Shown here: positions 1 through 64,000 of the stretch, piece after piece
Layout of the letters: the number at the start of each line of letters is the position of its first letter
How positions within the stretch are numbered: the stretch's first letter is position 1
Assembly: GCA_017539105.1 (NCBI GenBank)
Contig: JAFYHQ010000033.1
Location: 1 to 64,000 of the forward strand
Direction of reading: 5' to 3'
Source: Erysipelotrichaceae bacterium
Lineage (GTDB): Bacteria > Bacillota_I > Bacilli_A > Erysipelotrichales > Erysipelotrichaceae
Length of the DNA: 64,000 bases
The notes under the pieces: generated by a model
The model's database searches: none
Seen by the model: only the letters and a program-made list of their open reading frames with translations
What the model was told of the DNA's origin: nothing
Translations under genes and position numbers: made by a program

Positions 1-60
1 AAGAATCATTTCCCTGAATTCTGGATCATACCTGTTGAACTTCTGTCCTTTCCTAGCCAT
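1..60 (-). CDS. IS3-family transposase OrfA, N-terminal fragment
   Basis: Twenty codons are visible from an ATG at 58-60 and the frame runs off the window. The peptide begins MARKGQKFNRY followed by DPEFREMIL. This is the start of the helix-turn-helix DNA-binding domain typical of IS3-family OrfA proteins, where a basic N-terminus precedes a (Y/F)xPEF(K/R) motif. A strong AAAGGAGGT site lies about ten bases upstream. Whether the element is intact cannot be judged from here. Confidence 0.6.
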   Translation of the reverse strand, partial: MARKGQKFNRYDPEFREMIL

Positions 61-139
61 AAGAAAAACTACCTCCTTTCGGAGATAGTTTCATTCATAA
101 GCCGTTTTTAATCAAGTGTACTAATCGGGGTACACTTCA
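1..139 (-). mobile_element. End of an IS3-like insertion sequence (cut by window edge)
   Basis: The left edge holds the start of a transposase OrfA-like reading frame, its AAAGGAGG ribosome binding site, and a terminal sequence ending in TG near position 139. The tip carries an 8-bp inverted repeat (AAGTGTAC at 114-121, GTACACTT at 130-137) around an 8-base spacer. The other end, and so the target-site duplication, lies outside the window. The IS3 family assignment rests on the short OrfA peptide and the tip, so the family is likely but the exact group is unknown. Confidence 0.6.
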
Positions 140-175
140 AACAAGGCGTTTTTATTTCATATTTTCAAAAATGGT

Positions 176-706
176 TCACAGATCCAGTACAGCGTAGATC
201 TCATCACCCTCCTGATAGCTTTCAGGCACTTCGACGAAACCGAAAGATCGGTATAATTCTTTCGCAATGATATTTTCCGGTTCATAAGACAATACGGCAA
301 ATTCCGCTTCACCGCATGGGAAAGTCCTGATGAAATCCAAAGCAAGCTTCATCGCTTCTTTTCCATATCCCCTTCCCTGGTATTTTTTATCGATCATGAA
401 ACGCCAGATGTAGTAGTAGAAACGATCTTCATGTTCCTTGTAGAAATCGCAGTTCATCCATGTTTCGTTGTCTTCTTCTTCCCAGTCATCTCCATAATTG
501 ATCATCAGGAAACCGACGACCGTGTCGTTGTTATAGATGGCGAAAGGAAAGACCGGTTCTTCGTCTGCCAGAGACAAATAAGCCTCGACCAGGCTGATCT
601 TGTTGCTGGCAACAAATCCTTTCTGTTCCTTCTTTACCCTGAGATCCAGAACAGTCTGCAGATTGTCGTAAGTGATTTTTTCTAAGTGTATATTCATCTT
701 CTTCAT
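176..706 (-). CDS. GNAT acetyltransferase, BltD/PaiA-like (polyamine-type)
   Basis: This is a 176-residue GCN5-related N-acetyltransferase that moves an acetyl group from acetyl-CoA to an amine. The N-terminal part (LRVKKEQ, FVASN, SLVEAY) resembles spermidine/spermine acetyltransferases of the BltD type. The acetyl-CoA loop is the Q-G-R-G-Y-G-K-E-A motif around residue 115, and ELYRSFGF forms the conserved C-terminal part. The start chosen is the ATG at 706; an in-frame GTG lies two codons earlier. A TGTTATCAT extended -10 element (713-718) ends six bases before this ATG and there is no Shine-Dalgarno, so the message may be leaderless. The polyamine substrate is an inference. Confidence 0.8.
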   Translation of the reverse strand: MKKMNIHLEKITYDNLQTVLDLRVKKEQKGFVASNKISLVEAYLSLADEEPVFPFAIYNNDTVVGFLMINYGDDWEEEDNETWMNCDFYKEHEDRFYYYIWRFMIDKKYQGRGYGKEAMKLALDFIRTFPCGEAEFAVLSYEPENIIAKELYRSFGFVEVPESYQEGDEIYAVLDL

Positions 707-731
707 AAACACATGATAACACTTTCAGGAT

Positions 732-758
732 AAAAAAAGAGCACTTGAAGTGCTCTTT
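732..758 (-). terminator. Rho-independent terminator after tRNA-Glu
   Basis: An 8-bp inverted repeat (GAGCACTT / AAGTGCTC at 739-746 and 748-755), extended by A-T pairs, is followed on the minus strand by seven T residues. It ends the tRNA-Glu transcript just before the acetyltransferase promoter. Confidence 0.9.
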
Positions 759-767
759 GCTTTTGAT

Positions 768-844
768 TGGTGATCAGTACGGGATTCGAACCCGTGAATG
801 TCGCCTTGAGAGGGCGATGTGTTAACCGTTTCACCAACTGACCA
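768..844 (-). tRNA. tRNA-Glu (anticodon CTC)
   Basis: The complement folds as a 77-nt tRNA including an encoded CCA end. The acceptor stem TGGTCAG pairs with CTGATCA, with one G-U. The T arm carries GGTTCGAATCC. The anticodon stem TCGCC/GGCGA closes the loop CTCTCAA, giving anticodon CTC (codon GAG). It lies just downstream of rplT, with only a GGAGC-TTTT-GCTCC hairpin lacking a T tract between them, so it may be transcribed with the infC-rpmI-rplT operon and then processed. Confidence 0.95.
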
Positions 845-864
845 TGAAGGAGCAAAAGCTCCTT

Positions 865-1401
865 TTACTCTTTTGCTTCCGCAGCTTCCGGAGCTTCTTC
901 CGTCTTCTTCTTACGGGTCCTCTTCGGTTTTTCTGCTGCTTCTTCTTTATTTTCAACTAATTCTTCGGTTTTTTCAACCTTTTCCGCTTTTTCTTCCTTA
1001 ACCGGCTTCTCTGCCTTTTCTGCTTTCTTCGCAGCTTTCTTTTCCGCAGGCTTGCCTTCCTTGGCGATCTTGCAGATGGATGCGAAACCTTCCGGATCGC
1101 TGATAGCGATTTCCGAAAGCATCTTTCTGTTGATCGTGACATCCGCTTCTTTCAGACCATGCATCAGTCTTGAATAAGTCATGCCATTCAGTCTTGCGGC
1201 AGCATTGATTCTGGCGATCCACAGTTTTCTCATTTCTCTCTTGAGCTGTTTTCTGTGGATGTAAGAATACTTCCAGGAATGCATGACCTGCTCATGCGCG
1301 GTCCTGTATAATAGGTGCTTGGATCCGAAATAACCGGAAGCGGCTTTTAAGATTTTCTTTCTTCTATTCCTTGTAGGAGTTGATCCTTTGATTCTTGACA
1401 T
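865..1401 (-). CDS. rplT: 50S ribosomal protein L20 with long charged C-terminal tail
   Basis: Residues 1-117 are a full L20: MSRIKGS, the basic R-N-R-R-K-K stretch, [19 protein letters not shown] and [12 protein letters not shown]20 binds 23S rRNA domain I early in assembly and, in Firmicutes and E. coli, also represses its own operon through the mRNA leader. Family members are about 118 residues long, whereas this one is 178. The last 60 residues are almost only Lys, Glu and Ala ([12 protein letters not shown]-type repeats), probably an extended or disordered tail. It is the last protein gene of the infC-rpmI-rplT operon, 13 bases after rpmI, and starts at an ATG with a GGGGGA site. Confidence 0.97.
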
Positions 1402-1414
1402 ATTCTATTTCCCC

Positions 1415-1609
1415 CTATCCTTGTAACAGATCCCGATCTCTCTTGATATCGGTCTTATCCATCAGAGATGGCTTGTGCAGATGTTTCTTCTGTTTGTGCG
1501 TCTTGTTCTGCGCAAAGTGGGATACGTAATTGGAATACTTTCTGATCTTGCCTGTTCCCGTTTTCTTGACTCTCTTGGCGAAAGTCTTTTTTGTCTTCAT
1601 TTTTGGCAT
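1415..1609 (-). CDS. rpmI: 50S ribosomal protein L35
   Basis: This 64-residue, very basic protein has the L35 signature: MPKMKTKK at the N-terminus, then AKRVKKTGTGKI and the K-T-H-K-Q-K-K-H-L stretch. L35 is a small component of the large ribosomal subunit. It sits between infC and rplT, as in most bacteria, 13 bases from each neighbour, and has an AGGAGGAAAG site before its ATG. The length is normal for the family. Confidence 0.97.
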   Translation of the reverse strand: MPKMKTKKTFAKRVKKTGTGKIRKYSNYVSHFAQNKTHKQKKHLHKPSLMDKTDIKRDRDLLQG

Positions 1610-1622
1610 ATATTCTTTCCTC

Positions 1623-2147
1623 CTATTTCTTCTTAGGTATCAAAACACAAGACATGATGTTTCCGTCCAGTTTCGGCTCCTTATCGACGTTAGCGATATC
1701 GGACAATGCATCGATGAATTCATGCATGATCTTGAGACCGACTTCCTGACGGGTCATCATTCTTCCTCTGAAACGCATATCGATCTTGACGCGGGAAGAA
1801 CCTTCCAGCCACTTTCTGACCTGTTTCAGCTTCGTTTCAAAGTCATGCGTGTCGATGACAGGAGACAAGCGGATCGCTTTCATTTCCGTCACCTGCTGGT
1901 TCTTTTTCGCTTCCTTGGCCTTCTTCTGGGCTTCGAAACGGTATTTTCCATAATCCAGTATCTTGCATACCGGCGGTTTCGCTTGCGGAGCGACACAAAG
2001 AAGATCCAGATCGTTTTCGTAGGCAATGTTGATGGCATCATAAGATGACATCGTGCCCAACTGATTTCCTTCCTGATCGATGACCATGACTTCTTTGAAA
2101 CGGATACTTTCGTTTACCAGGTCATCATTGCTACGTTTCTGTGCTAT
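1623..2147 (-). CDS. infC: Translation initiation factor IF-3, predicted ATA start codon
   Basis: IF3 binds the 30S subunit, keeps it free of 50S and rejects non-standard start codons. The C-terminal domain is plain (RFRGRMMTRQEVG; end SCVLIPKKK), as is the linker after KPPVCKILDYGKYRFE. The first in-frame ATG, at 2087, falls inside the N-terminal domain and would remove the conserved LVNESIRFKEV region. Reading upstream, the frame is open to an ATA at 2145-2147, eight bases after GGGGGT, giving 174 residues that begin (M)AQKRSNDD. No ATG, GTG or TTG lies in this extension. Rare AUU/AUA-class starts on infC are known and let IF3 limit its own synthesis. The gene opens the operon with rpmI and rplT. 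Confidence 0.93.
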   Translation of the reverse strand: MAQKRSNDDLVNESIRFKEVMVIDQEGNQLGTMSSYDAINIAYENDLDLLCVAPQAKPPVCKILDYGKYRFEAQKKAKEAKKNQQVTEMKAIRLSPVIDTHDFETKLKQVRKWLEGSSRVKIDMRFRGRMMTRQEVGLKIMHEFIDALSDIANVDKEPKLDGNIMSCVLIPKKK

Positions 2148-2289
2148 AGTTTTTTACCCCCTGATTTAAATAAAAAGTGAGACTTGGTCTCACTTGAAAT
2201 ATCGTTACAATCTTGTAGCAATACGTTACCCAGGTTCATCGAACGTCAGGTGAGAAGTGAGACTTCTGCTTTCTACATGCTTTTTATTG
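2148..2289 (-). promoter_or_regulatory. infC leader with transcription attenuator (probable L20 leader)
   Basis: The roughly 140-nt leader of infC ends in a terminator-like hairpin. AAGTGAGAC (2187-2195) pairs with GTCTCACTT (2175-2183) around a three-base loop, and a T run follows. A second copy of GTCTCACTT lies upstream at 2255-2263 and can pair with the same AAGTGAGAC, giving an antiterminator that excludes the terminator. The upstream copy can also fold on itself (AGAAGT-CTC-ACTTCT). Position and logic match the L20-responsive leaders known upstream of infC in Firmicutes; that L20 is the ligand is an inference. Confidence 0.75.
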
Positions 2290-2295
2290 CTCTAT

Positions 2296-2325
2296 TATTT
2301 AAACATAATACGTTGAATCTGTCAA
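2296..2325 (-). promoter_or_regulatory. Promoter of infC-rpmI-rplT
   Basis: On the minus strand there is a perfect -35 TTGACA (2320-2325), an 18-base spacer and a TAAATA -10 (2296-2301). The predicted start is near 2289, upstream of the attenuator. The -35 lies just beyond the stop codon of the polysaccharide deacetylase gene. Confidence 0.75.
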
Positions 2326-2328
2326 CTG

Positions 2329-3270
2329 TCAGTGACATGCGACGGATCGATTGCATAAAGGAAGCAGGATATAGCCCTGTTTTCGTAGTCCCGTGATGAT
2401 ATCCGGAAGCGCTTTGAGCGTGTTTTCTGAGTAGTCATGCATCAACACGACCAGGATATTCTTGCCTTCCGTATTGTTCAAGACATTGGCGGTATAGGTT
2501 TCTGCAGACATGACTTTCTTGCCGTCTCCGGTTTCGGCATTCCAGTCCACATAGACATAATTGATGTCTTTCAGACGCGGAATGATGTATGGAGTCATGG
2601 ATGAGGTCCCGCTTCCTCCCGGAAAACGCATGACAGTGGTCTTATAGCCATAACGGTCGTAAATGAAACTGCGGTTCTTCAAAAGATCCTGAATGAAATA
2701 ATCTGCGGACTGATATACGCCTTCTTCTCCGAATTTATGAGATGCGGTATGGTTACCCAATGTATGGCCGGACGATATGATACGTCGATAGACCCTGTCA
2801 TAGACATCGCTGAATTCTTCATCATATCCGGTCGCTTCGCATTTCATGAGATAGAAGAAGGTCGCTCTGACTTCATATTCGTCCAGGACATCGAGAAAAC
2901 TCTCTGAAAGACGGTACGGTCCGTCATCGAAAGTCAGATAAGCGATCTTTTTATTTGTTTCTCCGGAAAGGATTTTCTGTTCAAGATCGATAATATCGTT
3001 ATAATAGGCTTCTTTTTCGTTTAGAATGAGTTCTTCAAAATCCTTGTACGAATCCAGTTCTTCCAGTTTCGTTTTATAGACAGCGCTTAAATCGTCCGTA
3101 AGCTGGTTCTGCTGTTCTATCTGCTCATCAAGAAAAGCATTCTGTTTTTTCAGTTCGATGATATTGCGATCAAACTTCAGATAGAAACAGAATATGATAA
3201 CTGTCATCAATAATGAACATACGTTCAGGATGATAGCTGTGATTTTAACTGCTCTCTCAGTCTTTTCCAT
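2329..3270 (-). CDS. Membrane-anchored polysaccharide deacetylase (NodB domain)
   Basis: This 313-residue protein has one N-terminal membrane segment (about residues 10-30), a coiled-coil stalk rich in Glu, Lys and Gln (about 35-100), and an extracellular NodB-homology domain. The domain carries the metal/catalytic motifs TFDDGP near residue 113 and the G-N-H-T-x-x-S-H zinc site near 175, with RFPGG further on. Such carbohydrate esterase family 4 enzymes remove acetyl groups from peptidoglycan or other surface sugars. The start overlaps the preceding small gene by 46 bases in another frame, with GAGGAA upstream, which suggests translational coupling. The substrate cannot be told from sequence. 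Confidence 0.88.
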   Translation of the reverse strand: MEKTERAVKITAIILNVCSLLMTVIIFCFYLKFDRNIIELKKQNAFLDEQIEQQNQLTDDLSAVYKTKLEELDSYKDFEELILNEKEAYYNDIIDLEQKILSGETNKKIAYLTFDDGPYRLSESFLDVLDEYEVRATFFYLMKCEATGYDEEFSDVYDRVYRRIISSGHTLGNHTASHKFGEEGVYQSADYFIQDLLKNRSFIYDRYGYKTTVMRFPGGSGTSSMTPYIIPRLKDINYVYVDWNAETGDGKKVMSAETYTANVLNNTEGKNILVVLMHDYSENTLKALPDIITGLRKQGYILLPLCNRSVACH

Positions 3271-3521
3271 AAAGCCAGTTCCTCATATCTGTCATCCTGT
3301 CTGTATCGTTCGATCTTTTCATCTGTTTCGCTGATCTTTTCACTGATCAGCTCATTGTCTTCGATCACCAGCTGCAGCTGTTTTTCCGAAAGGCTGTTTG
3401 CCACTTCGATTTCATCCTTTTTTCCTGCATATAAAAAATAACCCAAAACGCCGATCGCGATAATCAGCAGAAAAACGAAAATGCTGAGATACAAAACGAA
3501 TGATGTTCTATTTCTTTTCAT
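3225..3521 (-). CDS. Small single-pass membrane protein with coiled coil
   Basis: This 98-residue protein has a basic N-terminus (MKRNR), a hydrophobic segment at about residues 8-30, and a charged outer part with heptad-like spacing (SEKQLQLVIEDNELISEKI), probably a coiled coil. I recognise no family. It overlaps the downstream deacetylase by 46 bases, and both are single-pass proteins with coiled coils next to the membrane. The two could form a complex, but that is inference. It belongs to the rdgB-to-deacetylase transcription unit and lies 12 bases after the phosphodiesterase gene. Confidence 0.75.
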   Translation of the reverse strand: MKRNRTSFVLYLSIFVFLLIIAIGVLGYFLYAGKKDEIEVANSLSEKQLQLVIEDNELISEKISETDEKIERYRQDDRYEELALWKRLREQLKSQLSS

Positions 3522-3533
3522 ATGCTTGTCTTC

Positions 3534-3989
3534 TTATAGGTCGATCCTCTGTACTCTTACATTCTCTTTATCAAGATAGAGCCTTGCATAGCATGGCGCC
3601 GTGAGATCTCGGTTCCGCCAGCAGCTTCCCGGATTGATGAAATGGATCCCCCCGATCAGTTCATCGCAAAACATATGCGTATGCCCGAACAGCACGATAT
3701 CCGCTTCATGGCTTTGCGCCTTAAATACGAAACTATTCATGGAATACGTATATCCGTCTCCATGCAGCATCAGGATCCGATGACCTTCCAGTTCGATGAT
3801 CCTCTGCTTTGGATAATCGTAGTTCCAGTCATTGTTCCCTTTGACGCTGATAAACGGTTCGATTTCTTTGGGATCCCGCATCGAATCGCCTAGATGAAAA
3901 TAGTAATCGCAGGCAGGATTATCGCTCAAGATCTTCTGGATCGATGTTTCATCTCCGTGATTATCGGATGCGACACATATTTTCAGCAT
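3534..3989 (-). CDS. YfcE/MJ0936-type metallophosphoesterase
   Basis: This 151-residue calcineurin-like phosphoesterase has its metal-binding motifs in order: ASDNHGD (D and H), HLGDSM, KGNND, LMLHGD and the GHTH box near residue 106, then NPGS. Small proteins of this family hydrolyse phosphodiesters; the physiological substrate is usually unknown. I chose the ATG at 3989, which overlaps the trmL stop in ATGCTGA. A longer frame reaching to 4136 would lie inside trmL and adds residues with no family similarity. The overlap suggests coupled translation with trmL. Confidence 0.85.
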   Translation of the reverse strand: MLKICVASDNHGDETSIQKILSDNPACDYYFHLGDSMRDPKEIEPFISVKGNNDWNYDYPKQRIIELEGHRILMLHGDGYTYSMNSFVFKAQSHEADIVLFGHTHMFCDELIGGIHFINPGSCWRNRDLTAPCYARLYLDKENVRVQRIDL

Positions 3990-4489
3990 TTCAGTAAAAA
4001 ATCTTCTCCTTTGATGTATTCTCTGGGACTCAGATCGCCGAAACCGATCTGTCTCAGACATTCGTAAGCGCCGATGGCGACACAGTTGGATAGGTTCAAG
4101 CTTCTGGCATCTTTGCGCATCGGGATCCTGTAGCATTCATCCAGATGTTCCTTCAGGATCTTTTTATCGATGCCTGTCGATTCTTTTCCAAAGACCAGAT
4201 AGATGTCCTGATTTTTGTCAAAGACGCATTCTTCGAACGATTTCAAGGCATATCTCGTAAAATAGACGAACTGCCCTTTCTTGTCCCGAATGAAATGTTC
4301 CCAATCCGGATAGACGACATATTCCATTTCTTTGCGGTAGTCCAGACCGCTGCGTTTCAGATGCTTGTCATCAAGAATGAATCCGAAAGGTTCAACCAGG
4401 TGCAGCTTCATCTCGAATACGCTGCACGTACGCATGATATTACCCGTATTCTGCGGGATTTCCGGCTCGAATAAGACGATATTAACCAT
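3983..4489 (-). CDS. trmL: tRNA (cytidine/uridine-34-2'-O)-methyltransferase
   Basis: This 168-residue SPOUT-class methyltransferase adds a 2'-O-methyl group to the wobble base of tRNA-Leu isoacceptors, using S-adenosylmethionine. The N-terminus (MVNIVLFEPEIPQNTGNIMRT) is characteristic of TrmL/CspR. The knot-forming C-terminal motifs are YLVFGKESTG, R-I-P-M-R and SLNLSNCVAIGAYE. Length and motif order are standard. It overlaps the upstream membrane protein gene by 8 bases and the downstream phosphodiesterase by 7, within the same operon. Confidence 0.92.
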   Translation of the reverse strand: MVNIVLFEPEIPQNTGNIMRTCSVFEMKLHLVEPFGFILDDKHLKRSGLDYRKEMEYVVYPDWEHFIRDKKGQFVYFTRYALKSFEECVFDKNQDIYLVFGKESTGIDKKILKEHLDECYRIPMRKDARSLNLSNCVAIGAYECLRQIGFGDLSPREYIKGEDFLLKC

Positions 4490-5180
4490 TCGATGACCTG
4501 CGGTTCATATACAGCAAGAAATTGCCCAGCAAAAGGCTTCCGATGAACGTAAAGAAGATCCGGGAAACAAGATGGAAGAAAAATGTAGGCGGAACGATCA
4601 TGATCAGGATGTCCTTCCTGAGATCCAGGATCCAGAGATCGTTGCCTGGAAAGAACACGTGATGGAAATTCGTCCAGAAGGAATCGAAATCAATGAAGAC
4701 CCAGGCGCCTAAAAGCAGGAATATTGCCAGTACGATCAGCAGTACTTTCTTATATATGCCAAATAATTCTGCCAAAGGGTATTTTTTTACAACAAGATAG
4801 ATCAGCGTCAGTACAAATACGACGCCGGAAACGACCAGAAGCTTGTTGGCAAAGAGATTGAGATTCCGTACATCGATCATATGCAGTTTTTCGTCATCGG
4901 TAAAGACTTCGCGCAGTTGCCCTTTTATCGTCATCTGTCGGTCTAAAGAAGCATCTTTATCATTCAGATAGCTTAAAGTGAAATGGGTCAAATCATCCAG
5001 TTCTTCTTCCGAAATGCCGATATGTTCCGGAATGGACTTCCCATACAAAGTCAAAGTGCGATGCTCGGAAGCATAGAACGGCTCATAAAAGCACCAGAAA
5101 TGTACGTTTCCAAGAAAAGCGAAAAGGATAAAGGTGATGGAACAGAGATAACTAATGAACCTATAGCTTGTCTTTGGCAT
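4482..5180 (-). CDS. lit: TIGR01906/DUF1461 membrane protein, Lit-like lipoprotein transacylase
   Basis: This 232-residue integral membrane protein has an N-terminal transmembrane segment, an extracytoplasmic region (residues about 32-105, with HIGISEEEL and LNLFANK), and three or four further membrane spans. The conserved F-x-x-F-H-H-V-F-F-P-G-N-D-x-W stretch near residue 170 and the following P-x-x-F-F-F-H match the DUF1461 family. Members of that family, named Lit in Firmicutes, move an acyl chain within bacterial lipoproteins to make the lyso form. The N-terminus overlaps rdgB by 20 bases and has an AAAGGAG site. Family assignment is good; activity here is an inference. Confidence 0.78.
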   Translation of the reverse strand: MPKTSYRFISYLCSITFILFAFLGNVHFWCFYEPFYASEHRTLTLYGKSIPEHIGISEEELDDLTHFTLSYLNDKDASLDRQMTIKGQLREVFTDDEKLHMIDVRNLNLFANKLLVVSGVVFVLTLIYLVVKKYPLAELFGIYKKVLLIVLAIFLLLGAWVFIDFDSFWTNFHHVFFPGNDLWILDLRKDILIMIVPPTFFFHLVSRIFFTFIGSLLLGNFLLYMNRRSSNG

Positions 5181-5751
5181 CGATGATCCACTCCTTTAAA
5201 GCCTTGGCACGATGGGAATGTTCGTTCTTGAACGCGTCCCCGAGCTCCGCTTCCGTTTTATTGTATTTCGGGATAATGAAGATCGGATCATATCCGAATC
5301 CTTCGCTTCCGGCTTTCTCATAAGCGATACGGCCCTCATTGATCCCTTCATAGTACGAAACATTGTCATTCTCATCGATGAAACACATGACATCGACAAA
5401 CTGCGCTCCTCTGTCTTCTACTCCTTCCATGAGTTCCAGGATCCTGTCGCATTTATGATCATAGTCCAGATCGCCTAAAAAACGTGCGGAATGGATCCCC
5501 GGCCCTCCATCAAAATGGTCGACACAGATCCCTGAATCATCCGCGATCGTCGGATAATGGAACAGATCATGGTAGTAGCTGGCTTTGATATAGGCGTTTT
5601 CCTGAAAAGAACTGCCATTTTCATCCGGTTCTTCATGATGATCGAAATCCGCGGGACATAAAAGTTCGACCTCGACCCCGTTACGATCCAGGATATCTCT
5701 GATTTCTCTGATCTTATTCTTGTTGTTGGATGCGATAAATAGTTTTTTCAC
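5161..5751 (-). CDS. rdgB: XTP/dITP diphosphatase (HAM1/RdgB family)
   Basis: This house-cleaning enzyme hydrolyses non-canonical purine triphosphates (dITP, XTP) to monophosphates and pyrophosphate. The 196 residues carry FIASNNKNKIREI at the N-terminus, TIADDSGICVDHFDGGPGIHSARF in the middle and GFGYDPIF towards the end, all hallmarks of the family. The start is a GTG at 5751. A TATAAT (5759-5764) ends seven bases before it and no Shine-Dalgarno is present, so the message may be leaderless. It heads the operon running to the deacetylase. Confidence 0.94.
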   Translation of the reverse strand: MKKLFIASNNKNKIREIRDILDRNGVEVELLCPADFDHHEEPDENGSSFQENAYIKASYYHDLFHYPTIADDSGICVDHFDGGPGIHSARFLGDLDYDHKCDRILELMEGVEDRGAQFVDVMCFIDENDNVSYYEGINEGRIAYEKAGSEGFGYDPIFIIPKYNKTEAELGDAFKNEHSHRAKALKEWIIDAKDKL

Positions 5752-5758
5752 AATAAAA

Positions 5759-5782
5759 ATTATATCCTAAAACGGATATAAT
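5759..5782 (-). promoter_or_regulatory. Palindrome serving as phoH terminator and/or rdgB -10 region
   Basis: A 9-bp inverted repeat (ATTATATCC / GGATATAAT, six-base loop) lies between phoH and rdgB. On the minus strand it is followed by T residues, so it could end the phoH transcript. Its 3' arm also contains TATAAT, placed seven bases before the rdgB GTG, with a possible TTCACG -35 at 19-base spacing. The two roles may be combined. Confidence 0.55.
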
Positions 5783-5809
5783 TCGTGAATTTTCTTATCT
5801 GTTTTCCAT

Positions 5810-6754
5810 TCAGATCTGGAACTTGTCGATAATCGTCTGTACCAGAGGATTGCGGATGACATCGTCGCGGTTGAATTCGATGAAGCCGATGCCTTCCACG
5901 CCTTGCAGCTTTTCTTTGGCGATGATCAGTCCCGACTTGTTCCTGCTGATATTCAGATCGATCTGGGTCGTATCGCCGTTGACGATCATCTTGGAATTGA
6001 ATCCCAGTCTAGTCAGGAACATCAGCATCTGTTTATCCGTGGTATTCTGTGCCTCATCTAGGATAACGAATGCTTCATCCAGGGTGCGGCCGCGCATATA
6101 AGCCAAAGGAATGACCTGAATGATACCCTTTTCGATGTACCTGTCTTTCTTTTCGGAGCCCAGGATCACATCCAAAGCATCGTAGATCGGCATCAGATAC
6201 GGGTCCACTTTCTCCTTGAGATCGCCGGGAAGAAAACCCAGCGACTCTCCCGCTTCCACCGCAGGACGGGATATGATGATCTTGTTTACTTTTTCTTTTT
6301 TCAGATAATGGACTGCCAATAGGACTGCCAGAAAAGTCTTTCCTGTTCCTGCAGGTCCGCTGCAGAAGACGAGGTCGTTGTTTCTGACTTCTTCCACGAA
6401 ACGGTACTGATTGTAGGTTTTTGGTTTGTATGGTTTTCCGTTATAGGAATAACTGATGATGTCTTCTTTGTAGGAAGGAACATCTTCGATTTCGTTGAGA
6501 TGGATGAAAGACTGACGGATCAGGTCCGGATCGATCAGTTCGTGCCTGCTGTGCGAGACAAGATAGTCCATGTGTTTCGTGAAGCGATGAAACAGTTCTT
6601 CATCATCGCTTAAAAGCTTGAAACAGTCATCACGATAGACGATGCCGCAACCGTATAGTTCTTCCAGCAGGCTGATATTGGCGTCATTGACGCCGATGAT
6701 ATTCTTGATGCTTTCGTGATCAAGATCGTTGAATATGTATTCCATTGCTTTCAT
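5810..6754 (-). CDS. phoH: PhoH-family ATPase
   Basis: This 314-residue protein has an N-terminal KH-like/PhoH N-domain (residues 1-110) and a P-loop ATPase core. Walker A is GPAGTGKT near residue 135, followed by ISRPAVEAGESLGFLPGD, which is diagnostic for PhoH. Walker B is FVILDEAQN, and NGDTTQID lies near residue 260. PhoH proteins are conserved ATPases linked to RNA metabolism and ribosome maturation. It begins about ten bases after the PfkB-family gene with only a weak GTGG site, so it is probably translated from the same mRNA. A second ATG lies four codons in. Confidence 0.92.
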   Translation of the reverse strand: MKAMEYIFNDLDHESIKNIIGVNDANISLLEELYGCGIVYRDDCFKLLSDDEELFHRFTKHMDYLVSHSRHELIDPDLIRQSFIHLNEIEDVPSYKEDIISYSYNGKPYKPKTYNQYRFVEEVRNNDLVFCSGPAGTGKTFLAVLLAVHYLKKEKVNKIIISRPAVEAGESLGFLPGDLKEKVDPYLMPIYDALDVILGSEKKDRYIEKGIIQVIPLAYMRGRTLDEAFVILDEAQNTTDKQMLMFLTRLGFNSKMIVNGDTTQIDLNISRNKSGLIIAKEKLQGVEGIGFIEFNRDDVIRNPLVQTIIDKFQI

Positions 6755-6763
6755 TAAACCACA

Positions 6764-7642
6764 TTATTCGTATTTAATCCATTCCGTAGCGCCAAGATAA
6801 GCGCATGCCTTGGCTCCGAAACGGTTGCCATCCATGATACATTCCTCTATCGTTTCATTCTTCAGCAAGCCTGTAATAAAACCTGCCACAAAACTGTCTC
6901 CTGCGCCTGTCGTATCGACAGGAACTATCGGATCGGTAGCATACATCTTATTCTGATAGAACGCGCCATTGCTTCCGCATTTGATGATTGCGTTCACTCC
7001 GTTCTCATGGAAACATTTATCGATCTCATAAAGATCATTCTGATCCATCAGCGATTCCGCTTCCTGTTGATTGCAGAAGAAATAGTCCGCATGTTTCAGG
7101 CAGCGCATATCCCATATTTTCTCTTGATGTTTCGGCGTCGAACAGTCTACGCACAATATCTTCCCTTTTCTTTTGATCTCGGAAAACAGGACTTCCAGTT
7201 TTTGATCGTTGAGAGATTCCGAAATAAACAAGGAAGCGAAACTGACGATTTCGCAATCGTCATCGATCCGTATATCTTCCGCTTTCAGTTTTCTCACGCT
7301 GCCGTTTCTGTTTCCGACAAACGTCCTTTGCCCTTTTTCATCGATGCAGACGATGGAAATATACGTTTCGATATCATCTTTCAGGACAGGATCGCTGCAG
7401 GAGACATCTCCTTCCTGCAGGACAGTCAGCAGCTGATGGCCAAGCAGATCATTCCCCAGTATCGTAATCAGCTTCGTATCGGCCTTGAAATGGCTCAAGA
7501 TCAGAGCCTCATTCAAAGCATCCCCTCCCGGAAGCATACGGATATGTTCTGCTTTATATTTACCGGAAAAGAACGATTCCTGATCGACAGGATAGATCAG
7601 GATGTCCATGCATGCGGCACCGATCACATTCACCTTGCTCAT
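6764..7642 (-). CDS. PfkB-family carbohydrate kinase
   Basis: This 292-residue ribokinase-fold sugar kinase has the PfkB signatures: G-G-D-A-L-N-E-A near residue 38, the substrate-side GNDLLG, and the C-terminal DTTGAGDSFVAGF near residue 245 with the catalytic Asp and anion hole. Members phosphorylate ribose, fructose, adenosine, pseudouridine or similar compounds; the substrate cannot be read from this sequence. A TATAAT at 7649-7654 ends exactly six bases before the ATG with no Shine-Dalgarno, predicting a leaderless message. phoH follows nine bases after the stop. Confidence 0.88.
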   Translation of the reverse strand: MSKVNVIGAACMDILIYPVDQESFFSGKYKAEHIRMLPGGDALNEALILSHFKADTKLITILGNDLLGHQLLTVLQEGDVSCSDPVLKDDIETYISIVCIDEKGQRTFVGNRNGSVRKLKAEDIRIDDDCEIVSFASLFISESLNDQKLEVLFSEIKRKGKILCVDCSTPKHQEKIWDMRCLKHADYFFCNQQEAESLMDQNDLYEIDKCFHENGVNAIIKCGSNGAFYQNKMYATDPIVPVDTTGAGDSFVAGFITGLLKNETIEECIMDGNRFGAKACAYLGATEWIKYE

Positions 7643-7651
7643 GATTCTATT

Positions 7652-7679
7652 ATAAAATAAAAGACTGATTTCTCAGTCT
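7652..7679 (-). terminator. Rho-independent terminator after rpsU
   Basis: GACTGA (7663-7668) and TCAGTC (7673-7678) form a short stem, extended by A-T pairs and followed on the minus strand by TTTTATTTT. The T tract runs into the TATAAT of the next gene (PfkB family), so terminator and promoter overlap. Confidence 0.8.
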
Positions 7680-7685
7680 CTCATC

Positions 7686-7865
7686 TTATTTGGATCTTCT
7701 TAATTTGCGTGCGTTTTCTCTCTTTAATCTTTTCTTAACGCCCGGTTTGACATAATATTCTCTTTTTCTGACTTCCAGAAGCGTGCCATTACGCGAAACC
7801 TGTCTTTTAAAACGACGCATTGCATCATCCAACTGTTCGTTTTCTTTCACGACGACTCTTGCCAT
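7686..7865 (-). CDS. rpsU: 30S ribosomal protein S21
   Basis: This 59-residue gene encodes [19 protein letters not shown], then [16 protein letters not shown] and a basic tail ending RSK. This is the full S21, which binds the 3' end region of 16S rRNA near the anti-Shine-Dalgarno. It has a strong GGGGGTGA site eight bases before the ATG and its own promoter. The terminator at 7652-7679 follows, making it a single-gene transcript, although read-through from deoC is possible. Confidence 0.96.
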
Positions 7866-7895
7866 AATTTCACCCCCATTCCGTCAACAGTCAAT

Positions 7896-7901
7896 ATTAT
7901 A
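7896..7901 (-). promoter_or_regulatory. -10 element of rpsU
   Basis: TATAAT on the minus strand lies 30 bases before the rpsU start and upstream of its GGGGGTGA site. No good -35 is seen at 17 bases. Confidence 0.6.
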
Positions 7902-7927
7902 TACTGATTATTTCCAAAAAGAAATAC

Positions 7928-8575
7928 TTATTCGCCGATTTCGATCAGTTTTGTCCCTGAAGAAGTACCGATACGGTTCGCTCCAAGTTCGATCATCTTC
8001 TCGAAATCCTCTCTGCTGCGTACGCCGCCTGCCGCTTTGATCAGGCATCTGTCGCCTACCGTTTTCTTCAGAAGCGCGACATCTTCAAAGGTAGCGCCTC
8101 CGGTAGAGAATCCGGTGGAAGTCTTGACGAAATCAGCGTTCGCTTTCAGGATCGCTTCGCATGCCCTGATTTTTTCTTCTTCCGTCAGCAGGCAGGTTTC
8201 AATGATGACTTTCAGTACGTGATCGCCGCAGGCTTCTTTGATTTTTCGGATCTCGTTTGTGACATAGTCCATATCGTTATCCTTCAGCCTGCCGATATTG
8301 ATGACCATATCGATCTCATCCGCACCTTTTTCGATGGCATCTTTCGTTTCAAATACCTTGGTTTCCATCGTGCAGGCACCCAGAGGGAATCCGATAACGG
8401 TACATACCAGGACATCGCTTCCTTCCAGTTCTTCTTTGCAAAGAGGAATATTTCCGGAATTTACGCAGACGGACTTGAAATCATATTCTCTGGCTTCCCG
8501 GCATAGTTTTCTGATCGCATCCTTGGATGCATCGGGTTTCAGCAAAGTGTGGTCGATATACTTAGACAGTTTCAT
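7928..8575 (-). CDS. deoC: Deoxyribose-phosphate aldolase
   Basis: DeoC splits 2-deoxyribose-5-phosphate into glyceraldehyde-3-phosphate and acetaldehyde in deoxynucleoside breakdown. The 215 residues form a TIM barrel starting MKLSKYIDHTLLKPD. The Schiff-base lysine lies in DFVKTSTGFSTGGAT and the second active-site lysine in CLIKAAGGVRS. The ATG at 8575 is preferred over an in-frame codon 18 residues upstream because GAAGGAGAG lies just before it and it matches the family N-terminus. It overlaps the MurE-like gene by 14 bases. No other deo gene is nearby. Confidence 0.95.
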   Translation of the reverse strand: MKLSKYIDHTLLKPDASKDAIRKLCREAREYDFKSVCVNSGNIPLCKEELEGSDVLVCTVIGFPLGACTMETKVFETKDAIEKGADEIDMVINIGRLKDNDMDYVTNEIRKIKEACGDHVLKVIIETCLLTEEEKIRACEAILKANADFVKTSTGFSTGGATFEDVALLKKTVGDRCLIKAAGGVRSREDFEKMIELGANRIGTSSGTKLIEIGE

Positions 8576-10013
8576 TTTCTTCTCTCCTTCTTTCATTGAT
8601 ATATTTCTGGGCATAATATTTGTCACCATGATAATACTCTTTTCCTAATCCCATTTCCAGAAATTTCTCGTTGCCTTTTCCGATAATGATCAGGATATCG
8701 TCCTTATTCATCAGTTCGATCGCGTTCTCGATCGCCATCGATCGCATCGTTGAATAAACGGCATTGTGATGCGTCAGATACTTGTCGCAGCGTTCCAGGA
8801 TATCGCTGACTGCGCCTTCCGCCGATTCGTTCTCGGTCAGAATGATCACATCCAAGGCATCTTCGCAGATCTGCATCATTTTTTCCAGACGTTTCTCGCC
8901 ATCGGAATAATTGACCGAGATCACGCCGATCGCTTTCTTTTTATGCCGGACTGTTTTCGCATAGTTGCATATCTCCTGGATCGAGCTGAGATCATAAGCG
9001 CTATCGACGATGATGTCATACTCGTCGTCGACCCGTTCCATGACGCCATCCACATCCGGAACATCTTTGAATGTTTCGATGATTTGTTCCAAGGCATAGC
9101 CTTTCTGATGTAAAGTGACGATGGCTGCCGTCAGATTGTATAGCGATGAGATCCCCTGCAGACGGCAACGTACGGGATAGAGTTCATCCTGATACTTCAA
9201 CTTGTATTCGATGCCGTTCCTGTTCATGACGACATCCCTGATATGGTAGGTTGCCAGATTGGAATAGCCGTATGTCACGTAGTTGTTTACGCAGTCATAG
9301 ATCTGCTTGAACGAGATATCATCGATATTCAATATAAGCTTGCAGCTATCTTCCAGCGTATAGAGATATCTTCTTAGCTGAACGAAATACTGGTTGTTCA
9401 GATAATCAGAAGAATAATCGCTGTTTGTGCATGTATAGATGAAATAATCGGGTATAATTGCATCCAGTTTCTGCAGATTGAGGGAACGGACATCGGCTTC
9501 GAAGGTTACGGAGCTGATTCCGGCCTTTTTGATCGTATCCAGGATCCTTAGATTGTCCAAAATATTCAAAGTGGAGAAAGAGGAACGCAGATGCCGCTTC
9601 TCATAGTTGATACCCAGGATGCCTACATAGGCGCAAGAACTGCAGGTATTCAGGAAATAGTTGATAAAGGTAGTCACGGAAGACTTGCCATAGGAACCGC
9701 ATGCCACATACTTGTCGATGCCGTGATTGGGGTCCTGGAAGAAACGGTTTCCGATTTCGGTAAGCATGTTGTTTACGTTCGGCACTTTGATATAGATGGC
9801 TCGGTTCTGGCTTTTCTGTTCTATCGGGATCTCTTTGCTGTAGACGATAACTTTCGCGCCATTGCCGATGGCTTCCTTGATGTAGTTGTGTCCGTCGTAC
9901 TTGATTCCATTCAGACAGAAAAAGATCGCGTTTTTCATAGGAAAACGGCTGTCTACGGAAAGCTGTTCCACCTCCAGATCCGGAGCCCCTTTGAATAGTT
10001 CACTCAGCAGCAT
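8562..10013 (-). CDS. MurE-like Mur ligase homologue with degenerate active-site motifs
   Basis: This 483-residue protein has the three-domain plan of UDP-MurNAc-tripeptide synthetase: an N-domain with VDSR and KYDGHNYI, a central ATP-binding domain, and a C-domain. Several motifs that MurE enzymes need are altered. The P-loop reads GSYGKSS instead of GTNGKTT, the usual TTPD is STLN, and the E-V-S-S-H-A stretch is EADVRSLN. The D-H-L-D region is SDYSSDYLNN, DYAHTPD is DSAYDLSS, and the D-N-P-R substrate motif is absent. It may be catalytically changed or dead. It lies between mtaB (14-base overlap) and deoC. The ATG at 10013, nine bases after AGAGG, is preferred to an in-frame TTG two codons upstream. 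Confidence 0.75.
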   Translation of the reverse strand: MLLSELFKGAPDLEVEQLSVDSRFPMKNAIFFCLNGIKYDGHNYIKEAIGNGAKVIVYSKEIPIEQKSQNRAIYIKVPNVNNMLTEIGNRFFQDPNHGIDKYVACGSYGKSSVTTFINYFLNTCSSCAYVGILGINYEKRHLRSSFSTLNILDNLRILDTIKKAGISSVTFEADVRSLNLQKLDAIIPDYFIYTCTNSDYSSDYLNNQYFVQLRRYLYTLEDSCKLILNIDDISFKQIYDCVNNYVTYGYSNLATYHIRDVVMNRNGIEYKLKYQDELYPVRCRLQGISSLYNLTAAIVTLHQKGYALEQIIETFKDVPDVDGVMERVDDEYDIIVDSAYDLSSIQEICNYAKTVRHKKKAIGVISVNYSDGEKRLEKMMQICEDALDVIILTENESAEGAVSDILERCDKYLTHHNAVYSTMRSMAIENAIELMNKDDILIIIGKGNEKFLEMGLGKEYYHGDKYYAQKYINERRREENETV

Positions 10014-11259
10014 GTCCAATGACCTCTTTCTGTACCGATTCTATTGTAACATCCATGATTTCTCCGATCGGATAGATTCCCGGTAGTTTCGTATAGATAT
10101 ATTCCCTGCTGTAGCCATAGGAAGATGTTTCATCGTTTCTTTCGATCAGCACTTTTACGGTTTTTCCTATATAGGATCGCTTATGTTCCATGGTCAGTTC
10201 CTGCTGCAGATCGATAATGCGACGTACCCGTTCTTTTTTCGTATGGTTGTCCAGCTGATGATCGAACGTATCAGCGACAGTCCCCTTCTTTCTCGCGTAA
10301 GGGAAGACATGCACGAAAGCGAATCGGATCTGTTTCAATGTGTCAAGATATCCTTTGAAGATCTCATCCGTTTCATATGGGAATCCGACGATCAGATCCG
10401 TTCCGATACTGATGTCAGGGATCTCTTTGCGTATATAGCCGATCCTTTCGATATATTCATCCAGTGTATAGGGACGGTTCATCTTTCTCAGGATATCATC
10501 GTGCAGTGCCTGGACCGGGATATGCAGATGATGGGCGATCTTTTCGTTGTCTTTCATCAGCTGTATGATTTCATCTGTCACTTCATTCATTTCGATGGAA
10601 CTGATGCGGATAGTTTTCAAGTCTTCGATCTTTACCAGTTCTTTCAGCAGATGATACAGATCATATTCCCCATCGTCATAGCGTCCGGTATGGATGCCCG
10701 TCAGGACGATTTCCTTATTGGTTTTCGCAAGGATTTCCGCCTGTTTCAGGATGTCTTCATGATTTGCGCTTCTCTGTCTTCCTCTGGCATATGGAATGAT
10801 GCAGTAGCTGCAGAACTGGTTGCATCCGTCCTGGATCTTGAGAAATGCCCTGGACTTTTTCGGATAAGATTCCACAAACAGTTCTTCAAAATCCGTGCTG
10901 ATCCTATCGTTTACTTTGGATCCCTTGTCTTGATTCAGGATCATGTCGATCATTCTGTCTTTCTGGTCGGAACCGATGATCAGGTCGATCTCTTCAAAAT
11001 CAGCAGAATCTCCTTTGATCTGGCTCATGCATCCGACAGCGACGATATAGGCATCGGGATTGTTTCTTCGCGCGTCATGAAGAAATTTACGGGTCTTGCT
11101 TTCGGCGGTATTGGTCACGCAGCACGTAAAAATGACGTAGATATCCGCTTTTTCTTTGAAATCCACTTCTTCATAGTACCGATTCAGTTTTTCTCTCACA
11201 AAGGTCGCTTCATAATCATTGACTTTGCAACCCAGGACCATCATCGCATATGTTTTCAT
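10000..11259 (-). CDS. mtaB: tRNA (N6-L-threonylcarbamoyladenosine-37-C2)-methylthiotransferase MtaB
   Basis: MtaB is a radical SAM enzyme that converts t6A to ms2t6A at tRNA position 37. The 419 residues show the UPF0004 domain (MVLGCKVNDYEA, FTCCVTNTAE, VGCMSQ), whose three cysteines hold one iron-sulfur cluster. The radical SAM CxxxCxxC (Q-F-C-S-Y-C-I-I-P-Y-A-R-G) lies near residue 145, and a C-terminal TRAM domain ends the protein. The ATG at 11259 overlaps the rsmE stop as ATGA and has AGGTG upstream, so it is preferred to the in-frame GTG two codons earlier. Confidence 0.95.
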   Translation of the reverse strand: MKTYAMMVLGCKVNDYEATFVREKLNRYYEEVDFKEKADIYVIFTCCVTNTAESKTRKFLHDARRNNPDAYIVAVGCMSQIKGDSADFEEIDLIIGSDQKDRMIDMILNQDKGSKVNDRISTDFEELFVESYPKKSRAFLKIQDGCNQFCSYCIIPYARGRQRSANHEDILKQAEILAKTNKEIVLTGIHTGRYDDGEYDLYHLLKELVKIEDLKTIRISSIEMNEVTDEIIQLMKDNEKIAHHLHIPVQALHDDILRKMNRPYTLDEYIERIGYIRKEIPDISIGTDLIVGFPYETDEIFKGYLDTLKQIRFAFVHVFPYARKKGTVADTFDHQLDNHTKKERVRRIIDLQQELTMEHKRSYIGKTVKVLIERNDETSSYGYSREYIYTKLPGIYPIGEIMDVTIESVQKEVIGHAAE

Positions 11260-11942
11260 TGACACCTGCTTACGATCACGCTTGTCAGATAGATCGCTGC
11301 CGTTTCGGCGCGCAAGATACGTTTTCCCAGACTGATCGGAAGAAAACCGTACGATACGATCTTCTCATATTCTTTCGGATCGAAACCTCCTTCCGGTCCG
11401 ATGACATAAGTGATATCCCCCTTCGTTTCGATCTCGCTGTCATCCCGGAGATTTTCGTAGCAGATATAGTTTTGATCGCTCATATAATCTTTCAGATCAT
11501 CGATCCCTGCAACTTCCTTGACTTCCGGGATCCTGTTGCGATGCGACTGGCAGGCTGCCTCTCTGACGATCTTTTTCAGCCGGTTCAGTTTCTTGTCCTC
11601 TTTGGCTTTTACTACGCTTCTGTAAGCCTGATAAGGCACGATACGGGACACGCCCAGCTCGACCAGTTTCTGCACGCAGAATTCATATCTGTCGTTCTTA
11701 AACAGCGACAGGATGCAGGTGATCTGATTCGTAAGCTCGTTGTTTTCATCGGACATCTCGCTGATGACACAGCTCTTTTTATCGATCAGATGCGCAAAGA
11801 AAATACGTCCCATCGCATCGCACAGACGGAACGTATAGTCCGAATCTTTACGTAACACGGTCTGCAGATGATAAAGGATCTCATCATCCAGTTTCACATG
11901 ATCGTTGATATTCAAAACTTCATCGACGAAGAATTGCTGCAT
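11256..11942 (-). CDS. rsmE: 16S rRNA (uracil-1498-N3)-methyltransferase
   Basis: RsmE methylates U1498 of 16S rRNA in the decoding centre. The 228-residue SPOUT protein has the N-terminal PUA-like domain (MQQFFVDEV, LHLQTVLR-type H-L-Q-T-V-L-R-K) and the knot motifs KLVELGVSRIVPY, YVIGPEGGF and LGKRILRAETAA. A TATAAT (11949-11954) ends six bases before the ATG without a Shine-Dalgarno, so a leaderless transcript can start here inside the gap after the CorC-like gene. It overlaps mtaB by four bases. Confidence 0.95.
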   Translation of the reverse strand: MQQFFVDEVLNINDHVKLDDEILYHLQTVLRKDSDYTFRLCDAMGRIFFAHLIDKKSCVISEMSDENNELTNQITCILSLFKNDRYEFCVQKLVELGVSRIVPYQAYRSVVKAKEDKKLNRLKKIVREAACQSHRNRIPEVKEVAGIDDLKDYMSDQNYICYENLRDDSEIETKGDITYVIGPEGGFDPKEYEKIVSYGFLPISLGKRILRAETAAIYLTSVIVSRCQ

Positions 11943-11954
11943 AGATCTATTATA

Positions 11955-13217
11955 CTATTTCTTTTTCTCTTCCGCTTTATCGTCGCTTATGGTAACTTTT
12001 ATGACATTCACTTTCTTGTCGTCGGCATCCGTGACTTCGATATGAAGATTCTTGTAGTCGAAATTGTCGCCAATATTCGGGATCTTATCCAAGACATCGA
12101 TGACCCATGCGGAAGTGGTATTGAATTCGAAATCTTCATCAGTCTCGATCGCGAAATGTTCAAAGAAATCATCGATATCCAGATCGCCTTTGACCAGATA
12201 AGTATCGTCATCGATCTTCTTGTAGTATTCGATGACCTCGTCATGTTCGTCGTAGATCTCGCCAACCAGTTCTTCCAGGATATCTTCCATCGTGATGATG
12301 CCTTCGGTTCCGCCATATTCATCGACAACGATCGCCAGATGCGTCTTTGAGGACTGGAACTGTTTCAGCAGTGAAGAGATCTTCACCTGTGCTGAAGTAT
12401 ACATCGTTTTCTGAAGGATCGTACGTATATCGAGATCTTTTTCATACAGAAGATGGTAATAGAAATCCTTTTCATGGAGGACGCCGATGATGTTGTCGAT
12501 GGAATCTTCATAGACCGGCAGACGGGAATAACCGGAATCGCGGTAGTATTTTTCGATATCCTGCAGGCTGTCTTCATCCACATCGATCGCAATGACATCG
12601 ATACGCGGAGTCAGGATCTCTCCGACATCGAGGTCGTTGAATTCCAAGGCATTCGTGATGATCTCGGCCTCGTGGTCTTCCATTTCGCCTTCTTCATTGG
12701 CTTCTTCGACCATGGTGATGATCTCGTCATTGGAATAGGTTTCGGAATTGTCTTCGTAGAAAGTAGAAACAAGCTTTTCCAAAAGATTGAATATGAAAGT
12801 CAGCGGCGTAAACAGGAAGACCAGGATGCGCAGCAAAGGCGTCACGGATACCGCGAACTTTTCCGGATTATGTTTTGCCATCGTCTTCGGCAGTATCTCG
12901 CCGATGATCATGATGACGACTGTCATGACAGCCGAAGAAATCGCGACCCCGTTGCCGCCATAAAGATTGGTAAACAGAACCGTCGCAAGAGATGCCGCCA
13001 CCACATTTACGATCGTGTTTCCGATCAGGATGGTGGTCAGCAGTTTGGAAAAATTATCTGCAAGAGACAAGGTTTTTTCCGCACTGGTATTGCCGGTATT
13101 GATCATGGCTTTCAGCCGTATCTTGTTCAGGGAACTGAATGCCGTTTCAGACGCGCTGAAAAAGCTGTAACACAGAACCAGGATGATCAGGGCCATCAAT
13201 ATATCATTATTATTCAT
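11955..13217 (-). CDS. CNNM/CorC-type transporter (DUF21 plus CBS pair)
   Basis: This 420-residue protein has an N-terminal DUF21/CNNM membrane domain with about four spans (SASETAFSSLN, GNTIVN, GEILPKT), then a cytosolic CBS pair (about residues 200-320, TPRIDVIAID to VVDEYGGTEGIITMEDILEELVGEI), and a CorC_HlyC C-terminal domain ending in a Lys/Glu tail. Members are linked to magnesium or other divalent-cation efflux; the older name is haemolysin-like. A GAGGTG site precedes the ATG and lies inside a leader that can fold to hide it. Confidence 0.9.
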   Translation of the reverse strand: MNNNDILMALIILVLCYSFFSASETAFSSLNKIRLKAMINTGNTSAEKTLSLADNFSKLLTTILIGNTIVNVVAASLATVLFTNLYGGNGVAISSAVMTVVIMIIGEILPKTMAKHNPEKFAVSVTPLLRILVFLFTPLTFIFNLLEKLVSTFYEDNSETYSNDEIITMVEEANEEGEMEDHEAEIITNALEFNDLDVGEILTPRIDVIAIDVDEDSLQDIEKYYRDSGYSRLPVYEDSIDNIIGVLHEKDFYYHLLYEKDLDIRTILQKTMYTSAQVKISSLLKQFQSSKTHLAIVVDEYGGTEGIITMEDILEELVGEIYDEHDEVIEYYKKIDDDTYLVKGDLDIDDFFEHFAIETDEDFEFNTTSAWVIDVLDKIPNIGDNFDYKNLHIEVTDADDKKVNVIKVTISDDKAEEKKK

Positions 13218-13280
13218 GAAAACACCTCATTTCTAAGGTGCTGCTACTCGGTAAAGGCACTTCGTCACTATTTAACATAT
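13218..13280 (-). promoter_or_regulatory. Structured leader of the CorC-like gene, possible translational switch
   Basis: The leader can form two exclusive hairpins. In one, AAGTGC pairs with GCACCTT around a loop containing ACCGAGTAGCA. In the other, CACCT pairs with AGGTG, which is the gene's ribosome binding site. The shared GCACC segment cannot be in both. This is the layout of an on/off translation switch. I do not recognise a known riboswitch class. Confidence 0.4.
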
Positions 13281-13286
13281 GTGCAT

Positions 13287-13315
13287 ATTTTAACAGATAT
13301 CTTTCAAGAATACAA
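13287..13315 (-). promoter_or_regulatory. Promoter of the CorC-like gene
   Basis: TTGTAT (13310-13315), a 17-base spacer and TAAAAT (13287-13292) with an upstream TGT extension lie on the minus strand. The predicted start, near 13280, leaves a leader of about 63 nt. Confidence 0.75.
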
Positions 13316-13364
13316 ATAAATTGCGTGATTCACGTAAAATGGACAAATCTGTTAAGATAAAAAC

Positions 13365-14174
13365 ATGAAACGCGTCTATCTGGAAATCACCGATGCCTGC
13401 AACCTGAATTGCCCGTTCTGTACCTATCCCAAAGGGAACCGTTTCATGGATCTCAGGGATATCGAAGACCATATCCTGCAGATCAAAGAATTCTGCAGTT
13501 ATATATATCTCCATATCCTCGGAGAACCTTTGCTGCATCCGGGTTTTGAGAACATCCTGCATTTTCTGGATGAACAGAAGATGTCGCTGCAGCTGGTAAG
13601 CAATGGCATACTGTTATCGGAATATCCTGATCTGCTGAAACATGGCTGTCTTAGAAAACTGTCCGTTTCCATGCACAGCGTCAATCATGTGCAAGTCGGG
13701 GATGAATATTTCGAAACGATCGATCGTCTGATCGAAAACGACCATGGTAAGAATATCGAGCTTCGTTTCTATGACAGAGAATCTCTGGATGACCGTCTTC
13801 TGGATTATCTGAAGCATCTGGAAAAGCGCTATGGCTTCCATGAGACCTCAAAAAAAGGTTCGTATCGCCTCAAAAAACATGTCTATGTGTATTTCAGCGA
13901 ACTGTTCCAATGGCCTGAAATGGATGCTCCTTTTGTCTCTGAACAAGGATCCTGCCATGGCGCGATCGATATGATCGCCATCAACGTGGATCACGAAGTC
14001 ACGTTATGCTGTCTGGATCCGAAAGCATACAATTCCATCGGAAACCTGAAAGAAAAAGATCTCTCAGAGATCCTTTCTTCCGATATATATCTCAATTACC
14101 TGAACGAATTCAAGCAGCATCGTTTCAGCTCACAACTGTGTCAAAGATGCAGCTACAGGACACGTTTCGATTGA
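13365..14174 (+). CDS. Radical SAM protein with SPASM/Twitch-like C-terminus
   Basis: This 269-residue protein has the radical SAM cluster motif CNLNCPFC (CxxxCxxC) at residues 12-19, right after LEITDA, then the LHILGEPLLHPG glycine motif. A C-terminal cysteine-rich part (SCHGA, TLCCLDP, GNLKEK, LCQRCSYR) resembles the auxiliary-cluster domain of SPASM/Twitch enzymes. Such enzymes modify peptides or carry out other radical chemistry. No precursor peptide, protease or transporter is next to it, so the substrate is unknown. A TGTTAAGAT extended -10 (hexamer 13353-13358) ends six bases before the ATG without a Shine-Dalgarno. Its end overlaps the opposite gene tail-to-tail by 22 bases. Confidence 0.82.
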   Translation: MKRVYLEITDACNLNCPFCTYPKGNRFMDLRDIEDHILQIKEFCSYIYLHILGEPLLHPGFENILHFLDEQKMSLQLVSNGILLSEYPDLLKHGCLRKLSVSMHSVNHVQVGDEYFETIDRLIENDHGKNIELRFYDRESLDDRLLDYLKHLEKRYGFHETSKKGSYRLKKHVYVYFSELFQWPEMDAPFVSEQGSCHGAIDMIAINVDHEVTLCCLDPKAYNSIGNLKEKDLSEILSSDIYLNYLNEFKQHRFSSQLCQRCSYRTRFD

Positions 14175-14875
14175 TAGGCGTATTCCAGGATGATCGAAGA
14201 ACGGATCGCCAAAGAAACGGTGTCGAAATGATGATGAGCAATCGTGTAGATATCCGCATCATAGGCATCCAGTTCGTGCGGATCCTGGCTGATCAGCAGG
14301 CTGAATGGTTTTTTCAGCTGCAGTTCGCTTAATTCTTTGTTTCCCTTTGCACTGAATACAATCAGATGATGATCCGGATAATCCTGAAGATAAGCGGATA
14401 GATCTTCATATCGTTTCACTGAAGTCTGAAAGAAAGCTCCCATCGAGGAACGGATGCAGACGGGATCGAAAAGATCGATTTCGCTTCCGATCAGGACGAT
14501 ATCCTTGAAATCAAAAGAAACGGCAGATCTTATCACCGTGCCAAGATCATTGAGATCGCTGAAATGATACAAGATCAGGTGTTCATTTTCATGAAGGACA
14601 GTGTCATACTTATGAAATACGCCGATACAGTAACAGTTTTCTTTGGCAGAGAGCTTATCGATCAGCAGATCATCGTATCGGTAAGGAATGTGCAGTTTCT
14701 CGCATAACGAACACAAAGCCGCGGATTCCTGATTCCGTATCACTTTTTCTGATAAGATGACCTCTTTCATGTGACGGCTTTGATGTTTCAAAGCCTCCAT
14801 GGTCAAAGACATCCCCAGACAGTAAGAAGTATCATCGATCTGACTGTATCTTTTCATGTTTCCATAGTATCGCAT
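14153..14875 (-). CDS. Divergent SpoU/TrmH-family RNA 2'-O-methyltransferase
   Basis: In this 240-residue protein the N-D-L-G-T-V-I-R-S-A stretch near residue 108 is SpoU motif 1, with the asparagine and arginine that position the ribose and the S-adenosylmethionine. The following DIVLIGS and SSMGAFFQ also fit. Motifs 2 and 3 are eroded: LLISQDPHEL stands where G-x-E-x-x-G is usual, and VSLAIRSSIILE replaces S-L-N-V-S. An RNA methyltransferase with reduced or shifted activity is likely; the target is unknown. It overlaps the FAD oxidoreductase gene by 44 bases with AAGGA before its ATG. Confidence 0.72.
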   Translation of the reverse strand: MRYYGNMKRYSQIDDTSYCLGMSLTMEALKHQSRHMKEVILSEKVIRNQESAALCSLCEKLHIPYRYDDLLIDKLSAKENCYCIGVFHKYDTVLHENEHLILYHFSDLNDLGTVIRSAVSFDFKDIVLIGSEIDLFDPVCIRSSMGAFFQTSVKRYEDLSAYLQDYPDHHLIVFSAKGNKELSELQLKKPFSLLISQDPHELDAYDADIYTIAHHHFDTVSLAIRSSIILEYAYQSKRVL

Positions 14876-16358
14876 TTGCGATCCTTATGCCATCCAAAGC
14901 GCAGGACATGATGCCTCCGCCGTATCCCGCTCCTTCTCCCATCGGATAAAGGTTTTTCGTATTGACCGACTGACAGTTTTCATCGCGACTGATACGGATC
15001 GGGCTCGAAGAACGTGTTTCCGGACCTACAATTATGCCTTTTTCGATAAAACCGGGGATCTTGCGATCGAAATCACAGAATGCTTCTTTAAGTATTTCCA
15101 GATCTTTTTCTTGAAAGAACCGGTTGAAATCATATAAAACGGTACCTAATGGATAGGTCGACGCAAAGATCAGAGGATGCAGTTCATGGTTCATGAAATC
15201 TTTGATATTCTGAGCCAGAGCCTGATAGGAATGGGAATAATCATAGGCTTTTCTTTCGATGGAACGAAGGTATTCCAGCCCGTCATCGAATTCTTCCTTG
15301 AAGATCTGAATCAGGATCGCACTGTTGGCGAAGCCGGAATCTCTGGCGGCATAAGACATGCCATTGGTGACGATGCTGTTTTCATCCGACATCGCAGGGA
15401 TGACGATGCCTCCCGGGCACATGCAGAAGGAATAGACGCCTTTTTCTCCTTTGTATCGCAAGAAATATTCGTTTGCTTCTTTTACGATCGCGTTGGTCTG
15501 TCTTTCATCGATAAACGATTGGGGATGTTCGACTCTGAAACCCAAGGCGATATCTTTCTTTTCCATAGTAACATTTCGTTTCCTCAGCATTTCATAGGTA
15601 TCCTGGGCGCTGTGGCCGACTCCCAGCAGGATATGATCCGCAGGATAGGCCCCTTTTGCGGTTTTTACGCCGATCGCTTCATGCACATCATTCATAAGCA
15701 GATCGATGACGGGTTCGCTGAAATGAAATTCGACTCCTTCGCTGATCAGATGATCGGTGATTTTCGATATGATCTTTCGTATCTCATCGGTACCGATATG
15801 GGCATGGTTCTCGTATCTGATCCTGTCGGAAGCTCCGAAACGGATAAAGAGATCCAGAATATAGTCGATATATCTGTCTTTGATCCTGGTAGTCAGTTTT
15901 GCATCGGAAAAGGTACCTGCGCCTCCTTCGCCGAACTGCACATTCGAAGCAGAATCCAATTTACCTGTTTTAAAGAAACATTCCACGTCCCTGACTCTTT
16001 CCTCGATCCGTTTCCCTTTTTCAAATACGATGACTTTATAGCCCACAGAATGCAATCTGTAAGCGGAAAACAGACCGCTGGGCCCATAACCGATGATCAC
16101 ACACGTCTCATCGGTATCGAAACAAGGAGGATCCAGGTCTTCCGGAATGTATTTCTGATATCCTTTTCGTACATATCTGTCTTCGTGATCGACATCGACC
16201 AGAACGCTGCACACATAATGCGGTTCTTTACGGGCATCCAGCGATTTCTTTCGTATCGTATAGTTTCTGACCGGTGCTTTCAGTTTTTTCTCTATGATCT
16301 TCTTCAGATCGTTCTCATCCGCATCGATCGGTATCTTGATCTCATTCAGAAGCAGCAT
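14832..16358 (-). CDS. FAD-dependent dehydrogenase of the COG2509 type
   Basis: This 508-residue flavoprotein has an N-terminal small domain (IPIDADENDLKKIIEKKL) and an FAD-binding Rossmann motif GYGPSGLFSAY near residue 90. It continues with FEKGKRIEERVRDVE, NVQFGEGGAGTFSDAKL, LGVGHSAQDTYE and the C-terminal GEGAGYGGGIMS. This set defines a widespread but little-studied family. The reaction is not known. It follows the TetR regulator by two bases, with CGGAGAA in the overlap region, so the regulator probably controls it. The SpoU-like gene overlaps its 3' end. Confidence 0.87.
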   Translation of the reverse strand: MLLLNEIKIPIDADENDLKKIIEKKLKAPVRNYTIRKKSLDARKEPHYVCSVLVDVDHEDRYVRKGYQKYIPEDLDPPCFDTDETCVIIGYGPSGLFSAYRLHSVGYKVIVFEKGKRIEERVRDVECFFKTGKLDSASNVQFGEGGAGTFSDAKLTTRIKDRYIDYILDLFIRFGASDRIRYENHAHIGTDEIRKIISKITDHLISEGVEFHFSEPVIDLLMNDVHEAIGVKTAKGAYPADHILLGVGHSAQDTYEMLRKRNVTMEKKDIALGFRVEHPQSFIDERQTNAIVKEANEYFLRYKGEKGVYSFCMCPGGIVIPAMSDENSIVTNGMSYAARDSGFANSAILIQIFKEEFDDGLEYLRSIERKAYDYSHSYQALAQNIKDFMNHELHPLIFASTYPLGTVLYDFNRFFQEKDLEILKEAFCDFDRKIPGFIEKGIIVGPETRSSSPIRISRDENCQSVNTKNLYPMGEGAGYGGGIMSCALDGIRIANAILWKHEKIQSDR

Positions 16359-16360
16359 TT

Positions 16361-17023
16361 TCAGTTCTCCGGTGTCGGGATATGAAAGAAGGAATAAGTA
16401 TCGTTTCTTTGATTCAGATCGGAATCCAACAGAACGATGAAAGAATGCAGATAGGTCTGCAGGATAGATTTCTTGTTTTCGATGGAAATCTCTTCGTTTT
16501 TCAGGATCTCTTTCATGCCGCCGCAGATCGCCAATGCATAGGATCTTGTCAGGATCTCTCTTTCCTGCTGCTGCTCATCAAAAAGAAAATGCTGATGTAC
16601 CAGGGAACGTATCGTACGGGTAAACCAGCTCATGATGCTGTCGTCGACCGTATCATCTGTCAATAGAATCATGAATTCCGTTGGATAACGCTGATACACG
16701 GCGATCAGACGTTCCGCAAGCTGATCCATCAGTTCAGATAATTCATTGATATCGGTCCTGATGTTGAAAACACGTGCTTCTTTGGATACGGTATCGACAC
16801 TCAGTTCTTTGATTATCCGGTTGATCTCGTCTCTTGCGGAAGAAACGATATATTCCTGTATCTCTTCTTTATTCTTAAAATAACGGTAAAGGTTTCCGAC
16901 CGTCATATCGGCTTTGGAAGCGATCGAACGCATCGAAGCATCTTTGTATCCTTTTTCCTGCAATTCCGCTCTGGCAGCTTCGATGATCGCCTGACGCTGC
17001 TCTTCTTTTAAATACTGTGCCAT
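16361..17023 (-). CDS. TetR/AcrR-family transcriptional regulator
   Basis: This 220-residue protein has an N-terminal helix-turn-helix domain (A-R-A-E-L-Q-E-K-G-Y-K-D-A-S-M through MTVGNLYRYFKNKEEI, residues about 12-58) and an all-helical ligand/dimer domain. Its ATG has AGAGG ten bases upstream. The promoter carries a perfect inverted repeat, so autoregulation is likely. It is followed directly by the FAD dehydrogenase and the SpoU-like gene, its probable targets. Confidence 0.9.
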   Translation of the reverse strand: MAQYLKEEQRQAIIEAARAELQEKGYKDASMRSIASKADMTVGNLYRYFKNKEEIQEYIVSSARDEINRIIKELSVDTVSKEARVFNIRTDINELSELMDQLAERLIAVYQRYPTEFMILLTDDTVDDSIMSWFTRTIRSLVHQHFLFDEQQQEREILTRSYALAICGGMKEILKNEEISIENKKSILQTYLHSFIVLLDSDLNQRNDTYSFFHIPTPEN

Positions 17024-17042
17024 AACGATACCTCTTGCTGAT

Positions 17043-17073
17043 ATTATAACATAGAATAATAAACGTTAGTTTA
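17043..17073 (-). promoter_or_regulatory. Promoter and likely TetR operator
   Basis: A TATAAT -10 (17043-17048) lies upstream of the TetR gene. A perfect inverted repeat TAAAC-GTTA-GTTTA (17060-17073) covers the spacer and -35 side. This is the typical size and place of a TetR-family operator, so the regulator probably binds here and represses its own operon. Confidence 0.65.
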
Positions 17074-17084
17074 CTGATAAAGGA

Positions 17085-17111
17085 AAGAAAAAGCCATACT
17101 TTCGTATGGCT
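17085..17111 (-). terminator. Terminator after rpsO
   Basis: AGCCATAC and GTATGGCT pair around GAAA, followed on the minus strand by TTTTTC. It separates rpsO from the TetR operon. Confidence 0.9.
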
Positions 17112-17118
17112 CGAGATC

Positions 17119-17385
17119 TTATTTTCTTAAACCTAATTTCGAAACAAGTTCTCTGTATCTGTTGACATCTTCATTCTTCAGATATTCCAGCAGGCTCTTA
17201 CGCTTGCTGACCATCTTCAACAGACCTCTGTTGGAATGGAAATCTTTCTTGTGCTGTTGCATGTGGACCGTCAGACGGTTGATCTGATTGGTCAGCAATG
17301 CAACCTGCACTTCAACAGATCCCGTATCGCCAGGAAACTGCTGGAATTCTTTGACGATAGCGGATTTTTCTTCTTTTGTTAACAT
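17119..17385 (-). CDS. rpsO: 30S ribosomal protein S15
   Basis: S15 binds the central domain of 16S rRNA and helps form bridges to the large subunit. The 88 residues start [11 protein letters not shown] and contain [25 protein letters not shown] and RRYREL-like [14 protein letters not shown], the full family signature. The ATG at 17385 follows AAGGAGAAAAGG. An in-frame extension of 20 codons has no similarity to S15 and includes the leader hairpin, so it is rejected. It forms a one-gene transcript ending in the terminator at 17085-17111. Confidence 0.96.
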
Positions 17386-17497
17386 CCTTTTCTCCTTTTT
17401 CTTATTTTCGATCGGATCCGTGTTGAAATTCGGAGAATGTTTCAACTCAGAAACGATGCTTTAATATTATTACATAAAATCAATTATGCTTCAATAC
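17386..17497 (-). promoter_or_regulatory. rpsO leader with hairpin, possible S15 autoregulatory site
   Basis: Between malQ and rpsO the RNA can form GTTGAAA/TTTCAAC, a 7-bp stem with an 11-base loop (about 17426-17450), upstream of the AAGGAG site. S15 is known to repress its own mRNA in several bacteria through leader structures of unrelated shapes. The A+T-rich part near 17465-17490 probably holds the promoter, but I cannot fix the -10. Confidence 0.4.
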
Positions 17498-18985
17498 TTA
17501 TTTTCGATCACGGTCGCAGCCATGAACGAGACTGCTGATCTTTTTTGCCAGATGCTTATTCAGCTGGTTTTTCGACAGTCTCCAGCGCCAGTTTCCAAGT
17601 GTTCCCGGTACGTTGATCGTTGCCTTTTCATCCAGACCAAGATAATCCTGCATCAGACATACGAACAGTTCGGCGACTGAATTCATTCCGGCACGGATGA
17701 AAGCGTAGTTGTAACCTTCTTTCTTGTTCAAGCCGTAATAGGATCTTGCATATTTCAGTTCTTCCTTTTTTGCATGATGGATCCAGCCCATTACCGGTAT
17801 ATTGTCATGCGTAGCGGTGTAACAGATGCTGTTTGGCACATGATGGTGCGGGCTGTGGAAGCTCTTGCCGTCGCTGCTCATCGAGAACTGCAAGACTCTC
17901 ATACCCGGGAAGCCGGAATACTGCAGCAGTTCCACGACATCGTCTGTGATATCTCCAAGATCTTCGGCAATGAATTCGATATCCGTAAAGTCGTTTTTCA
18001 AAACATCTACAAAATCTTTCGACGGTCCATCGACCCATCTTCCGTTTTTCGCCGTTTTGGAACCATAAGGCACTGCCCAATACGCCTGGAAACCGCGGAA
18101 ATGATCGATACGTACCACATCGAAATACTTTCCTACCCCTTCCAGACGTTTTCTCCACCACTTGTAGTCATCTTTCTTCATATATTTCCAGTCATAAAGC
18201 GGATTGCCCCATAACTGACCGTCATCGGAGAAATAATCAGGCGGTACGCCCGCGACTTCTTTTGGAACATGCGTTTCTTTATCCAGCTGGAACTGTTTCG
18301 GTTCCGCCCAGACTTCGCAGGAATCCAAGGATACGTAGATCGGCAAATCTCCAATGATCCTGATTCCATGCTCGTTGGCATATTTCTTTAAGTCAAGATA
18401 CTGCTGATAGAACAGAAATTGCAGAAAAGCATAGAAGCGGATATCTTCTTTTAAGATTTCCGAATAATAATTCAAGGCCTTACTGTGGCGCAGACGGATC
18501 TCTTCGTCCGGCCATTCCAGCCATGAACGCATTTCGAAATGTTTCTTGACAGCCATGAAAAGACTGTAATCCAGCAGCCATTCATTTTCGGCGGTAAATG
18601 CTTCGAATTCATTCTGATACTTGCGGATCCCTCTTTCATATGCCTTATGCAAGATCTGATATCTGTTTTCATAGAGATATCCGTAGTCGATTTTGATCGG
18701 ATCATTCACTACAATGCCCAAAAGCTCCGTCCGTTTCAGCAAGCCATCTTCGACAAGCAGATCCAGATCGATGAAATAAGGATTCCCTGCAAACGATGAA
18801 AAAGCCTGATAAGGAGAATCGCCATAGCTGGTATGTCCGATCGGCAATACCTGCCAGTAGGACTGATTCGCTTCTACCAGGAAATCAACGAATCTGTATG
18901 CTTCCTTGCCTAAAGTGCCGATCCCGTAGCGGGAAGGCAATGAGAATATAGGCAGCAGGATTCCTGAACTTCTTTTTGTCGTCAT
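17498..18985 (-). CDS. malQ: 4-alpha-glucanotransferase (amylomaltase, GH77)
   Basis: MalQ transfers alpha-1,4-glucan segments between maltodextrins and releases glucose in the cytoplasm. The 495 residues begin RSSGILLPIFSLPSRYGIGTLG and contain SYWQVLPIGHTSYGDSPYQ, IIGDLPIYV, VAGVPPDYFSDDGQLWGNPLYDW, VRIDHFRGF (nucleophile Asp), FIAEDLGDI (acid/base Glu) and TATHDN, all GH77 hallmarks. The N-terminus lacks a signal. TAGAAT (18993-18998) ends seven bases before the ATG without a Shine-Dalgarno. It is divergent from the two secreted glycosidases, suggesting joint use in alpha-glucan breakdown. Confidence 0.96.
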   Translation of the reverse strand: MTTKRSSGILLPIFSLPSRYGIGTLGKEAYRFVDFLVEANQSYWQVLPIGHTSYGDSPYQAFSSFAGNPYFIDLDLLVEDGLLKRTELLGIVVNDPIKIDYGYLYENRYQILHKAYERGIRKYQNEFEAFTAENEWLLDYSLFMAVKKHFEMRSWLEWPDEEIRLRHSKALNYYSEILKEDIRFYAFLQFLFYQQYLDLKKYANEHGIRIIGDLPIYVSLDSCEVWAEPKQFQLDKETHVPKEVAGVPPDYFSDDGQLWGNPLYDWKYMKKDDYKWWRKRLEGVGKYFDVVRIDHFRGFQAYWAVPYGSKTAKNGRWVDGPSKDFVDVLKNDFTDIEFIAEDLGDITDDVVELLQYSGFPGMRVLQFSMSSDGKSFHSPHHHVPNSICYTATHDNIPVMGWIHHAKKEELKYARSYYGLNKKEGYNYAFIRAGMNSVAELFVCLMQDYLGLDEKATINVPGTLGNWRWRLSKNQLNKHLAKKISSLVHGCDRDRK

Positions 18986-19013
18986 ATCTTTTATTCTATT
19001 TTATAATAGATTT
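18986..19013. promoter_or_regulatory. Overlapping divergent promoters of malQ and the GH53 gene
   Basis: Only 28 bases separate the two start codons. The malQ -10 TAGAAT (18993-18998, minus) and the GH53 -10 TATAAT (19002-19007, plus) lie three bases apart. Each -35 (for example TCGTCA at 18979-18984 for GH53) must therefore lie inside the other gene. Both messages are predicted to start at or next to their ATG. Confidence 0.6.
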
Positions 19014-20978
19014 ATGAAGCATAGAACACTAATTTTGATTTTGATCGGATTGATGACGCTTTGCGGCTGTCAGAAATCGCAAGTCACCGTTACTGTGTCT
19101 TCCGATTCTTTGCATGTCAGGAAAATAAATGATCTTGGCGATGATTTTATTCTGGGCATGGATGTGAGCAGCGTTCTTTCTTTGGAAGACAGCGGTGTCG
19201 TATTCTACGATCATGAGGGCAAGGAAGCGGATCTGTTTGAGATCCTTGCGGAAAACGGAATCAACAGCATCCGTATCCGGATCTGGAATGATCCTTATGA
19301 TTCCGACGGCAATGGCTACGGAGGCGGAAACTGCGATGTAGAGAAAGCTCTGGTCATAGCGAAACGGGCGAATCGCTACGGGATGAAAGTGATCCTGGAT
19401 TTCCATTATTCCGACTTCTGGGCGGATCCCGGGAAGCAGATGGCTCCCAAAGCCTGGAAAAATCTCTCTATCGAAGAGAAAGCTGATGCTTTATATGAAT
19501 ATACCAGAGACAGTCTGAAACGTTTTAAACAGGAAAAAATCGCCGTATCGATGGTACAGATCGGCAATGAGACCAATGGCGCTCTGGCAGGAGAAACGGT
19601 CTGGATGAATATCATCTATCATCTAATGACTAACGCTTCCAAAGCGATCAGAGAAGTCTATCCCAAAGCGCTGATCGCCGTACATTTCGCCAACCCCGAA
19701 AACAAAGACACTTATCTCGATTACGCTTCGAAACTGGCATACTATGATCTGGATTACGATGTCTTCGCGACATCCTACTACCCCTACTGGCATGGCACTT
19801 TAGAGAATCTGTCAGATGTCTTATCTACGATAGCGGAAAAATATGACAAGAAAGTCATGGTGATGGAAACATCCTATGCCTATACGGCGGAAGACAGCGA
19901 CTTCCATGGCAACACCATTTCCGATGAATCGCTGGTAACCAAGAATTATCCTTATACGGTACAGGGACAATGCAACGCGATCCTGGATATCATCGACACG
20001 ATCGTTCATACGAAAAACGGCATCGGCGTCTGTTACTGGGAAGGCGCCTGGATCGCAGCAGGAACGGATTCTTATGAGGAAAACAGCCGTTTATGGGAAA
20101 CTTACGGTTCCGGCTGGGCGAGCAGTTATGCCAAAGAATATGATCCGAAAGACGCAGGAAAATACTACGGAGGTTCCGCGGTGGACAATCAGGCGTTCTT
20201 TGACAGGAACGGACATGTCTTGGAATCGTTGAAACTGTTTGCGTTATGCAGAAACGGAAATCTTCTTCCTGTACAGGCGGATGCGATCGAAGATGTCTAC
20301 GTGAGTGTCAATCTCGGTGATGAGTATGTACTGCCTGATCGGATCAATGCGATCATGAACGATAACTCCCATCAGCTGGTGGATGTGGAATGGAATAGCG
20401 ATGATACGCTGAAAATCAATACGAACGAGATCGGCGAATATCTTGTCAGAGGCAGCTGCAGCAGCATGGAAGCAGTCTGCCATGTATCTGTCATCAACTA
20501 CAATTATCTGCAGAATCCTTCGTTTGAAGAAGATGAAAACGGCGTACAGACGCCAGATCACTGGCTCTATCACGAATATGGAAATGCCAATGAAACGTAT
20601 GTCGAAGAAAAAGTGACGGATTCCTTGGATGGTTTGAAACATTACCATTTCTGGGCAGACAACAAGCATGAGATCTGTTTCGAGCTGGAACAGGATATCG
20701 ATAGCTTGAAATCAGGAAACTACCGGTATCAGATTTCCATCATGGGTGGAGATGTCTCCGATGGAGAGATCTATGCATATGTGAAAGTGAATGGCATGAT
20801 CGTTGCAAAAGAGGATCTGCAGATCACTTCCTACAACAACTGGGATACTGCCGATATCGTTTTCGAATCTCTGGAAACGGATACGGTTACGGTCGGTATC
20901 CATGTTGAATGCCAGGGAACGAACAATGGGGCCTGGGGAAAGATCGATCAGGCGATCCTGAATTATATGGGGGAATAA
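19014..20978 (+). CDS. GH53 arabinogalactan endo-beta-1,4-galactanase, lipoprotein
   Basis: This 654-residue enzyme has a lipoprotein signal (L-M-T-L-C-G-C, lipid-modified Cys near residue 18), so it sits outside the membrane. The GH53 domain (about residues 35-400) shows FILGMDVSS, IRIRIWNDPYD, ILDFHYSDFWADPGKQ, QIGNETNG (acid/base Glu near 185) and METSYAYT (nucleophile Glu near 284). It should cut the beta-1,4-galactan side chains of pectin. The C-terminal 200 residues look beta-rich: an Ig-like linker, then a carbohydrate-binding-type module starting NPSFEEDENG. TATAAT (19002-19007) ends six bases before the ATG with no Shine-Dalgarno. Confidence 0.9.
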   Translation: MKHRTLILILIGLMTLCGCQKSQVTVTVSSDSLHVRKINDLGDDFILGMDVSSVLSLEDSGVVFYDHEGKEADLFEILAENGINSIRIRIWNDPYDSDGNGYGGGNCDVEKALVIAKRANRYGMKVILDFHYSDFWADPGKQMAPKAWKNLSIEEKADALYEYTRDSLKRFKQEKIAVSMVQIGNETNGALAGETVWMNIIYHLMTNASKAIREVYPKALIAVHFANPENKDTYLDYASKLAYYDLDYDVFATSYYPYWHGTLENLSDVLSTIAEKYDKKVMVMETSYAYTAEDSDFHGNTISDESLVTKNYPYTVQGQCNAILDIIDTIVHTKNGIGVCYWEGAWIAAGTDSYEENSRLWETYGSGWASSYAKEYDPKDAGKYYGGSAVDNQAFFDRNGHVLESLKLFALCRNGNLLPVQADAIEDVYVSVNLGDEYVLPDRINAIMNDNSHQLVDVEWNSDDTLKINTNEIGEYLVRGSCSSMEAVCHVSVINYNYLQNPSFEEDENGVQTPDHWLYHEYGNANETYVEEKVTDSLDGLKHYHFWADNKHEICFELEQDIDSLKSGNYRYQISIMGGDVSDGEIYAYVKVNGMIVAKEDLQITSYNNWDTADIVFESLETDTVTVGIHVECQGTNNGAWGKIDQAILNYMGE

Positions 20979-20981
20979 TAT

Positions 20982-22529
20982 ATGTTCAAAAAAATACTTG
21001 TTTTACTGTTGATCCTATGCTGTGTCTCTTGTGGGGGAAGCAAGGAAAAGACCGCGGATCTCACGGATGACAACTATCGGGTGTTTTATGAGATCTTCGT
21101 AGGTTCTTTTTCCGACAGCAATAACGACGGAGTCGGCGATCTGAATGGAATCGTGAATCGTCTGAATTATCTCAATGACGGCGATGCGGAATCCACCCAC
21201 GCCTTGGGGATACAGGGCATCTGGCTGACGCCGATCTTCGAATCGCCTTCCTACCACAAGTATGATGTCACGGACTACTACAAGATCGATGATTCGTTCG
21301 GTACGATGGATGATCTGAAATATCTGATTCAGAAGTGCCATGAACGGAATGTTCTGGTGATTCTGGATATGGTCATCAATCATACTTCCAGCCAGCATGA
21401 ATGGTTCCGTAAATTTACAGAAGCGCATCAGAAGAACGATACCGAGAGTCCTTACTATGATTATTACGTCTATATTCCTAAAAGCGAAAGCAGATCGAAC
21501 CGTCATTTCTGCGATCTTCTTGGTACGGATGAGAAATATGAATGCAATTTCTCTTATGATATGCCGGAACTGAATTTCGATAACGAATATGTCCGCAGCG
21601 AACTGTTGGATATCGCTCAATATTATCTGGCTATGGGAGTGGATGGTTTCCGTTTCGATGCAGCGAAATATGTCTATTATGGGGATAATTATTCTTCGAT
21701 CGATTTCTGGAAAGAATATACTTCCAGACTGCGTGAGATCAAGGATGATGTTTATCTTGTTGCGGAAGTATGGTCGGGAGAAAGCGAGATCAATCAGTAT
21801 ATCGAGGTGATGAACTGTTTCAATTTCGCGATGGCGCAGGGAGAAGGTTTCATCGCGAATGCTGCCAAGGGCGGAGATATCAATACTTATACCAATTATG
21901 TCGTAACGTATCAGGATACTTTGAACAAGATCAATCCGGATGCGATGGCGATTCCGTTCATCTCAAATCATGATATGGATCGGGCTGCCGGCTATCTGAA
22001 TGTGTTCAATGGCAGAGCCTATATCGGAGCGAATCTGCTGCTGCTTTCTCCGGGTTCGCCGTTTATGTATTATGGCGAGGAAATCGGCATGAAAGGCACC
22101 AGAGGTACGGCAAATACGGACGCGAATAGAAGGCTGGCGATGCTTTGGGGCGATGGGGACACAATCAAAGACCCGCAAGGAGCGAGTTTCGATGCTTCGA
22201 AACAGTCGAATGGAACGGTTGCCGATCAGACGCAGGATTCAAACAGCATATTGAACTACTACATCAAGCTGATATCGTTCCGGAACCGTTATCCGCAGAT
22301 CGCCAGAGGCCATTATGAACAGCTGAATCTTAATCGAAAGGATCTTGGCGGTTTCATCATTGAATACAATGGAGAAAAGACCTATCTGATCCACAATAAT
22401 TCCCAGGAATCCGTTACGGTCAGCAGCGAACTGTTCAGTCAGCTTATCGATTTCATCGGAATTAACGACGCAAAACTGAACGGAAGCGAACTGACTGTGG
22501 GTCCTTATACTTCCGTCATACTGCATTGA
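20982..22529 (+). CDS. Alpha-amylase family (GH13) lipoprotein
   Basis: This 515-residue enzyme has a lipobox-type signal (ILCCVSCGG, Cys near residue 18). The GH13 barrel motifs are complete: DMVINH (region I), GFRFDAAKY with the nucleophile Asp near 225, VAEVWSG with the acid/base Glu near 262, and SNHDMDR (region IV) near 330. The early SDSNNDGVGDLNGI segment places it with oligo-1,6-glucosidase/neopullulanase/amylase relatives that bind calcium there. It likely hydrolyses starch-type glucans outside the cell. It starts four bases after the GH53 stop, in the same transcript, near the divergent malQ. Confidence 0.92.
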   Translation: MFKKILVLLLILCCVSCGGSKEKTADLTDDNYRVFYEIFVGSFSDSNNDGVGDLNGIVNRLNYLNDGDAESTHALGIQGIWLTPIFESPSYHKYDVTDYYKIDDSFGTMDDLKYLIQKCHERNVLVILDMVINHTSSQHEWFRKFTEAHQKNDTESPYYDYYVYIPKSESRSNRHFCDLLGTDEKYECNFSYDMPELNFDNEYVRSELLDIAQYYLAMGVDGFRFDAAKYVYYGDNYSSIDFWKEYTSRLREIKDDVYLVAEVWSGESEINQYIEVMNCFNFAMAQGEGFIANAAKGGDINTYTNYVVTYQDTLNKINPDAMAIPFISNHDMDRAAGYLNVFNGRAYIGANLLLLSPGSPFMYYGEEIGMKGTRGTANTDANRRLAMLWGDGDTIKDPQGASFDASKQSNGTVADQTQDSNSILNYYIKLISFRNRYPQIARGHYEQLNLNRKDLGGFIIEYNGEKTYLIHNNSQESVTVSSELFSQLIDFIGINDAKLNGSELTVGPYTSVILH

Positions 22530-22551
22530 CAGATCGAAAATGATGTATCAG

Positions 22552-22575
22552 AAAAGACGCTTACGCGTCTTTTTT
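22552..22575. terminator. Bidirectional terminator between GH13 gene and ftsZ
   Basis: AAAAGACGC and GCGTCTTTT pair around TTAC, with A residues on one side and T residues on the other, so it can work for both converging transcripts. It reaches the ftsZ stop codon. Confidence 0.85.
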
Positions 22576-23665
22576 AAATCCTGGTTTTGAAGAATGAAGG
22601 GATTTCGCCATCATCATCGTCGTTCGGGAATACCGTATCTTTTCTGCCGGTATCCTGAATCAGGACGGTATTATCGAAAGGAATGTTGTTCGGATTTCCG
22701 GAAGCGAACTTGGTATTCGGAATATCGAAACCTGTTGCGATTACGGTAACGATGATGGATTCGCCCAGAGACTCATTGATTGCGACACCGTAGATGATAT
22801 CGATATCGTTTCCTGCTGCTTCTCTGATGAAATCAACCGCAACTTTCGAATCCTGCAAAGAAATGCTCGGACCGCCGGTGACGTTGATGATCGCGGATTT
22901 CGCACCCTTGATATCTGCTTCCAGCAACGGCGAACGGATCGCGCGGGCAGAAGCTTCTTTCGCTTTATTGTCGCCCTGTGCCATACCGATACCGATCAGA
23001 GCGGTACCTTTTCCGGACATGACTGTCTTGATATCGGCAAAATCCAGATTGATGAACGCAGGAACGGCGATCAGATCGGTAATCGTCTGTACGCCCTGCC
23101 GCAGGATATTATCTGCTTCCTTGAATGCTTCCTGCATCGGAATCTTTCCGATGACATTCAGCAGCTGGTTGTTTGATACGATGATCAGTGAATCCACATA
23201 CTGACGGATCTGTTCAATTCCGACTTTGGCCTGATCCATTCTGCGCGTACCTTCAAAATCGAAAGGTTTCGTGACGATACCGACGACCAAAGCATCGATT
23301 TCTTTCGCCAGCTTTGCGAAAACCGGAGCTGCACCCGTACCGGTACCGCCGCCCATGCCGCAAGTGATGAAAACCATATCCGCACCGGACAGCGCTTTTT
23401 TTATGTCATCCTGCGATTCCAAAGCCGCTTTCTGGCCTACGACCGGATCTCCTCCGGCTCCAAGACCTTTGGTCAGCTCTCTGCCTAATACGAGTTTATT
23501 TGGACATCTGGATAGATTCAAAGACTGGATATCCGTGTTGCATACATAAAAGTCGACACCTTTGACACCATCATTGACCATACGATTGACCGCATTGCAG
23601 CCAGCACCGCCGATTCCGAATACCTTGATTCTTGCTACTTGGTTATATTCCGGTCTGATCGTCAT
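22574..23665 (-). CDS. ftsZ: Cell division protein FtsZ
   Basis: FtsZ is the tubulin-like GTPase that forms the division ring. The 363 residues contain IKVFGIGGAGCNAVNRM, the tubulin signature GGGTGTGAAPV near residue 107, RMDQAKVGIEQ, the T7-loop region NLDFADIKTVM and, at the end, DGEIPSFFKTRI, the C-terminal peptide that binds FtsA and other partners. The linker is short (about 30 residues). AAGGAGGT precedes the ATG. It directly follows ftsA in one transcript. Confidence 0.97.
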   Translation of the reverse strand: MTIRPEYNQVARIKVFGIGGAGCNAVNRMVNDGVKGVDFYVCNTDIQSLNLSRCPNKLVLGRELTKGLGAGGDPVVGQKAALESQDDIKKALSGADMVFITCGMGGGTGTGAAPVFAKLAKEIDALVVGIVTKPFDFEGTRRMDQAKVGIEQIRQYVDSLIIVSNNQLLNVIGKIPMQEAFKEADNILRQGVQTITDLIAVPAFINLDFADIKTVMSGKGTALIGIGMAQGDNKAKEASARAIRSPLLEADIKGAKSAIINVTGGPSISLQDSKVAVDFIREAAGNDIDIIYGVAINESLGESIIVTVIATGFDIPNTKFASGNPNNIPFDNTVLIQDTGRKDTVFPNDDDDGEIPSFFKTRI

Positions 23666-24925
23666 CTATATACCTCCTTTTTCAATATAATGTTTAAACA
23701 GATTCTTGATTTTCGTAGTGATCGTATCACCTTCCGAATCCAGCTGTTTCTGATCGATCAGTTCATCATACTTCAGCAGATCGATACAGGAAACATTAAG
23801 ATCATTCATCGTCGCTTTCTCGCGATATACCACAAAAGCGCCATACAACGCCGTCATGGACGCATCTCTGATACCTATTGTATCAGGAAAATACTCGCTT
23901 ATCTCACAATTGCACAATGCCTGCAGACGTTCTTTCAGACATTTCATCTGCTGTCCTTCACCGGTAAGAACGATCTTCGCTCCTGCGGAAAGGATCGGTT
24001 CGCACATTTTCATCAGCTTATCGCAATAGCTGTTCAGAGGAGCTTCGATGGCTTCATTGAGCTGCCTGTAAGTCAGTACATTGGTATTTCCCTGATCGGT
24101 CCAGGCATAGACTGCGTCATCGGGATAACGCGTATCCAGATCGGCAGCATACTTTACCAGACGTGCGATGTCCGCATACGGCATATAGTAACGGCGATAT
24201 ATATTTTCGATCATCGAATTAAGACCGTCATAGATGAGTTCCGTTGAAGCCAGACGTCCTTTCGCCAGCAGAGTCAGATAGGTGTAAGAACGATGGACAT
24301 CGATCAGTATGATATTCTGCGATACGCTTTCTTCAAACAGAGAAGCTTCTTTCGCGATTGCATAGTTGTTTAAAACGATATCCAGAACCTTGATTCCGCT
24401 TTCTTCGATCACGGAAACGTATTCGTAACAGATCTGCCGATCGGCACAGAGAAGATCGATATCGATGACCGCTTCCTCACCGCTTTCTTTTTCCGGCATC
24501 CTGCGGGAAGTGATTCCGTTGACGACATATTTGGTGATGCATGGATCGACGACCATGACATCCGAATCAACGACTGCGGTCAGTGAATTGGTGATCGCTC
24601 TGGCGACATCCGCTTTCTCAAGTACATTGTTTTCCAGAACGATCTTGCTCTTTAATGGAAAACGTTTGAAATTATAGGCAGGAACGATCAGGATCGCCTG
24701 TTCGATATCGGCACCGATCTTGTCGGAAGAAAGCGCAAAGGCTTTCTTGAGGTCCTGTACCATCATATTCTTATCGGCAATATGAAAATCGCTGATCGCT
24801 TTGGTTTCATAACGATCGGAACGGATTATATTGAAACGGGTATTGAAGTATTCCGCTGCCAGTATTCTTATTTCATTCTCACAGAGCTCGACAGCGACAT
24901 AAATCTGTTTGATCGACTTGCTCAT
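23666..24925 (-). CDS. ftsA: FtsA-like cell division protein lacking canonical ATP-binding motifs
   Basis: This 419-residue protein sits directly before ftsZ. The order of segments (actin fold, 1C-like domain, K-I-V-L-T-G-E-G region, P-D-x-I-G-I-R-D) and the C-terminal amphipathic helix (TKIKNLFKHYIEKGG), which would tether FtsZ to the membrane, identify it as FtsA. The phosphate-1 D-I-G-T-S loop reads VAVELCENEIRIL and the phosphate-2 D-x-G-G-G-T reads IDVHRSYTYL, so ATP binding is doubtful. The ATG at 24925 is chosen because TGCTAAAAT (hexamer 24934-24939) lies eight bases upstream, overlapping the alternative start at 24943. Confidence 0.85.
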   Translation of the reverse strand: MSKSIKQIYVAVELCENEIRILAAEYFNTRFNIIRSDRYETKAISDFHIADKNMMVQDLKKAFALSSDKIGADIEQAILIVPAYNFKRFPLKSKIVLENNVLEKADVARAITNSLTAVVDSDVMVVDPCITKYVVNGITSRRMPEKESGEEAVIDIDLLCADRQICYEYVSVIEESGIKVLDIVLNNYAIAKEASLFEESVSQNIILIDVHRSYTYLTLLAKGRLASTELIYDGLNSMIENIYRRYYMPYADIARLVKYAADLDTRYPDDAVYAWTDQGNTNVLTYRQLNEAIEAPLNSYCDKLMKMCEPILSAGAKIVLTGEGQQMKCLKERLQALCNCEISEYFPDTIGIRDASMTALYGAFVVYREKATMNDLNVSCIDLLKYDELIDQKQLDSEGDTITTKIKNLFKHYIEKGGI

Positions 24926-24968
24926 ACAAAGTAATTTTAGCATAATTGCTGTAAATTGAATAATATAT

Positions 24969-24997
24969 TTGCAATTGCTTTTAAATAATGATATAGT
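24969..24997 (+). promoter_or_regulatory. Promoter of rpmB
   Basis: TTGCAA (24969-24974), a 17-base spacer and TATAGT (24992-24997) lie upstream of rpmB, giving a leader of about 30 nt with GGGGGC before the ATG. Confidence 0.75.
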
Positions 24998-25033
24998 AAT
25001 TAGGCATGAAAAATGAGAAAGGGGGCAAGCTGT

Positions 25034-25228
25034 ATGTCTAGAGTCTGTGAAATTACCGGCAAGAAGCCTATGTCTGGCAACAAACGTTCACATTCCCTTC
25101 GCGCTACACGCCGTAAATGGAATGTCAATCTTCAGAATGTTACGATGATGGTTGATGGCAAGCCACAGAAGGTTCGCGTTTCTGCCCGCGCCTTACGAAC
25201 ATTAAAAAATCAAGCCAAGGCAGCTTAA
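25034..25228 (+). CDS. rpmB: 50S ribosomal protein L28
   Basis: L28 is a small basic protein of the large ribosomal subunit. The 64 residues start [12 protein letters not shown] and contain [16 protein letters not shown] and [11 protein letters not shown], the full family pattern. The ATG at 25034 follows AAAGGGGGC; seven upstream in-frame codons include that site, so they are not coding. It is a single-gene transcript on the plus strand between minus-strand operons, closed by a strong terminator. Confidence 0.96.
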
Positions 25229-25250
25229 CTTCCGTATGGAAGTTTTTTTA
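25227..25250 (+). terminator. Terminator after rpmB
   Basis: AACTTCC and GGAAGTT pair around GTAT and are followed by seven T residues. It begins at the rpmB stop codon. Confidence 0.92.
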
Positions 25251-25898
25251 TTCGCAGCGTCGCAATCTGGCGGCGTTTTCTTTTATGTTTCCGTTGAATA
25301 CGAATGATCCCGCAACCAGCGCATCGGCGCCGCTGCTGATGATATCATGGGCATTCTGGTCGTTGACTCCCCCATCGATCTCGATGATGTAATCGAGGCC
25401 ATGCTCTTCTTTGTACTTTTTCAGGAAACGGATACGATCATACGCTTCTTCCATGAATTTCTGTCCTCCGAAACCCGGTTCGACAGACATCAGAAGGAAG
25501 ATATCGATCTTATCCAGCAACGGTATGATTTCTTCGATCGCGGTTCCAGGTTTGATCGAGATCCCTGCTTTCAGGTACATGCCATGGATCTTGTCGATCA
25601 AGGCGATACACTTGTCGATATCGCGATATGCCTCATAATGAAAAACGATGCTGTCGGCACCCGCTTTCGCGAAGACATCGCTGAAAAAATCCGGGTCATC
25701 GACCATCAGATGCACATCCATAAACAGATCCGTATTGCGACGGAACGCTTTCAGGATATCGGGACCGAACGTCAGATTGGGAACGAAGTGTCCATCCATC
25801 ACATCGAAATGGATCCATTCGACGTTTTCATTCAGCTGTTTCAGTTCGTTCATGAAATCATCATAATGCATAGATAATACCGATGGCGCCAGGATCAT
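25248..25898 (-). CDS. rpe: Ribulose-phosphate 3-epimerase
   Basis: Rpe interconverts ribulose-5-phosphate and xylulose-5-phosphate in the pentose phosphate pathway. This 216-residue TIM barrel has APSVLSMHYDDF, IHFDVMDGHFVPNLTFGP (metal-binding His and Asp), MVDDP, MSVEPGFGGQKF and EIDGGVND followed by ALVAGSFVF. AAGGAG precedes the ATG, which overlaps the prkC stop by four bases. In many Firmicutes rsgA lies between prkC and rpe; here it does not. Confidence 0.95.
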   Translation of the reverse strand: MILAPSVLSMHYDDFMNELKQLNENVEWIHFDVMDGHFVPNLTFGPDILKAFRRNTDLFMDVHLMVDDPDFFSDVFAKAGADSIVFHYEAYRDIDKCIALIDKIHGMYLKAGISIKPGTAIEEIIPLLDKIDIFLLMSVEPGFGGQKFMEEAYDRIRFLKKYKEEHGLDYIIEIDGGVNDQNAHDIISSGADALVAGSFVFNGNIKENAARLRRCE

Positions 25899-27571
25899 GG
25901 TTCTTCTCCTTCCGGTTCTTCATGGTTCGTATAGTAATAGACCAGTACGACATCGTCGTCATCGCGGTGATAGACGCTTCCTGCTTCAGGCGACATTTTA
26001 ATGACGGTATCGACTGCGGTATCGATGATCTCTTCAGGATCGAACCAGTCCCGTTCTTTTTCGATCAGCTGATATCGGATATCGAATTCTTCAAAATACT
26101 TCTTCGCATCTTCGATATCCATGCCCATGACTTCGCGTGAAATGATGATGGAGGATTCCTGGGAATACTTCAGCGTGATTTCCGGAGGCTGGGAATTGTC
26201 ATATTTGTATCCCGCTTCCAGCGACTGTCCTACGACCGTCCCCGGTTCTTCTTTGGAATCGACAGGCAAAAGCCTGACTTTGAAATTCAGCGCTTCCAGT
26301 TCATTCTTTGCGCTTTCAAAGTTCTTGCCTATATAATTGTCCAATACGGCATAGATGCCGCTGGATACAGTCAGTTTGATCTTGCTGTTGCGTTCCACTT
26401 CTTCGCTGGCTGCAGGCGCGCTGGATATGATATGATCCTTTTCCGTCGTATCGGATAAGGTCCATACGATCCTGGAATCATCCACTTCCAGATTGTATTC
26501 TGCCAGAAGATCTTTTGCTTCCTGTACCGTCATATTCGTAACATCGGGAACGGTAACCGTCTTGCTGGAAGAACCGATCACTCCTGTAAAGAACAGCACC
26601 AGAAAGAGTACGGTAATCGAAAACAGCGATACGAAAATCAGGAATACGACGGAGAATAATGGATTTCCGTCTTTTTTTCCTTTCTTTTTCGTTTTATCGC
26701 TATCGTCATCGCTGCTTTGTGAAGAACCGATATTGATTTTCGGATCATTGAGATGGCTTTTCTTAAGACATTCATTCAGATCCTGAAGCATCAGCGCGAC
26801 GTTCTTGTATCTCTGATTCGGATTCTTTGCGGTCGCTTTGATGATGATGTTTTCAACGGATTGCGGTATGTCGCTGTTGATCTTACGTACTGACGGAATG
26901 TCTTCTTTGATGTGCTTCAGAGCGACTTGCACAGGCGTTTCCCCTTTGAATGGCACATCTCCTGTCAGCAGCTCATAGAAAACGATGCCTAACGCATAGA
27001 TATCCGCCTGCATCGTGGCTTGTTTGCCTCTGGATAATTCAGGTGCCAGATAATGAACGGAGCCTAAAACGGCATTTTTATGCGTGATCTGGCTGGAATC
27101 GTTCGCTACGGCAATACCAAAGTCGGAGAGCTTTACCGTGCCGTCGTCTTTGATCAGGACGTTCTGCGATTTCACGTCACGATGGATGACATCATTTCGG
27201 TGCGCTTCCATCAAAGCGCCGGCAAGCTGCTTGATGACCCAGACCGCTTCCTTGACCGGCAGAGGTCCCCTTTTCTGTATCAGCTGTTTCAGTGTATAAC
27301 CGCGTACATATTCCATGACGATGTAGTGCTTATCGCCATCGTCTCCGACATCATAGACATCGACGATATTCGGATGCGAAAGCTTGGTGACGGCTCCCGC
27401 TTCTCTCTTGAATCTTTCCAAAGCCAAAGGATCATCGGCCATATCCGATTTCATGATCTTGACTGCGACTTCTCTTTTTAAGATCTCATCATAAGCAAGA
27501 TAGACATCCGCCATGCCTCCCTTACCTAACAGTTTAACGATCCTGTAACGATTTCCGATATATTCCGACAT
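25895..27571 (-). CDS. prkC: PASTA-domain serine/threonine kinase PrkC
   Basis: This 558-residue membrane kinase has a cytosolic kinase domain (about 8-265) with glycine loop LGKGGMADVY, the invariant Lys in VAVKIMK, catalytic loop VIHRDVKSQN and DFGIA. A juxtamembrane Lys/Asp stretch and one membrane span (about 305-330) follow. The outer part has three PASTA repeats (each starting V-P-D-V, DNYIGKNFESA or MGMDIEDA) that sense muropeptides or lipid II. It works with PrpC in cell-wall and stationary-phase control. The ATG at 27571, five bases after AGAGG, is preferred to the GTG that overlaps the prpC stop. Confidence 0.96.
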   Translation of the reverse strand: MSEYIGNRYRIVKLLGKGGMADVYLAYDEILKREVAVKIMKSDMADDPLALERFKREAGAVTKLSHPNIVDVYDVGDDGDKHYIVMEYVRGYTLKQLIQKRGPLPVKEAVWVIKQLAGALMEAHRNDVIHRDVKSQNVLIKDDGTVKLSDFGIAVANDSSQITHKNAVLGSVHYLAPELSRGKQATMQADIYALGIVFYELLTGDVPFKGETPVQVALKHIKEDIPSVRKINSDIPQSVENIIIKATAKNPNQRYKNVALMLQDLNECLKKSHLNDPKINIGSSQSSDDDSDKTKKKGKKDGNPLFSVVFLIFVSLFSITVLFLVLFFTGVIGSSSKTVTVPDVTNMTVQEAKDLLAEYNLEVDDSRIVWTLSDTTEKDHIISSAPAASEEVERNSKIKLTVSSGIYAVLDNYIGKNFESAKNELEALNFKVRLLPVDSKEEPGTVVGQSLEAGYKYDNSQPPEITLKYSQESSIIISREVMGMDIEDAKKYFEEFDIRYQLIEKERDWFDPEEIIDTAVDTVIKMSPEAGSVYHRDDDDVVLVYYYTNHEEPEGEEP

Positions 27572-27573
27572 GG

Positions 27574-28299
27574 TCACCTCTTGAACAATATGACGGTAAT
27601 ATTGTCATAACCGCCTTTTTCTAATGAAAGATCCTTTAAACGATTCGTTTTTTCTTCCAATGTGAAATCATCATTCAGAACGATTTCAAGCATTTCTTCA
27701 TCCGAAACATAGGAATGCAGCCCATCGGAGCAGATCAGATACCGATCCATCGTTTCGATGACATGGATATCCGCAAGACAATCTTCATAGATGCCGATCG
27801 CTTTGACCAGATAGTGTTTCTTTGGATGATCGATGGCTTCTTCGTAAGTGATCCTGCCTTCCTGAAGCATCTGGTTGACGTAAGTGTCATCATTCGTCAG
27901 ACGCAGGATCTGCCCATCTTGAATGCCATAGACGCGGGAATCCCCGCAATTGATCACGACATCGCCCAAAGAAGTGATCATCACTCCTGTCAGAGTCGTT
28001 CCCATTCCTTCATATTCCGGATATTTATAAGACATCTGCAAGATATGTCTGTTGACGGCATCGATATGATATGACAGGAAACTGCGGACATCTTCGATAT
28101 CGCTGAATGGTCCGGAATCCTTGAAAATGCGTTCGAAATAAGCGACAGTCTCGATGCTTGCGACTTCTCCTGCCTTGCCTCCGCCGATGCCGTCCGCTAC
28201 CAGAAGCAAAAGATCGCCATAGGCGTTCGAAACCATCAGGTAAGCATCCTGATTCTTTTCTCTCAAGTTTCCGATATCGGTAATGGCACAATATTCCAT
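27574..28299 (-). CDS. prpC: PP2C-type protein phosphatase PrpC
   Basis: PrpC removes phosphate from PrkC and its substrates. The 241-residue PPM domain shows the metal-binding motifs DIGNLREKNQD, LLLVADGIGGGKAGE, GTTLTGV, NCGDSRVYG, ICSDGLHSY and GGYDNITVI in the usual order. TAAAAT (28306-28311), overlapping the rlmN stop codon, ends six bases before the ATG and no Shine-Dalgarno is present. A leaderless message could therefore start here, although rlmN lies only four bases upstream in the same direction. Confidence 0.96.
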   Translation of the reverse strand: MEYCAITDIGNLREKNQDAYLMVSNAYGDLLLLVADGIGGGKAGEVASIETVAYFERIFKDSGPFSDIEDVRSFLSYHIDAVNRHILQMSYKYPEYEGMGTTLTGVMITSLGDVVINCGDSRVYGIQDGQILRLTNDDTYVNQMLQEGRITYEEAIDHPKKHYLVKAIGIYEDCLADIHVIETMDRYLICSDGLHSYVSDEEMLEIVLNDDFTLEEKTNRLKDLSLEKGGYDNITVILFKR

Positions 28300-28303
28300 A
28301 GTT

Positions 28304-29335
28304 TTATTTTAGCTTATTGGCCCTTAATTGACCACAGGCGGCATCGATATCATCCCCCTTCTTGGTACGAAGCGTGACAGCGACATTTTCTTTCTTCAAC
28401 ATGTCATAGAATCTTAGAGCCCGTTCTTCGCCGCTGGATTCATAATCTTTTTCTTTGACTGTATTATAGGGAATCAGATTGATGTAGGCGTTCATGCCTT
28501 TCAGCAATTGTTTCAATTGAAGGACATGTTCCTTTTCATCGTTGATTCCTTTCAGCAGCAGGTATTCAAACGTCAGACGGCGGTTGTTGTCTTTGCTGTA
28601 GTTCTTTAATGCCTGGAAAAGTTCTTCCAAAGGATAAGCGTTATTGACAGGCATAAGAGAGCTTCTCAGTTCGTTATTCGGCGCATGCAGAGAGATCGCC
28701 AAATTGTATTGCAGATTCTCTTTGGAAAAGCGTTCGATTCCCGGAACCAGACCGCAGGTCGAGATGGAAATGTGTCTTGCGCCGATTTTCAGTCCGTAAG
28801 GATCATTGATGATGTTCATGGCTTTCATGACGTTGTCGTAATTGTCAAACGGTTCCCCGGTCCCCATGACGACGATATTCCCCAAACGGAGATCTTTCTG
28901 ATCCAGTTCTTTCTGTATCATCAAGACCTGCAGAACGATTTCTCCGGGCGTCAGATTGCGTTGCTTCTTTAACAGACCTGAGGCGCAGAAACGGCAGCCC
29001 ATGTTGCAGCCGACCTGGGAAGAGACGCAGACGCTGAAGCCATAATCGAAAATCATCAGCACCGATTCGATCAGACAGCCATCGGATAATTCAAAAAGAT
29101 ACTTTTGCGTTCCATCTTTGGAAACCTGTTTCTCTTTGATGATAAGACGATCGATCGTAAAATCCTGCTGCAGTTTTTCCAGAAGATGTTTCGAAATATC
29201 GCTCATCATCGCAAAATCATCGATGCGTTTGTCATAGATCCAGCGGTAAAGCTGTTTCGCATGAAAAGCTTTCTCTTCATGAGAACTGAGATATTCTTCC
29301 AAATCTTTGAGCGAGAGACTGTAGATCGATTCCAT
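28304..29335 (-). CDS. rlmN: 23S rRNA (adenine-2503-C2)/tRNA (adenine-37-C2)-methyltransferase
   Basis: RlmN is a radical SAM enzyme that methylates C2 of A2503 in 23S rRNA and A37 of some tRNAs, using a methyl-cysteine intermediate. The 343 residues include Y-R-W-I-Y-D-K near residue 27, the cluster motif GCNMGCRFCASG near 110, VVMGTGEPFDN, SISTCG, SLHA and the C-terminal DDIDAACGQL with the methyl-carrying Cys. It begins two bases after rsmB with no clear ribosome site, suggesting coupling. Confidence 0.97.
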   Translation of the reverse strand: MESIYSLSLKDLEEYLSSHEEKAFHAKQLYRWIYDKRIDDFAMMSDISKHLLEKLQQDFTIDRLIIKEKQVSKDGTQKYLFELSDGCLIESVLMIFDYGFSVCVSSQVGCNMGCRFCASGLLKKQRNLTPGEIVLQVLMIQKELDQKDLRLGNIVVMGTGEPFDNYDNVMKAMNIINDPYGLKIGARHISISTCGLVPGIERFSKENLQYNLAISLHAPNNELRSSLMPVNNAYPLEELFQALKNYSKDNNRRLTFEYLLLKGINDEKEHVLQLKQLLKGMNAYINLIPYNTVKEKDYESSGEERALRFYDMLKKENVAVTLRTKKGDDIDAACGQLRANKLK

Positions 29336-29337
29336 AG

Positions 29338-30525
29338 TTATTCTTTTTTTATCGTAGCATAATAGAACGCATCACCTGAAGCGTTGATCAGCGTTTCCTG
29401 TTCCAGAAGATGATAATGCGGATTATCTTTTAAGAAACGGGAGATCTGTTTCTCGTTTTCTTTCTTGTTTAGAGTACAGGTGCTGTATAGCAGGATCCCG
29501 CCTTCTTTTAGCAAAGGATCCATGCTGCTGAGCAGGTCCTTCTGCAGCATTTCCAGCTCATCCAGACTTTCCGGTTTGATATGAAACTTCAGATCCGGCT
29601 TGCGTCCTATGACACCCAGGCCCGAACAAGGCGCGTCCAGCAGGATCTTGTCAAACTGCATATCCAATATGTCTTTGAGTTCTCTTCCATCGTGATTCAG
29701 GTAATGAATCCCCTGAAATCCCAGTTTCTCTGCCATTTTACGAATCAGTTCGACTCTGTTTCCGTTCACGTCATTTGCATAGCTGTTTTCCGTTTCGATG
29801 ATATCGAGACAGTTGAACAGCTTGGAACCGGGAGCGCTGCAGATATCCAGCAGCTTGTCTTCTTTTTGTAACTGCAGGTGTTTATACAAAGAAGCGCTGT
29901 TGAGATCCTGGACATAGAAAAACCCTTTCTCGTATTCTTGCGTTTTAAGAAGATTGTTTTTGCTGATGAAACTGTCTTCGTTGATGATCGTGATATCGAG
30001 ATGCTTCAGATCTTCATAGCTGCATCTATGCCTGTTAAGACGGTAATATAGCGTCGGAATGCTCTGGTACATATAAATAATCTGATAAAATGTTTCTTCG
30101 TCGTACTGCGCCTTTAAAAGCCTGTAGATCCATTCCGGAAGACAGGAAGCGATATTCCCTTCGCTTTCCTGAAAAGCATCGATTTTGTGAAGGATCGCGT
30201 TGATGAACGATTTGTCGTAACGGTTTTCTGCCAGTTCCACATATTCGTTATTCACGACATAGTCTTTTTCATGAAGATAGAATCTTTCAAACAAGGCCAT
30301 ATTCAGTATGATGCGATTCGCAAGCGAAGTTTTCTCATTGATTTCTTTCTTGTACTGATACTCCAGCAGCTCGTATTTTCGCAATACGCCATTGACCAGA
30401 TTCGTAACGAAAGCCCGTTGCATCGGTTGCAGTTGATTCAGTTCTTTGCGCATCAAAAGATTCGAATAGGATTCGTCGCTGATGGTTTTGTACATAATGT
30501 CGTATGCGATCTGTCTTTGGTTCAT
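29338..30525 (-). CDS. rsmB: 16S rRNA (cytosine-967-C5)-methyltransferase
   Basis: This 395-residue protein has an N-terminal NusB-like RNA-binding domain (about 1-135: QRQIAYDIMYKTI, FVTNLVNGVLR) and a C-terminal Rossmann methyltransferase. SAM motif I is DICSAPGSK, motif IV is DAPCSGLGVIGRKPD and motif VI is YSTCTLNKKENE with the catalytic Cys. It methylates C967 of 16S rRNA. CTGGAGTAG precedes its ATG. It lies between priA and rlmN as in other Firmicutes, but without the fmt gene often found there. Confidence 0.95.
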   Translation of the reverse strand: MNQRQIAYDIMYKTISDESYSNLLMRKELNQLQPMQRAFVTNLVNGVLRKYELLEYQYKKEINEKTSLANRIILNMALFERFYLHEKDYVVNNEYVELAENRYDKSFINAILHKIDAFQESEGNIASCLPEWIYRLLKAQYDEETFYQIIYMYQSIPTLYYRLNRHRCSYEDLKHLDITIINEDSFISKNNLLKTQEYEKGFFYVQDLNSASLYKHLQLQKEDKLLDICSAPGSKLFNCLDIIETENSYANDVNGNRVELIRKMAEKLGFQGIHYLNHDGRELKDILDMQFDKILLDAPCSGLGVIGRKPDLKFHIKPESLDELEMLQKDLLSSMDPLLKEGGILLYSTCTLNKKENEKQISRFLKDNPHYHLLEQETLINASGDAFYYATIKKE

Positions 30526-30527
30526 TT

Positions 30528-32684
30528 CTACTCCAGATAAAGAGGATCTATGTCTATTTTAATATGAGAAAGATTGTTTTCTGAAATATATCTGTCGACG
30601 ATCTCCTGCATGTCATTCAGCATATCCCGGATATTCTTTCCCATGATCAAGATACGGTATCTTTCCAGCTTCTGCTGTTTTGGCAAACGATAAGGACGAT
30701 ACACCTTGTACGATAAACGATCGGTCTGGCTGCTTAAGAAAGCCAGGGAATCCTGCAGTCTACGCTCATTCATATCGGATAGAATGATTTCGATCAGATG
30801 GGAATATGGAGGATACGAGGTTTTCTGCCTGTAATTCATTTCGATGTTGTAGAAATAATTATAGTCATGGCTGATGACGGCTTTGATCGCGTAATGATCC
30901 ACATTGAACGCCTGGATGATGACTTTTCCTGTGCTGTCAGCCCTGCCCGAACGGCCGGAAGCCTGCATCAGCAGGTCAAATGTCAGTTTTGCGGAATTGT
31001 AATCCTGATGCATCAGCCCCGCATCGGCATTCAGGATGCCTACCAGCGTGACATCCGGATAATCGAGGCCTTTGGCGATCATCTGCGTACCGATCAGGAT
31101 ATCGGTCTGATGCTTCTCGAAGGTTTTCAGTATCTGAGAGTGTGCCCCTTTGTGATTGACGGAATCACGATCCATCCGATCGATATGCGCTTCCGGGAAC
31201 AGTTTCTGTAGTTCTTCTTCCACCCGTTTCGTGCCAAATCCGTAATAGATCAGCTTATCGCTGCCACAGGACGGACACGTTCTTGGTACTTTGTATGTCC
31301 TGGAACACTGATGACATTTCAGTACGTTCTCATCTTTGTGATAGTTCAATGGCGTATCGCAATCCTGGCACATCAAAGTCGTTCCACATTCCCCGCATTT
31401 GATGATCGGCGAGTATCCTCTTCGGTTCAGAAGAATGATCACCTGTTTATTATTATCTAAAGTTTCGGAAATCGCCTGTTTTAAAGGTTCTGAGATGATA
31501 TAAGAAGCTTTTTTCTTTAGCTGTTTGCTCAGATCTACGACCTGGATCTCAGGCAGATTCAGATTGATGCGGTTTTTGAGTTCAAGAAGCTGATATTCTT
31601 TCTTCAACGCACGTGAATACGAATCCAGGGATGGCGTCGCGCTGGCCAGAAGCACTTTGGCGTGATGCGTGATCGCCCTGCGGATCGCGACATTTTTTGC
31701 GTGGTAGCAAGGTACGTTATCCTGCTTATAGGAACTGTCGTGCTCTTCATCAATAATGATGATACCCAGATCATGGAAAGGCAGAAAGACAGAACTGCGT
31801 GTCCCAACGACGATTCGCACTTCCCCTTCCTTGACCCGCATATACTGTTCATACCGTTCCTGATCGGATAATTCGGAGTGATAGAAAATGACATCATTGA
31901 AACGTTCTTTGACACGTTCGATCATCTGCGGAGTCAGCGAGATCTCCGGAACCATGATCAGAACTTCTTTCTTCTGTTTCAGATAATGATCCGCAAGATG
32001 CAGATAGACTTCCGTTTTTCCCGAACCGGTGACGCCAAACAGCAATGATACGATCTGATCGGTGGAAATGATCCTGTCATAAGCATTCTGCTGTTCCGCT
32101 GTCAGCGTTTTGAACGCTTTCCGTTCGATATCGTTATTCTCATATTGCGCTTCTTCTTCGTATTCCGTTAACGCGCCGATCGCAATCAGCTTACTGACGA
32201 TCGATGCGCTCATCTTACGTGCTTCTGCCGCAGGCATGGCTTCATCAACGAGATCATAAATCTCTTTCTGCCGTTTCGTGAATCTGAATTCTCCTTCATT
32301 TTTATGAAGCTTACGGATCATTTTCGGTCCTTTGATATTCTTGGATGTCTTAAGGGCTTTTGGAAGCATGGCATTGAGACAGCTGATAAACGGAGAAATC
32401 GTCGTTTTCGAAAGCCAGGAAGCCAGTTCAAAGATCTCATCAGAAATGACAGGTTCTTCATCGATGACTTCCGAAATCTTCTGCACCTTGAAACCGAAGC
32501 TTTCACTGATCTCTTCGATCGACTGATCCGTATATGTACAGGAAGTAACGATCGCGATATTCTGAGCCCTGTTGAAAAGGACCTTTACTCTTACATATTT
32601 ATCTAACGGAACATCATAGACATAAGTAAAAGGTCTGTTTACATTTAAACTGGAATTCGTTACGTATACTTCGATAAGATACAT
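30528..32684 (-). CDS. priA: Primosomal protein N' (PriA helicase)
   Basis: PriA recognises stalled replication forks and reloads the replisome. The 718 residues hold the 3'-end-binding domain (about 1-100), a winged helix, and helicase motifs LLFGVTGSGKTEVY (Walker A), IIIDEEHDSSYKQ and LLASATPSLDS. A zinc region follows with repeated C-x-x-C pairs (CGECGTTLMCQDCDTPLNYH, CHQCSRTYKVPRTCPSCG), then VTLVGILNADAGLMHQDY. A TATAAT (32691-32696) ends six bases before the ATG, with no Shine-Dalgarno. It starts 16 bases after sufB in the same direction. Confidence 0.97.
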   Translation of the reverse strand: MYLIEVYVTNSSLNVNRPFTYVYDVPLDKYVRVKVLFNRAQNIAIVTSCTYTDQSIEEISESFGFKVQKISEVIDEEPVISDEIFELASWLSKTTISPFISCLNAMLPKALKTSKNIKGPKMIRKLHKNEGEFRFTKRQKEIYDLVDEAMPAAEARKMSASIVSKLIAIGALTEYEEEAQYENNDIERKAFKTLTAEQQNAYDRIISTDQIVSLLFGVTGSGKTEVYLHLADHYLKQKKEVLIMVPEISLTPQMIERVKERFNDVIFYHSELSDQERYEQYMRVKEGEVRIVVGTRSSVFLPFHDLGIIIIDEEHDSSYKQDNVPCYHAKNVAIRRAITHHAKVLLASATPSLDSYSRALKKEYQLLELKNRINLNLPEIQVVDLSKQLKKKASYIISEPLKQAISETLDNNKQVIILLNRRGYSPIIKCGECGTTLMCQDCDTPLNYHKDENVLKCHQCSRTYKVPRTCPSCGSDKLIYYGFGTKRVEEELQKLFPEAHIDRMDRDSVNHKGAHSQILKTFEKHQTDILIGTQMIAKGLDYPDVTLVGILNADAGLMHQDYNSAKLTFDLLMQASGRSGRADSTGKVIIQAFNVDHYAIKAVISHDYNYFYNIEMNYRQKTSYPPYSHLIEIILSDMNERRLQDSLAFLSSQTDRLSYKVYRPYRLPKQQKLERYRILIMGKNIRDMLNDMQEIVDRYISENNLSHIKIDIDPLYLE

Positions 32685-32700
32685 ATCTATATTATAAATC

Positions 32701-34116
32701 TTAACCGATGGAACCTTGCATATCCATTTTCAAAAGCTGGTTCAGTTCGACGGCATATTCCATCGGAAGTTCTCTTGTGAATGGTTCCAGAAAGCCCATG
32801 ACGATCATTTCGGTCGCCTGGGTTTCGGATAGTCCTCTGGACATCAGATAATAAATCTCTTCTTCAGAAATCTTGGATACTTTCGCTTCATGTTCGATGA
32901 TGCCCAGATGATTGTCGTTTGTATTCTTTGGGATCGTATCGGATTTTGAAAGATCATCGAGAATCAGCGTATCGCATTCGATTTTGGCTTTCGCATAGTC
33001 AGCTTTCCTGCCGAAATGGATCCAGTCGCGGAAGTTGGTCACTCCGCCATTGCGGGATACGGATTTTGAAATGATCGACGAAGACGTATGCGGAGCAAGA
33101 TGGATCATTTTCGCGCCGGAATCCTGGATCTGGTTCTTTGATCCGACGGCGATGGAAATGCACATGCCATGGGCGTATTCTCCTGCCAGGATGCAGGCAG
33201 GATACTTCATCGTGATCCTGGAGCCGATATTGCCATCGACCCATTCCATCGTGCCATGCGCTTCGACTTTTGCACGTTTTGTGACGAGATTCAGGACATT
33301 GGATGACCAGTTCTGTACGGAAGAATAGCGGCATTTCGCACCTTTCCCGACAAAGACCTCAACGACTGCCGCATGCATGGAATCTTTGGAATACTGCGGT
33401 GCCGTGCATCCTTCCACATAGGAGCACTTCGCTCCGTCATCGATGATGATGATGGAACGTTCAAACTGACCCATGCTTTCGGAATTGATACGGAAATAGG
33501 ACTGCAAAGGTTTCTCCAGTTCTACATTCTTAGGCACATAGATAAAACTTCCTCCGGACCATACGGCACTGTTCAATGCAGCGAATTTATTGTCCGTATA
33601 AGGAACGATCGTACCGAAGTATTTCTTGAAAATATCGGGATAAAGTCTCAATGCCGAATCGATATCGATGAATATGACGCCTTTGTCTTCGACTTCCTTC
33701 AGCATATTGTGATAGACCGCTTCCGACTCATACTGGGTGGTCACGCCAGCCAGGAATTCGCGTTCCGCTTCCGGGATGCCCAGTTTTTCAAAAGTATTCT
33801 TGATCTCTTCCGGAACATCATCCCAGGATTTCTCGGTATTCTGCGACATTTTTCTATAATAGGTAAAATCATCGAAATCGATTTCCGATAGATCGGGACC
33901 CCATTCCTGCATCGGCATGGATGCGAAAGCGCGATAGGCTTTCAGCCGATATTCCAGCATCCATTCCGGCTCATTCTTATAGGCTGAAATCTTGCGAACG
34001 ACCTCTTCGCTGATTCCCTTCCCTGTATCGATGATCGAGTCTATATCGTCATGAAAACCGTATTTGTAGTCATCCTGCGAATAGATGGCTTCGGTTTCTT
34101 TTTTCTTGTCAGTCAT
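32701..34116 (-). CDS. sufB: Fe-S cluster assembly scaffold subunit SufB
   Basis: SufB, with SufC and SufD, forms the SufBC2D complex on which [4Fe-4S] clusters are built. The 471 residues include Y-K-Y-G-F-H-D near the start, [49 protein letters not shown] (Cys used in cluster assembly) and the C-terminal S-R-G-L-S-E-T-Q-A with [14 protein letters not shown]. Length is normal. It is last in the order sufC-sufD-sufS-sufU-sufB and overlaps sufU by eight bases. Confidence 0.97.
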
Positions 34117-34567
34117 CTTCTTTCCCGCTTTCTTTCAGCATCTCTTCTACTGCATCCCAGCCGATGGTAGCACATTTGATCCGATTTGCCTGCTTGTATA
34201 CATTCTGGAAGACATTGGCTTCTTCCAGAATCTCGGGATCATAATCCTTGTTGTCGATCATATTCAGATAGTTGCGGATGATTTCTTCGGCTTCTTCGAC
34301 TTTCTTGCCGATCAGAAGATCCGACATGATCGAAGTGCTTGCTGTCGAAATCGTACAAGCTACGCCATCGAAACGGATATCTTTGATCACATCATCTTCC
34401 ACATCCAGCTGTACGGTAATGTCATCGATGCAGCTGGCGCTCGCCATCCGTTTAGAAAGGTACTTATCGTTTTCTAAAAGTCCGTGATTATGCGGATATT
34501 TATAGTGATCCAACAAGAGCTCTCTCATCAGATTCTGGTCATTGAAATAATCTTTTATGCTAGCCAT
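34109..34567 (-). CDS. sufU: SufU-type sulfur-transfer/scaffold protein
   Basis: SufU receives persulfide sulfur from SufS through a zinc-bound cysteine. The 152-residue protein keeps the start [14 protein letters not shown], the second cysteine site [14 protein letters not shown] and the third in [11 protein letters not shown]. At the first site the usual N-P-x-C-G-D is SASCIDDIT, so the Cys and Asp remain but the Gly and the preceding Asn-Pro are lost. ATAGGAG lies before the ATG. It follows sufS by eight bases, as in other Firmicutes. Confidence 0.92.
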
Positions 34568-34575
34568 AACAACTC

Positions 34576-35793
34576 CTATAAGAATATGCTGATCGTTTCT
34601 TCCAAAGTGATCTTGGATACTTCCTCCACGAAACGATCGATCTCTTCTTTCGTATTGTAAAGATATAACGATGCCCGGATACTCTGGTCGACACCGATCA
34701 GATTATGCAGGATCTTGGCGCAGTGATTGCCGGAACGCACGCAGATGTTCCGAGTAGACAGATAGGAAGCGGCATCTTGGGCGAATACTTCTTTGACATT
34801 GAAAGATACGGGACCGCTTGGATTATTCGGATTATAGATCTCGATATTGTCTAACGGAAGCATCTTTTGAATCAGATAGGCACGCAATTCATTCTCATAA
34901 GCGTGGATATGATCTAAACCGATGTTCATTAAATATTCGGCTGCGGCAGTCAGTCCGATGACGCCTTCGATATGCGGTGTGCCTGCTTCGAAACGTTCCG
35001 GAGCATCCTTCAGTATGACGTTGCCATCGATATCGAAACGGGCATTCATGCCTCCACCCAGGAAGATCGGTTCCATCTTCTGCAGCAGTTCGTATTTGCC
35101 ATACAATACGCCAACCCCGTCAGGACCGCACATCTTATGGGAAGAAAATCCCAGGAAGTCGACATCCAGATCTCTGACATCGATTTTCAGATGCCCGATG
35201 GCCTGCGCGGCATCGACCGCAACAAGCGCATTATGCCTATGCGCGATTTCTGTCATTTCTTTTATTGGCTGTATCGAACCTAATACATTTGTCACATACG
35301 CAAGAGAAACGATCTTGACGCTGTCATCGAATATCTTTTCAAGTTCATCAAGAATCACGTTTCCTTCTTTATCCAATGGAATGTATCTGATATTAACTCC
35401 CAGTTCTTTCTTTAAACGGAACCAGGGCAGAACATTGGAAGCGTGTTCGGCATAGCTGATAAGGATCGTATCGTCTTTCTTCAGGTTTTTCGATAAGCCG
35501 TATGCGATCTGGTTGAGCACTGCCGTGATATTGGATAAAAAAACGATCTCTTTTGTTTCGCAATGGATCATTTTCGCGATGACATCACGTGTTCTTGCGT
35601 ATGCCTGATCTGCTCTGATCGCTGTCGCGTATTCCCCGCGCTCGACATTGCTGGTGTAGTCGTTATAGAAGCCTGTCAATGCATCGATGACGCACTGCGG
35701 CTTGTAAGTGGTCGCTCCATTATCAAAATAAATCAGCTCGGGATGATTGACGATCATCGGAAAATCTTTACGTATCTTTTCTACATCATACAT
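34576..35793 (-). CDS. sufS: Cysteine desulfurase SufS
   Basis: This PLP enzyme takes sulfur from cysteine and passes it to SufU. The 405 residues show IYFDNGATTYKPQCVIDAL, EHASNVLPW, VDAAQAIGHLKIDVRDLDVDF, the PLP lysine in GFSSHKMCGPDGVGVLYGK and RSGNHCAKI with the persulfide-carrying Cys. Length and motifs are standard for group II desulfurases. Its start overlaps sufD by 13 bases. Confidence 0.97.
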   Translation of the reverse strand: MYDVEKIRKDFPMIVNHPELIYFDNGATTYKPQCVIDALTGFYNDYTSNVERGEYATAIRADQAYARTRDVIAKMIHCETKEIVFLSNITAVLNQIAYGLSKNLKKDDTILISYAEHASNVLPWFRLKKELGVNIRYIPLDKEGNVILDELEKIFDDSVKIVSLAYVTNVLGSIQPIKEMTEIAHRHNALVAVDAAQAIGHLKIDVRDLDVDFLGFSSHKMCGPDGVGVLYGKYELLQKMEPIFLGGGMNARFDIDGNVILKDAPERFEAGTPHIEGVIGLTAAAEYLMNIGLDHIHAYENELRAYLIQKMLPLDNIEIYNPNNPSGPVSFNVKEVFAQDAASYLSTRNICVRSGNHCAKILHNLIGVDQSIRASLYLYNTKEEIDRFVEEVSKITLEETISIFL

Positions 35794-36578
35794 AGTTCGC
35801 TGATCTTCCTTTCCAATTCGTTCCGCAGCGTTTCTTTCAGTGTTTCATCGCTGATCGTTTCCGTTATCGGCAAGAGATATCCCAAAGATATGAGTTTTGT
35901 GCATTCTTTCAGGGATAATCCTCTGGACATCATATAAAAGAGATCTTTTTCTTCGACTTTGCCGATCGACATCGCATGGGATGCCTGTACATCGTTTTCA
36001 TCGATCAGAAGTTCAGGAAGTATCGTTGCGGACTGTCCTTCTTCAAAAGACAAGGCCCGTGAGACCTGATGGCTTTCCGACTTCCTGGCGCCTTTGACGA
36101 TTTTCCCTACCGCATCGATCATCAGCCTGCCTCCATTGAGCACGACGGCATAATTACGTATCTGCGAATTCGTTTTCGGCTGATTGTTGGTCAGAACAAG
36201 GTCATACTTCTTGTCGGTACTGATCAGGCTTGCCGTACTCAGCAAGGCATTGGAATGTTCATGGCCCAGCAGTACATTGGTTTTTCTCGCTGTTTTTGCG
36301 TTGTTGCATTCTCCATATGCCAGATTCAGATCGGCTGCGGAAGAAACACGATAGTTTTCAATCGTTTCGATTTCTTCTTCGCTGTCGTTCCAGAAAAGGA
36401 TGCTGCAGTTGTGCAGGATATCGGCATCGATGTTTATCTTTTTTGCTTTCAGGATCCTGAAAAACAGTTCCGTGTCCGCTTTGGAATCGATTTTAAGATC
36501 GATTTCATGGTCCGTATCGATCGTAATATTCTGATAGGTCCCTGTCAGTTCAATGACCGCGTTGTCTTGAATCCGCAT
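35781..36578 (-). CDS. sufD: SufD-like Fe-S assembly protein, short form
   Basis: SufD pairs with SufB in the SufBC2D complex. This protein has only 265 residues, against about 420-440 in most SufD proteins. The C-terminal core is present: LLGHEHSNALLST, N-N-Q-P-K-T-N-S-Q-I-R-N-Y, SHQVSRALSFEEGQSATILPELLI, VQASHAMSIGKVEEKDLFYMMSRGLS. The N-terminal helical domain is missing. No frameshift is seen and sufC stops just upstream in a TGATG overlap, so the short form seems real rather than a broken gene. Confidence 0.88.
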   Translation of the reverse strand: MRIQDNAVIELTGTYQNITIDTDHEIDLKIDSKADTELFFRILKAKKINIDADILHNCSILFWNDSEEEIETIENYRVSSAADLNLAYGECNNAKTARKTNVLLGHEHSNALLSTASLISTDKKYDLVLTNNQPKTNSQIRNYAVVLNGGRLMIDAVGKIVKGARKSESHQVSRALSFEEGQSATILPELLIDENDVQASHAMSIGKVEEKDLFYMMSRGLSLKECTKLISLGYLLPITETISDETLKETLRNELERKISELCMM

Positions 36579-37411
36579 CAGTTTTGGCCTTTCATCGTTT
36601 CGGCGACTGCGCAGTTGCCTAAAGAAACACGCGTCACTGCAGGAGTTTCTTCTTCCTCTTTCGCGAGATTCAGTTCTTTATAGACCCAGTCATAGCCTTC
36701 TTTATCGATCCTGTCATAAAGCGTTTCATCTCCCGATAAGACGATCTTTCCATTGATCAGTACATGCGTAAACGTCGGTTTGATCAGTTCCAGGAATCTT
36801 TCATAATGCGAAACGATGATGATCGCCATATTGGTTTCTTGCTGGATCTTTCTGATTGCGTCCGCTACCAGTTTGATCGCATCCACATCCAGTCCGCTGT
36901 CGATCTCATCCAGCATAGCCAGAGACGGTTTCAGCATCTCCAGCTGTACGATCTCGTTGCGTTTCTTTTCTCCTCCGGAAAAGCCTTCGTTGACAAAACG
37001 ATGCGCGAGATCCTCGGACATCTGCAGATCATTGATGGTTTTTTCCATTGTTTTGATGAATTCAAACAAAGAGATCGGTTTCTCTCTTCTGACATTGATG
37101 GCCGCTCTTAAAAAGTCGCTGTTGGTCACACCGGAGATCTCCTGGGGATACTGCATGCCTAAAAAGATGCCGGCTTTGCTTCGTTCGTTGACCGGAAGAC
37201 TCAGGATATCCTGGCCGTCATAAACGATCGATCCCTGATCGACATGATAGGAAGGATCCCCCATGATCGCTGCCAGCAAAGTGGATTTGCCATTGCCATT
37301 GGGACCCATAAGGGCATGGATCTCGCCCTCATTCACTTCCAGATCAATCCCTTTCAGGATCTGTTTATCTTCGACGGATACATATAGATTTTTGATTTCT
37401 AGTTTTTTCAT
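36578..37411 (-). CDS. sufC: Fe-S cluster assembly ATPase SufC
   Basis: SufC is the ABC-type ATPase that drives SufB/SufD. The 277 residues contain Walker A GPNGNGKST near residue 35, the Q-loop, the signature FSGGEKKRNEIVQ, Walker B LAMLDEIDSGLD and the switch His in IIVSHYERFL. A C-terminal extension of about 25 residues (E-E-E-E-T-P-A-V-T) goes beyond the usual 250. The ATG at 37411, five bases after GGGTGA, matches the family start. Another ATG at 37426 lies five bases after TATAAT and would give a leaderless product five residues longer. Confidence 0.96.
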   Translation of the reverse strand: MKKLEIKNLYVSVEDKQILKGIDLEVNEGEIHALMGPNGNGKSTLLAAIMGDPSYHVDQGSIVYDGQDILSLPVNERSKAGIFLGMQYPQEISGVTNSDFLRAAINVRREKPISLFEFIKTMEKTINDLQMSEDLAHRFVNEGFSGGEKKRNEIVQLEMLKPSLAMLDEIDSGLDVDAIKLVADAIRKIQQETNMAIIIVSHYERFLELIKPTFTHVLINGKIVLSGDETLYDRIDKEGYDWVYKELNLAKEEEETPAVTRVSLGNCAVAETMKGQN

Positions 37412-37431
37412 ATGCTTCACCCACATAAACA

Positions 37432-37437
37432 ATTATA
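37432..37437 (-). promoter_or_regulatory. -10 element of the suf operon
   Basis: TATAAT on the minus strand lies 20 bases before the chosen sufC ATG. The predicted start near 37425 leaves a very short leader that still contains GGGTGA. The -35 is weak. Confidence 0.6.
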
Positions 37438-37523
37438 ATCGTTTTATTTTACAATGTTCCGATTATTATCTAAGGTATTTGATCATATTATCTGAATTTT
37501 CGCTGAATTCTGTCCGTTTTGGT

Positions 37524-37552
37524 TTGTATTGTGATAGATAAAATAATATAAT
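37524..37552 (+). promoter_or_regulatory. Promoter of the parvulin-like gene operon
   Basis: TTGTAT (37524-37529), a 17-base spacer and TATAAT (37547-37552) lie upstream of a GGAGG site and the ATG at 37575. The leader is about 15 nt. Confidence 0.8.
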
Positions 37553-37574
37553 ATAAAACGTTTGGAGGATTTTT

Positions 37575-38582
37575 ATGGATAAAAAAGAACTGATCAAGAA
37601 GTATTGGTTCATCGGTCTGATCGCTGTTCTGCTGGTCGCCTTCATCGGTTTGTATTCCTATGACGCATACAAGAACCGTGAAGTCGTCATCAAGAACAAG
37701 CAGATCGATGGGAAATATGTAGCTTATACGATCGATGAGGAACCTGTCTATGCGGATGATCTCTATGCAAGCCTGTACAAGGACAATGGCGCTTCCCAGG
37801 CGATCGTAGCTTACGAGAGATCGATTTTCGATGCCGCTTATGAAACGACAGATGAGATGAAGAACAAAGCAGCAAACAATGCCGCAAGCATTCTTTCTTA
37901 CTATTCGCAGGAATATCTTGTCGAACAGCTGAAAGCGATGGGATATGTGAATGGCATCGATGACCTGACACAGTATTACATCGATTCCGAGAAACAGGAA
38001 CTGCTTCTGAAAGACTGCATCCTGAACCATCAGGATGAATACCTGAAGGACAGTGTCGGTACGAATGGACGCCTGATCTATCATATCCTGGTGAAATGCG
38101 ATGTCGAGCCGATCTATGATGAAGAAAACAATATCATCGGTTATGAGGCGCTTCCTACCGAGGAACAGACAGATAAACTGAATTCGATCCTATCGGAACT
38201 TGCTGCCGGAGAGAACAGTTTCGAATATATCGCTTACAGCTACAGCGAGGACGGATCTTCTTCCAGCGGTGGTTATATCGGTGCGATCAATGAAGAGAAT
38301 CGCGGCAATTATGACCAGTTTTTCGCTGATGCGGCGATGGCGCTGGCAGATGGCGAAGTATCGGATCCGATCGTTTCTCAGTTTGGCTATCATATCATCA
38401 AGAGCGTGAGTTCCAATCCGGAAGAAATGCTGAATGATTACAATTTCATCAATGATATCCAGAGCAATTATTCGGATCTTTCGATCAAAGCGATCATGGA
38501 GAAAGCTTCGGAGCTTGGTTTCGAGATCAAAGATGAAGAACTGAAAGCGCTGATCGATGAAGAATTAGGAAGCGAGGAATAA
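37575..38582 (+). CDS. Membrane-anchored parvulin-type peptidyl-prolyl isomerase (PrsA-like)
   Basis: This 335-residue protein has an N-terminal membrane anchor (about residues 12-32, no lipobox), a helical SurA/PrsA-like chaperone part, and a rotamase domain (about 165-285) with LIYHILVKCDVEP, SYSEDGSSSSGGYIGAI and DPIVSQFGYHIIKS, typical of parvulins. It likely helps fold secreted proteins outside the membrane. It begins an operon with the following lipoprotein and the HIT protein. PrsA itself is a lipoprotein; this one uses a transmembrane helix instead. Confidence 0.85.
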   Translation: MDKKELIKKYWFIGLIAVLLVAFIGLYSYDAYKNREVVIKNKQIDGKYVAYTIDEEPVYADDLYASLYKDNGASQAIVAYERSIFDAAYETTDEMKNKAANNAASILSYYSQEYLVEQLKAMGYVNGIDDLTQYYIDSEKQELLLKDCILNHQDEYLKDSVGTNGRLIYHILVKCDVEPIYDEENNIIGYEALPTEEQTDKLNSILSELAAGENSFEYIAYSYSEDGSSSSGGYIGAINEENRGNYDQFFADAAMALADGEVSDPIVSQFGYHIIKSVSSNPEEMLNDYNFINDIQSNYSDLSIKAIMEKASELGFEIKDEELKALIDEELGSEE

Positions 38583-38586
38583 TCAT

Positions 38587-39453
38587 ATGAAAAAGATAAT
38601 TGTCATTCTCTTCAGTCTGCTGCTTGTTGCAGGCTGCGCAAATAGAAATTCTTATTCTTCACTCAGCGATGGCAAGGATGTGATTTTCAGCGGTCCGAAA
38701 GTATCTTATGCGAAAGAAGATCTGTACAAATCGCTGAAAGTATCGTCTGCGGATGCGATCGTCAATGATATCTTAAAGAATATCGCCTTAAAGTATGTCG
38801 ATGATATGTCGGAAATCGAAAAAGAAGCCGATGATGTGATTGCCGAGTATACCGAGATGGGTTACGAAGCTTATATCATCGCTTACTATGGCACGATCGA
38901 TGCGTTCAGAGATTATTATGTCAGCAATCTGCTTCTGAATGAACTGGCGAAAGAATATGTCAGTGAAAAATATGATGAACTGATTGCGGAAGACAAGCCG
39001 GTCAAGATGCAGATCGCTTCGTTCAATACGGTGGAAGAAGCAGAGAAATGTATCGAAGACTATAACAATGGTTCCACTTTCGACATGGCTGCCCTCAACA
39101 ACAATTCGAATGAATCTCCTCAGAGCAGCATCTATACGGATGATGATTCTTCCCTTGTCTATGAGGTCAAAGAATATCTCAATTCGAATGATGCTTTAGG
39201 TCTTTCTCCTGTCATCATCTATGCGACAACCACGACCGATGATGAAGGCAATGATGTCGAAGACGCTACCTACTATGTCCTGAATGTGGAAAGCCGCGAT
39301 CCGGAAGAATTTAAAGATGACTACATCAGCACAGCAGCTGCTTCCGCATCATCAGATAGCGTAAAAGAATATTTCCTGAATAAACATCAGATCAAATTCT
39401 ATGATCAGGATCTTTACGATCTTGTAACGGCACAGTATGAGGGCTTGAAATAA
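38587..39453 (+). CDS. PrsA-like lipoprotein, probable foldase paralogue
   Basis: This 288-residue lipoprotein has an L-L-L-V-A-G-C lipobox with Cys near residue 17. The body is helical and acidic, with VSYAKEDLYKSL near the start and a region (residues about 140-235: VKMQIASFNTVEEAEKCIEDYNNGSTFDMAALNNNS) that keeps the outline of a parvulin domain but not clear active-site residues. It starts four bases after the parvulin gene. The pair may form one extracytoplasmic folding system; this member may act only as a chaperone. Confidence 0.7.
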   Translation: MKKIIVILFSLLLVAGCANRNSYSSLSDGKDVIFSGPKVSYAKEDLYKSLKVSSADAIVNDILKNIALKYVDDMSEIEKEADDVIAEYTEMGYEAYIIAYYGTIDAFRDYYVSNLLLNELAKEYVSEKYDELIAEDKPVKMQIASFNTVEEAEKCIEDYNNGSTFDMAALNNNSNESPQSSIYTDDDSSLVYEVKEYLNSNDALGLSPVIIYATTTTDDEGNDVEDATYYVLNVESRDPEEFKDDYISTAAASASSDSVKEYFLNKHQIKFYDQDLYDLVTAQYEGLK

Positions 39454-39848
39454 TGTGCCTGTTCTGTAAAATCATCGCCGGTGAAATTCCCGGTACGAAA
39501 GTCTATGAAGACAATGATACATTAGCGATCCTGGATATCGCGCAGACTACCAGAGGCCATATGTTAGTCATGCCTAAGAAGCACTATGACAATATGCTGC
39601 AGATGCCGCAAGAAGAATTCAAAGATCTCATGGCAAAAGCCCAGAGCCTCGCACAGAAGATCACAACGAATCTGGATGCGAATGGCATCAACCTTCTGAT
39701 CAATACCAATGAAGCAGCCGGGCAAACGATTCCGCATGTCCATGTGCATCTGATCCCGCGCTATGATGAAAACGACTGTATTCAGATCGGTTTCAGTGAA
39801 AACCACTATGATCTGAACGAAATCGCTTCTCAAATCAATAAAAACTGA
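39453..39848 (+). CDS. HIT-family hydrolase
   Basis: This 131-residue histidine-triad protein has CLFCKIIAGEIPGTKVYED at the start, TRGHMLVMPKKHYDN, and the HIT active site HVHVHLIPR (H-x-H-x-H) near residue 98. Relatives hydrolyse nucleoside phosphoramidates or adenylated molecules. The zinc-side cysteines C-L-F-C are present. It overlaps the upstream lipoprotein stop by one base and ends the operon. Confidence 0.94.
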   Translation: MCLFCKIIAGEIPGTKVYEDNDTLAILDIAQTTRGHMLVMPKKHYDNMLQMPQEEFKDLMAKAQSLAQKITTNLDANGINLLINTNEAAGQTIPHVHVHLIPRYDENDCIQIGFSENHYDLNEIASQINKN

Positions 39849-39864
39849 GCTTGATGCTCAGTTT
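39841..39864. terminator. Bidirectional terminator between HIT gene and ymdB
   Basis: AAAACTGAGC and GCTCAGTTTT pair around TTGAT. Both converging genes end here; the HIT stop codon lies inside the stem. Confidence 0.88.
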
Positions 39865-39866
39865 TC

Positions 39867-40640
39867 TTATGGCTTGATCCGTATTCTATCGATGGCTACA
39901 GGGATCTTGTGCGTCTCATCGACTTCAATGGCTACGGCACAGAAGATCGCCGGACCCTCCGCAATGCTGTAACCGGTAGGATTCTTGCGGATGTATGCTT
40001 CGATCGTTTCTTCTATGTTCCTGCCGATAATGGAATGGTAGGCTCCGCACATTCCGACATCGGAAATGAATGCGCAATCCCCGATCATATCCGCATCCGC
40101 TGTCTGCACATGGGTATGCGTACCCAGAACGATCTTGGCTTTCTCTTTGAAATATTCCAGAAACAGACGTTTCTCGGAAGTCGTTTCTCCATGCAGATCG
40201 ACCATATAGAAATCGATCTGCGAGTCTTCTGTTTCTTCCAAGATCTTTTCGAATGAAGGATAAGGCTCCAGATTGCTTTCGCTAATGAAAGCGGAACCAA
40301 GTATATTGCAAAGACAGATCGAGATCCCTTTGCAATGAATGATTTTATAATAATTGTCGGTCGTTCTTTTTTCGTGATTGTATGGCACGATCAGACGGTC
40401 CATCTCATTCATGTGTTCATTGATCATCTGCTTGGAATAAGTATGATTCCCCATCGTCATATAATCGATTCCAAAAGAACGAAGATGCTGATAGATCTTG
40501 GGTGTGATCCCCTTTCCATGTGCTGAATTCTCTGCGTTGGCTATGATGAGATCATACTCATCTCTTATAGAAGATAAAGTGGAAGAAACAATGTCTCTTC
40601 CACTTTTTCCTACGATATCTCCGATAAACAGAATCTTCAT
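39867..40640 (-). CDS. ymdB: YmdB-family metallophosphoesterase
   Basis: This 257-residue metallophosphoesterase of the TIGR00282 family has FIGDIVGKSGR near the N-terminus, ANAENSAHGKGI, TMGNHTYSK, VDLHGETTSEK, LGTHTHVQTADA and DVGMCG. YmdB of Bacillus hydrolyses 2',3'-cyclic nucleotides and affects biofilm and sporulation choices. It starts right at the end of rny (RNase Y), the same partnership as in Bacillus, and lacks a clear ribosome site of its own, so it is probably coupled to rny. Confidence 0.93.
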   Translation of the reverse strand: MKILFIGDIVGKSGRDIVSSTLSSIRDEYDLIIANAENSAHGKGITPKIYQHLRSFGIDYMTMGNHTYSKQMINEHMNEMDRLIVPYNHEKRTTDNYYKIIHCKGISICLCNILGSAFISESNLEPYPSFEKILEETEDSQIDFYMVDLHGETTSEKRLFLEYFKEKAKIVLGTHTHVQTADADMIGDCAFISDVGMCGAYHSIIGRNIEETIEAYIRKNPTGYSIAEGPAIFCAVAIEVDETHKIPVAIDRIRIKP

Positions 40641-42185
40641 TTATCTTGCCGTTTCGCTGGCTCTGGTCTCACGGATGACCGTGACTTTGATCTGGCCAGG
40701 ATAGGTCAGTTCGTTTTCGATACGTTCCTTGATCTCTCTGGCAATCATCGTGCACTTGTTGTCATCAACCTTTTCCGGAACGACCATGACGCGTACTTCA
40801 CGGCCTGCCTGGATGGCATATGCCTTTTCGACGCCTTCGAATTCATTGGCGATCTTTTCAAGGGCTTCCAGACGGCTGATATAGTTTTCGATACCCTCGT
40901 AACGGGCACCAGGTCTGGCGGCAGATAAGGTATCCGCGGCAGCGACCAGGATGGCAATCAGATTGTCTGCCTGCACATCGCCATGATGCGATTCGATCGC
41001 GTTGATGACTTCATGTCTCTCGTGATATTTCTTTGCCAGTTTTGCGCCTAATTCGACATGCGTTCCTTCCTGTTCGAAGTCTACAGCCTTGCCGATATCA
41101 TGCAGCAAGCCCGCACGCTTCGCCAGGTTCTGATTCAGACCCAGTTCCGCAGCCATCATGCCTGCCAAAGAAGCCACTTCCATCGAATGTTCCAGACCGT
41201 TCTGGCCATAAGAATAACGGTAACGCATACGGCCGATCAGTTTGACAAGTTCCTTATCCATCTTGCCGATCTGAAGACGGAAGCAGGCATCTTCGCCCAG
41301 CTTCTGGATATTGTCATTCATTTCTTTCGTCGTCTTGTTGACAACGTCTTCGATCCTTCCAGGCTGGATACGCCCATCCCGGATCAGCGTTTCCAGAGAC
41401 AGTCTCGCAATCTCTCTGCGGATCGGATCGAAACAGGATACCGTGATCGCCTCCGGCGTATCATCGATGATCAAGTCGACGCCTGTCGCTTGCTCGATGG
41501 CACGGATATTACGGCCTTCACGGCCGATGATCCTGCCCTTCATTTCTTCCGAAGGAAGGCTCACCACGGAAATCGTACGATCCAGCGATTCTTCCTGGGA
41601 ATAACGCTGAATGGCTGTCGCAATGATCTCTCTTGCATTTTCGTGCGCCTTTTCTCTGGCTTCCTCTTCCTGCTCTCTGATATAAGCAGCAACTTCGTCA
41701 GAGATCTTGTTTTCAACGACTTCCATCAGTTCTCTTTTGGCTTCTTCCGCGCTCATGTTGGAAACGCGTTCCAAAAGAACGATCTGTCCATCGATCCGCG
41801 CTTGCAGATCTTCTTCCATTTTATCTAGTTGAGCAGCTTTCTCTTCTGCCTTTCTTAGCTTATCATCTAATTTCCGCTCTTTCTGCGTCAAATTCTCATC
41901 ACGGAAATTCAGCGAATCTTCACGTCTCTGCAGCTTGTTTTCCTGTTCGACGATCTCGCTCTTCTTTTCCTTGATTTCCTTTTCCGCCTGCAGTTTCAAA
42001 TCATAGACTTGCGTCTTTCCATCCAAAACCGCCTGTTTTACAGTGTTTTTAGCTTGATTATTTGCTTCTTCTAAGACTTTCTCGGCTTCTTTCCTGGCAT
42101 TCTTGCCTATCAGACTGTAATACAAGAATATCAGCAATGCACCGACAACGATACCTAGTAAAATGGAAAGTACATCAATTTTCAT
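40641..42185 (-). CDS. rny: Ribonuclease Y
   Basis: RNase Y is the membrane-bound endonuclease that starts mRNA decay in many Firmicutes. The 514 residues have an N-terminal membrane helix (about 5-25), a long coiled coil (about 30-200, with many Glu/Lys/Gln), a KH domain ([22 protein letters not shown]) and an HD domain ([12 protein letters not shown]). The ATG at 42185 follows TGGAGGT; an in-frame extension of 16 codons includes that site and is rejected. ymdB follows immediately. Confidence 0.96.
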
Positions 42186-42236
42186 ATGTATACCTCCATT
42201 AAAACAACATAATAAAGTAGGGAAAATCCCCATTAA

Positions 42237-42265
42237 ATTGTATAATATTCAGATATTTTTCACAA
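42237..42265 (-). promoter_or_regulatory. Promoter of rny-ymdB
   Basis: TTGTGA (42260-42265), a 17-base spacer and TACAAT (42237-42242) lie on the minus strand. The roughly 45-nt leader contains a short GGGGA/TCCC hairpin. It is back to back with the start of the HAD gene. Confidence 0.65.
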
Positions 42266-42295
42266 TATCCTTCTTGCTTATTGTACAATTTTAGC

Positions 42296-43093
42296 ATGTA
42301 CAGACTGATTGCTACCGATCTGGATCAGACATTGCTGAATGTTGATCATCATGTATCTCAAGAAGATATCGATACGATACGTCATCTTAAGGATGTCCGT
42401 TTCGTTCCTGCTTCCGGGCGCGATTTCCGTTCTTTGCAGGGAACTTTGAAGGAAATCGGCCTATACGATCAGGAAAACAGTTATGTTATCTCTTATAATG
42501 GTTCGATCATCACGGAAAACAAAGGGAATCGTATCATTTTCAGCGAATACATGTGTCATGAAGATCTTCTGCGGCTGTTGGAGATCGGAAAAAAAGAGAA
42601 TCTTTGCATCCATTTCTATATGTCCGATGATATCTATATCTGGAACATCTATGAGGAAGAAACCGCTTATCTGAAAGGACATATGGCTTATCGCGAGATC
42701 GATACGCTGTCTGCTGACTTTTTCAAAGACAAGCAGCTGATCAAAGTCCTTTTTGCCAGAGATGATATGGATTATCTCATGAAACTGAGAAAGGATCTTG
42801 ATCTGGAAGAAGAATATGAGATATCGCTGTCTTCCAGCCATTATCTGGAATTTAATAAGAAAGGCGTCAGCAAAGGTCAGGCTTTAAAGAAACTCTGTGA
42901 AATACTGGAGATCGATATCAGAGACAGTATTGCCATAGGAGACAGCATCAATGATCTTACGATGCTGAAAATGGCAGGATTCTCCATCGCCGTGGCGAAT
43001 GCATCCGAAGAAATAAAAAAAGATTGCGATGCCGTACTGGATGCGGATCACAATCATTCGCCGATCACGGAAATCGTTCGTAAATATCTATAA
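42296..43093 (+). CDS. Cof-type HAD phosphatase
   Basis: This 265-residue HAD-superfamily hydrolase has the C2-cap of the Cof/YidA group. Motif I is IATDLDQTLLN near residue 5, motif II is FVPASGRDF, Lys lies in KKGVSKGQALKKL, and motif IV is IGDSINDLTMLKMAG. Relatives dephosphorylate sugar phosphates or pyridoxal phosphate. The ATG at 42296 is preferred to an in-frame TTG five codons earlier, because that codon overlaps the TACAAT -10 (42284-42289). The -10 ends six bases before the ATG, so the mRNA should be leaderless. Confidence 0.9.
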   Translation: MYRLIATDLDQTLLNVDHHVSQEDIDTIRHLKDVRFVPASGRDFRSLQGTLKEIGLYDQENSYVISYNGSIITENKGNRIIFSEYMCHEDLLRLLEIGKKENLCIHFYMSDDIYIWNIYEEETAYLKGHMAYREIDTLSADFFKDKQLIKVLFARDDMDYLMKLRKDLDLEEEYEISLSSSHYLEFNKKGVSKGQALKKLCEILEIDIRDSIAIGDSINDLTMLKMAGFSIAVANASEEIKKDCDAVLDADHNHSPITEIVRKYL

Positions 43094-43117
43094 AGATCAG
43101 GCTTCGGCCTGATCTTT
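43092..43117. terminator. Bidirectional terminator overlapping the recA 3' end
   Basis: AAAGATCAGGC and GCCTGATCTTT form an 11-bp stem with a TTCG loop on the plus strand. The minus-strand arm encodes the last codons of recA, and the HAD stop codon touches the other side. T tracts are short. Confidence 0.75.
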
Positions 43118-44134
43118 GCTATACATCTTTTCTTTGATCTGTTCCGTGATCTTTGCATCGATCTCGGGATTTGCTTTGAGATAAGCTCTAACCGAATCGG
43201 AACCCTGGCCGATCTTTTCGCCATTATAGGAATACCAGGAACCGGATTTCTCGATGATACCCATTTCCGTACCGAGATTGACGATTTCGGACAGATGGGA
43301 GATCCCTTCTCCATAATAGATCTCGACCTGACAGGTCTTGAAAGGCGGAGCTACCTTGTTTTTGGCAACCTTGACATTGACCTTGTTTCCGATGACTTCC
43401 TGGCCATCCTTGATCGCTTCGGATTTACGCACTTCCAGACGGATCGTCGAATAGAATTTCAGTGCGCGTCCGCCTGTCGTCGTTTCCGGATTACCGAACA
43501 TGACACCGACTTTTTCACGCAGCTGGTTGATGAAGATCGTCGTACAGCCGTGCGCATTCATCGCGCCTGCCAGTTTACGCATCGCCTTGGACATCAGACG
43601 TGCATGAAGTCCGATATTGGAATCGCCCATTTCTCCATCCAGTTCTGCCTGCGGAACCAGCGCCGCAACCGAGTCGACGACCACCAGGTCGATCGCTCCC
43701 GACTTGATCAGCACTTCCGCGATTTCCAGAGCCTGTTCTCCGGAATCCGGCTGCGACAATACCAGTTCATCGACATCGACGCCCAACGCTTTCGCATAAC
43801 GCGGATCGATCGCGTGCTCGGCATCGATAAATGCCGCTTTGCCGCCGTTTTTCTGACATTCCGCGATACACTGCAAAGCCAGCGTCGTCTTACCGGAAGA
43901 TTCCGGACCATAGATCTCGACGATCCTTCCTCTTGGCAGACCGCCGACACCTAAAGCATAATCGATCGCCAAAGAACCGGTCGAAATCGCATCCACATCC
44001 ACATTGGCATGTTCGCCAAGTTTCATGATCGAACCTTTGCCATACTGTTTCTCGATCGTTTTCAGCGCTTCATTCAGCAGCTGTTCCTTTTTTTCTGCGC
44101 TGATTTCCTGTATTTCATCCTCTTTTTTCGCCAT
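43097..44134 (-). CDS. recA: Recombinase RecA
   Basis: RecA forms filaments on single-stranded DNA, exchanges strands and triggers LexA cleavage. The 345 residues contain GSIMKLGEH, Walker [13 protein letters not shown] near residue 75, [19 protein letters not shown], the L1/L2 loop region with [13 protein letters not shown] and [13 protein letters not shown]. The acidic C-terminus is short. A TAGGAGG site precedes the ATG. The 3' end doubles as one arm of a terminator stem. Confidence 0.98.
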
Positions 44135-44180
44135 AACGAGATTTCCTCCTATACATTATTCACAAGAATCTTCCATATTC

Positions 44181-44774
44181 CTACATCGATTCGAAGATAT
44201 ATGATCTTACCTGCATAAAATAGGAATAACCGCCTGCCAAAGAAATAAAAGACGTAAACCAGATCATGATCTCGCTTACCGGCAGATACCAGAGTTCAAA
44301 CGGAAGATTATTCAACAGAATCAGAATGATTGAAAACATCTGCAATACGGTTTTGAGCTTGCCTAACAGTCCCGCAGAAACAACGACACCCTTCTGTGCG
44401 GCGATCATTCTGCAGCCATCAACAACTATATCCCGCAGGATCATGATGATGCAGCAAACAAGCGGGATCATATGCTTGTAAGACAGGATCAGAAGCATCA
44501 TATTGACCAGAAGCTTGTCCGCGATCGGATCGGCAAACTTACCGAACGTGGTGACCAAATTTCTGGAACGTGCGATATGGCCATCCAGATAATCGGTAAA
44601 CGATGCGACCGCAAAAATGCCTAATACGATCAGATTCAGATAAGGCAAAGTGATATTTCCTACCATGAAATAGCCCAGATGGATATTGAACTGTTCATAA
44701 GGAAAAAGCCATACCAAGGCTAAAATCGGTACAAGCAGGATACGGAATAATGTCAATTTGTTTGGTAGATTCAT
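44181..44774 (-). CDS. pgsA: CDP-diacylglycerol-glycerol-3-phosphate 3-phosphatidyltransferase
   Basis: PgsA makes phosphatidylglycerol phosphate, the committed step to phosphatidylglycerol. The 197-residue protein has several membrane spans and the CDP-alcohol phosphotransferase motif D-x-x-D-G-x-x-A-R-x8-G-x3-D-x3-D, seen as DYLDGHIARSRNLVTTFGKFADPIADKLL near residue 62. MNLPNKLTLFRI is a typical start. TGTTAGAAT (hexamer 44781-44786) ends six bases before the ATG and there is no Shine-Dalgarno, so the message is probably leaderless. Confidence 0.95.
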   Translation of the reverse strand: MNLPNKLTLFRILLVPILALVWLFPYEQFNIHLGYFMVGNITLPYLNLIVLGIFAVASFTDYLDGHIARSRNLVTTFGKFADPIADKLLVNMMLLILSYKHMIPLVCCIIMILRDIVVDGCRMIAAQKGVVVSAGLLGKLKTVLQMFSIILILLNNLPFELWYLPVSEIMIWFTSFISLAGGYSYFMQVRSYIFESM

Positions 44775-44856
44775 ACAATCATTCTAACACAATTATTATG
44801 CACCAGAAATCTCATTTTGACAAGAATTAATTTCTAGTAGATAGATGAAACAATAA

Positions 44857-44878
44857 GAAAAACCACTTTCGTGGTTTT
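44857..44878 (-). terminator. Terminator after rnpB
   Basis: AAAACCAC and GTGGTTTT pair around GAAA, with TTTTTC following on the minus strand, directly after the RNase P RNA P1 stem. Confidence 0.9.
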
Positions 44879-44883
44879 ATATG

Positions 44884-45215
44884 ATAACATTCAATAAGCC
44901 ATGTTCTGTACTGGACAATCATTTATCTGCACCAAGGTGCCTCGCAAATCGTTTCATTTCACTATTGCAAGTTCCCCTACCAAAATTTGGGTTTCTCGCT
45001 TATGGGGTTTATCACGTTCCACTCTTATATTTCTATAAGACTCGTCTCTTTGACACTTTTACAGGCGCCATCCATGGATCACTCTTTAGGATTTCTGCCA
45101 GCCGTCAGCCGAAACTGCCCAAGCTTATTGTTTCACTTGGCATAAACACTACATCCGTCGCAGGATGTGCGAGCATGGACTTTCCTCTGAAATTCAGCGA
45201 TTGTCTGAATGTTAT
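44884..45215 (-). ncRNA. rnpB: RNase P RNA, Bacillus (type B) class
   Basis: The complement contains the hallmark GAGGAAAGTCCATGCTCGC, then GCTGACGGC, AGTGGAACG, AAACCC, GCGAGAAACCCAAATTTTGG and, near the 3' end, ACAGAACATGGCTTA. The P1 helix is ATAACATTCA (45206-45215) paired with TGAATGTTAT (44884-44893), ten perfect pairs, giving about 332 nt. That is shorter than the 401 nt of Bacillus subtilis. It is the catalytic RNA that matures tRNA 5' ends. The 5' strand of P1 overlaps the gpsB stop codon, so its promoter must lie within gpsB or it is cut from a joint transcript. Confidence 0.96.
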
Positions 45216-45526
45216 TTGTTATAAACGATCTCTTCGAGCCTTGATACCCTCTTTAACAGATCGACGGAACTGTAGGAAGTCGTCGAGGACAGATCGAAGA
45301 CCATCTTCTTGCTTTCAAGCTCGATATTCTTCGAAGTCAGTTCCTTGACTTTTTCCTGTAAGGTAGAAACGGTATCCAACAGCTGCTGTACGTTTGCTTC
45401 CATGATCTGATAATCGTCCAGAACGGTATCTAAAAAGGCATCTACTTCCGCGGGATCATAGCCCTTAAAATCGACATTAAACTGCTTGTTAAGGATTTCC
45501 TCCGGTGTTAAGTTCAGCTTTTCCAT
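45212..45526 (-). CDS. gpsB: Cell division/wall-synthesis coordinator GpsB (DivIVA family)
   Basis: This 104-residue cytosolic protein has the DivIVA-type membrane-binding domain (LTPEEILNKQFNVDFKGYDPAEVDAFLD), a coiled coil (V-Q-Q-L-L-D-T-V-S-T-L-Q-E-K-V) and a short C-terminal helix, matching GpsB length. GpsB links class A penicillin-binding proteins to the division site. The ATG at 45526 follows AGGAGA. It lies next to recU and a class A PBP gene, as in Bacillus, and its stop codon overlaps rnpB. Confidence 0.93.
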   Translation of the reverse strand: MEKLNLTPEEILNKQFNVDFKGYDPAEVDAFLDTVLDDYQIMEANVQQLLDTVSTLQEKVKELTSKNIELESKKMVFDLSSTTSYSSVDLLKRVSRLEEIVYNK

Positions 45527-45545
45527 ATCTATCTCCTGTTTCAAT

Positions 45546-45574
45546 ATAATAATACAAAAATAAAATACATTCAA
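45546..45574 (-). promoter_or_regulatory. Promoter of gpsB
   Basis: TTGAAT (45569-45574), a 17-base spacer and TATTAT (45546-45551) lie on the minus strand before an AGGAGA site. It may also drive rnpB. Confidence 0.65.
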
Positions 45575-45603
45575 GCAAACTGGTAATAAATACACAGTTA
45601 TTA

Positions 45604-45609
45604 TATAAT
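45604..45609 (+). promoter_or_regulatory. -10 element of recU-PBP operon
   Basis: TATAAT lies 16 bases before the recU ATG. The start point would leave a leader of about ten bases, just containing GAGGTG. The -35 is weak. Confidence 0.6.
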
Positions 45610-45625
45610 ATTTAGAGGTGAAACG

Positions 45626-46189
45626 ATGAAGTATCCGAACAGCAACAAAGTTTATGTCAAACCGAAAGAAACGACCTCCAACCGGGGAATGTCTCTGGAA
45701 GATGACATAAACGTGAGCAACCGTTACTATCTGGCACATGAGATGGCGGTGGTTCATAAGAAACCGACGCCGATCACGATCGTGAAAGTCGATTATCCGA
45801 AACGGAGCGCTGCAAAGATCACGGAAGCCTATTTCAAGGTTCCTTCGACCACCGACTACAACGGGATATATTTGGGGAAATATATCGACTTCGAAGCGAA
45901 GGAATGCGAGTCCAGGACTTCATTCCCTTTCTCATCGATTCATCCGCATCAGATCAGACATCTCAAGGATGTTCTGCGGCACGGGGCAATAGCCTTTATT
46001 ATATTAAGAATGACTTCTTATGATAAAGACTTTCTAATTAGAGCAGGTGATTTTATTGATTTCCATGATTCAGGCACGAGGAAGTCTCTTCCTTATGAGT
46101 GGATCGAAGAAAAAGGGTTTTTGATTAACCGCAGTTATCAGAGACCCTGCGACTATCTTGCGATAGTAAAAGAAGTCTTTGACTTATAG
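45626..46189 (+). CDS. recU: Holliday junction resolvase RecU
   Basis: RecU cuts four-way DNA junctions and helps chromosome segregation. The 187 residues contain NRGMSLEDDINVSN, PTPITIVKVDYPK, STTDYNGIYLGKYIDFEAKE (catalytic Asp, Glu and Lys of the nuclease fold), HPHQIRHLKDV and G-A-I-A-F-I-I-L. GAGGTGAAA precedes the ATG. It is directly followed by the class A PBP gene, the same pairing as recU-ponA in Bacillus, with the next AGGAGG formed around its stop codon. Confidence 0.95.
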   Translation: MKYPNSNKVYVKPKETTSNRGMSLEDDINVSNRYYLAHEMAVVHKKPTPITIVKVDYPKRSAAKITEAYFKVPSTTDYNGIYLGKYIDFEAKECESRTSFPFSSIHPHQIRHLKDVLRHGAIAFIILRMTSYDKDFLIRAGDFIDFHDSGTRKSLPYEWIEEKGFLINRSYQRPCDYLAIVKEVFDL

Positions 46190-46196
46190 GAGGCTT

Positions 46197-49100
46197 ATGA
46201 GTACGAAAAAGAAAACGAAAAGAAAGATCAATGTCGTTAATCTCTGGGCGATCATCGTATCGCTGATCGCTGCCATGGCGATGATCGGGCTGATCCTCGG
46301 TATCGTTTTTCTTATGGCGATGCTGAAGGATAAACCGAGCCTGAATATGGCTGATTTCGAACAAGCGGAATCGTCGGTCATCTATGACAGCAAAGGCGAT
46401 GAGATCGCCAATCTCGGTACGGTCATAAGACAGAATGTCGAATATGACGAAATCCCGAACTGTGTCGTCGATGCGTTCGTCGCGATCGAAGACTCGCGTT
46501 TCTTTGAACATAACGGATTCGACGTACCGCGTTTTACCAAAGCCATGCTGGAAAACATCCGTACTCTTTCTTTCGGTCAGGGCGGTTCCACTTTTACGAT
46601 GCAGCTGGTCAAGAACACGTATTTCGTCAACGATGATACCGGACAGCAGGCAGCAAGAAGCGGTCTTGGCGGTATCCGGCGTAAGGTCCAGGAGATCGCT
46701 TTGGCGATGGAACTGGAGAAAAACCGCAGCAAGCAGGATATTTTTACATCTTATATCAATAAACTGAATTTCGGCGGAGCGAATATCCGCGGCATACAGA
46801 AAGCTTCGCAGTACTATTTCGGCAAGAATATCAGCGAGTGCAACCTGGTGGAAGGCGCACTTTTAGCAGGTGTCATCAATGCGCCAAGCTGGTACAATCC
46901 GTTCTATAATCTGGAAGCCGCACAGGAACGTGTGACGGAAGTCCTTTATCAGATGTATCATCATGGCTATATCACCAGAACCGAATATGAACTGGCGAAA
47001 GCCGTGCGTGTCGAAGATATTCTGAAGGATCCATACAGTTCCAGCGGCGATGGCGATGGCATCCCTTACCAGGCATATATCGATGCGGTCGTATCGGAGG
47101 TCATCGATATTACCGGCCTTGATCCATATACGACAACGATGCATATCTATACGCATATGATCAAGGGAATACAGGAACAGATGGATGATATCCAGGCCGG
47201 TAATTTTGAAGAAGGATATCTTTATTATCCGGATGAATACTTCGAAGTCGCTTCCGTCTGTATCGAAAACAGTACGGGCAAGGTCGTCGGTATCCTGGGC
47301 GGAAGAAACTATGCCAATGGCGGACAGCTGCTGCTCAATCATGCGACGGAACAGTATAAGCAGCCCGGTTCTTCGATCAAACCGATCCTGGATTATGCTC
47401 TGGCGTTCGAAAACCTCGGCTGGGCGACCGACCATGTCCTGTGCGACAAGCCGATGTGGCTCGATCCAAGCAACAGTATCGTCGTATACAATGATTCAGG
47501 AACCTATGTAGGCGATGTCACCTTGAAACAGGCGCTGGGTCAGTCCATCAACACCTGCGCGATTCAGACCCTGCAGAATGTCCTGAATGAAAAGAAATAT
47601 GAATACGTAGTCAACTATACGCAATCGTTAGGCTATGATTTCAATCTGGATGATTTCAATGTCCAGTATGCGGTCGGCGGTTCGACTTGCGAGGTGAGTC
47701 CATACCAGCATGCCAGCGCTTATACCGCGATCATGAACTATGGCGTCTACAATAAGCCGCATACCATCGAGAGGATCGAATTCACCAACGGCAAGTCTCC
47801 GATCACGCCGACTTATGAGTCGACCCAAGTCATTTCCGAAGCTGCGGCATATCTGACCACGGAACTGATGAAATCAAATGTCGCCGATTACGGCGGTACC
47901 TATAACTATGTCAAATCGACCGATTATACCGTTTACGGAAAGACCGGCACGACCGACTACGGTACATCCGGCAAAGACTACGGCATCCCTTCCGGCGCGA
48001 TCAAAGACGGCTGGCTCGTGGCAGCGACAAGCGAATATACGACAGCGACCTGGGTCGGCTATGAAAAAGCCGTATCCGGTCAGCAGTCATATATCTTGAA
48101 GGATTACTATTACAACGACCGTCCTCAAGGCAAGATCGCTCATCTGATTCTGGAAGCCGCTTATAAATATGGCAATACCAAGCCGACGCAGCTGAGCAAG
48201 CCATCCGATGTCACGTCGATTACCCACATCATCGGAACCTGGCCATATGCCGCATTCCAGGAAGATATGGATCCTTCTTTAAGAACGACCGGTCTGATCA
48301 AATCAGATTCCGTCAAACTGGTTAATCTTCCTGCTCCGACCATTAAGGATATTACAGATGATTATAAGGTCGATCTGCAAGACAACGGTCTTCTGACGAT
48401 CCATTGGCCGGAATATCCGGATGAAGATAAACTGGAAGGCGGAAGCGATGTCAAGGACATTTCTCTTAAGAACGCTTCCGGCGATGTGATCGTTGCGGCA
48501 ACCGGCACCAATCTGTTTGATTATAGGAAACTCTATGGTCCGATCCGTTACATGGCTGATCTGACAGTCAGCGGAAGCCAGACGATCAATGAGCATATCG
48601 TTACCAAAAACAAGAATGAGGAAAGAAAGCTGAAACTGAACCCGGGTGATACGATCAAAGTAGAACTCTATTACGGCTATGAGAATGGCAGTACGGTCTC
48701 CAATAAAGTATCATGGGAAAAGAAAGCCGATGTCTCATTCACTGTTCCTAATAGAAACTCAAGCAGAAAACAACTTGAAGAATGGGCAGCGAAATATAGT
48801 TTCATCAGTTTTGAAACGAAAGAAACTTATGATATACCGGAACCTTGCTGGGTCTTCAGCGATGGCGTAAACCAGATCGACTATGGCACGACCATTCATG
48901 TGACCGATGCGGATGTCCATTACGTATTGACCTATTATGTCGAAAAGGATCATACTCTGAATATCCCGGTGACTGTTTCCGGCGACAACAAGTCTTTCAG
49001 CGTCACTGCGAGTTATGACGACAGTAGCGAATTTGAAGGTTGGTTCTATGATGAGGTAGAAGGTCTGATCTTTGAAGAAGAAGGAGATAAACTTACAGTG

Positions 49101-49220
49101 AGAATCATGGAAGGATATGAGGAATCACTGGGAGATTGCGACGTGACAGTAAAAGCAAAAACCGATTACAAGACTGCTGAAGTTACGTTGCATATAAGAA
49201 ACGGCGTATTCGCTCAATAG
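46197..49220 (+). CDS. ponA: Class A penicillin-binding protein (PBP1A type) with long C-terminal extension
   Basis: This bifunctional peptidoglycan synthase has 1007 residues. A short basic cytosolic tail (KKKTKRK) and one membrane span (about 15-40) precede the GT51 transglycosylase domain (EDSRFFEHNG near 97, QGGSTFTMQLVKN, and G-A-N-I-R-G). The transpeptidase domain has SSIKP (nucleophile Ser near 391), SIN and KTGTT near 582. The last 310 residues form a beta-rich region without clear family identity, beyond the usual 700-800 residues. AGGAGG precedes the ATG at 46197. The operon is recU-ponA, ending in a strong terminator. Confidence 0.95.
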   Translation: MSTKKKTKRKINVVNLWAIIVSLIAAMAMIGLILGIVFLMAMLKDKPSLNMADFEQAESSVIYDSKGDEIANLGTVIRQNVEYDEIPNCVVDAFVAIEDSRFFEHNGFDVPRFTKAMLENIRTLSFGQGGSTFTMQLVKNTYFVNDDTGQQAARSGLGGIRRKVQEIALAMELEKNRSKQDIFTSYINKLNFGGANIRGIQKASQYYFGKNISECNLVEGALLAGVINAPSWYNPFYNLEAAQERVTEVLYQMYHHGYITRTEYELAKAVRVEDILKDPYSSSGDGDGIPYQAYIDAVVSEVIDITGLDPYTTTMHIYTHMIKGIQEQMDDIQAGNFEEGYLYYPDEYFEVASVCIENSTGKVVGILGGRNYANGGQLLLNHATEQYKQPGSSIKPILDYALAFENLGWATDHVLCDKPMWLDPSNSIVVYNDSGTYVGDVTLKQALGQSINTCAIQTLQNVLNEKKYEYVVNYTQSLGYDFNLDDFNVQYAVGGSTCEVSPYQHASAYTAIMNYGVYNKPHTIERIEFTNGKSPITPTYESTQVISEAAAYLTTELMKSNVADYGGTYNYVKSTDYTVYGKTGTTDYGTSGKDYGIPSGAIKDGWLVAATSEYTTATWVGYEKAVSGQQSYILKDYYYNDRPQGKIAHLILEAAYKYGNTKPTQLSKPSDVTSITHIIGTWPYAAFQEDMDPSLRTTGLIKSDSVKLVNLPAPTIKDITDDYKVDLQDNGLLTIHWPEYPDEDKLEGGSDVKDISLKNASGDVIVAATGTNLFDYRKLYGPIRYMADLTVSGSQTINEHIVTKNKNEERKLKLNPGDTIKVELYYGYENGSTVSNKVSWEKKADVSFTVPNRNSSRKQLEEWAAKYSFISFETKETYDIPEPCWVFSDGVNQIDYGTTIHVTDADVHYVLTYYVEKDHTLNIPVTVSGDNKSFSVTASYDDSSEFEGWFYDEVEGLIFEEEGDKLTVRIMEGYEESLGDCDVTVKAKTDYKTAEVTLHIRNGVFAQ

Positions 49221-49236
49221 AAATAATTGATAATAA

Positions 49237-49268
49237 AAAAATAAGATTCCCTCCGGAATCTTATTTTT
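49237..49268. terminator. Bidirectional terminator between PBP gene and Asp23-like gene
   Basis: AAAAATAAGATTCC and GGAATCTTATTTTT pair perfectly around CTCC. It serves both converging genes; the Asp23-like stop codon lies within it. Confidence 0.92.
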
Positions 49269-49566
49269 CAAATCCTTGAATATCGATGTTGATAGCCTGC
49301 GCTTCCTGTCCCGTCATCAGCAGGATGTTTTCAGCGATATCATCCTGCAGCCGATTGCATAGCTTTACGATATCGATCCCCTGCTTGACTTTGATATTGA
49401 CAGTCAGTGTCAGTTCGTTTTCTTTGTTGAATTTCGCTTCAACAAATCCTTTATCCTTCTTGACAGGATAAACGTTTTTCGTATTCTCGCACACGATGGA
49501 AGCGATATCTTCAAATGCTTTATCGCTGATCTGGCATGCGCCTATAGTTGTGTCATATTTTTCCAT
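49261..49566 (-). CDS. Asp23/Gls24-family (DUF322) protein
   Basis: This 101-residue protein has G-A-C-Q-I-S-D-K-A-F-E-D-I-A near the start and LTLTVNIKVKQGIDIVKLCNRLQDDIAENI in the second half, the pattern of Asp23/YloU proteins (envelope-stress or cell-surface linked, unknown biochemistry). The ATG at 49566 is preferred over one two codons upstream, because TGTTATAAT (hexamer 49573-49578) ends six bases before it. There is no Shine-Dalgarno. This is one of the clearest leaderless candidates. rsmF ends seven bases upstream in the same direction. Confidence 0.88.
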   Translation of the reverse strand: MEKYDTTIGACQISDKAFEDIASIVCENTKNVYPVKKDKGFVEAKFNKENELTLTVNIKVKQGIDIVKLCNRLQDDIAENILLMTGQEAQAINIDIQGFEK

Positions 49567-49573
49567 ATCCAAA

Positions 49574-50875
49574 TTATAACATTCTTCTTAGCCCTTTAGG
49601 ATATTTATTTTTCATGATCCCTTTCGCACACTTTCCATAACCGAGACTGTAATCTTTATAGGTGATCTGATAATAATGATCCGGAAGCTCTGTTTTAAGT
49701 TCTCTTCCCTCCAGATAGGATCTCATTTCTTCTTCGTTAAGATCGTAGACATGACGATAACAGCCCTTTAGAAGATTGCTGCGGTACAAGTGATGGCTTG
49801 GTTCGAAACGGTCTTTTGTCATATCTCCCAGGTAGATCCCATATCGCAGGATGCCGTTGTCCAGATCATAAAGAGGAATCTGAGACATATAATAATGTCC
49901 ATTGTATAGATAAAGGTAATACTCCCGTATATCAAGGTTTTCCTGAATGAAGGTATCGACTGTTTTCTGTTTTACAGGCTTCAGATTATGCAGTCTGGAA
50001 TACGACGTTTCCGCATCGCTATCTTTCTGAAACAGCGCAAAGAACTGTCCTTCCGTTTCATTTAACGGACAGAGTTTTACCGTTCCCGGATAATCGGAAT
50101 AGGATTCCTGTTTTATAGGAATCAGTTTCATGGTAGGATATCTTTCTAAATAGTTCTTTACCTGTTCTTCATCTTCCAAAAAGGAATAGGTACAAGTCGA
50201 ATAAAGCAGCTGTCCTCCCGGTTTCAGTGTGCGATAGGCGGCATCCAGCAGTTTTTTCTGCAGTTCTGCCAGTTCTTTCGTATAAGATTCCGTAAGCATA
50301 TCCATGATTTCCGGATACTTTCGTATCATTCCCTCTCCGGAACATGGCGCATCGAGAATCACCAGATCCGCCTGGCCTTCCAGCTGTTCGGACAGTCTGT
50401 CAGTATCCTTGCTGGTGATGATCGCGTTACTGATTCCGAGACGCTCGAAATTCTGCGATATGACCAGCGCTCTTTCGTGGCTGATATCATTTGCGATCAG
50501 AAGGCTTTCTTCTTTCGCGCGATTGAGGATATCGATCGACTTCCCGCCCGGAGCGGCACACAGATCGACGATCAGTTTTACTTCGGCAAGATCCGGATAG
50601 GATGCAGGCAGGCTTGCAGCTACTTCCTGGGGGTAGATCAGTCCCAGATCATTCACGATCGTTTTACCGATATTGGAATGGTCATGATAATAGCTGTTAT
50701 TGTCATAGGATGATTTTTTACAAGGAAAATCGATCAGATCCAAAATGTCTTCTTTCTTTGCTTTCAATGTATTCAAGAAAAATCCTTGCGTACAAGGTTC
50801 TTTGAGTTTTTCCAGATAATCTGACTGCTTTTCTTTAAAATAAGCTTTCGTCTGCTGATAGAAATAATCGTTCAT
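49574..50875 (-). CDS. RsmF-type rRNA cytosine-C5 methyltransferase
   Basis: This 433-residue NOL1/NOP2/Sun-family enzyme has SAM motif I DLCAAPGGKS near residue 110, motif IV LDAPCSGEGMIRK and motif VI YSTCTYSFLEDEEQ with catalytic cysteines. A C-terminal PUA-like RNA-binding region (G-Y-G-K-C-A-K-G-I-M-K-N-K-Y-P-K-G-L) follows, as in RsmF. It should methylate a cytosine in 16S rRNA. It starts at the ribF stop with no clear ribosome site, suggesting coupling. Confidence 0.9.
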   Translation of the reverse strand: MNDYFYQQTKAYFKEKQSDYLEKLKEPCTQGFFLNTLKAKKEDILDLIDFPCKKSSYDNNSYYHDHSNIGKTIVNDLGLIYPQEVAASLPASYPDLAEVKLIVDLCAAPGGKSIDILNRAKEESLLIANDISHERALVISQNFERLGISNAIITSKDTDRLSEQLEGQADLVILDAPCSGEGMIRKYPEIMDMLTESYTKELAELQKKLLDAAYRTLKPGGQLLYSTCTYSFLEDEEQVKNYLERYPTMKLIPIKQESYSDYPGTVKLCPLNETEGQFFALFQKDSDAETSYSRLHNLKPVKQKTVDTFIQENLDIREYYLYLYNGHYYMSQIPLYDLDNGILRYGIYLGDMTKDRFEPSHHLYRSNLLKGCYRHVYDLNEEEMRSYLEGRELKTELPDHYYQITYKDYSLGYGKCAKGIMKNKYPKGLRRML

Positions 50876-51631
50876 CTAGAACTCCAGGCGTATCGTTTCC
50901 CCAAGATCCGATTCCGTATTAATTATGAAAATATTATTTTTAATAGATATTAAATAATCATTATAAATGCCATTCGGCGGCAGGACTTTGTATCTGTCCG
51001 TACATTTTGCGTATACAAGGCATTTTTCTTTTGTTTTTTCAATTTTAGTCGTTTTGACGTCTAAATAATACCTGTAACCTAAAAGCCGCTTTACGAGCCT
51101 TAATTTGCCTCTGGCGATCTCGTTCTTGATTCTCGAAGAAGAGATTTTTTTGCCATAGAAGCTGATCTGTTCAATGACGATCGTTTCAAAGTCCCCTTCA
51201 TGGATCAAAGTATACGTATCCCCTTTTCCCTGAAATCCGAAATGGAAATCAAAACCGCAGATCAGTTTGCGTATATGCATCTGATTCAGGTATCCGGAAA
51301 CAAAGCTGTGATGGTCGATATTCATGAAACGTTTATCGAATTCAAACATGATGATCTGCTCGATGCCCAGTTCCCGGATCTTATCGATACGTTCATGATA
51401 GGAAAGGATATGAAGCTGATGCTGTCCTGTGATGACTTCCATAGGATCCTTGTCGAAACAGATCAGTACGGCCGGCAAGCCAAGCATTTCCGCTTCTTCT
51501 TTGCAGCGTCTGATCAGCTGCTGATGGCCCTTATGCAAAGAATCAAAAAAACCGATGCATGCGACGCATTCCGCAAGATCCGATGGCAGTTCCTCGTAAC
51601 GTATCCTGATTACCACAGGCCTCTTTGGCAT
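50876..51631 (-). CDS. ribF: RibF-like FAD synthetase with degenerate riboflavin-kinase domain
   Basis: RibF normally has an N-terminal FAD synthetase and a C-terminal riboflavin kinase. The N-domain is present: CIGFFDSLHKGHQ, L-I-C-F-D-K-D-P, IICGFDFHFGFQGKGD-type motif KLICGFDFHFGF, ISSSRIKNEIARG. At 251 residues the protein is about 60 shorter than usual. After LLGYRYYLDV the kinase signature (R-G-x-x-x-G-F-P-T-A-N) is missing, and only traces such as LPPNGIYNDYL and ETIRLEF remain. This C-terminal part is visibly more A+T-rich than its neighbours. GAAGGAG precedes the ATG, which overlaps truB by 22 bases. Confidence 0.87.
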   Translation of the reverse strand: MPKRPVVIRIRYEELPSDLAECVACIGFFDSLHKGHQQLIRRCKEEAEMLGLPAVLICFDKDPMEVITGQHQLHILSYHERIDKIRELGIEQIIMFEFDKRFMNIDHHSFVSGYLNQMHIRKLICGFDFHFGFQGKGDTYTLIHEGDFETIVIEQISFYGKKISSSRIKNEIARGKLRLVKRLLGYRYYLDVKTTKIEKTKEKCLVYAKCTDRYKVLPPNGIYNDYLISIKNNIFIINTESDLGETIRLEF

Positions 51632-52452
51632 CGGTATTCTTCTCCTTCTTTTTCATAGATCGCCAGTACTTCCTTCTCATGTACGATCAGGATCTGGTCG
51701 TGTTCGCTTTGGACATGGATCTTCTTTCCGTTGCGGATGGTTTCGGGATCCGGATAATCGATCGTTTCATATTTTTCAGACAGGATATCGTAAAGATCAT
51801 GACTGACATAATTGCCATTCAGGATATCTTCGAAACTGTCGCATTGTTCAATGGTGATATCATCGATCGACGTTCTGCGCAATTCGCTGACACAGCCGAT
51901 CACGCCTAGCTTTTCAACGATATCGCGTACCAGAGCACGGATATAAGTTCCGGAAGATACCGTTACATCGAAGGAAAAGCCATCTTCATGAATGGCGGAT
52001 AAACAGATTTTATGAACGGTAATCTCCCTGACAGGCAGTTCGACTTCACGGTTTTCCAGCTGGTACTGGTACAGCTTCTTTCCTTCGACTTTGATGGCGC
52101 TGGTCATGGGCACGATCTGTCTGGAATCCCCCAGAAACGAATCCAGGACTTCAACGATCCTGATCGTTTCGGGTACGACAAAAGATCCATGTTCCAGGAT
52201 GTTTCCTTCGATATCAAGCGTATCTGTCTTGATTCCGAGTTTCACCCTGGCGTGGTAGCTCTTGTTTGCGCTTACCAGGAACTGGTTGGCTTTGGTCGCT
52301 TTGTCATAAAGGATGACCATCACTCCTGTGGCCAAGGGATCTAGCGTGCCGGTATGGCCGATCCTGCGCGTTTGCAGAACAGGTCTGAGCTTGTAACACA
52401 GATCGAACGAAGTCATTCCCGAGGGTTTATCGACATATAATACGTTACCCAT
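51610..52452 (-). CDS. truB: tRNA pseudouridine-55 synthase
   Basis: TruB makes the pseudouridine at position 55 in the T arm of tRNAs. The 280 residues show YVDKPSGMTSFD, RIGHTGTLDPLATGVM with the catalytic Asp near residue 39, K-S-Y-H-A-R-V-K-L-G, R-E-I-T-V-H and GTYIRALVRDI. Length and motifs are standard. TATAAT (52461-52466) ends eight bases before the ATG and no Shine-Dalgarno is present, so transcription may begin within a few bases of the start codon. ribF and rsmF follow in one transcript. Confidence 0.95.
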   Translation of the reverse strand: MGNVLYVDKPSGMTSFDLCYKLRPVLQTRRIGHTGTLDPLATGVMVILYDKATKANQFLVSANKSYHARVKLGIKTDTLDIEGNILEHGSFVVPETIRIVEVLDSFLGDSRQIVPMTSAIKVEGKKLYQYQLENREVELPVREITVHKICLSAIHEDGFSFDVTVSSGTYIRALVRDIVEKLGVIGCVSELRRTSIDDITIEQCDSFEDILNGNYVSHDLYDILSEKYETIDYPDPETIRNGKKIHVQSEHDQILIVHEKEVLAIYEKEGEEYRCQRGLW

Positions 52453-52460
52453 ACATACAG

Positions 52461-52480
52461 ATTATAACATGTATTATAAT
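52461..52480. promoter_or_regulatory. Back-to-back promoters of truB and the TtcA-like gene
   Basis: Two TATAAT hexamers lie head to head, one for truB (52461-52466, minus) and one for the TtcA-like gene (52475-52480, plus), in a gap of only 34 bases between start codons. Each -35 must lie at or inside the other's start. Neither gene has a Shine-Dalgarno. Confidence 0.65.
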
Positions 52481-52486
52481 ATCTTT

Positions 52487-53248
52487 ATGACGATGAAAAA
52501 GGTTCTTGCTACGGTAAGAAAAGCGGATGAGATGTTCAGCCTGATCGAAGAAAACGACAAGATCGCGATCGGCCTTTCCGGCGGCAAGGATTCAGCATTG
52601 CTGCTGTATACGATGTATCTTTATCAGTTTCTTTATGAGAATACCTATCATAAGCATTTCGATATCATCGGAGTCCATATCGACCTGAATTTCGGGGAAG
52701 ATGATTTTGCTCCTTTGCGGGAATGGTTCGGCAGATATCCGATCACGATACACGAGGAAAGTTCCAAGATCAGAGACATCCTGGAACTGAACAGGCACAA
52801 AGACAGGGTCGACTGCAGTCTCTGTTCGACATTGAAGAAAGGGGCGGTCATCAAAACGGCGAAATCGCTTGGCTGCAACAAGGTGGCGTTTGCCCATCAT
52901 GCGGATGATGCGATCGAGACTTTATTCATGAACATGATCTACGGAGGGCGTGTCGCCACGTTTGATCCGAAAATGTTTCTTACAGATTCCCAGGTCACGT
53001 TCATCCGTCCGTTCTGTATGACTTATGAGTCGGATATCCGTAAGACAGCGAATCAGCTGGAGATCCCTGTCATCAGATCAGGCTGTCCGAATGATGGATA
53101 TACAAAAAGGCAAGAGATCAAGGAACTGTTGCATTCCATCTATCACTCTTACCCTAGTGCGAAAAGTAATTTTCTTTTGAGTCTTTATAATAAAGAACAG
53201 TTAAATCTTTATCTGAATAAACTGGATCCCAAAGACTATGATTTGTGA
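52487..53248 (+). CDS. TtcA-like tRNA 2-thiocytidine synthetase family protein
   Basis: This 253-residue PP-loop ATPase has SGGKDSALLL (ATP-binding) near residue 30, and VDCSLCSTLKKG with the CxxC of TtcA-type enzymes near residue 110. AFAHHADDAIETLFMNMIYGG and IRSGCPNDG carry the third cysteine. TtcA adds sulfur at cytidine 32 of tRNAs through an iron-sulfur cluster. A close Firmicute relative may have another tRNA target. The ATG at 52487 is chosen because TATAAT (52475-52480) ends six bases before it. The tail overlaps the opposing ATPase gene by 13 bases. Confidence 0.85.
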   Translation: MTMKKVLATVRKADEMFSLIEENDKIAIGLSGGKDSALLLYTMYLYQFLYENTYHKHFDIIGVHIDLNFGEDDFAPLREWFGRYPITIHEESSKIRDILELNRHKDRVDCSLCSTLKKGAVIKTAKSLGCNKVAFAHHADDAIETLFMNMIYGGRVATFDPKMFLTDSQVTFIRPFCMTYESDIRKTANQLEIPVIRSGCPNDGYTKRQEIKELLHSIYHSYPSAKSNFLLSLYNKEQLNLYLNKLDPKDYDL

Positions 53249-55941
53249 GATCTGCGGATCCATTTGCCCAGTTCAAATACCGGAACCGTCGAGAGAGCCA
53301 GCAGTACGCAGATCATCAGTTCTTTCAATTCGAACGTTCCCGGAATGATATCGAAAACATTTGATAATCCCGGCATATAGATCGCTGCCAATGTCAGCAA
53401 TACCGTTACAAACACGGCACCCAACAGCCACCAGTTGAAGTTTTTCAGCATATCTTTTCCGAAGATGGACTTGGTCTGTGAACGCATGTTGACGGCGGTC
53501 ATGATTTCGCTCAGGTTGACGGTCAGGAAGGCCATGGCGACAGCATTGACGCACATTGTGGCACCTAAGATATTCCAACTTCCAGTTTCGATGTGATGAC
53601 CGATCATATAAGCAGCGATCTGAATGATGGAAAGATAAATGCCCTGCCATACCATATCGATGCCGGCGCCATTGGCGAAGATGCCATCCGTCGCATTACG
53701 CGGTTTACGCTGCATGACATCGCCTTCCGCTTTCTCCATGCCTAACGCAAGACCCGGAAGAGAGTCCGTAACCATGTTGATCCAAAGAAGATGGACAGGA
53801 GTCAGAATCGTGAAATTCAGTAATGAAGCCACGAACATGATGATAACTTCGCAGAGGTTGGTTGACAGTTGGAACTGAATGACCTTGCACACGTTGTCAT
53901 AGATCTTACGGCCTTCTTCGACGGCGTTGACAATGGTCGCAAAGTTGTCATCTGCCAGAACCATGTCCGCGACACTCTTTGTGACATCCGTTCCGGTAAT
54001 ACCCATACCGATACCGATATCTGCCGCTTTGATCGAAGGCGCATCGTTGACGCCGTCTCCGGTCATGGCAGTTACCTTATTTAATGCTTTCCAGGCATTG
54101 ACGATCCTGGTCTTATGCTCCGGTTGAACACGCGCATAAACGGAATAGCGCTGAACGACATCCATCATTTCTTCATCGGAATACTGATCCAGTTCGCTTC
54201 CTTCTACCGCTTCGGATTCGTCTTTTATAATGCCCAGATCAAGACCGATTGCAACCGCGGTATCCTTGTGGTCGCCGGTGATCATGATCGGTTTGATGCC
54301 GGCAGATTCGCATTCTTTGATTGCCTGATAGACTTCCGGACGGCAAGGATCGATCATGCCCACGATGCCGATGAAGACCAGATCGTGTTCCAGATCATCC
54401 GGTTCCGTGGATTTCGGAAGATTGTCATAACGGCGATATGCCGCACATAGCACACGCAACGCTTTGGAAGCGAACTCCTTGTTTTTGGAGACGATTTCTT
54501 CTTTGATTTCATCGTTGATCGGCATTTCGCCTTTTTCCGAGAGATAACCCGTACAGCGATGCAGCATCACATCCAGAGCGCCTTTGGTGAACTGGATATA
54601 ACCGAATTCCGCCGGATGGATGGTCGACATCATCTTGCGGTTGGAATCGAATGGGGCTTCCCCTTTGCGCGGCTGCAGATCTTCAAGTTCATATTTCGGC
54701 AATCCTAAGGAATAGGCATAATTGACCAAGGCACATTCGGTCGGTTCACCGGTTGCCTGCGTTTCTCCATAACGGATTTCCGCATCGGAACACAATGCCA
54801 TCGCGGTAGCCAGGAGTTTCTTGTCAGCGGTGTATTCTTCCACCACTGTCATCTTATTCTGCGTCAATGTGCCGGTCTTATCGGAACAGATGATATTCGT
54901 ACAGCCTAATGTTTCAACGGCAGTCAGTTTCCGTATCAATGCCTGACGCTTTGCCATGGCAGAAACGCCGATGGACAGAATGATCGTAACGACTGCAGGC
55001 AGTCCTTCCGGAATGGCGGCGACAGCCAATGCAATCGCAGCGATAAAGGTATCCAATGTGTTCGATGCCAGCATGGATAATGAGAACGCTTCTTTGGACA
55101 GGAATACTTTTTCAACGACACCTAAAGCGAAGACGGCGACACAGATCCAGATGACCAGTTTCGTCAGGAATGTGGACAATTCTGCCATTTTCTTCTGCAA
55201 AGGCGTCAGTTCTTTGACGGACTGATTCAGCGCATCCGCGATCTTGCCCATTTCGGTATCCATGCCGGTAGCGACAACGACTGCTTTTCCGCGTCCGTAG
55301 ACGACCGTAGAGCCGTTATAAAGCATATTCTTTCTATCACCCAATGTGATATCCGCTTTTTCATTCAGCATCAGTACATCGATGATTTTGTTTACAGGAA
55401 CGGATTCTCCGGTAAGAGCCGCTTCTTCGGCTTTCAATGAATGAGATTCCAGGATACGGCAGTCTGCCGGAACGGTATCGCCTGCTTCATAGACAATGAC
55501 ATCGCCTAAAACGATATCCTCGGATTTCACGATTTCCACTTTTCCATCGCGCAACACCTTGGATGTCGAAGCCGTCATCTGCATCAGAGCTTCCATCGCA
55601 CCTTCCGCTTTGGATTCCTGGATCAGCGACATGATCGTATTGATGATGACGACCGCCATGATGACGATGACATCCGCAAATTCCGATAATTTGAAACCAT
55701 CGGACATCTGCAGAAGATTCACGACCGCCTGTATTCCGGCGGCAGCCATCAGCATGATGATCATCGGATCGGAAATCGAATTGATGAATTTCCTGAACAG
55801 TGACTCTTTTTTGGTCTCTTCCAGCTTGTTTTTGCCATTGATTTCCAGACGTCTTTGCGCTTCTTGGGAAGTCAGCCCTTCCATAGAGCTGTCTACTTCC
55901 TTGAACACTTCTTCTTGATTTAACAGATAAAATTTTTCCAT
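53236..55941 (-). CDS. P-type cation ATPase (PMCA/SERCA-like), probably Mn/Ca exporter
   Basis: This 901-residue P2-type ATPase has an N-terminal cation-ATPase domain, PEGLPAVVT in M4, the phosphorylated DKTGTLTQNKM near residue 354, T-G-D-x-K-D-T-A, MTGDGVNDAPSIKAADIGIGMG, and HLLWINMVTDSLPGLALGME in M6 with the Asn and Asp of a calcium-type site. It pumps divalent cations out of the cell. The probable Mn(II) riboswitch upstream argues that manganese is a substrate. The ATG at 55941 follows AAAGGAT; thirty upstream in-frame codons lie in the leader and are rejected. Confidence 0.93.
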   Translation of the reverse strand: MEKFYLLNQEEVFKEVDSSMEGLTSQEAQRRLEINGKNKLEETKKESLFRKFINSISDPMIIMLMAAAGIQAVVNLLQMSDGFKLSEFADVIVIMAVVIINTIMSLIQESKAEGAMEALMQMTASTSKVLRDGKVEIVKSEDIVLGDVIVYEAGDTVPADCRILESHSLKAEEAALTGESVPVNKIIDVLMLNEKADITLGDRKNMLYNGSTVVYGRGKAVVVATGMDTEMGKIADALNQSVKELTPLQKKMAELSTFLTKLVIWICVAVFALGVVEKVFLSKEAFSLSMLASNTLDTFIAAIALAVAAIPEGLPAVVTIILSIGVSAMAKRQALIRKLTAVETLGCTNIICSDKTGTLTQNKMTVVEEYTADKKLLATAMALCSDAEIRYGETQATGEPTECALVNYAYSLGLPKYELEDLQPRKGEAPFDSNRKMMSTIHPAEFGYIQFTKGALDVMLHRCTGYLSEKGEMPINDEIKEEIVSKNKEFASKALRVLCAAYRRYDNLPKSTEPDDLEHDLVFIGIVGMIDPCRPEVYQAIKECESAGIKPIMITGDHKDTAVAIGLDLGIIKDESEAVEGSELDQYSDEEMMDVVQRYSVYARVQPEHKTRIVNAWKALNKVTAMTGDGVNDAPSIKAADIGIGMGITGTDVTKSVADMVLADDNFATIVNAVEEGRKIYDNVCKVIQFQLSTNLCEVIIMFVASLLNFTILTPVHLLWINMVTDSLPGLALGMEKAEGDVMQRKPRNATDGIFANGAGIDMVWQGIYLSIIQIAAYMIGHHIETGSWNILGATMCVNAVAMAFLTVNLSEIMTAVNMRSQTKSIFGKDMLKNFNWWLLGAVFVTVLLTLAAIYMPGLSNVFDIIPGTFELKELMICVLLALSTVPVFELGKWIRRSHKS

Positions 55942-55953
55942 ACAGATCCTTTC

Positions 55954-56027
55954 AAAAATAAAACCCATGTCTATGCATGAGTCTCTTTTCGATAACCCAT
56001 GCATAACAACAGTTACACATGAGTCTC
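55954..56027 (-). promoter_or_regulatory. Expression platform with duplicated terminator arms
   Basis: Two copies of GAGACTCATG (minus strand; 56018-56027 and 55976-55985) alternate with two CATGGGTT-type segments (55994-56001 and 55962-55969). Each copy can pair with its own partner. The second pair, with TTTTATTTTT after it, is a terminator (55954-55983). Alternatively, the first ATGCATGGGTT pairs with the second GACTCATGCAT over about 11 bp, an antiterminator that blocks it. Confidence 0.75.
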
Positions 56028-56034
56028 GCATTTT

Positions 56035-56112
56035 AAGGCAAACCAGGCTTATAGCCGAGATTGTTGGCTTGACACGTATGTTTCCATACGCCAGCTACTC
56101 CCCCATCGCCTT
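56035..56112 (-). promoter_or_regulatory. Probable yybP-ykoY manganese riboswitch aptamer
   Basis: The RNA starts AAGGC, then GGGGGAGTAGC, a GTATG-GAAA-CATAC hairpin, GTGTCAAGCC, AACAATCTC, GGCTATAAGCC and a closing GCCTT that pairs with the start. GGGGAGUAGC and GUCAA are the conserved segments of the yybP-ykoY family, a Mn(II)-binding riboswitch often found before cation ATPases. The usual 3' loop sequence (GCAAGACC) is not matched, so this may be a variant. Confidence 0.72.
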
Positions 56113-56114
56113 AA

Positions 56115-56143
56115 ATAATACATTATTTATAAGCTTTTTTCAA
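56115..56143 (-). promoter_or_regulatory. Promoter of the ATPase riboswitch transcript
   Basis: TTGAAA (56138-56143), a 17-base spacer and TATTAT (56115-56120) lie on the minus strand. The predicted start coincides with the first bases of the aptamer's closing stem. Confidence 0.8.
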
Positions 56144-56197
56144 TATTTCGTTTTGCAAGCGGCGTTCGGATGCACATCATTCATGAAACAAGAATGT

Positions 56198-56203
56198 TAT
56201 ACT
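56198..56203 (+). promoter_or_regulatory. Extended -10 of the esterase operon
   Basis: TATACT with TGT directly upstream (an extended -10) lies 35 bases before the esterase ATG; GGAGG sits in the short leader. Confidence 0.6.
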
Positions 56204-56232
56204 GATTCTGTAGAGATATCGGAGGATAAATC

Positions 56233-57378
56233 ATGAATATTGCAAAAGATCTGATCGATAACCGCAGCTATGAGATGCGCGCGATGGGTTATAATAAACA
56301 GCTTTCTACTATTCCGGGTTTTTCTTTGCCTTGGTTCCGCGGTCCGATCAAGCAAGGAGCGATCGTGAATGAAGATGGGAGCGTTTCATTATCCATGTAT
56401 GCTCCGGAAGCGACATCCGTGCAAGCAGGGACGCATGATGTGAAAATCCCTCTTGAAAAGGATGAAATCGGCCTGTGGACAGGCTTGCTGCAGTTAAATA
56501 AGACTGGCTCGTTTACGATCGAGTTCTTTATGGATGGAAACGGCGTACTGAATCCGATGGCTCCGATCTGTTACAGCGCGGGGAAAGCGGCCAATTATGT
56601 CGATATTCCCGATCTTTCACAGGATTATCTGCTTCTGAAGGATGTCCCGCATGGAGCCGTAACGCGTGAATTCTTTTATTCCTCCGTATCGGGACAGACG
56701 GAAAGCTGTCTGGTCTATACGCCTCCTTTCTATCAGGAAGAACCGGACAAAGTATATCCTGTCCTTTATCTTCAGCATGGCGGCGGCGAGAATGAAACTT
56801 CGTGGATCTATCAAGGGAAAACGAATTTTACGATGGATAATCTGATTGCGGAAGGAAAAGCCGTTCCTTTCATTATCGTCATGAACAATGGCGGGGTCAT
56901 CATCGATGGAAAAAATGAAGCTACCTGCGATTATCATCTGCTTCCAGATCTTGTGGTAAAAGACTGTATCCCTTTCATTGAAAAGAAATACAGAGTCAAA
57001 GCAGGTCTGGAGAACCGGGCGATTGCAGGATTGTCTATGGGCTCTTTGCAGGCTTCCTGGGCGATGTTGCGATTCCCTGGCATATTCTCTTCGTTCGGCT
57101 TGTTTACGGGCTTCAAGGACCCACAAATGGCTTGGGACAGAGAGAAACAGCCGTGGCTTGCGACATTGGATGACAGCGAGACATTCAATCAGCAAACCAA
57201 TCTGCTGTTTGTCTCTTACGGAATCGAAGAAACCAAAAACGGGATCCTGGAAGATGTATCAGGATACCTCGAGGAACGCGGAATCAGGTATGTTATGAAA
57301 ACCTATCCAGGAGGACATGAATGGAAGAACTGGCGTGCTGCCGCGGCAGAATTCTATGGGATGCTGTTCCGCTGGTAA
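56233..57378 (+). CDS. Cytosolic alpha/beta-hydrolase esterase (CE1/enterochelin-esterase-like)
   Basis: This 381-residue protein has an N-terminal beta-sandwich resembling CBM48/E-set modules (about 40-120, VSLSMYAPEATSVQ) and an esterase-D-like domain. The latter has VLYLQHGGGENETSW, the nucleophile elbow GLSMGS near residue 265, and the catalytic His in YPGGHEWKNW near 360. Relatives cleave acyl, feruloyl or acetyl groups from sugars or siderophores. There is no signal peptide, so the substrate is probably imported first. GGAGGAT precedes the ATG. It begins a plus-strand run of tightly packed genes. Confidence 0.85.
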   Translation: MNIAKDLIDNRSYEMRAMGYNKQLSTIPGFSLPWFRGPIKQGAIVNEDGSVSLSMYAPEATSVQAGTHDVKIPLEKDEIGLWTGLLQLNKTGSFTIEFFMDGNGVLNPMAPICYSAGKAANYVDIPDLSQDYLLLKDVPHGAVTREFFYSSVSGQTESCLVYTPPFYQEEPDKVYPVLYLQHGGGENETSWIYQGKTNFTMDNLIAEGKAVPFIIVMNNGGVIIDGKNEATCDYHLLPDLVVKDCIPFIEKKYRVKAGLENRAIAGLSMGSLQASWAMLRFPGIFSSFGLFTGFKDPQMAWDREKQPWLATLDDSETFNQQTNLLFVSYGIEETKNGILEDVSGYLEERGIRYVMKTYPGGHEWKNWRAAAAEFYGMLFRW

Positions 57379-57396
57379 TCTTTCAGAGAGAAAAGG

Positions 57397-57879
57397 ATGC
57401 TGATAAGAATAGCGAATGCCGATGAGATGCTGAAACTATGGGGGTATTCAGATCTTGATCGTGCGCCGTATACAGCAAAATTCTTTTACAGGAACATCTC
57501 TGATGGCAATGCTGTTTTCTATACGGCAGATCTTGATGGGAAACTGATCGGCGAACTGTATTCCTTTCTCAGTCTGGATGACAATGAATTTGCGGATGGC
57601 ATTACAACCGCTTATCTTTGCGCATTCCGGGTCAGAAAAGAATACCGCGGTCAAGGGATCGGACATCGGCTGATGGAAACAGCGCTTACTGACCTGAAAC
57701 TGAAAGGTTTCCGCTATGCGACAATTGGAGTCGATGATGAACGCAACGAGCGATTGTACCACAGTCTCGGTTTTACTTTGTATGTCAAAGACTGCCATAA
57801 TGATCCTTGTGATATGGATGATGATATGCACCCTGTTTATGTTGAAACAGGGTTCCAGCTTTTGAAGAAAGAATTATAG
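57397..57879 (+). CDS. GNAT-family N-acetyltransferase
   Basis: This 160-residue acetyltransferase has the acetyl-CoA loop in V-R-K-E-Y-R-G-Q-G-I-G-H-R-L-M near residue 75, preceded by TTAYLCAFRV, and R-N-E-R-L-Y-H-S-L-G-F near 115. The substrate is unknown. It begins 18 bases after the esterase with A/G-rich AGAGAGAAAAGG before the ATG, in the same run of genes as another GNAT protein. Confidence 0.85.
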   Translation: MLIRIANADEMLKLWGYSDLDRAPYTAKFFYRNISDGNAVFYTADLDGKLIGELYSFLSLDDNEFADGITTAYLCAFRVRKEYRGQGIGHRLMETALTDLKLKGFRYATIGVDDERNERLYHSLGFTLYVKDCHNDPCDMDDDMHPVYVETGFQLLKKEL

Positions 57880-57882
57880 ATT

Positions 57883-58353
57883 ATGAAAAATCACGAACTG
57901 TCTGAATTCATAACGATCCGGAAAGTTGATAAAGACACTGTATTGGCAGAGAAACTGCTTGATTTTGTGAAACACTTCTCCTGGCTTGAAGTCAATGAAC
58001 ATACGATTCATCAGATCAGAAACTGGGAATTCGAAGACTGGGAAACGCCATTTGTCGCGTTGCATGACGGTAATATCGTCGGAATGTGCACGATCATGAA
58101 AACGGACTACTATCCCCTGTCCGTGATCTATCCTTGGATCTCTACAATATTTGTGAGCGAAGAATACCGCGGTCACAGGATCAGCGGGATGCTGATCGAT
58201 TATGCGAATGGATATGTGAAAGAAATCGGTTTTGCGAAAACATATATTCCGACATCATATGTCGGTCTATATGAGAAATATGGATATCATTACCTGAAAG
58301 ATATCGTGAATTACGGAAACGATATCGATCGGCTGTATGTGAAAGACTGTTAG
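57883..58353 (+). CDS. Second GNAT-family N-acetyltransferase
   Basis: This 156-residue protein has the acetyl-CoA motif V-S-E-E-Y-R-G-H-R-I-S-G-M-L-I near residue 95 and YVGLYEKYGYHYLKD at the end. The usual Q/R-x-x-G-x-G/A is R-G-H-R-I-S, so the loop is slightly changed but usable. It starts three bases after the previous GNAT gene without a strong ribosome site. Substrate is unknown; the two acetyltransferases are not close copies of each other. Confidence 0.82.
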   Translation: MKNHELSEFITIRKVDKDTVLAEKLLDFVKHFSWLEVNEHTIHQIRNWEFEDWETPFVALHDGNIVGMCTIMKTDYYPLSVIYPWISTIFVSEEYRGHRISGMLIDYANGYVKEIGFAKTYIPTSYVGLYEKYGYHYLKDIVNYGNDIDRLYVKDC

Positions 58354-58368
58354 TTCGGCGATTGATAG

Positions 58369-58929
58369 ATGAATACTTTTTATACAGATAGCAGATCAGA
58401 ATGGCGGAATTATCTGGAAAACCATTTTGAAACAGAAGATGAGATATGGTTTGTTTTTCCTACGAAAGATTCGAAAGAAGACTCTCTCTCCTATAACGAC
58501 GCAGTCGAAGAAGCACTCTGTTTCGGATGGATCGATGGCAGAGCAGGAACGCTTGATGAAACGCATCATATCCGACGCTTTACGCCAAGAAGGAAAGGAA
58601 GTGCCTATTCAAGGCCGAATATCGAACGTCTGATCTGGCTGGAGAGACAAGGACTGATCCATCCGAAGATCAGAGAGAGCATCCTTCCTATCATCAATGA
58701 GCCATTTGTCTTTCCAGAAGATATCATCAGTATTCTGAAAAAAGATGAAACGGTCTGGAAGAATTATGAACGTTTTACAGAACCTTACAAACGTATCCGT
58801 ATCGCATATATCGACGCCGCCAGGAAACGTCCCAAGGAATTCGAGAAGCGTTTGAACAGTTTTGTTGAAAAGACAAGAAAAGGCAAACTGATCAAGGGAT
58901 ATGGGGGAATCGAAAAATACTATCAGTAA
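58369..58929 (+). CDS. YdeI/OmpD-associated family protein
   Basis: This 186-residue protein has the family core ALCFGWIDGRAGTLDETHHIRRFTPRRKGSAYS-like, seen as ALCFGWIDGRAG and RRFTPRRKGSAYSRPN near residues 45-75. Y-N-D-A-V-E-E lies before it, and a C-terminal basic helix (KRLNSFVEKTRKGK) follows. Members were linked to bacteriocin tolerance and peptide resistance in some species, but the biochemical role is unknown. It lies 15 bases after the second GNAT gene. Confidence 0.85.
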   Translation: MNTFYTDSRSEWRNYLENHFETEDEIWFVFPTKDSKEDSLSYNDAVEEALCFGWIDGRAGTLDETHHIRRFTPRRKGSAYSRPNIERLIWLERQGLIHPKIRESILPIINEPFVFPEDIISILKKDETVWKNYERFTEPYKRIRIAYIDAARKRPKEFEKRLNSFVEKTRKGKLIKGYGGIEKYYQ

Positions 58930-58951
58930 ATATTTATGTAGAGGATATGAC

Positions 58952-59581
58952 ATGGAACCGGATTGTAATGAACTGACAGGTTATCTGCAAAAAGGAAAGC
59001 TGACTCAGCTTCCTTCGAAACGAAAGAAGAAACTTTTAGCATTGGTCTGGCTTGCCGAGCATATCCCTGCTGATCGAATCTTCAGCGAAAAGGAATTCAA
59101 TGAACTGCTGAATCAGCTGCATACGTTTCAAGATCCCGCGACACTGCGAAGAGAACTCTACGATTACTTTCTGATCAACAGAAGTCCGTATGGCAAAGAA
59201 TATCATCTGAATCCGAAACGTCCTACTCTTGAAGAACTGCTGGAAAAACATTGCGGCAATACCGATTCGAAGAAGACAGCAGAAACTTTATATGAAAAAG
59301 ACGGCAAGTCTTCGATCATCAACGATAGCGATAGAAATCCTGAAGATGCGGAAGATTTCAGGAACAGGATCCATGCGGAAGCTCTGAAACGCGTGCAGGC
59401 GATCCGTCCTGAGATCACTTCGGTCATCGATCGATATCCTACGGAAGCCTATTTCCAGCAGATCTGGGACTATCCCGGAGCCTGGTACACGATCGTCGCG
59501 ATTCCCGAAGACGTTAAAAGCAAAGAAGCACTGATCGATATGATCGTCAGAGATACATTAAAAGGATCTCAAAACAAATAG
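58952..59581 (+). CDS. DUF2087-containing protein
   Basis: The N-terminal half of this 209-residue protein fits DUF2087: GKLTQLPSKRKKKLLALVWLAEHI, R-I-F-S-E-K-E-F-N-E-L-L, LRRELYDYFLINRSPYGKEY. This domain is often attached to regulators or found alone in Firmicutes, possibly as a small winged-helix fold. The C-terminal half (about 125-209: RVQAIRPEITSVIDRYPTEAYFQ) is not recognised and may be a second domain. The ATG at 58952, with AGAGGAT upstream, is used instead of a frame start that lies inside the YdeI-like gene. Confidence 0.78.
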   Translation: MEPDCNELTGYLQKGKLTQLPSKRKKKLLALVWLAEHIPADRIFSEKEFNELLNQLHTFQDPATLRRELYDYFLINRSPYGKEYHLNPKRPTLEELLEKHCGNTDSKKTAETLYEKDGKSSIINDSDRNPEDAEDFRNRIHAEALKRVQAIRPEITSVIDRYPTEAYFQQIWDYPGAWYTIVAIPEDVKSKEALIDMIVRDTLKGSQNK

Positions 59582-59590
59582 GAGAACGAA

Positions 59591-61666
59591 ATGGACAAAA
59601 GATATGAACCCTTGTTTCAGCCATGGAGGATCGGAAACGTCGAAATCAAAAACAGGATCGTGATGCTGCCGATGGAAGGTACGAACATGATCCAATGGGA
59701 GGCCAAGACCGGTTTTGTGAAAAACATAGGCGCTTTCTATCGGGATCGCAAAGACAACAATATCGGTTTGTTTATTCCCGGGTTGATTCCGCTTGTCAGT
59801 ATTGTAGGTGAAAAATGGATCTATGAACATCCTGAGGTTTTTAAGCCGGTCAGACCGATCGTAAAGGAGATACATGACAGCGGAGCGAAAATCTTTTTCC
59901 AGCTCAGTGCCGGCGCGGGCAGATCGATGATCCTGCCTCAGCTGCTGAAACTATTCGTGAAAAAAGGCCTGATCAGGAATCTCTCTTCGAAACTGATCAT
60001 GTCGAAATGGTGGTGGTCCGCTCCGGATGACAATGAGCCGAATGTATGGGATCCGGATGTCAGAATGGGCGAATTCACCTCGGATATGATAAGCCGTTTC
60101 GTTTATGCATTCGGACAGACCGCAAAACTGTGCAAAGACGCAGGCGTGGATGGCGTGGAGATCCATGCGGTTCATGAAGGATATCTCCTGGATCAGTTTG
60201 CGATGCCTTATACCAATCATCGGAATGACTGCTATGGAGGCAGTCTGGAAAACAGGCTTCGCTTTGCCTGCGAGGTCGTGAAAGAGATCAAGAAAGTGTG
60301 CGGCGATGATTATCCCGTTTCTCTTCGCTATTCCGTCTGTTCCATGACAAGAGGTTTCAATAAAGGAGCGGTTCCGGGAGAAGTGTTTACAGAAGTCGGA
60401 CGATCGATGGAAGAATCCCAAAAAGCGATCCAAATCCTTGAAGAAGCAGGATATGACATGTTCAATTGCGACAATGGAACCTATGATGCCTGGTATTGGG
60501 CTCATCCTCCGGTCTATGCGCCTTTGAATATGAATCTTTCTTATGTGGAACATATCAGGCAATTCACATCGAAACCTGTCGTCTGCGCAGGACGCATGCA
60601 GCCGGAAGAAGCGGCGGATTCGATCGCTGCGGGAAAGATCGATGCCATGGGAATCGGACGTCAGCTCTTGTGTGATCCTGAATTCGTTACCAAGATCAAA
60701 GAAGAACGGATGGAAGAGATCCGTCCGTGCATTGCCTGTCATGGCGCTTGTCTGCCTTTCTGCGGTTTGAACGGAAAAGGAACGGATATCGATCCGCTGC
60801 ATCCGGATATGGGCAGATGTGTCCTGAATCCATGGACCAACAACGAATTGAAGTATTCCCTGAAACCTGCAAGACATCCGAAAAAGATTGCGATCATCGG
60901 CGGAGGCATCGGAGGCATGGAAACAGCCATTCAGGCTTCGAAACGCGGACATGAGGTCGATCTTTATGAAAAAACGGATCGGCTGGGAGGTGCGTTCATT
61001 GCGGCCAGCGCAATGTCTTTCAAAGAAAAGGACAAGCAGCTTCTTCAATGGTATGAACATACTTTGAAGCAGACGGATGTCCGGATTCATTTCAATACGG
61101 AAATCAGCGATCTTGATGATCTGAATGCGGATATCATCGTAGTCGCAGTAGGCGCCAAAGCGAAAACACTGCCGATTCCGGGCATAGAGCACGCCATTAC
61201 CGCAATCGATTTTCTCAACGGATCACAGGAATGCGGCGAGAACGTCGCGGTGATCGGCGGAGGCTTGACAGGTTGCGAGATCGCTTATGAACTTGCGTTA
61301 AAAGGCAAGAAACCTGTGATCGTAGAAGCGACGGAAAACATCCTCGGCGCAAAAGGGATCTGCATGGCAAATTCATCGATGCTGAAGGAACTTCTGCGTT
61401 ATCATGAAGTACCTGTTTATACATCTTCCACGGTCGAATCGATCGATGGACACAGCATCACTCTGAAAACGTCAAAAGGAACGGCTGTACTACGTGCAGA
61501 TACCGTGATTCTGTCTGTCGGTTATCTGTCTGACAAACGTTTTGCTGAAGAAAAAGAAACAAAGAAAAAGAATAAAGTATTCTTTGTCGGAGACTGCGAC
61601 CAGGTAGGCAGTCTGAAAACAGTCATAAGACAGGCCTATGAAACCATACAGAAGATCTCTTATTGA
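59591..61666 (+). CDS. Old Yellow Enzyme-family NADH:flavin/FAD oxidoreductase with 4Fe-4S cluster
   Basis: This 691-residue enzyme matches the 2,4-dienoyl-CoA reductase/BaiCD/enoate reductase group. An N-terminal FMN TIM barrel (about 1-360: LFQPWRIGNVEIKNRIVMLPM, GVDGVEIHAVHEGYLLDQF, Y-G-G-S-L-E-N-R) is followed by the cluster ligands CIACHGACLPFC and M-G-R-C near 380-415. FAD (AIIGGGIGGMETAI) and NAD(H) (VIGGGLTGCEIAYELA) Rossmann domains come next. It reduces activated C=C bonds with NADH. The substrate is unknown; relatives act on cinnamates, fatty acyl-CoAs or steroid acids. AGGAGAACGAA lies before the ATG. Confidence 0.92.
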   Translation: MDKRYEPLFQPWRIGNVEIKNRIVMLPMEGTNMIQWEAKTGFVKNIGAFYRDRKDNNIGLFIPGLIPLVSIVGEKWIYEHPEVFKPVRPIVKEIHDSGAKIFFQLSAGAGRSMILPQLLKLFVKKGLIRNLSSKLIMSKWWWSAPDDNEPNVWDPDVRMGEFTSDMISRFVYAFGQTAKLCKDAGVDGVEIHAVHEGYLLDQFAMPYTNHRNDCYGGSLENRLRFACEVVKEIKKVCGDDYPVSLRYSVCSMTRGFNKGAVPGEVFTEVGRSMEESQKAIQILEEAGYDMFNCDNGTYDAWYWAHPPVYAPLNMNLSYVEHIRQFTSKPVVCAGRMQPEEAADSIAAGKIDAMGIGRQLLCDPEFVTKIKEERMEEIRPCIACHGACLPFCGLNGKGTDIDPLHPDMGRCVLNPWTNNELKYSLKPARHPKKIAIIGGGIGGMETAIQASKRGHEVDLYEKTDRLGGAFIAASAMSFKEKDKQLLQWYEHTLKQTDVRIHFNTEISDLDDLNADIIVVAVGAKAKTLPIPGIEHAITAIDFLNGSQECGENVAVIGGGLTGCEIAYELALKGKKPVIVEATENILGAKGICMANSSMLKELLRYHEVPVYTSSTVESIDGHSITLKTSKGTAVLRADTVILSVGYLSDKRFAEEKETKKKNKVFFVGDCDQVGSLKTVIRQAYETIQKISY

Positions 61667-61748
61667 TGATCGGACAAAACAAAGCAATCTATGACAGGAT
61701 TCTGATTGCTGATGCTTCTATAATCAGTCATGTGAGGAGGGATAGCGA

Positions 61749-62585
61749 ATGAACTGGATCTCAGCCATCAACAATGCTATCGGTTATATGGAAGACCATC
61801 TGTGCGAGCAGATCACGCTTACGGATATCGCCAAGAGCGTGGATCTTTCTCCCTTTCATTTCCAGCGGGCATTTTCTCTTCTGACCGGCATGTCTCCTGC
61901 GGAATATCTGCGGAAAAGACGTCTTTCTCAAGCGGGAGCGGATCTGATCAATCAAGAGAAAGTCATCGATGTCGCATTGAAGTACTGCTACGACTCTCCG
62001 GAGAGCTTTACGAAAGCTTTCACAAGGTTTCATGGCTGTACACCTGTGCAGGCCAGAAAAGGAAGTCCCATTCAGTTCATGAACCGTTATACCGTCCGTT
62101 TAACGATTGAAGGAGGTTCCATTTTGGAATATACGATTGAAAAATGGGAAGCAACGGATCTTCTCATGCATGCGAAAGATTTTCATCCGGAAACAAGCGA
62201 AAAGGAAATCCCTTTGTTCTGGTATGAGTATTATGCCAACAAAGAGTACAGAAAGGTTCCTGGTTATCTTGGGATCTGCGCGCAAAAGAAAACAGACAGC
62301 GATGAATTCCGCTATGGGATCGGCTGCAAGGCTTCGGATGTGAACGGCATTCCGGAAGGCTTTGAAATCATCCACATTCCGGAATATACCTGGGCAGTCT
62401 TCAAATGTGTCGGACCATCTCCTGATGCCATTCAGGCGATGTGGGAAAAGATCTACAAGGAATGGCTGCCGGTTGCCGAATATGAGCTGATTCCGGACTA
62501 TGATATCGAGAACTATCTTCCGGGAGATCCGTCTTCCAAAGACTATGTCAGCGAGATCTGCATTCCGGTCAGAAAACGCGGCTGA
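61749..62585 (+). CDS. AraC-family regulator with GyrI-like effector domain
   Basis: In this 278-residue protein the AraC DNA-binding domain is N-terminal (about 1-105): ITLTDIAKSVDLSPFHFQRAF, GMSPAEYLRKRRLSQAGADL, YDSPESFTKAFTRFHGCTP. The rest is a GyrI/Rob-type small-molecule-binding domain (about 115-278: FEIIHIPEYTWAVFKCVGP, YELIPDYDIENYLP). Such proteins sense xenobiotics or metabolites. A TATAAT (61719-61724) and AGGAGG precede the ATG. It may control the oxidoreductase run upstream, but that is inference. Confidence 0.9.
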   Translation: MNWISAINNAIGYMEDHLCEQITLTDIAKSVDLSPFHFQRAFSLLTGMSPAEYLRKRRLSQAGADLINQEKVIDVALKYCYDSPESFTKAFTRFHGCTPVQARKGSPIQFMNRYTVRLTIEGGSILEYTIEKWEATDLLMHAKDFHPETSEKEIPLFWYEYYANKEYRKVPGYLGICAQKKTDSDEFRYGIGCKASDVNGIPEGFEIIHIPEYTWAVFKCVGPSPDAIQAMWEKIYKEWLPVAEYELIPDYDIENYLPGDPSSKDYVSEICIPVRKRG

Positions 62586-62608
62586 ACGATCCCGAAAACA
62601 GTTGAAAC

Positions 62609-62642
62609 AAAAAACCTTAGAACGCATGATTCTAAGGTTTTT
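62609..62642. terminator. Bidirectional terminator between AraC gene and pgi
   Basis: AAAAAACCTTAGAA and TTCTAAGGTTTTT pair around a seven-base loop, with A and T runs on both sides for the two converging genes. Confidence 0.9.
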
Positions 62643-62648
62643 CTTGTT

Positions 62649-63920
62649 TTATTCTTTGCCTAAGAGACTGAACATCTTTTTCTTATAGACTTCCACACCC
62701 GGCTGATTGAATGGGTTGATATCGATCAGGTAGCAGCTCATGCCGCATGCCAGGAAGAAGAAATAGATCATGTAGCCGAAGCTTCTGGCACTATTGTCTT
62801 TCAGATGAATGACCATGTTCGGGTTCTTTCCTTCTTCGCTATGCGCGGACAAGGTTCCTTCAAACGCCATCTGGTTGACCCAGGACAGCGCCTTGCCGGA
62901 AAGATAGTTCATATGATCGAGATCTTCCGTGTCATCCGGGAAAATGAGGTCCTGCGGCATATGATCGATATAGAGAATCGTTTCATATTCCATCTTGGTA
63001 CCTTCCTGGATGAACTGGCCTAAGGAATGCAGGTCGGTAGAGAAGCATGCGCTAGTCGGAAGTACGCCTTTGAATTCCTTGCCCTCGGATTCGCCAAACA
63101 GCTGTTTCCACCATTCCGCGATCATCGTAAGCTGCAGATGATAGGTAATGAAATATTCTGCGTTATAGCCCTTCTCATTCAGGATCCGGCGCATGACCGC
63201 ATACTGATAAGCGGGATTGCTTAAGAGATCGTCATTGTTGAGATCGTTGTAGGCATCCAAAGAGCCTTGCATCAGTTCTACGATATTCACGCCTGTCAAA
63301 GACAACGGCAGCAAGCCGACTGCTGTAAATACGGAATAGCGTCCGCCGATATTATCAGGAATCACGAACTCCTCATAGCCTTCCTGATCTGCCAGCGCTT
63401 TTAAGGTACCCTTCCTTGCGTCCGTGGTCGCATAGATACGGTTCTTGGCGTCTGCTCCATATTTTTCTTCCATGAATTTCTTAAATATACGGAAAGAAAT
63501 GGAAGTTTCTGTCGTTGTTCCGGATTTCGAAATGACATTCAGCACGACTTCCCTGTCTTTGATATGTTCAAGAACCTGTGAAAGATAGGTATGTGAGAAG
63601 GTATTCCCGATGAAGATCACTTCGATCCCATCGTTCGGATAGAGGCCTTTGATCATTTCGATCGCTGCTCTGGCTCCAAGATAAGAACCGCCGATGCCGC
63701 AAACCAGCACGGTATCGTACTTCCCTTTCATCCGTTCCGTGAGGTCCAGGATGCGCTGGAATTCTTCCTTGTCGTAATTCAGCGGCCAATCGATCCAACC
63801 CAGATAATCGCTTCCTGCACCGATCTTCTGATGCATATCATGGTGGATCTGTTTCACGCGATCCCGGTAACTGTCGAAATCGACTTCTGTCGTGATATGT
63901 CCTAAATCTAAACTAATCAT
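62649..63920 (-). CDS. pgi: Glucose-6-phosphate isomerase
   Basis: Pgi interconverts glucose-6-phosphate and fructose-6-phosphate in glycolysis. The 423-residue protein is of the short Firmicute type. It has TVLVCGIGGSYLGARAAIEMI, VISKSGTTTETSISFRIF, N-I-G-G-R-Y-S-V-F-T-A-V-G, ESEGKEFKGVLPTSACFSTDLHSLGQ (active-site Glu and His) and NPFNQPGVEVYKK, the C-terminal signature with the catalytic Lys. AAAGGGAGAAAAG precedes the ATG, which overlaps the end of the upstream gene. Confidence 0.97.
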   Translation of the reverse strand: MISLDLGHITTEVDFDSYRDRVKQIHHDMHQKIGAGSDYLGWIDWPLNYDKEEFQRILDLTERMKGKYDTVLVCGIGGSYLGARAAIEMIKGLYPNDGIEVIFIGNTFSHTYLSQVLEHIKDREVVLNVISKSGTTTETSISFRIFKKFMEEKYGADAKNRIYATTDARKGTLKALADQEGYEEFVIPDNIGGRYSVFTAVGLLPLSLTGVNIVELMQGSLDAYNDLNNDDLLSNPAYQYAVMRRILNEKGYNAEYFITYHLQLTMIAEWWKQLFGESEGKEFKGVLPTSACFSTDLHSLGQFIQEGTKMEYETILYIDHMPQDLIFPDDTEDLDHMNYLSGKALSWVNQMAFEGTLSAHSEEGKNPNMVIHLKDNSARSFGYMIYFFFLACGMSCYLIDINPFNQPGVEVYKKKMFSLLGKE

Positions 63921-64000
63921 TCTTTTCTCCCTTTAGCCATTCCGGCATCATTTTTTCGATCGTCTTGAAACCGATGGCATCTTCCGGCATTCCTTCGAAA
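63913..64000 (-). CDS. 3' end of an unidentified gene
   Basis: An open frame enters from the right edge and ends in TAG at 63913-63915, overlapping the pgi start by eight bases. The visible 28 residues read FEGMPEDAIGF, then KTIEKMMPEWLKGEKND. I do not recognise a family from so little. The overlap and the pgi ribosome site inside it suggest that pgi is translated from the same mRNA as this gene. Confidence 0.6.
   Translation of the reverse strand, partial: FEGMPEDAIGFKTIEKMMPEWLKGEKND

Follow-up and report, generated by a model that had tools for sequence, protein, structure and literature searches.

FtsA with altered ATP-binding motifs in the Erysipelotrichaceae, a candidate nucleotide-independent anchor for FtsZ

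The window analysed here (the whole stretch of 64,000 nucleotides at the start of an Erysipelotrichaceae contig) carries an intact ftsA orthologue on its minus strand (24925..23666 in the list of open reading frames, encoding 419 residues; an alternative start is possible at 24943), and the plus strand of the same interval is interrupted by stops. The TAG of ftsA is followed immediately by the ATG of ftsZ (23665..22574, minus strand; TIGR00065, E = 3.9e-122), as had been proposed in an earlier note on this DNA that placed the gene directly before ftsZ, and FtsZ retains its C-terminal peptide (DGEIPSFFKTRI, with the end IPSFFKTRI). An in-frame TAG in some relatives was considered as a possible stop reassignment and rejected for the genus, in which TAG is the ordinary ftsA stop at the ftsZ junction. 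The interval 25895-28299, upstream of ftsA, holds a Ser/Thr kinase gene with PASTA domains and, next to it, a gene that seems to resemble the usual phosphatase partner of such a kinase. The nearest named record found is a 90% identical protein in Erysipelotrichaceae bacterium isolate RGIG2833 from goat omasum.

An extended −10 promoter-like element (TGCTAAAAT, 24934..24942, minus strand) ends 8 nt upstream of the ftsA ATG, a spacing that is conserved in the genus. At 26 of 27 ftsA loci of the window's genus the ATG is preceded by a −10-like hexamer whose end lies 5-9 nt away, exactly 8 nt at 19 of them, as counted with no shuffled control. No Shine-Dalgarno-like string precedes ftsA at any of these 27 loci; such a string is found in 62 of 71 other family members and in 23 of 24 members of the sister family. 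From these upstream regions, the ftsA mRNA is probably leaderless in the window's genus.

The encoded protein is FtsA by descent, by gene order and by its match to FtsA structures. A profile of the clade searched against the PDB found S. aureus FtsA as its best match (E = 9e-40 and 4.8e-39); FtsA accounted for the first six of nine matches, and PilM was the next family (E = 2.8e-8). The alignment includes a stretch that lines up with the IC region, the subdomain that FtsA has where actin has IB. The protein resembles the FtsAs of S. aureus (PDB 3WQT/3WQU) and E. coli in gene order before ftsZ, in length and in its C-terminal amphipathic stretch, and its match to known FtsA spans most of the protein and is ungapped through the motif segments. 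It differs from them in the absence of the phosphate-1 G-S/T and the adenosine G-G and in its scores: it reaches 65.2 bits (E = 5.6e-18) against TIGR01174, the curated NCBIfam FtsA model, under the cut-off of 175.85, and no Pfam family matches it at E-values up to 1, neither FtsA nor the SepF domain PF04472. Eight of the 24 sister-family FtsAs likewise fall under the TIGR01174 cut-off. With neither the ATP motifs nor the curated score of FtsA, the window protein is, at the level of sequence, a variant rather than an ordinary FtsA.

The membrane-targeting helix that the earlier note had ascribed to the protein was recovered as a predicted amphipathic C terminus (residues 401-415; 23681..23725, minus strand), which is probably membrane-targeting. 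The segments KIKNLFKHYIE (net charge +2) and ITTKIKNLFKH (net charge +3) each have a hydrophobic moment of 0.61 and rank 7 and 9 among 409 windows, and T-x-K-I-K-x-L-F is kept in most rows of the genus. Because six internal windows outrank the C terminus, the helix call rests on position and conservation. A scan of viral contigs found no relative of this FtsA. The note had also raised the matter of a second ftsA or a sepF; we found no second ftsA in the window's own genome, which is 89% complete, and two copies of SepF, with frames of 121 and 140 residues.

The phosphate-1 loop of the window protein (residues 13-20, ELCENEIR; 24866..24889, minus strand) is in register with E14-A21 of E. coli FtsA (EIGTAKVA), with S. 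aureus FtsA and with the DIGSAT-type loops of the sister family; it keeps the acid (E13, equivalent to E. coli E14) and has lost G16 and T17 of the E. coli loop. The phosphate-2 loop (residues 209-216, DVHRSYTY; 24278..24301, minus strand) is in register with E. coli D210-D217 (DIGGGTMD) and keeps D209, equivalent to D210. The adenosine motif (residues 321-324, TGEG; 23954..23965, minus strand) is in register with E. coli T335-A338 (TGGA) and keeps the first glycine. We considered whether the motifs might merely have shifted and rejected this: the three motif segments are ungapped in all 97 family rows that have the altered pocket, and the sole [DE]xG[STN] in the window protein lies at residue 277, which is no alternative motif. 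The absence of both gaps and an alternative motif indicates that the motifs were replaced in register and not displaced. The earlier statement that phosphate loops 1 and 2 lack D-I-G-T and D-x-G-G-G-T is therefore correct.

D-x-G-G-G-T is too strict, though, as a criterion for ATP binding. The phosphate-2 loops of the sister family and of S. aureus FtsA (DIGEDVT) are also unlike it, which indicates that FtsA tolerates change in this pocket, and there is a crystal structure of the S. aureus protein with ATP (PDB 3WQU; PMC5508204), so the absence of GGG from phosphate loop 2 is not by itself evidence. The informative changes in the sequence are those at the phosphate-1 G-T and the second adenosine G, and they support the interpretation that the pocket would no longer hold ATP in the usual way.

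The window's family, which we took to be the NCBI Erysipelotrichaceae, was represented by 98 FtsA sequences, one per genome, covering 54 genera; these were set against 24 from 15 of the 20 genera of its sister family and against E. coli. The window's genus contributed 27 of its 28 matching genomes (one with a split ftsA, G020 locus L028, was dropped) and the other genera one to a few genomes each. Four further genera stand outside the 54: g66 and g70 (no match), g39 (unreadable) and g73 (a weak partial match). Genomes G079 and G097, listed as 98-99% complete, yielded no FtsA, FtsZ, SepF or DnaK-sized frames and were counted as unreadable rather than as absences; the MreB model found DnaK-sized frames in the other 44 genomes of the same search. 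Defined as [DE]xG[ST], an intact phosphate-1 motif occurs in one of 98 family rows versus all 24 sampled sister-family rows, and the counts for the adenosine G-G are the same (1/98 versus 24/24). Both exceptions are a single genome (G091, genus g37, locus L091), and the remaining 97 rows have neither motif.

Among those 97 rows, the position of T17 is acidic in 88 and that of K19 in 91, and the position of G337 is never G (78 rows have E or D there); four rows retain Gly at the G16 position. Charge is reversed at the D210 position in 24 rows from 17 genera (Lys or Arg) and at the E14 position in four (Lys). The E. coli mutants D210A and E14R are reported neither to complement nor to form rings; the D210A protein could not be purified, and the rate of ATP hydrolysis by FtsA(E14R) was down by only 39% (PMC10213515). 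A change of charge in phosphate loop 1 does not, then, abolish ATP use on its own.

These comparisons bear on the possibility that ATP is still bound through altered contacts and that FtsA polymerises and cycles as usual. The window protein keeps E13 and D209, most rows retain G322 and G324, the S. aureus protein took up ATP in crystals despite a phosphate-2 loop without GGG, and the E14R mutant of E. coli retains a good part of its ATPase activity. On the other hand, 97 of the 98 rows have another pair at the phosphate-1 G-T/S, usually a small residue and an acid, the second adenosine G is replaced in equally many, and the phosphate-2 acid has become basic in about a quarter of them (24/97). 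Taken together, we regard continued ATP binding as fairly unlikely.

Across the rest of the class, where 40 hand-picked loci were taken from 39 of 137 matching genomes (296 searched), the phosphate-1 motif is intact in 2 of 15 rows of family f8, none of four of f19, none of three of f10 and all seven of f12. The change in the pocket is thus not unique to the window's family. The altered loops seen in f10 (L158, L162, L164), f19 (L160, L175, L176, L191) and f8, such as EISEYS and EITS, are perhaps independent cases. Of the families represented by more than one or two rows, the window's was the only one in which both motifs were found to be lost together across the family. Our literature search, which covered titles and the beginnings of abstracts and left most subscription journals outside its coverage, returned nothing on an FtsA whose ATP site had been lost.

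A quick IQ-TREE phylogeny with SH-aLRT support was computed from 139 of the 163 rows, with the three motif segments removed and with 17 genus rows, six near-copies and one short row left out. Support was 99 for the family together with G091 and 95 for the rest of the family without G091, which makes this intact lineage sister to the rest, so that a single loss after the split from G091 is the simplest account within the family. One ancestral loss, shared by nearly all of the family, is likely. Next outside the family plus G091 comes f10 (support 85), and its altered phosphate-1 loop implies either two or more changes of this loop or a reversion in G091. One class-level genome, G521 of family f22, was placed inside the window's family. 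This genome has 8% contamination and two FtsA copies (L169 and L170) with identical motif segments, one of which was included in the tree; the copies are perhaps foreign contigs in the bin.

A further possibility is that the gene is decaying, with FtsA having become dispensable once SepF took over. SepF is indeed widespread: 60 of 61 relatives have it, and the window's genome has it twice. However, dN/dS is low, at 0.049-0.097 in ten pairs from the family and 0.035-0.046 in four from the sister family (three rows were used in two pairs each, and one of 15 pairs was dropped for saturated dS), and ftsA is present in all 36 relatives with completeness of at least 90% and contamination of at most 5%. 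The lack of a match in 8 of 36 genus genomes looks like assembly gaps rather than true loss of FtsA: six of the eight are without ftsZ as well, ftsZ is only partial in G007, and the G031 stretch stops just before ftsZ, which we took for a contig end. SepF is, moreover, equally present beside intact FtsA, and we saw no link between SepF and the altered pocket that would make it a replacement for FtsA. We therefore rejected a decaying gene, which in light of the low dN/dS is very improbable.

The replaced phosphate-1 loop has itself become conserved. In a count over 52 genera, with the window's genus and g37 set aside, Glu occupies residue 18 in 51 (where the sister family has Thr or Ser), Arg residue 20 in 49 (sister family: Lys), Glu residue 13 in 47 (sister family: Asp), Asp residue 16 in 42 (sister family: Ser) and His residue 17 in 30. 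R30 (45/52), N136 (45/52) and D157 (47/52) are newly conserved as well. The window's genus is looser, with Glu at residue 18 in 22 of 27 rows, Glu (19) or Asp (7) at residue 16, Asn (17) or Ser (5) at residue 17, and Lys in place of the first phosphate-1 acid in four. Purifying selection together with newly conserved loop residues, which likewise argue against decay, points to functional remodelling.

Two further readings concern the new loop. The pocket might have been re-purposed, with the E-x-A-D-H-E loop forming a new site that takes a metal ion or some other ligand; few parts of the family proteins are as well conserved as this loop, with its E18, D16 and H17, but the His has mostly given way to Asn or Ser in the window's genus, the first acid is not constant there either, and there is no candidate for a ligand. 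We consider a new binding site improbable. Alternatively, and as a special case of the explanation we favour below, FtsA might polymerise constitutively without nucleotide, with the acidic loop mimicking phosphate and locking the protein in the ATP-like, filament-forming state. The acids in place of the phosphate-1 residues and the new conservation of R20, R30, N136 and D157 in the family are consistent with constitutive polymerisation, which we put forward tentatively as a possibility.

We also examined the proteins with which FtsA may share its role. SepF is a link between FtsZ and the membrane that works without ATP, and it is a small protein unrelated to the FtsA described here. It is found in 43 of 46 sampled family genomes, the misses being the two unreadable entries and G133. 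The two SepF genes of the window's genome lie at C27:70126-70335 and C6:18415-18630 (genome G000), and several relatives in the genus carry second copies too. EzrA is present in the window's genome and in 58 of 61 relatives. Given that the whole of FtsA, the IC-aligned stretch and the C-terminal helix included, is under purifying selection and has new loop residues, and that two SepFs and EzrA stand beside it, FtsA has not simply turned into a substitute for SepF. From these sequence data, the window FtsA most likely continues to connect FtsZ with the membrane, sharing that task with one or two other linkers.

The actin homolog MreB has a narrower pattern of loss. The MreB model matched 22 of 24 sister-family genomes at E-values of 1e-140 or lower (the exceptions being G057 and G059). 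The search found no MreB in any genome of the window's genus (G000-G035, 36 in all), some of which are incomplete; the best match there (E = 1.2e-21) is a 613-residue, DnaK-sized frame, the other matches are also DnaK-sized frames, four genomes have no match, and the short frames in G018, G024 and G030 were taken for cut DnaK-type genes. In the 44 readable family genomes from other genera, classed by E-value and frame length, MreB is clear in 24, divergent in five, partial in one and absent from 14. Loss of the FtsA pocket is thus broader than loss of MreB, and it is probably also the older of the two.

Other proteins provide partial parallels. The cytoplasmic domains of GspL and BfpC are not known to bind nucleotide. 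Together with PilM, to which they are structurally similar (PMC4471445), these are parts of type IV pilus and type II secretion systems, unlike the division protein of the window. In M. genitalium, the gene MG_223 precedes ftsZ in a four-gene cluster (PMC8475190). Its product and MPN316, the corresponding Mycoplasma entry, differ from the window FtsA in being an uncharacterised protein of wall-less cells, and the NCBIfam match to the window protein is weak and not significant (E = 0.03).

The explanation we favour, with somewhat more confidence than doubt, is that the window encodes a nucleotide-independent FtsA that still anchors FtsZ and that descends from an ATP-binding FtsA through a probable single loss in the family ancestor; the loss of ATP binding, the conformation fixed by the loop and the role as adaptor are the parts of it that we infer. 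The ancestor would have had an ordinary ATP-binding FtsA, from which the only FtsA found in the window's genome descends. In what was probably a single event, in the common ancestor of almost the whole family, D-I-G-S in phosphate loop 1 would have given way to the E-I-A-D-H-E type and G-E would have replaced the adenosine G-G, placing carboxylates where the phosphates of ATP sit in other FtsAs. ATP would then most likely be neither needed nor bound, and the acidic loop might hold the cleft in one state, so that the protein could serve as an adaptor joining FtsZ to the membrane and the divisome, alongside SepF and EzrA. Counting against this nucleotide-independent FtsA, E13, D209 and the first adenosine Gly are all kept in the window protein, which makes some residual nucleotide binding possible.

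In E. coli, the role of ATP in FtsA has been read from active-site mutants, several of which fail in the cell (PMC10213515). The Erysipelotrichaceae offer a natural experiment on the same question, with a probable single loss near the family's base that is found in 53 genera. Controls are at hand in the intact sister lineage G091, whose FtsA would make a good control protein, and in the intact sister family, and the conserved replacement loop could be transferred into a laboratory FtsA. More speculatively, the family may divide with a nucleotide-free pseudo-actin in which the acidic phosphate-1 loop mimics phosphate and fixes one working state; the window's genus, in which no MreB was found among 36 genomes, would then have no actin of the FtsA or MreB type that uses ATP, leaving FtsZ as the sole nucleotide-driven filament among FtsZ, FtsA and MreB. 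If a nucleotide-independent FtsA is indeed what these genes encode, ATP cycling by FtsA would not be required for division in these bacteria, which would bear on models in which FtsA polymerisation is the switch of the divisome.
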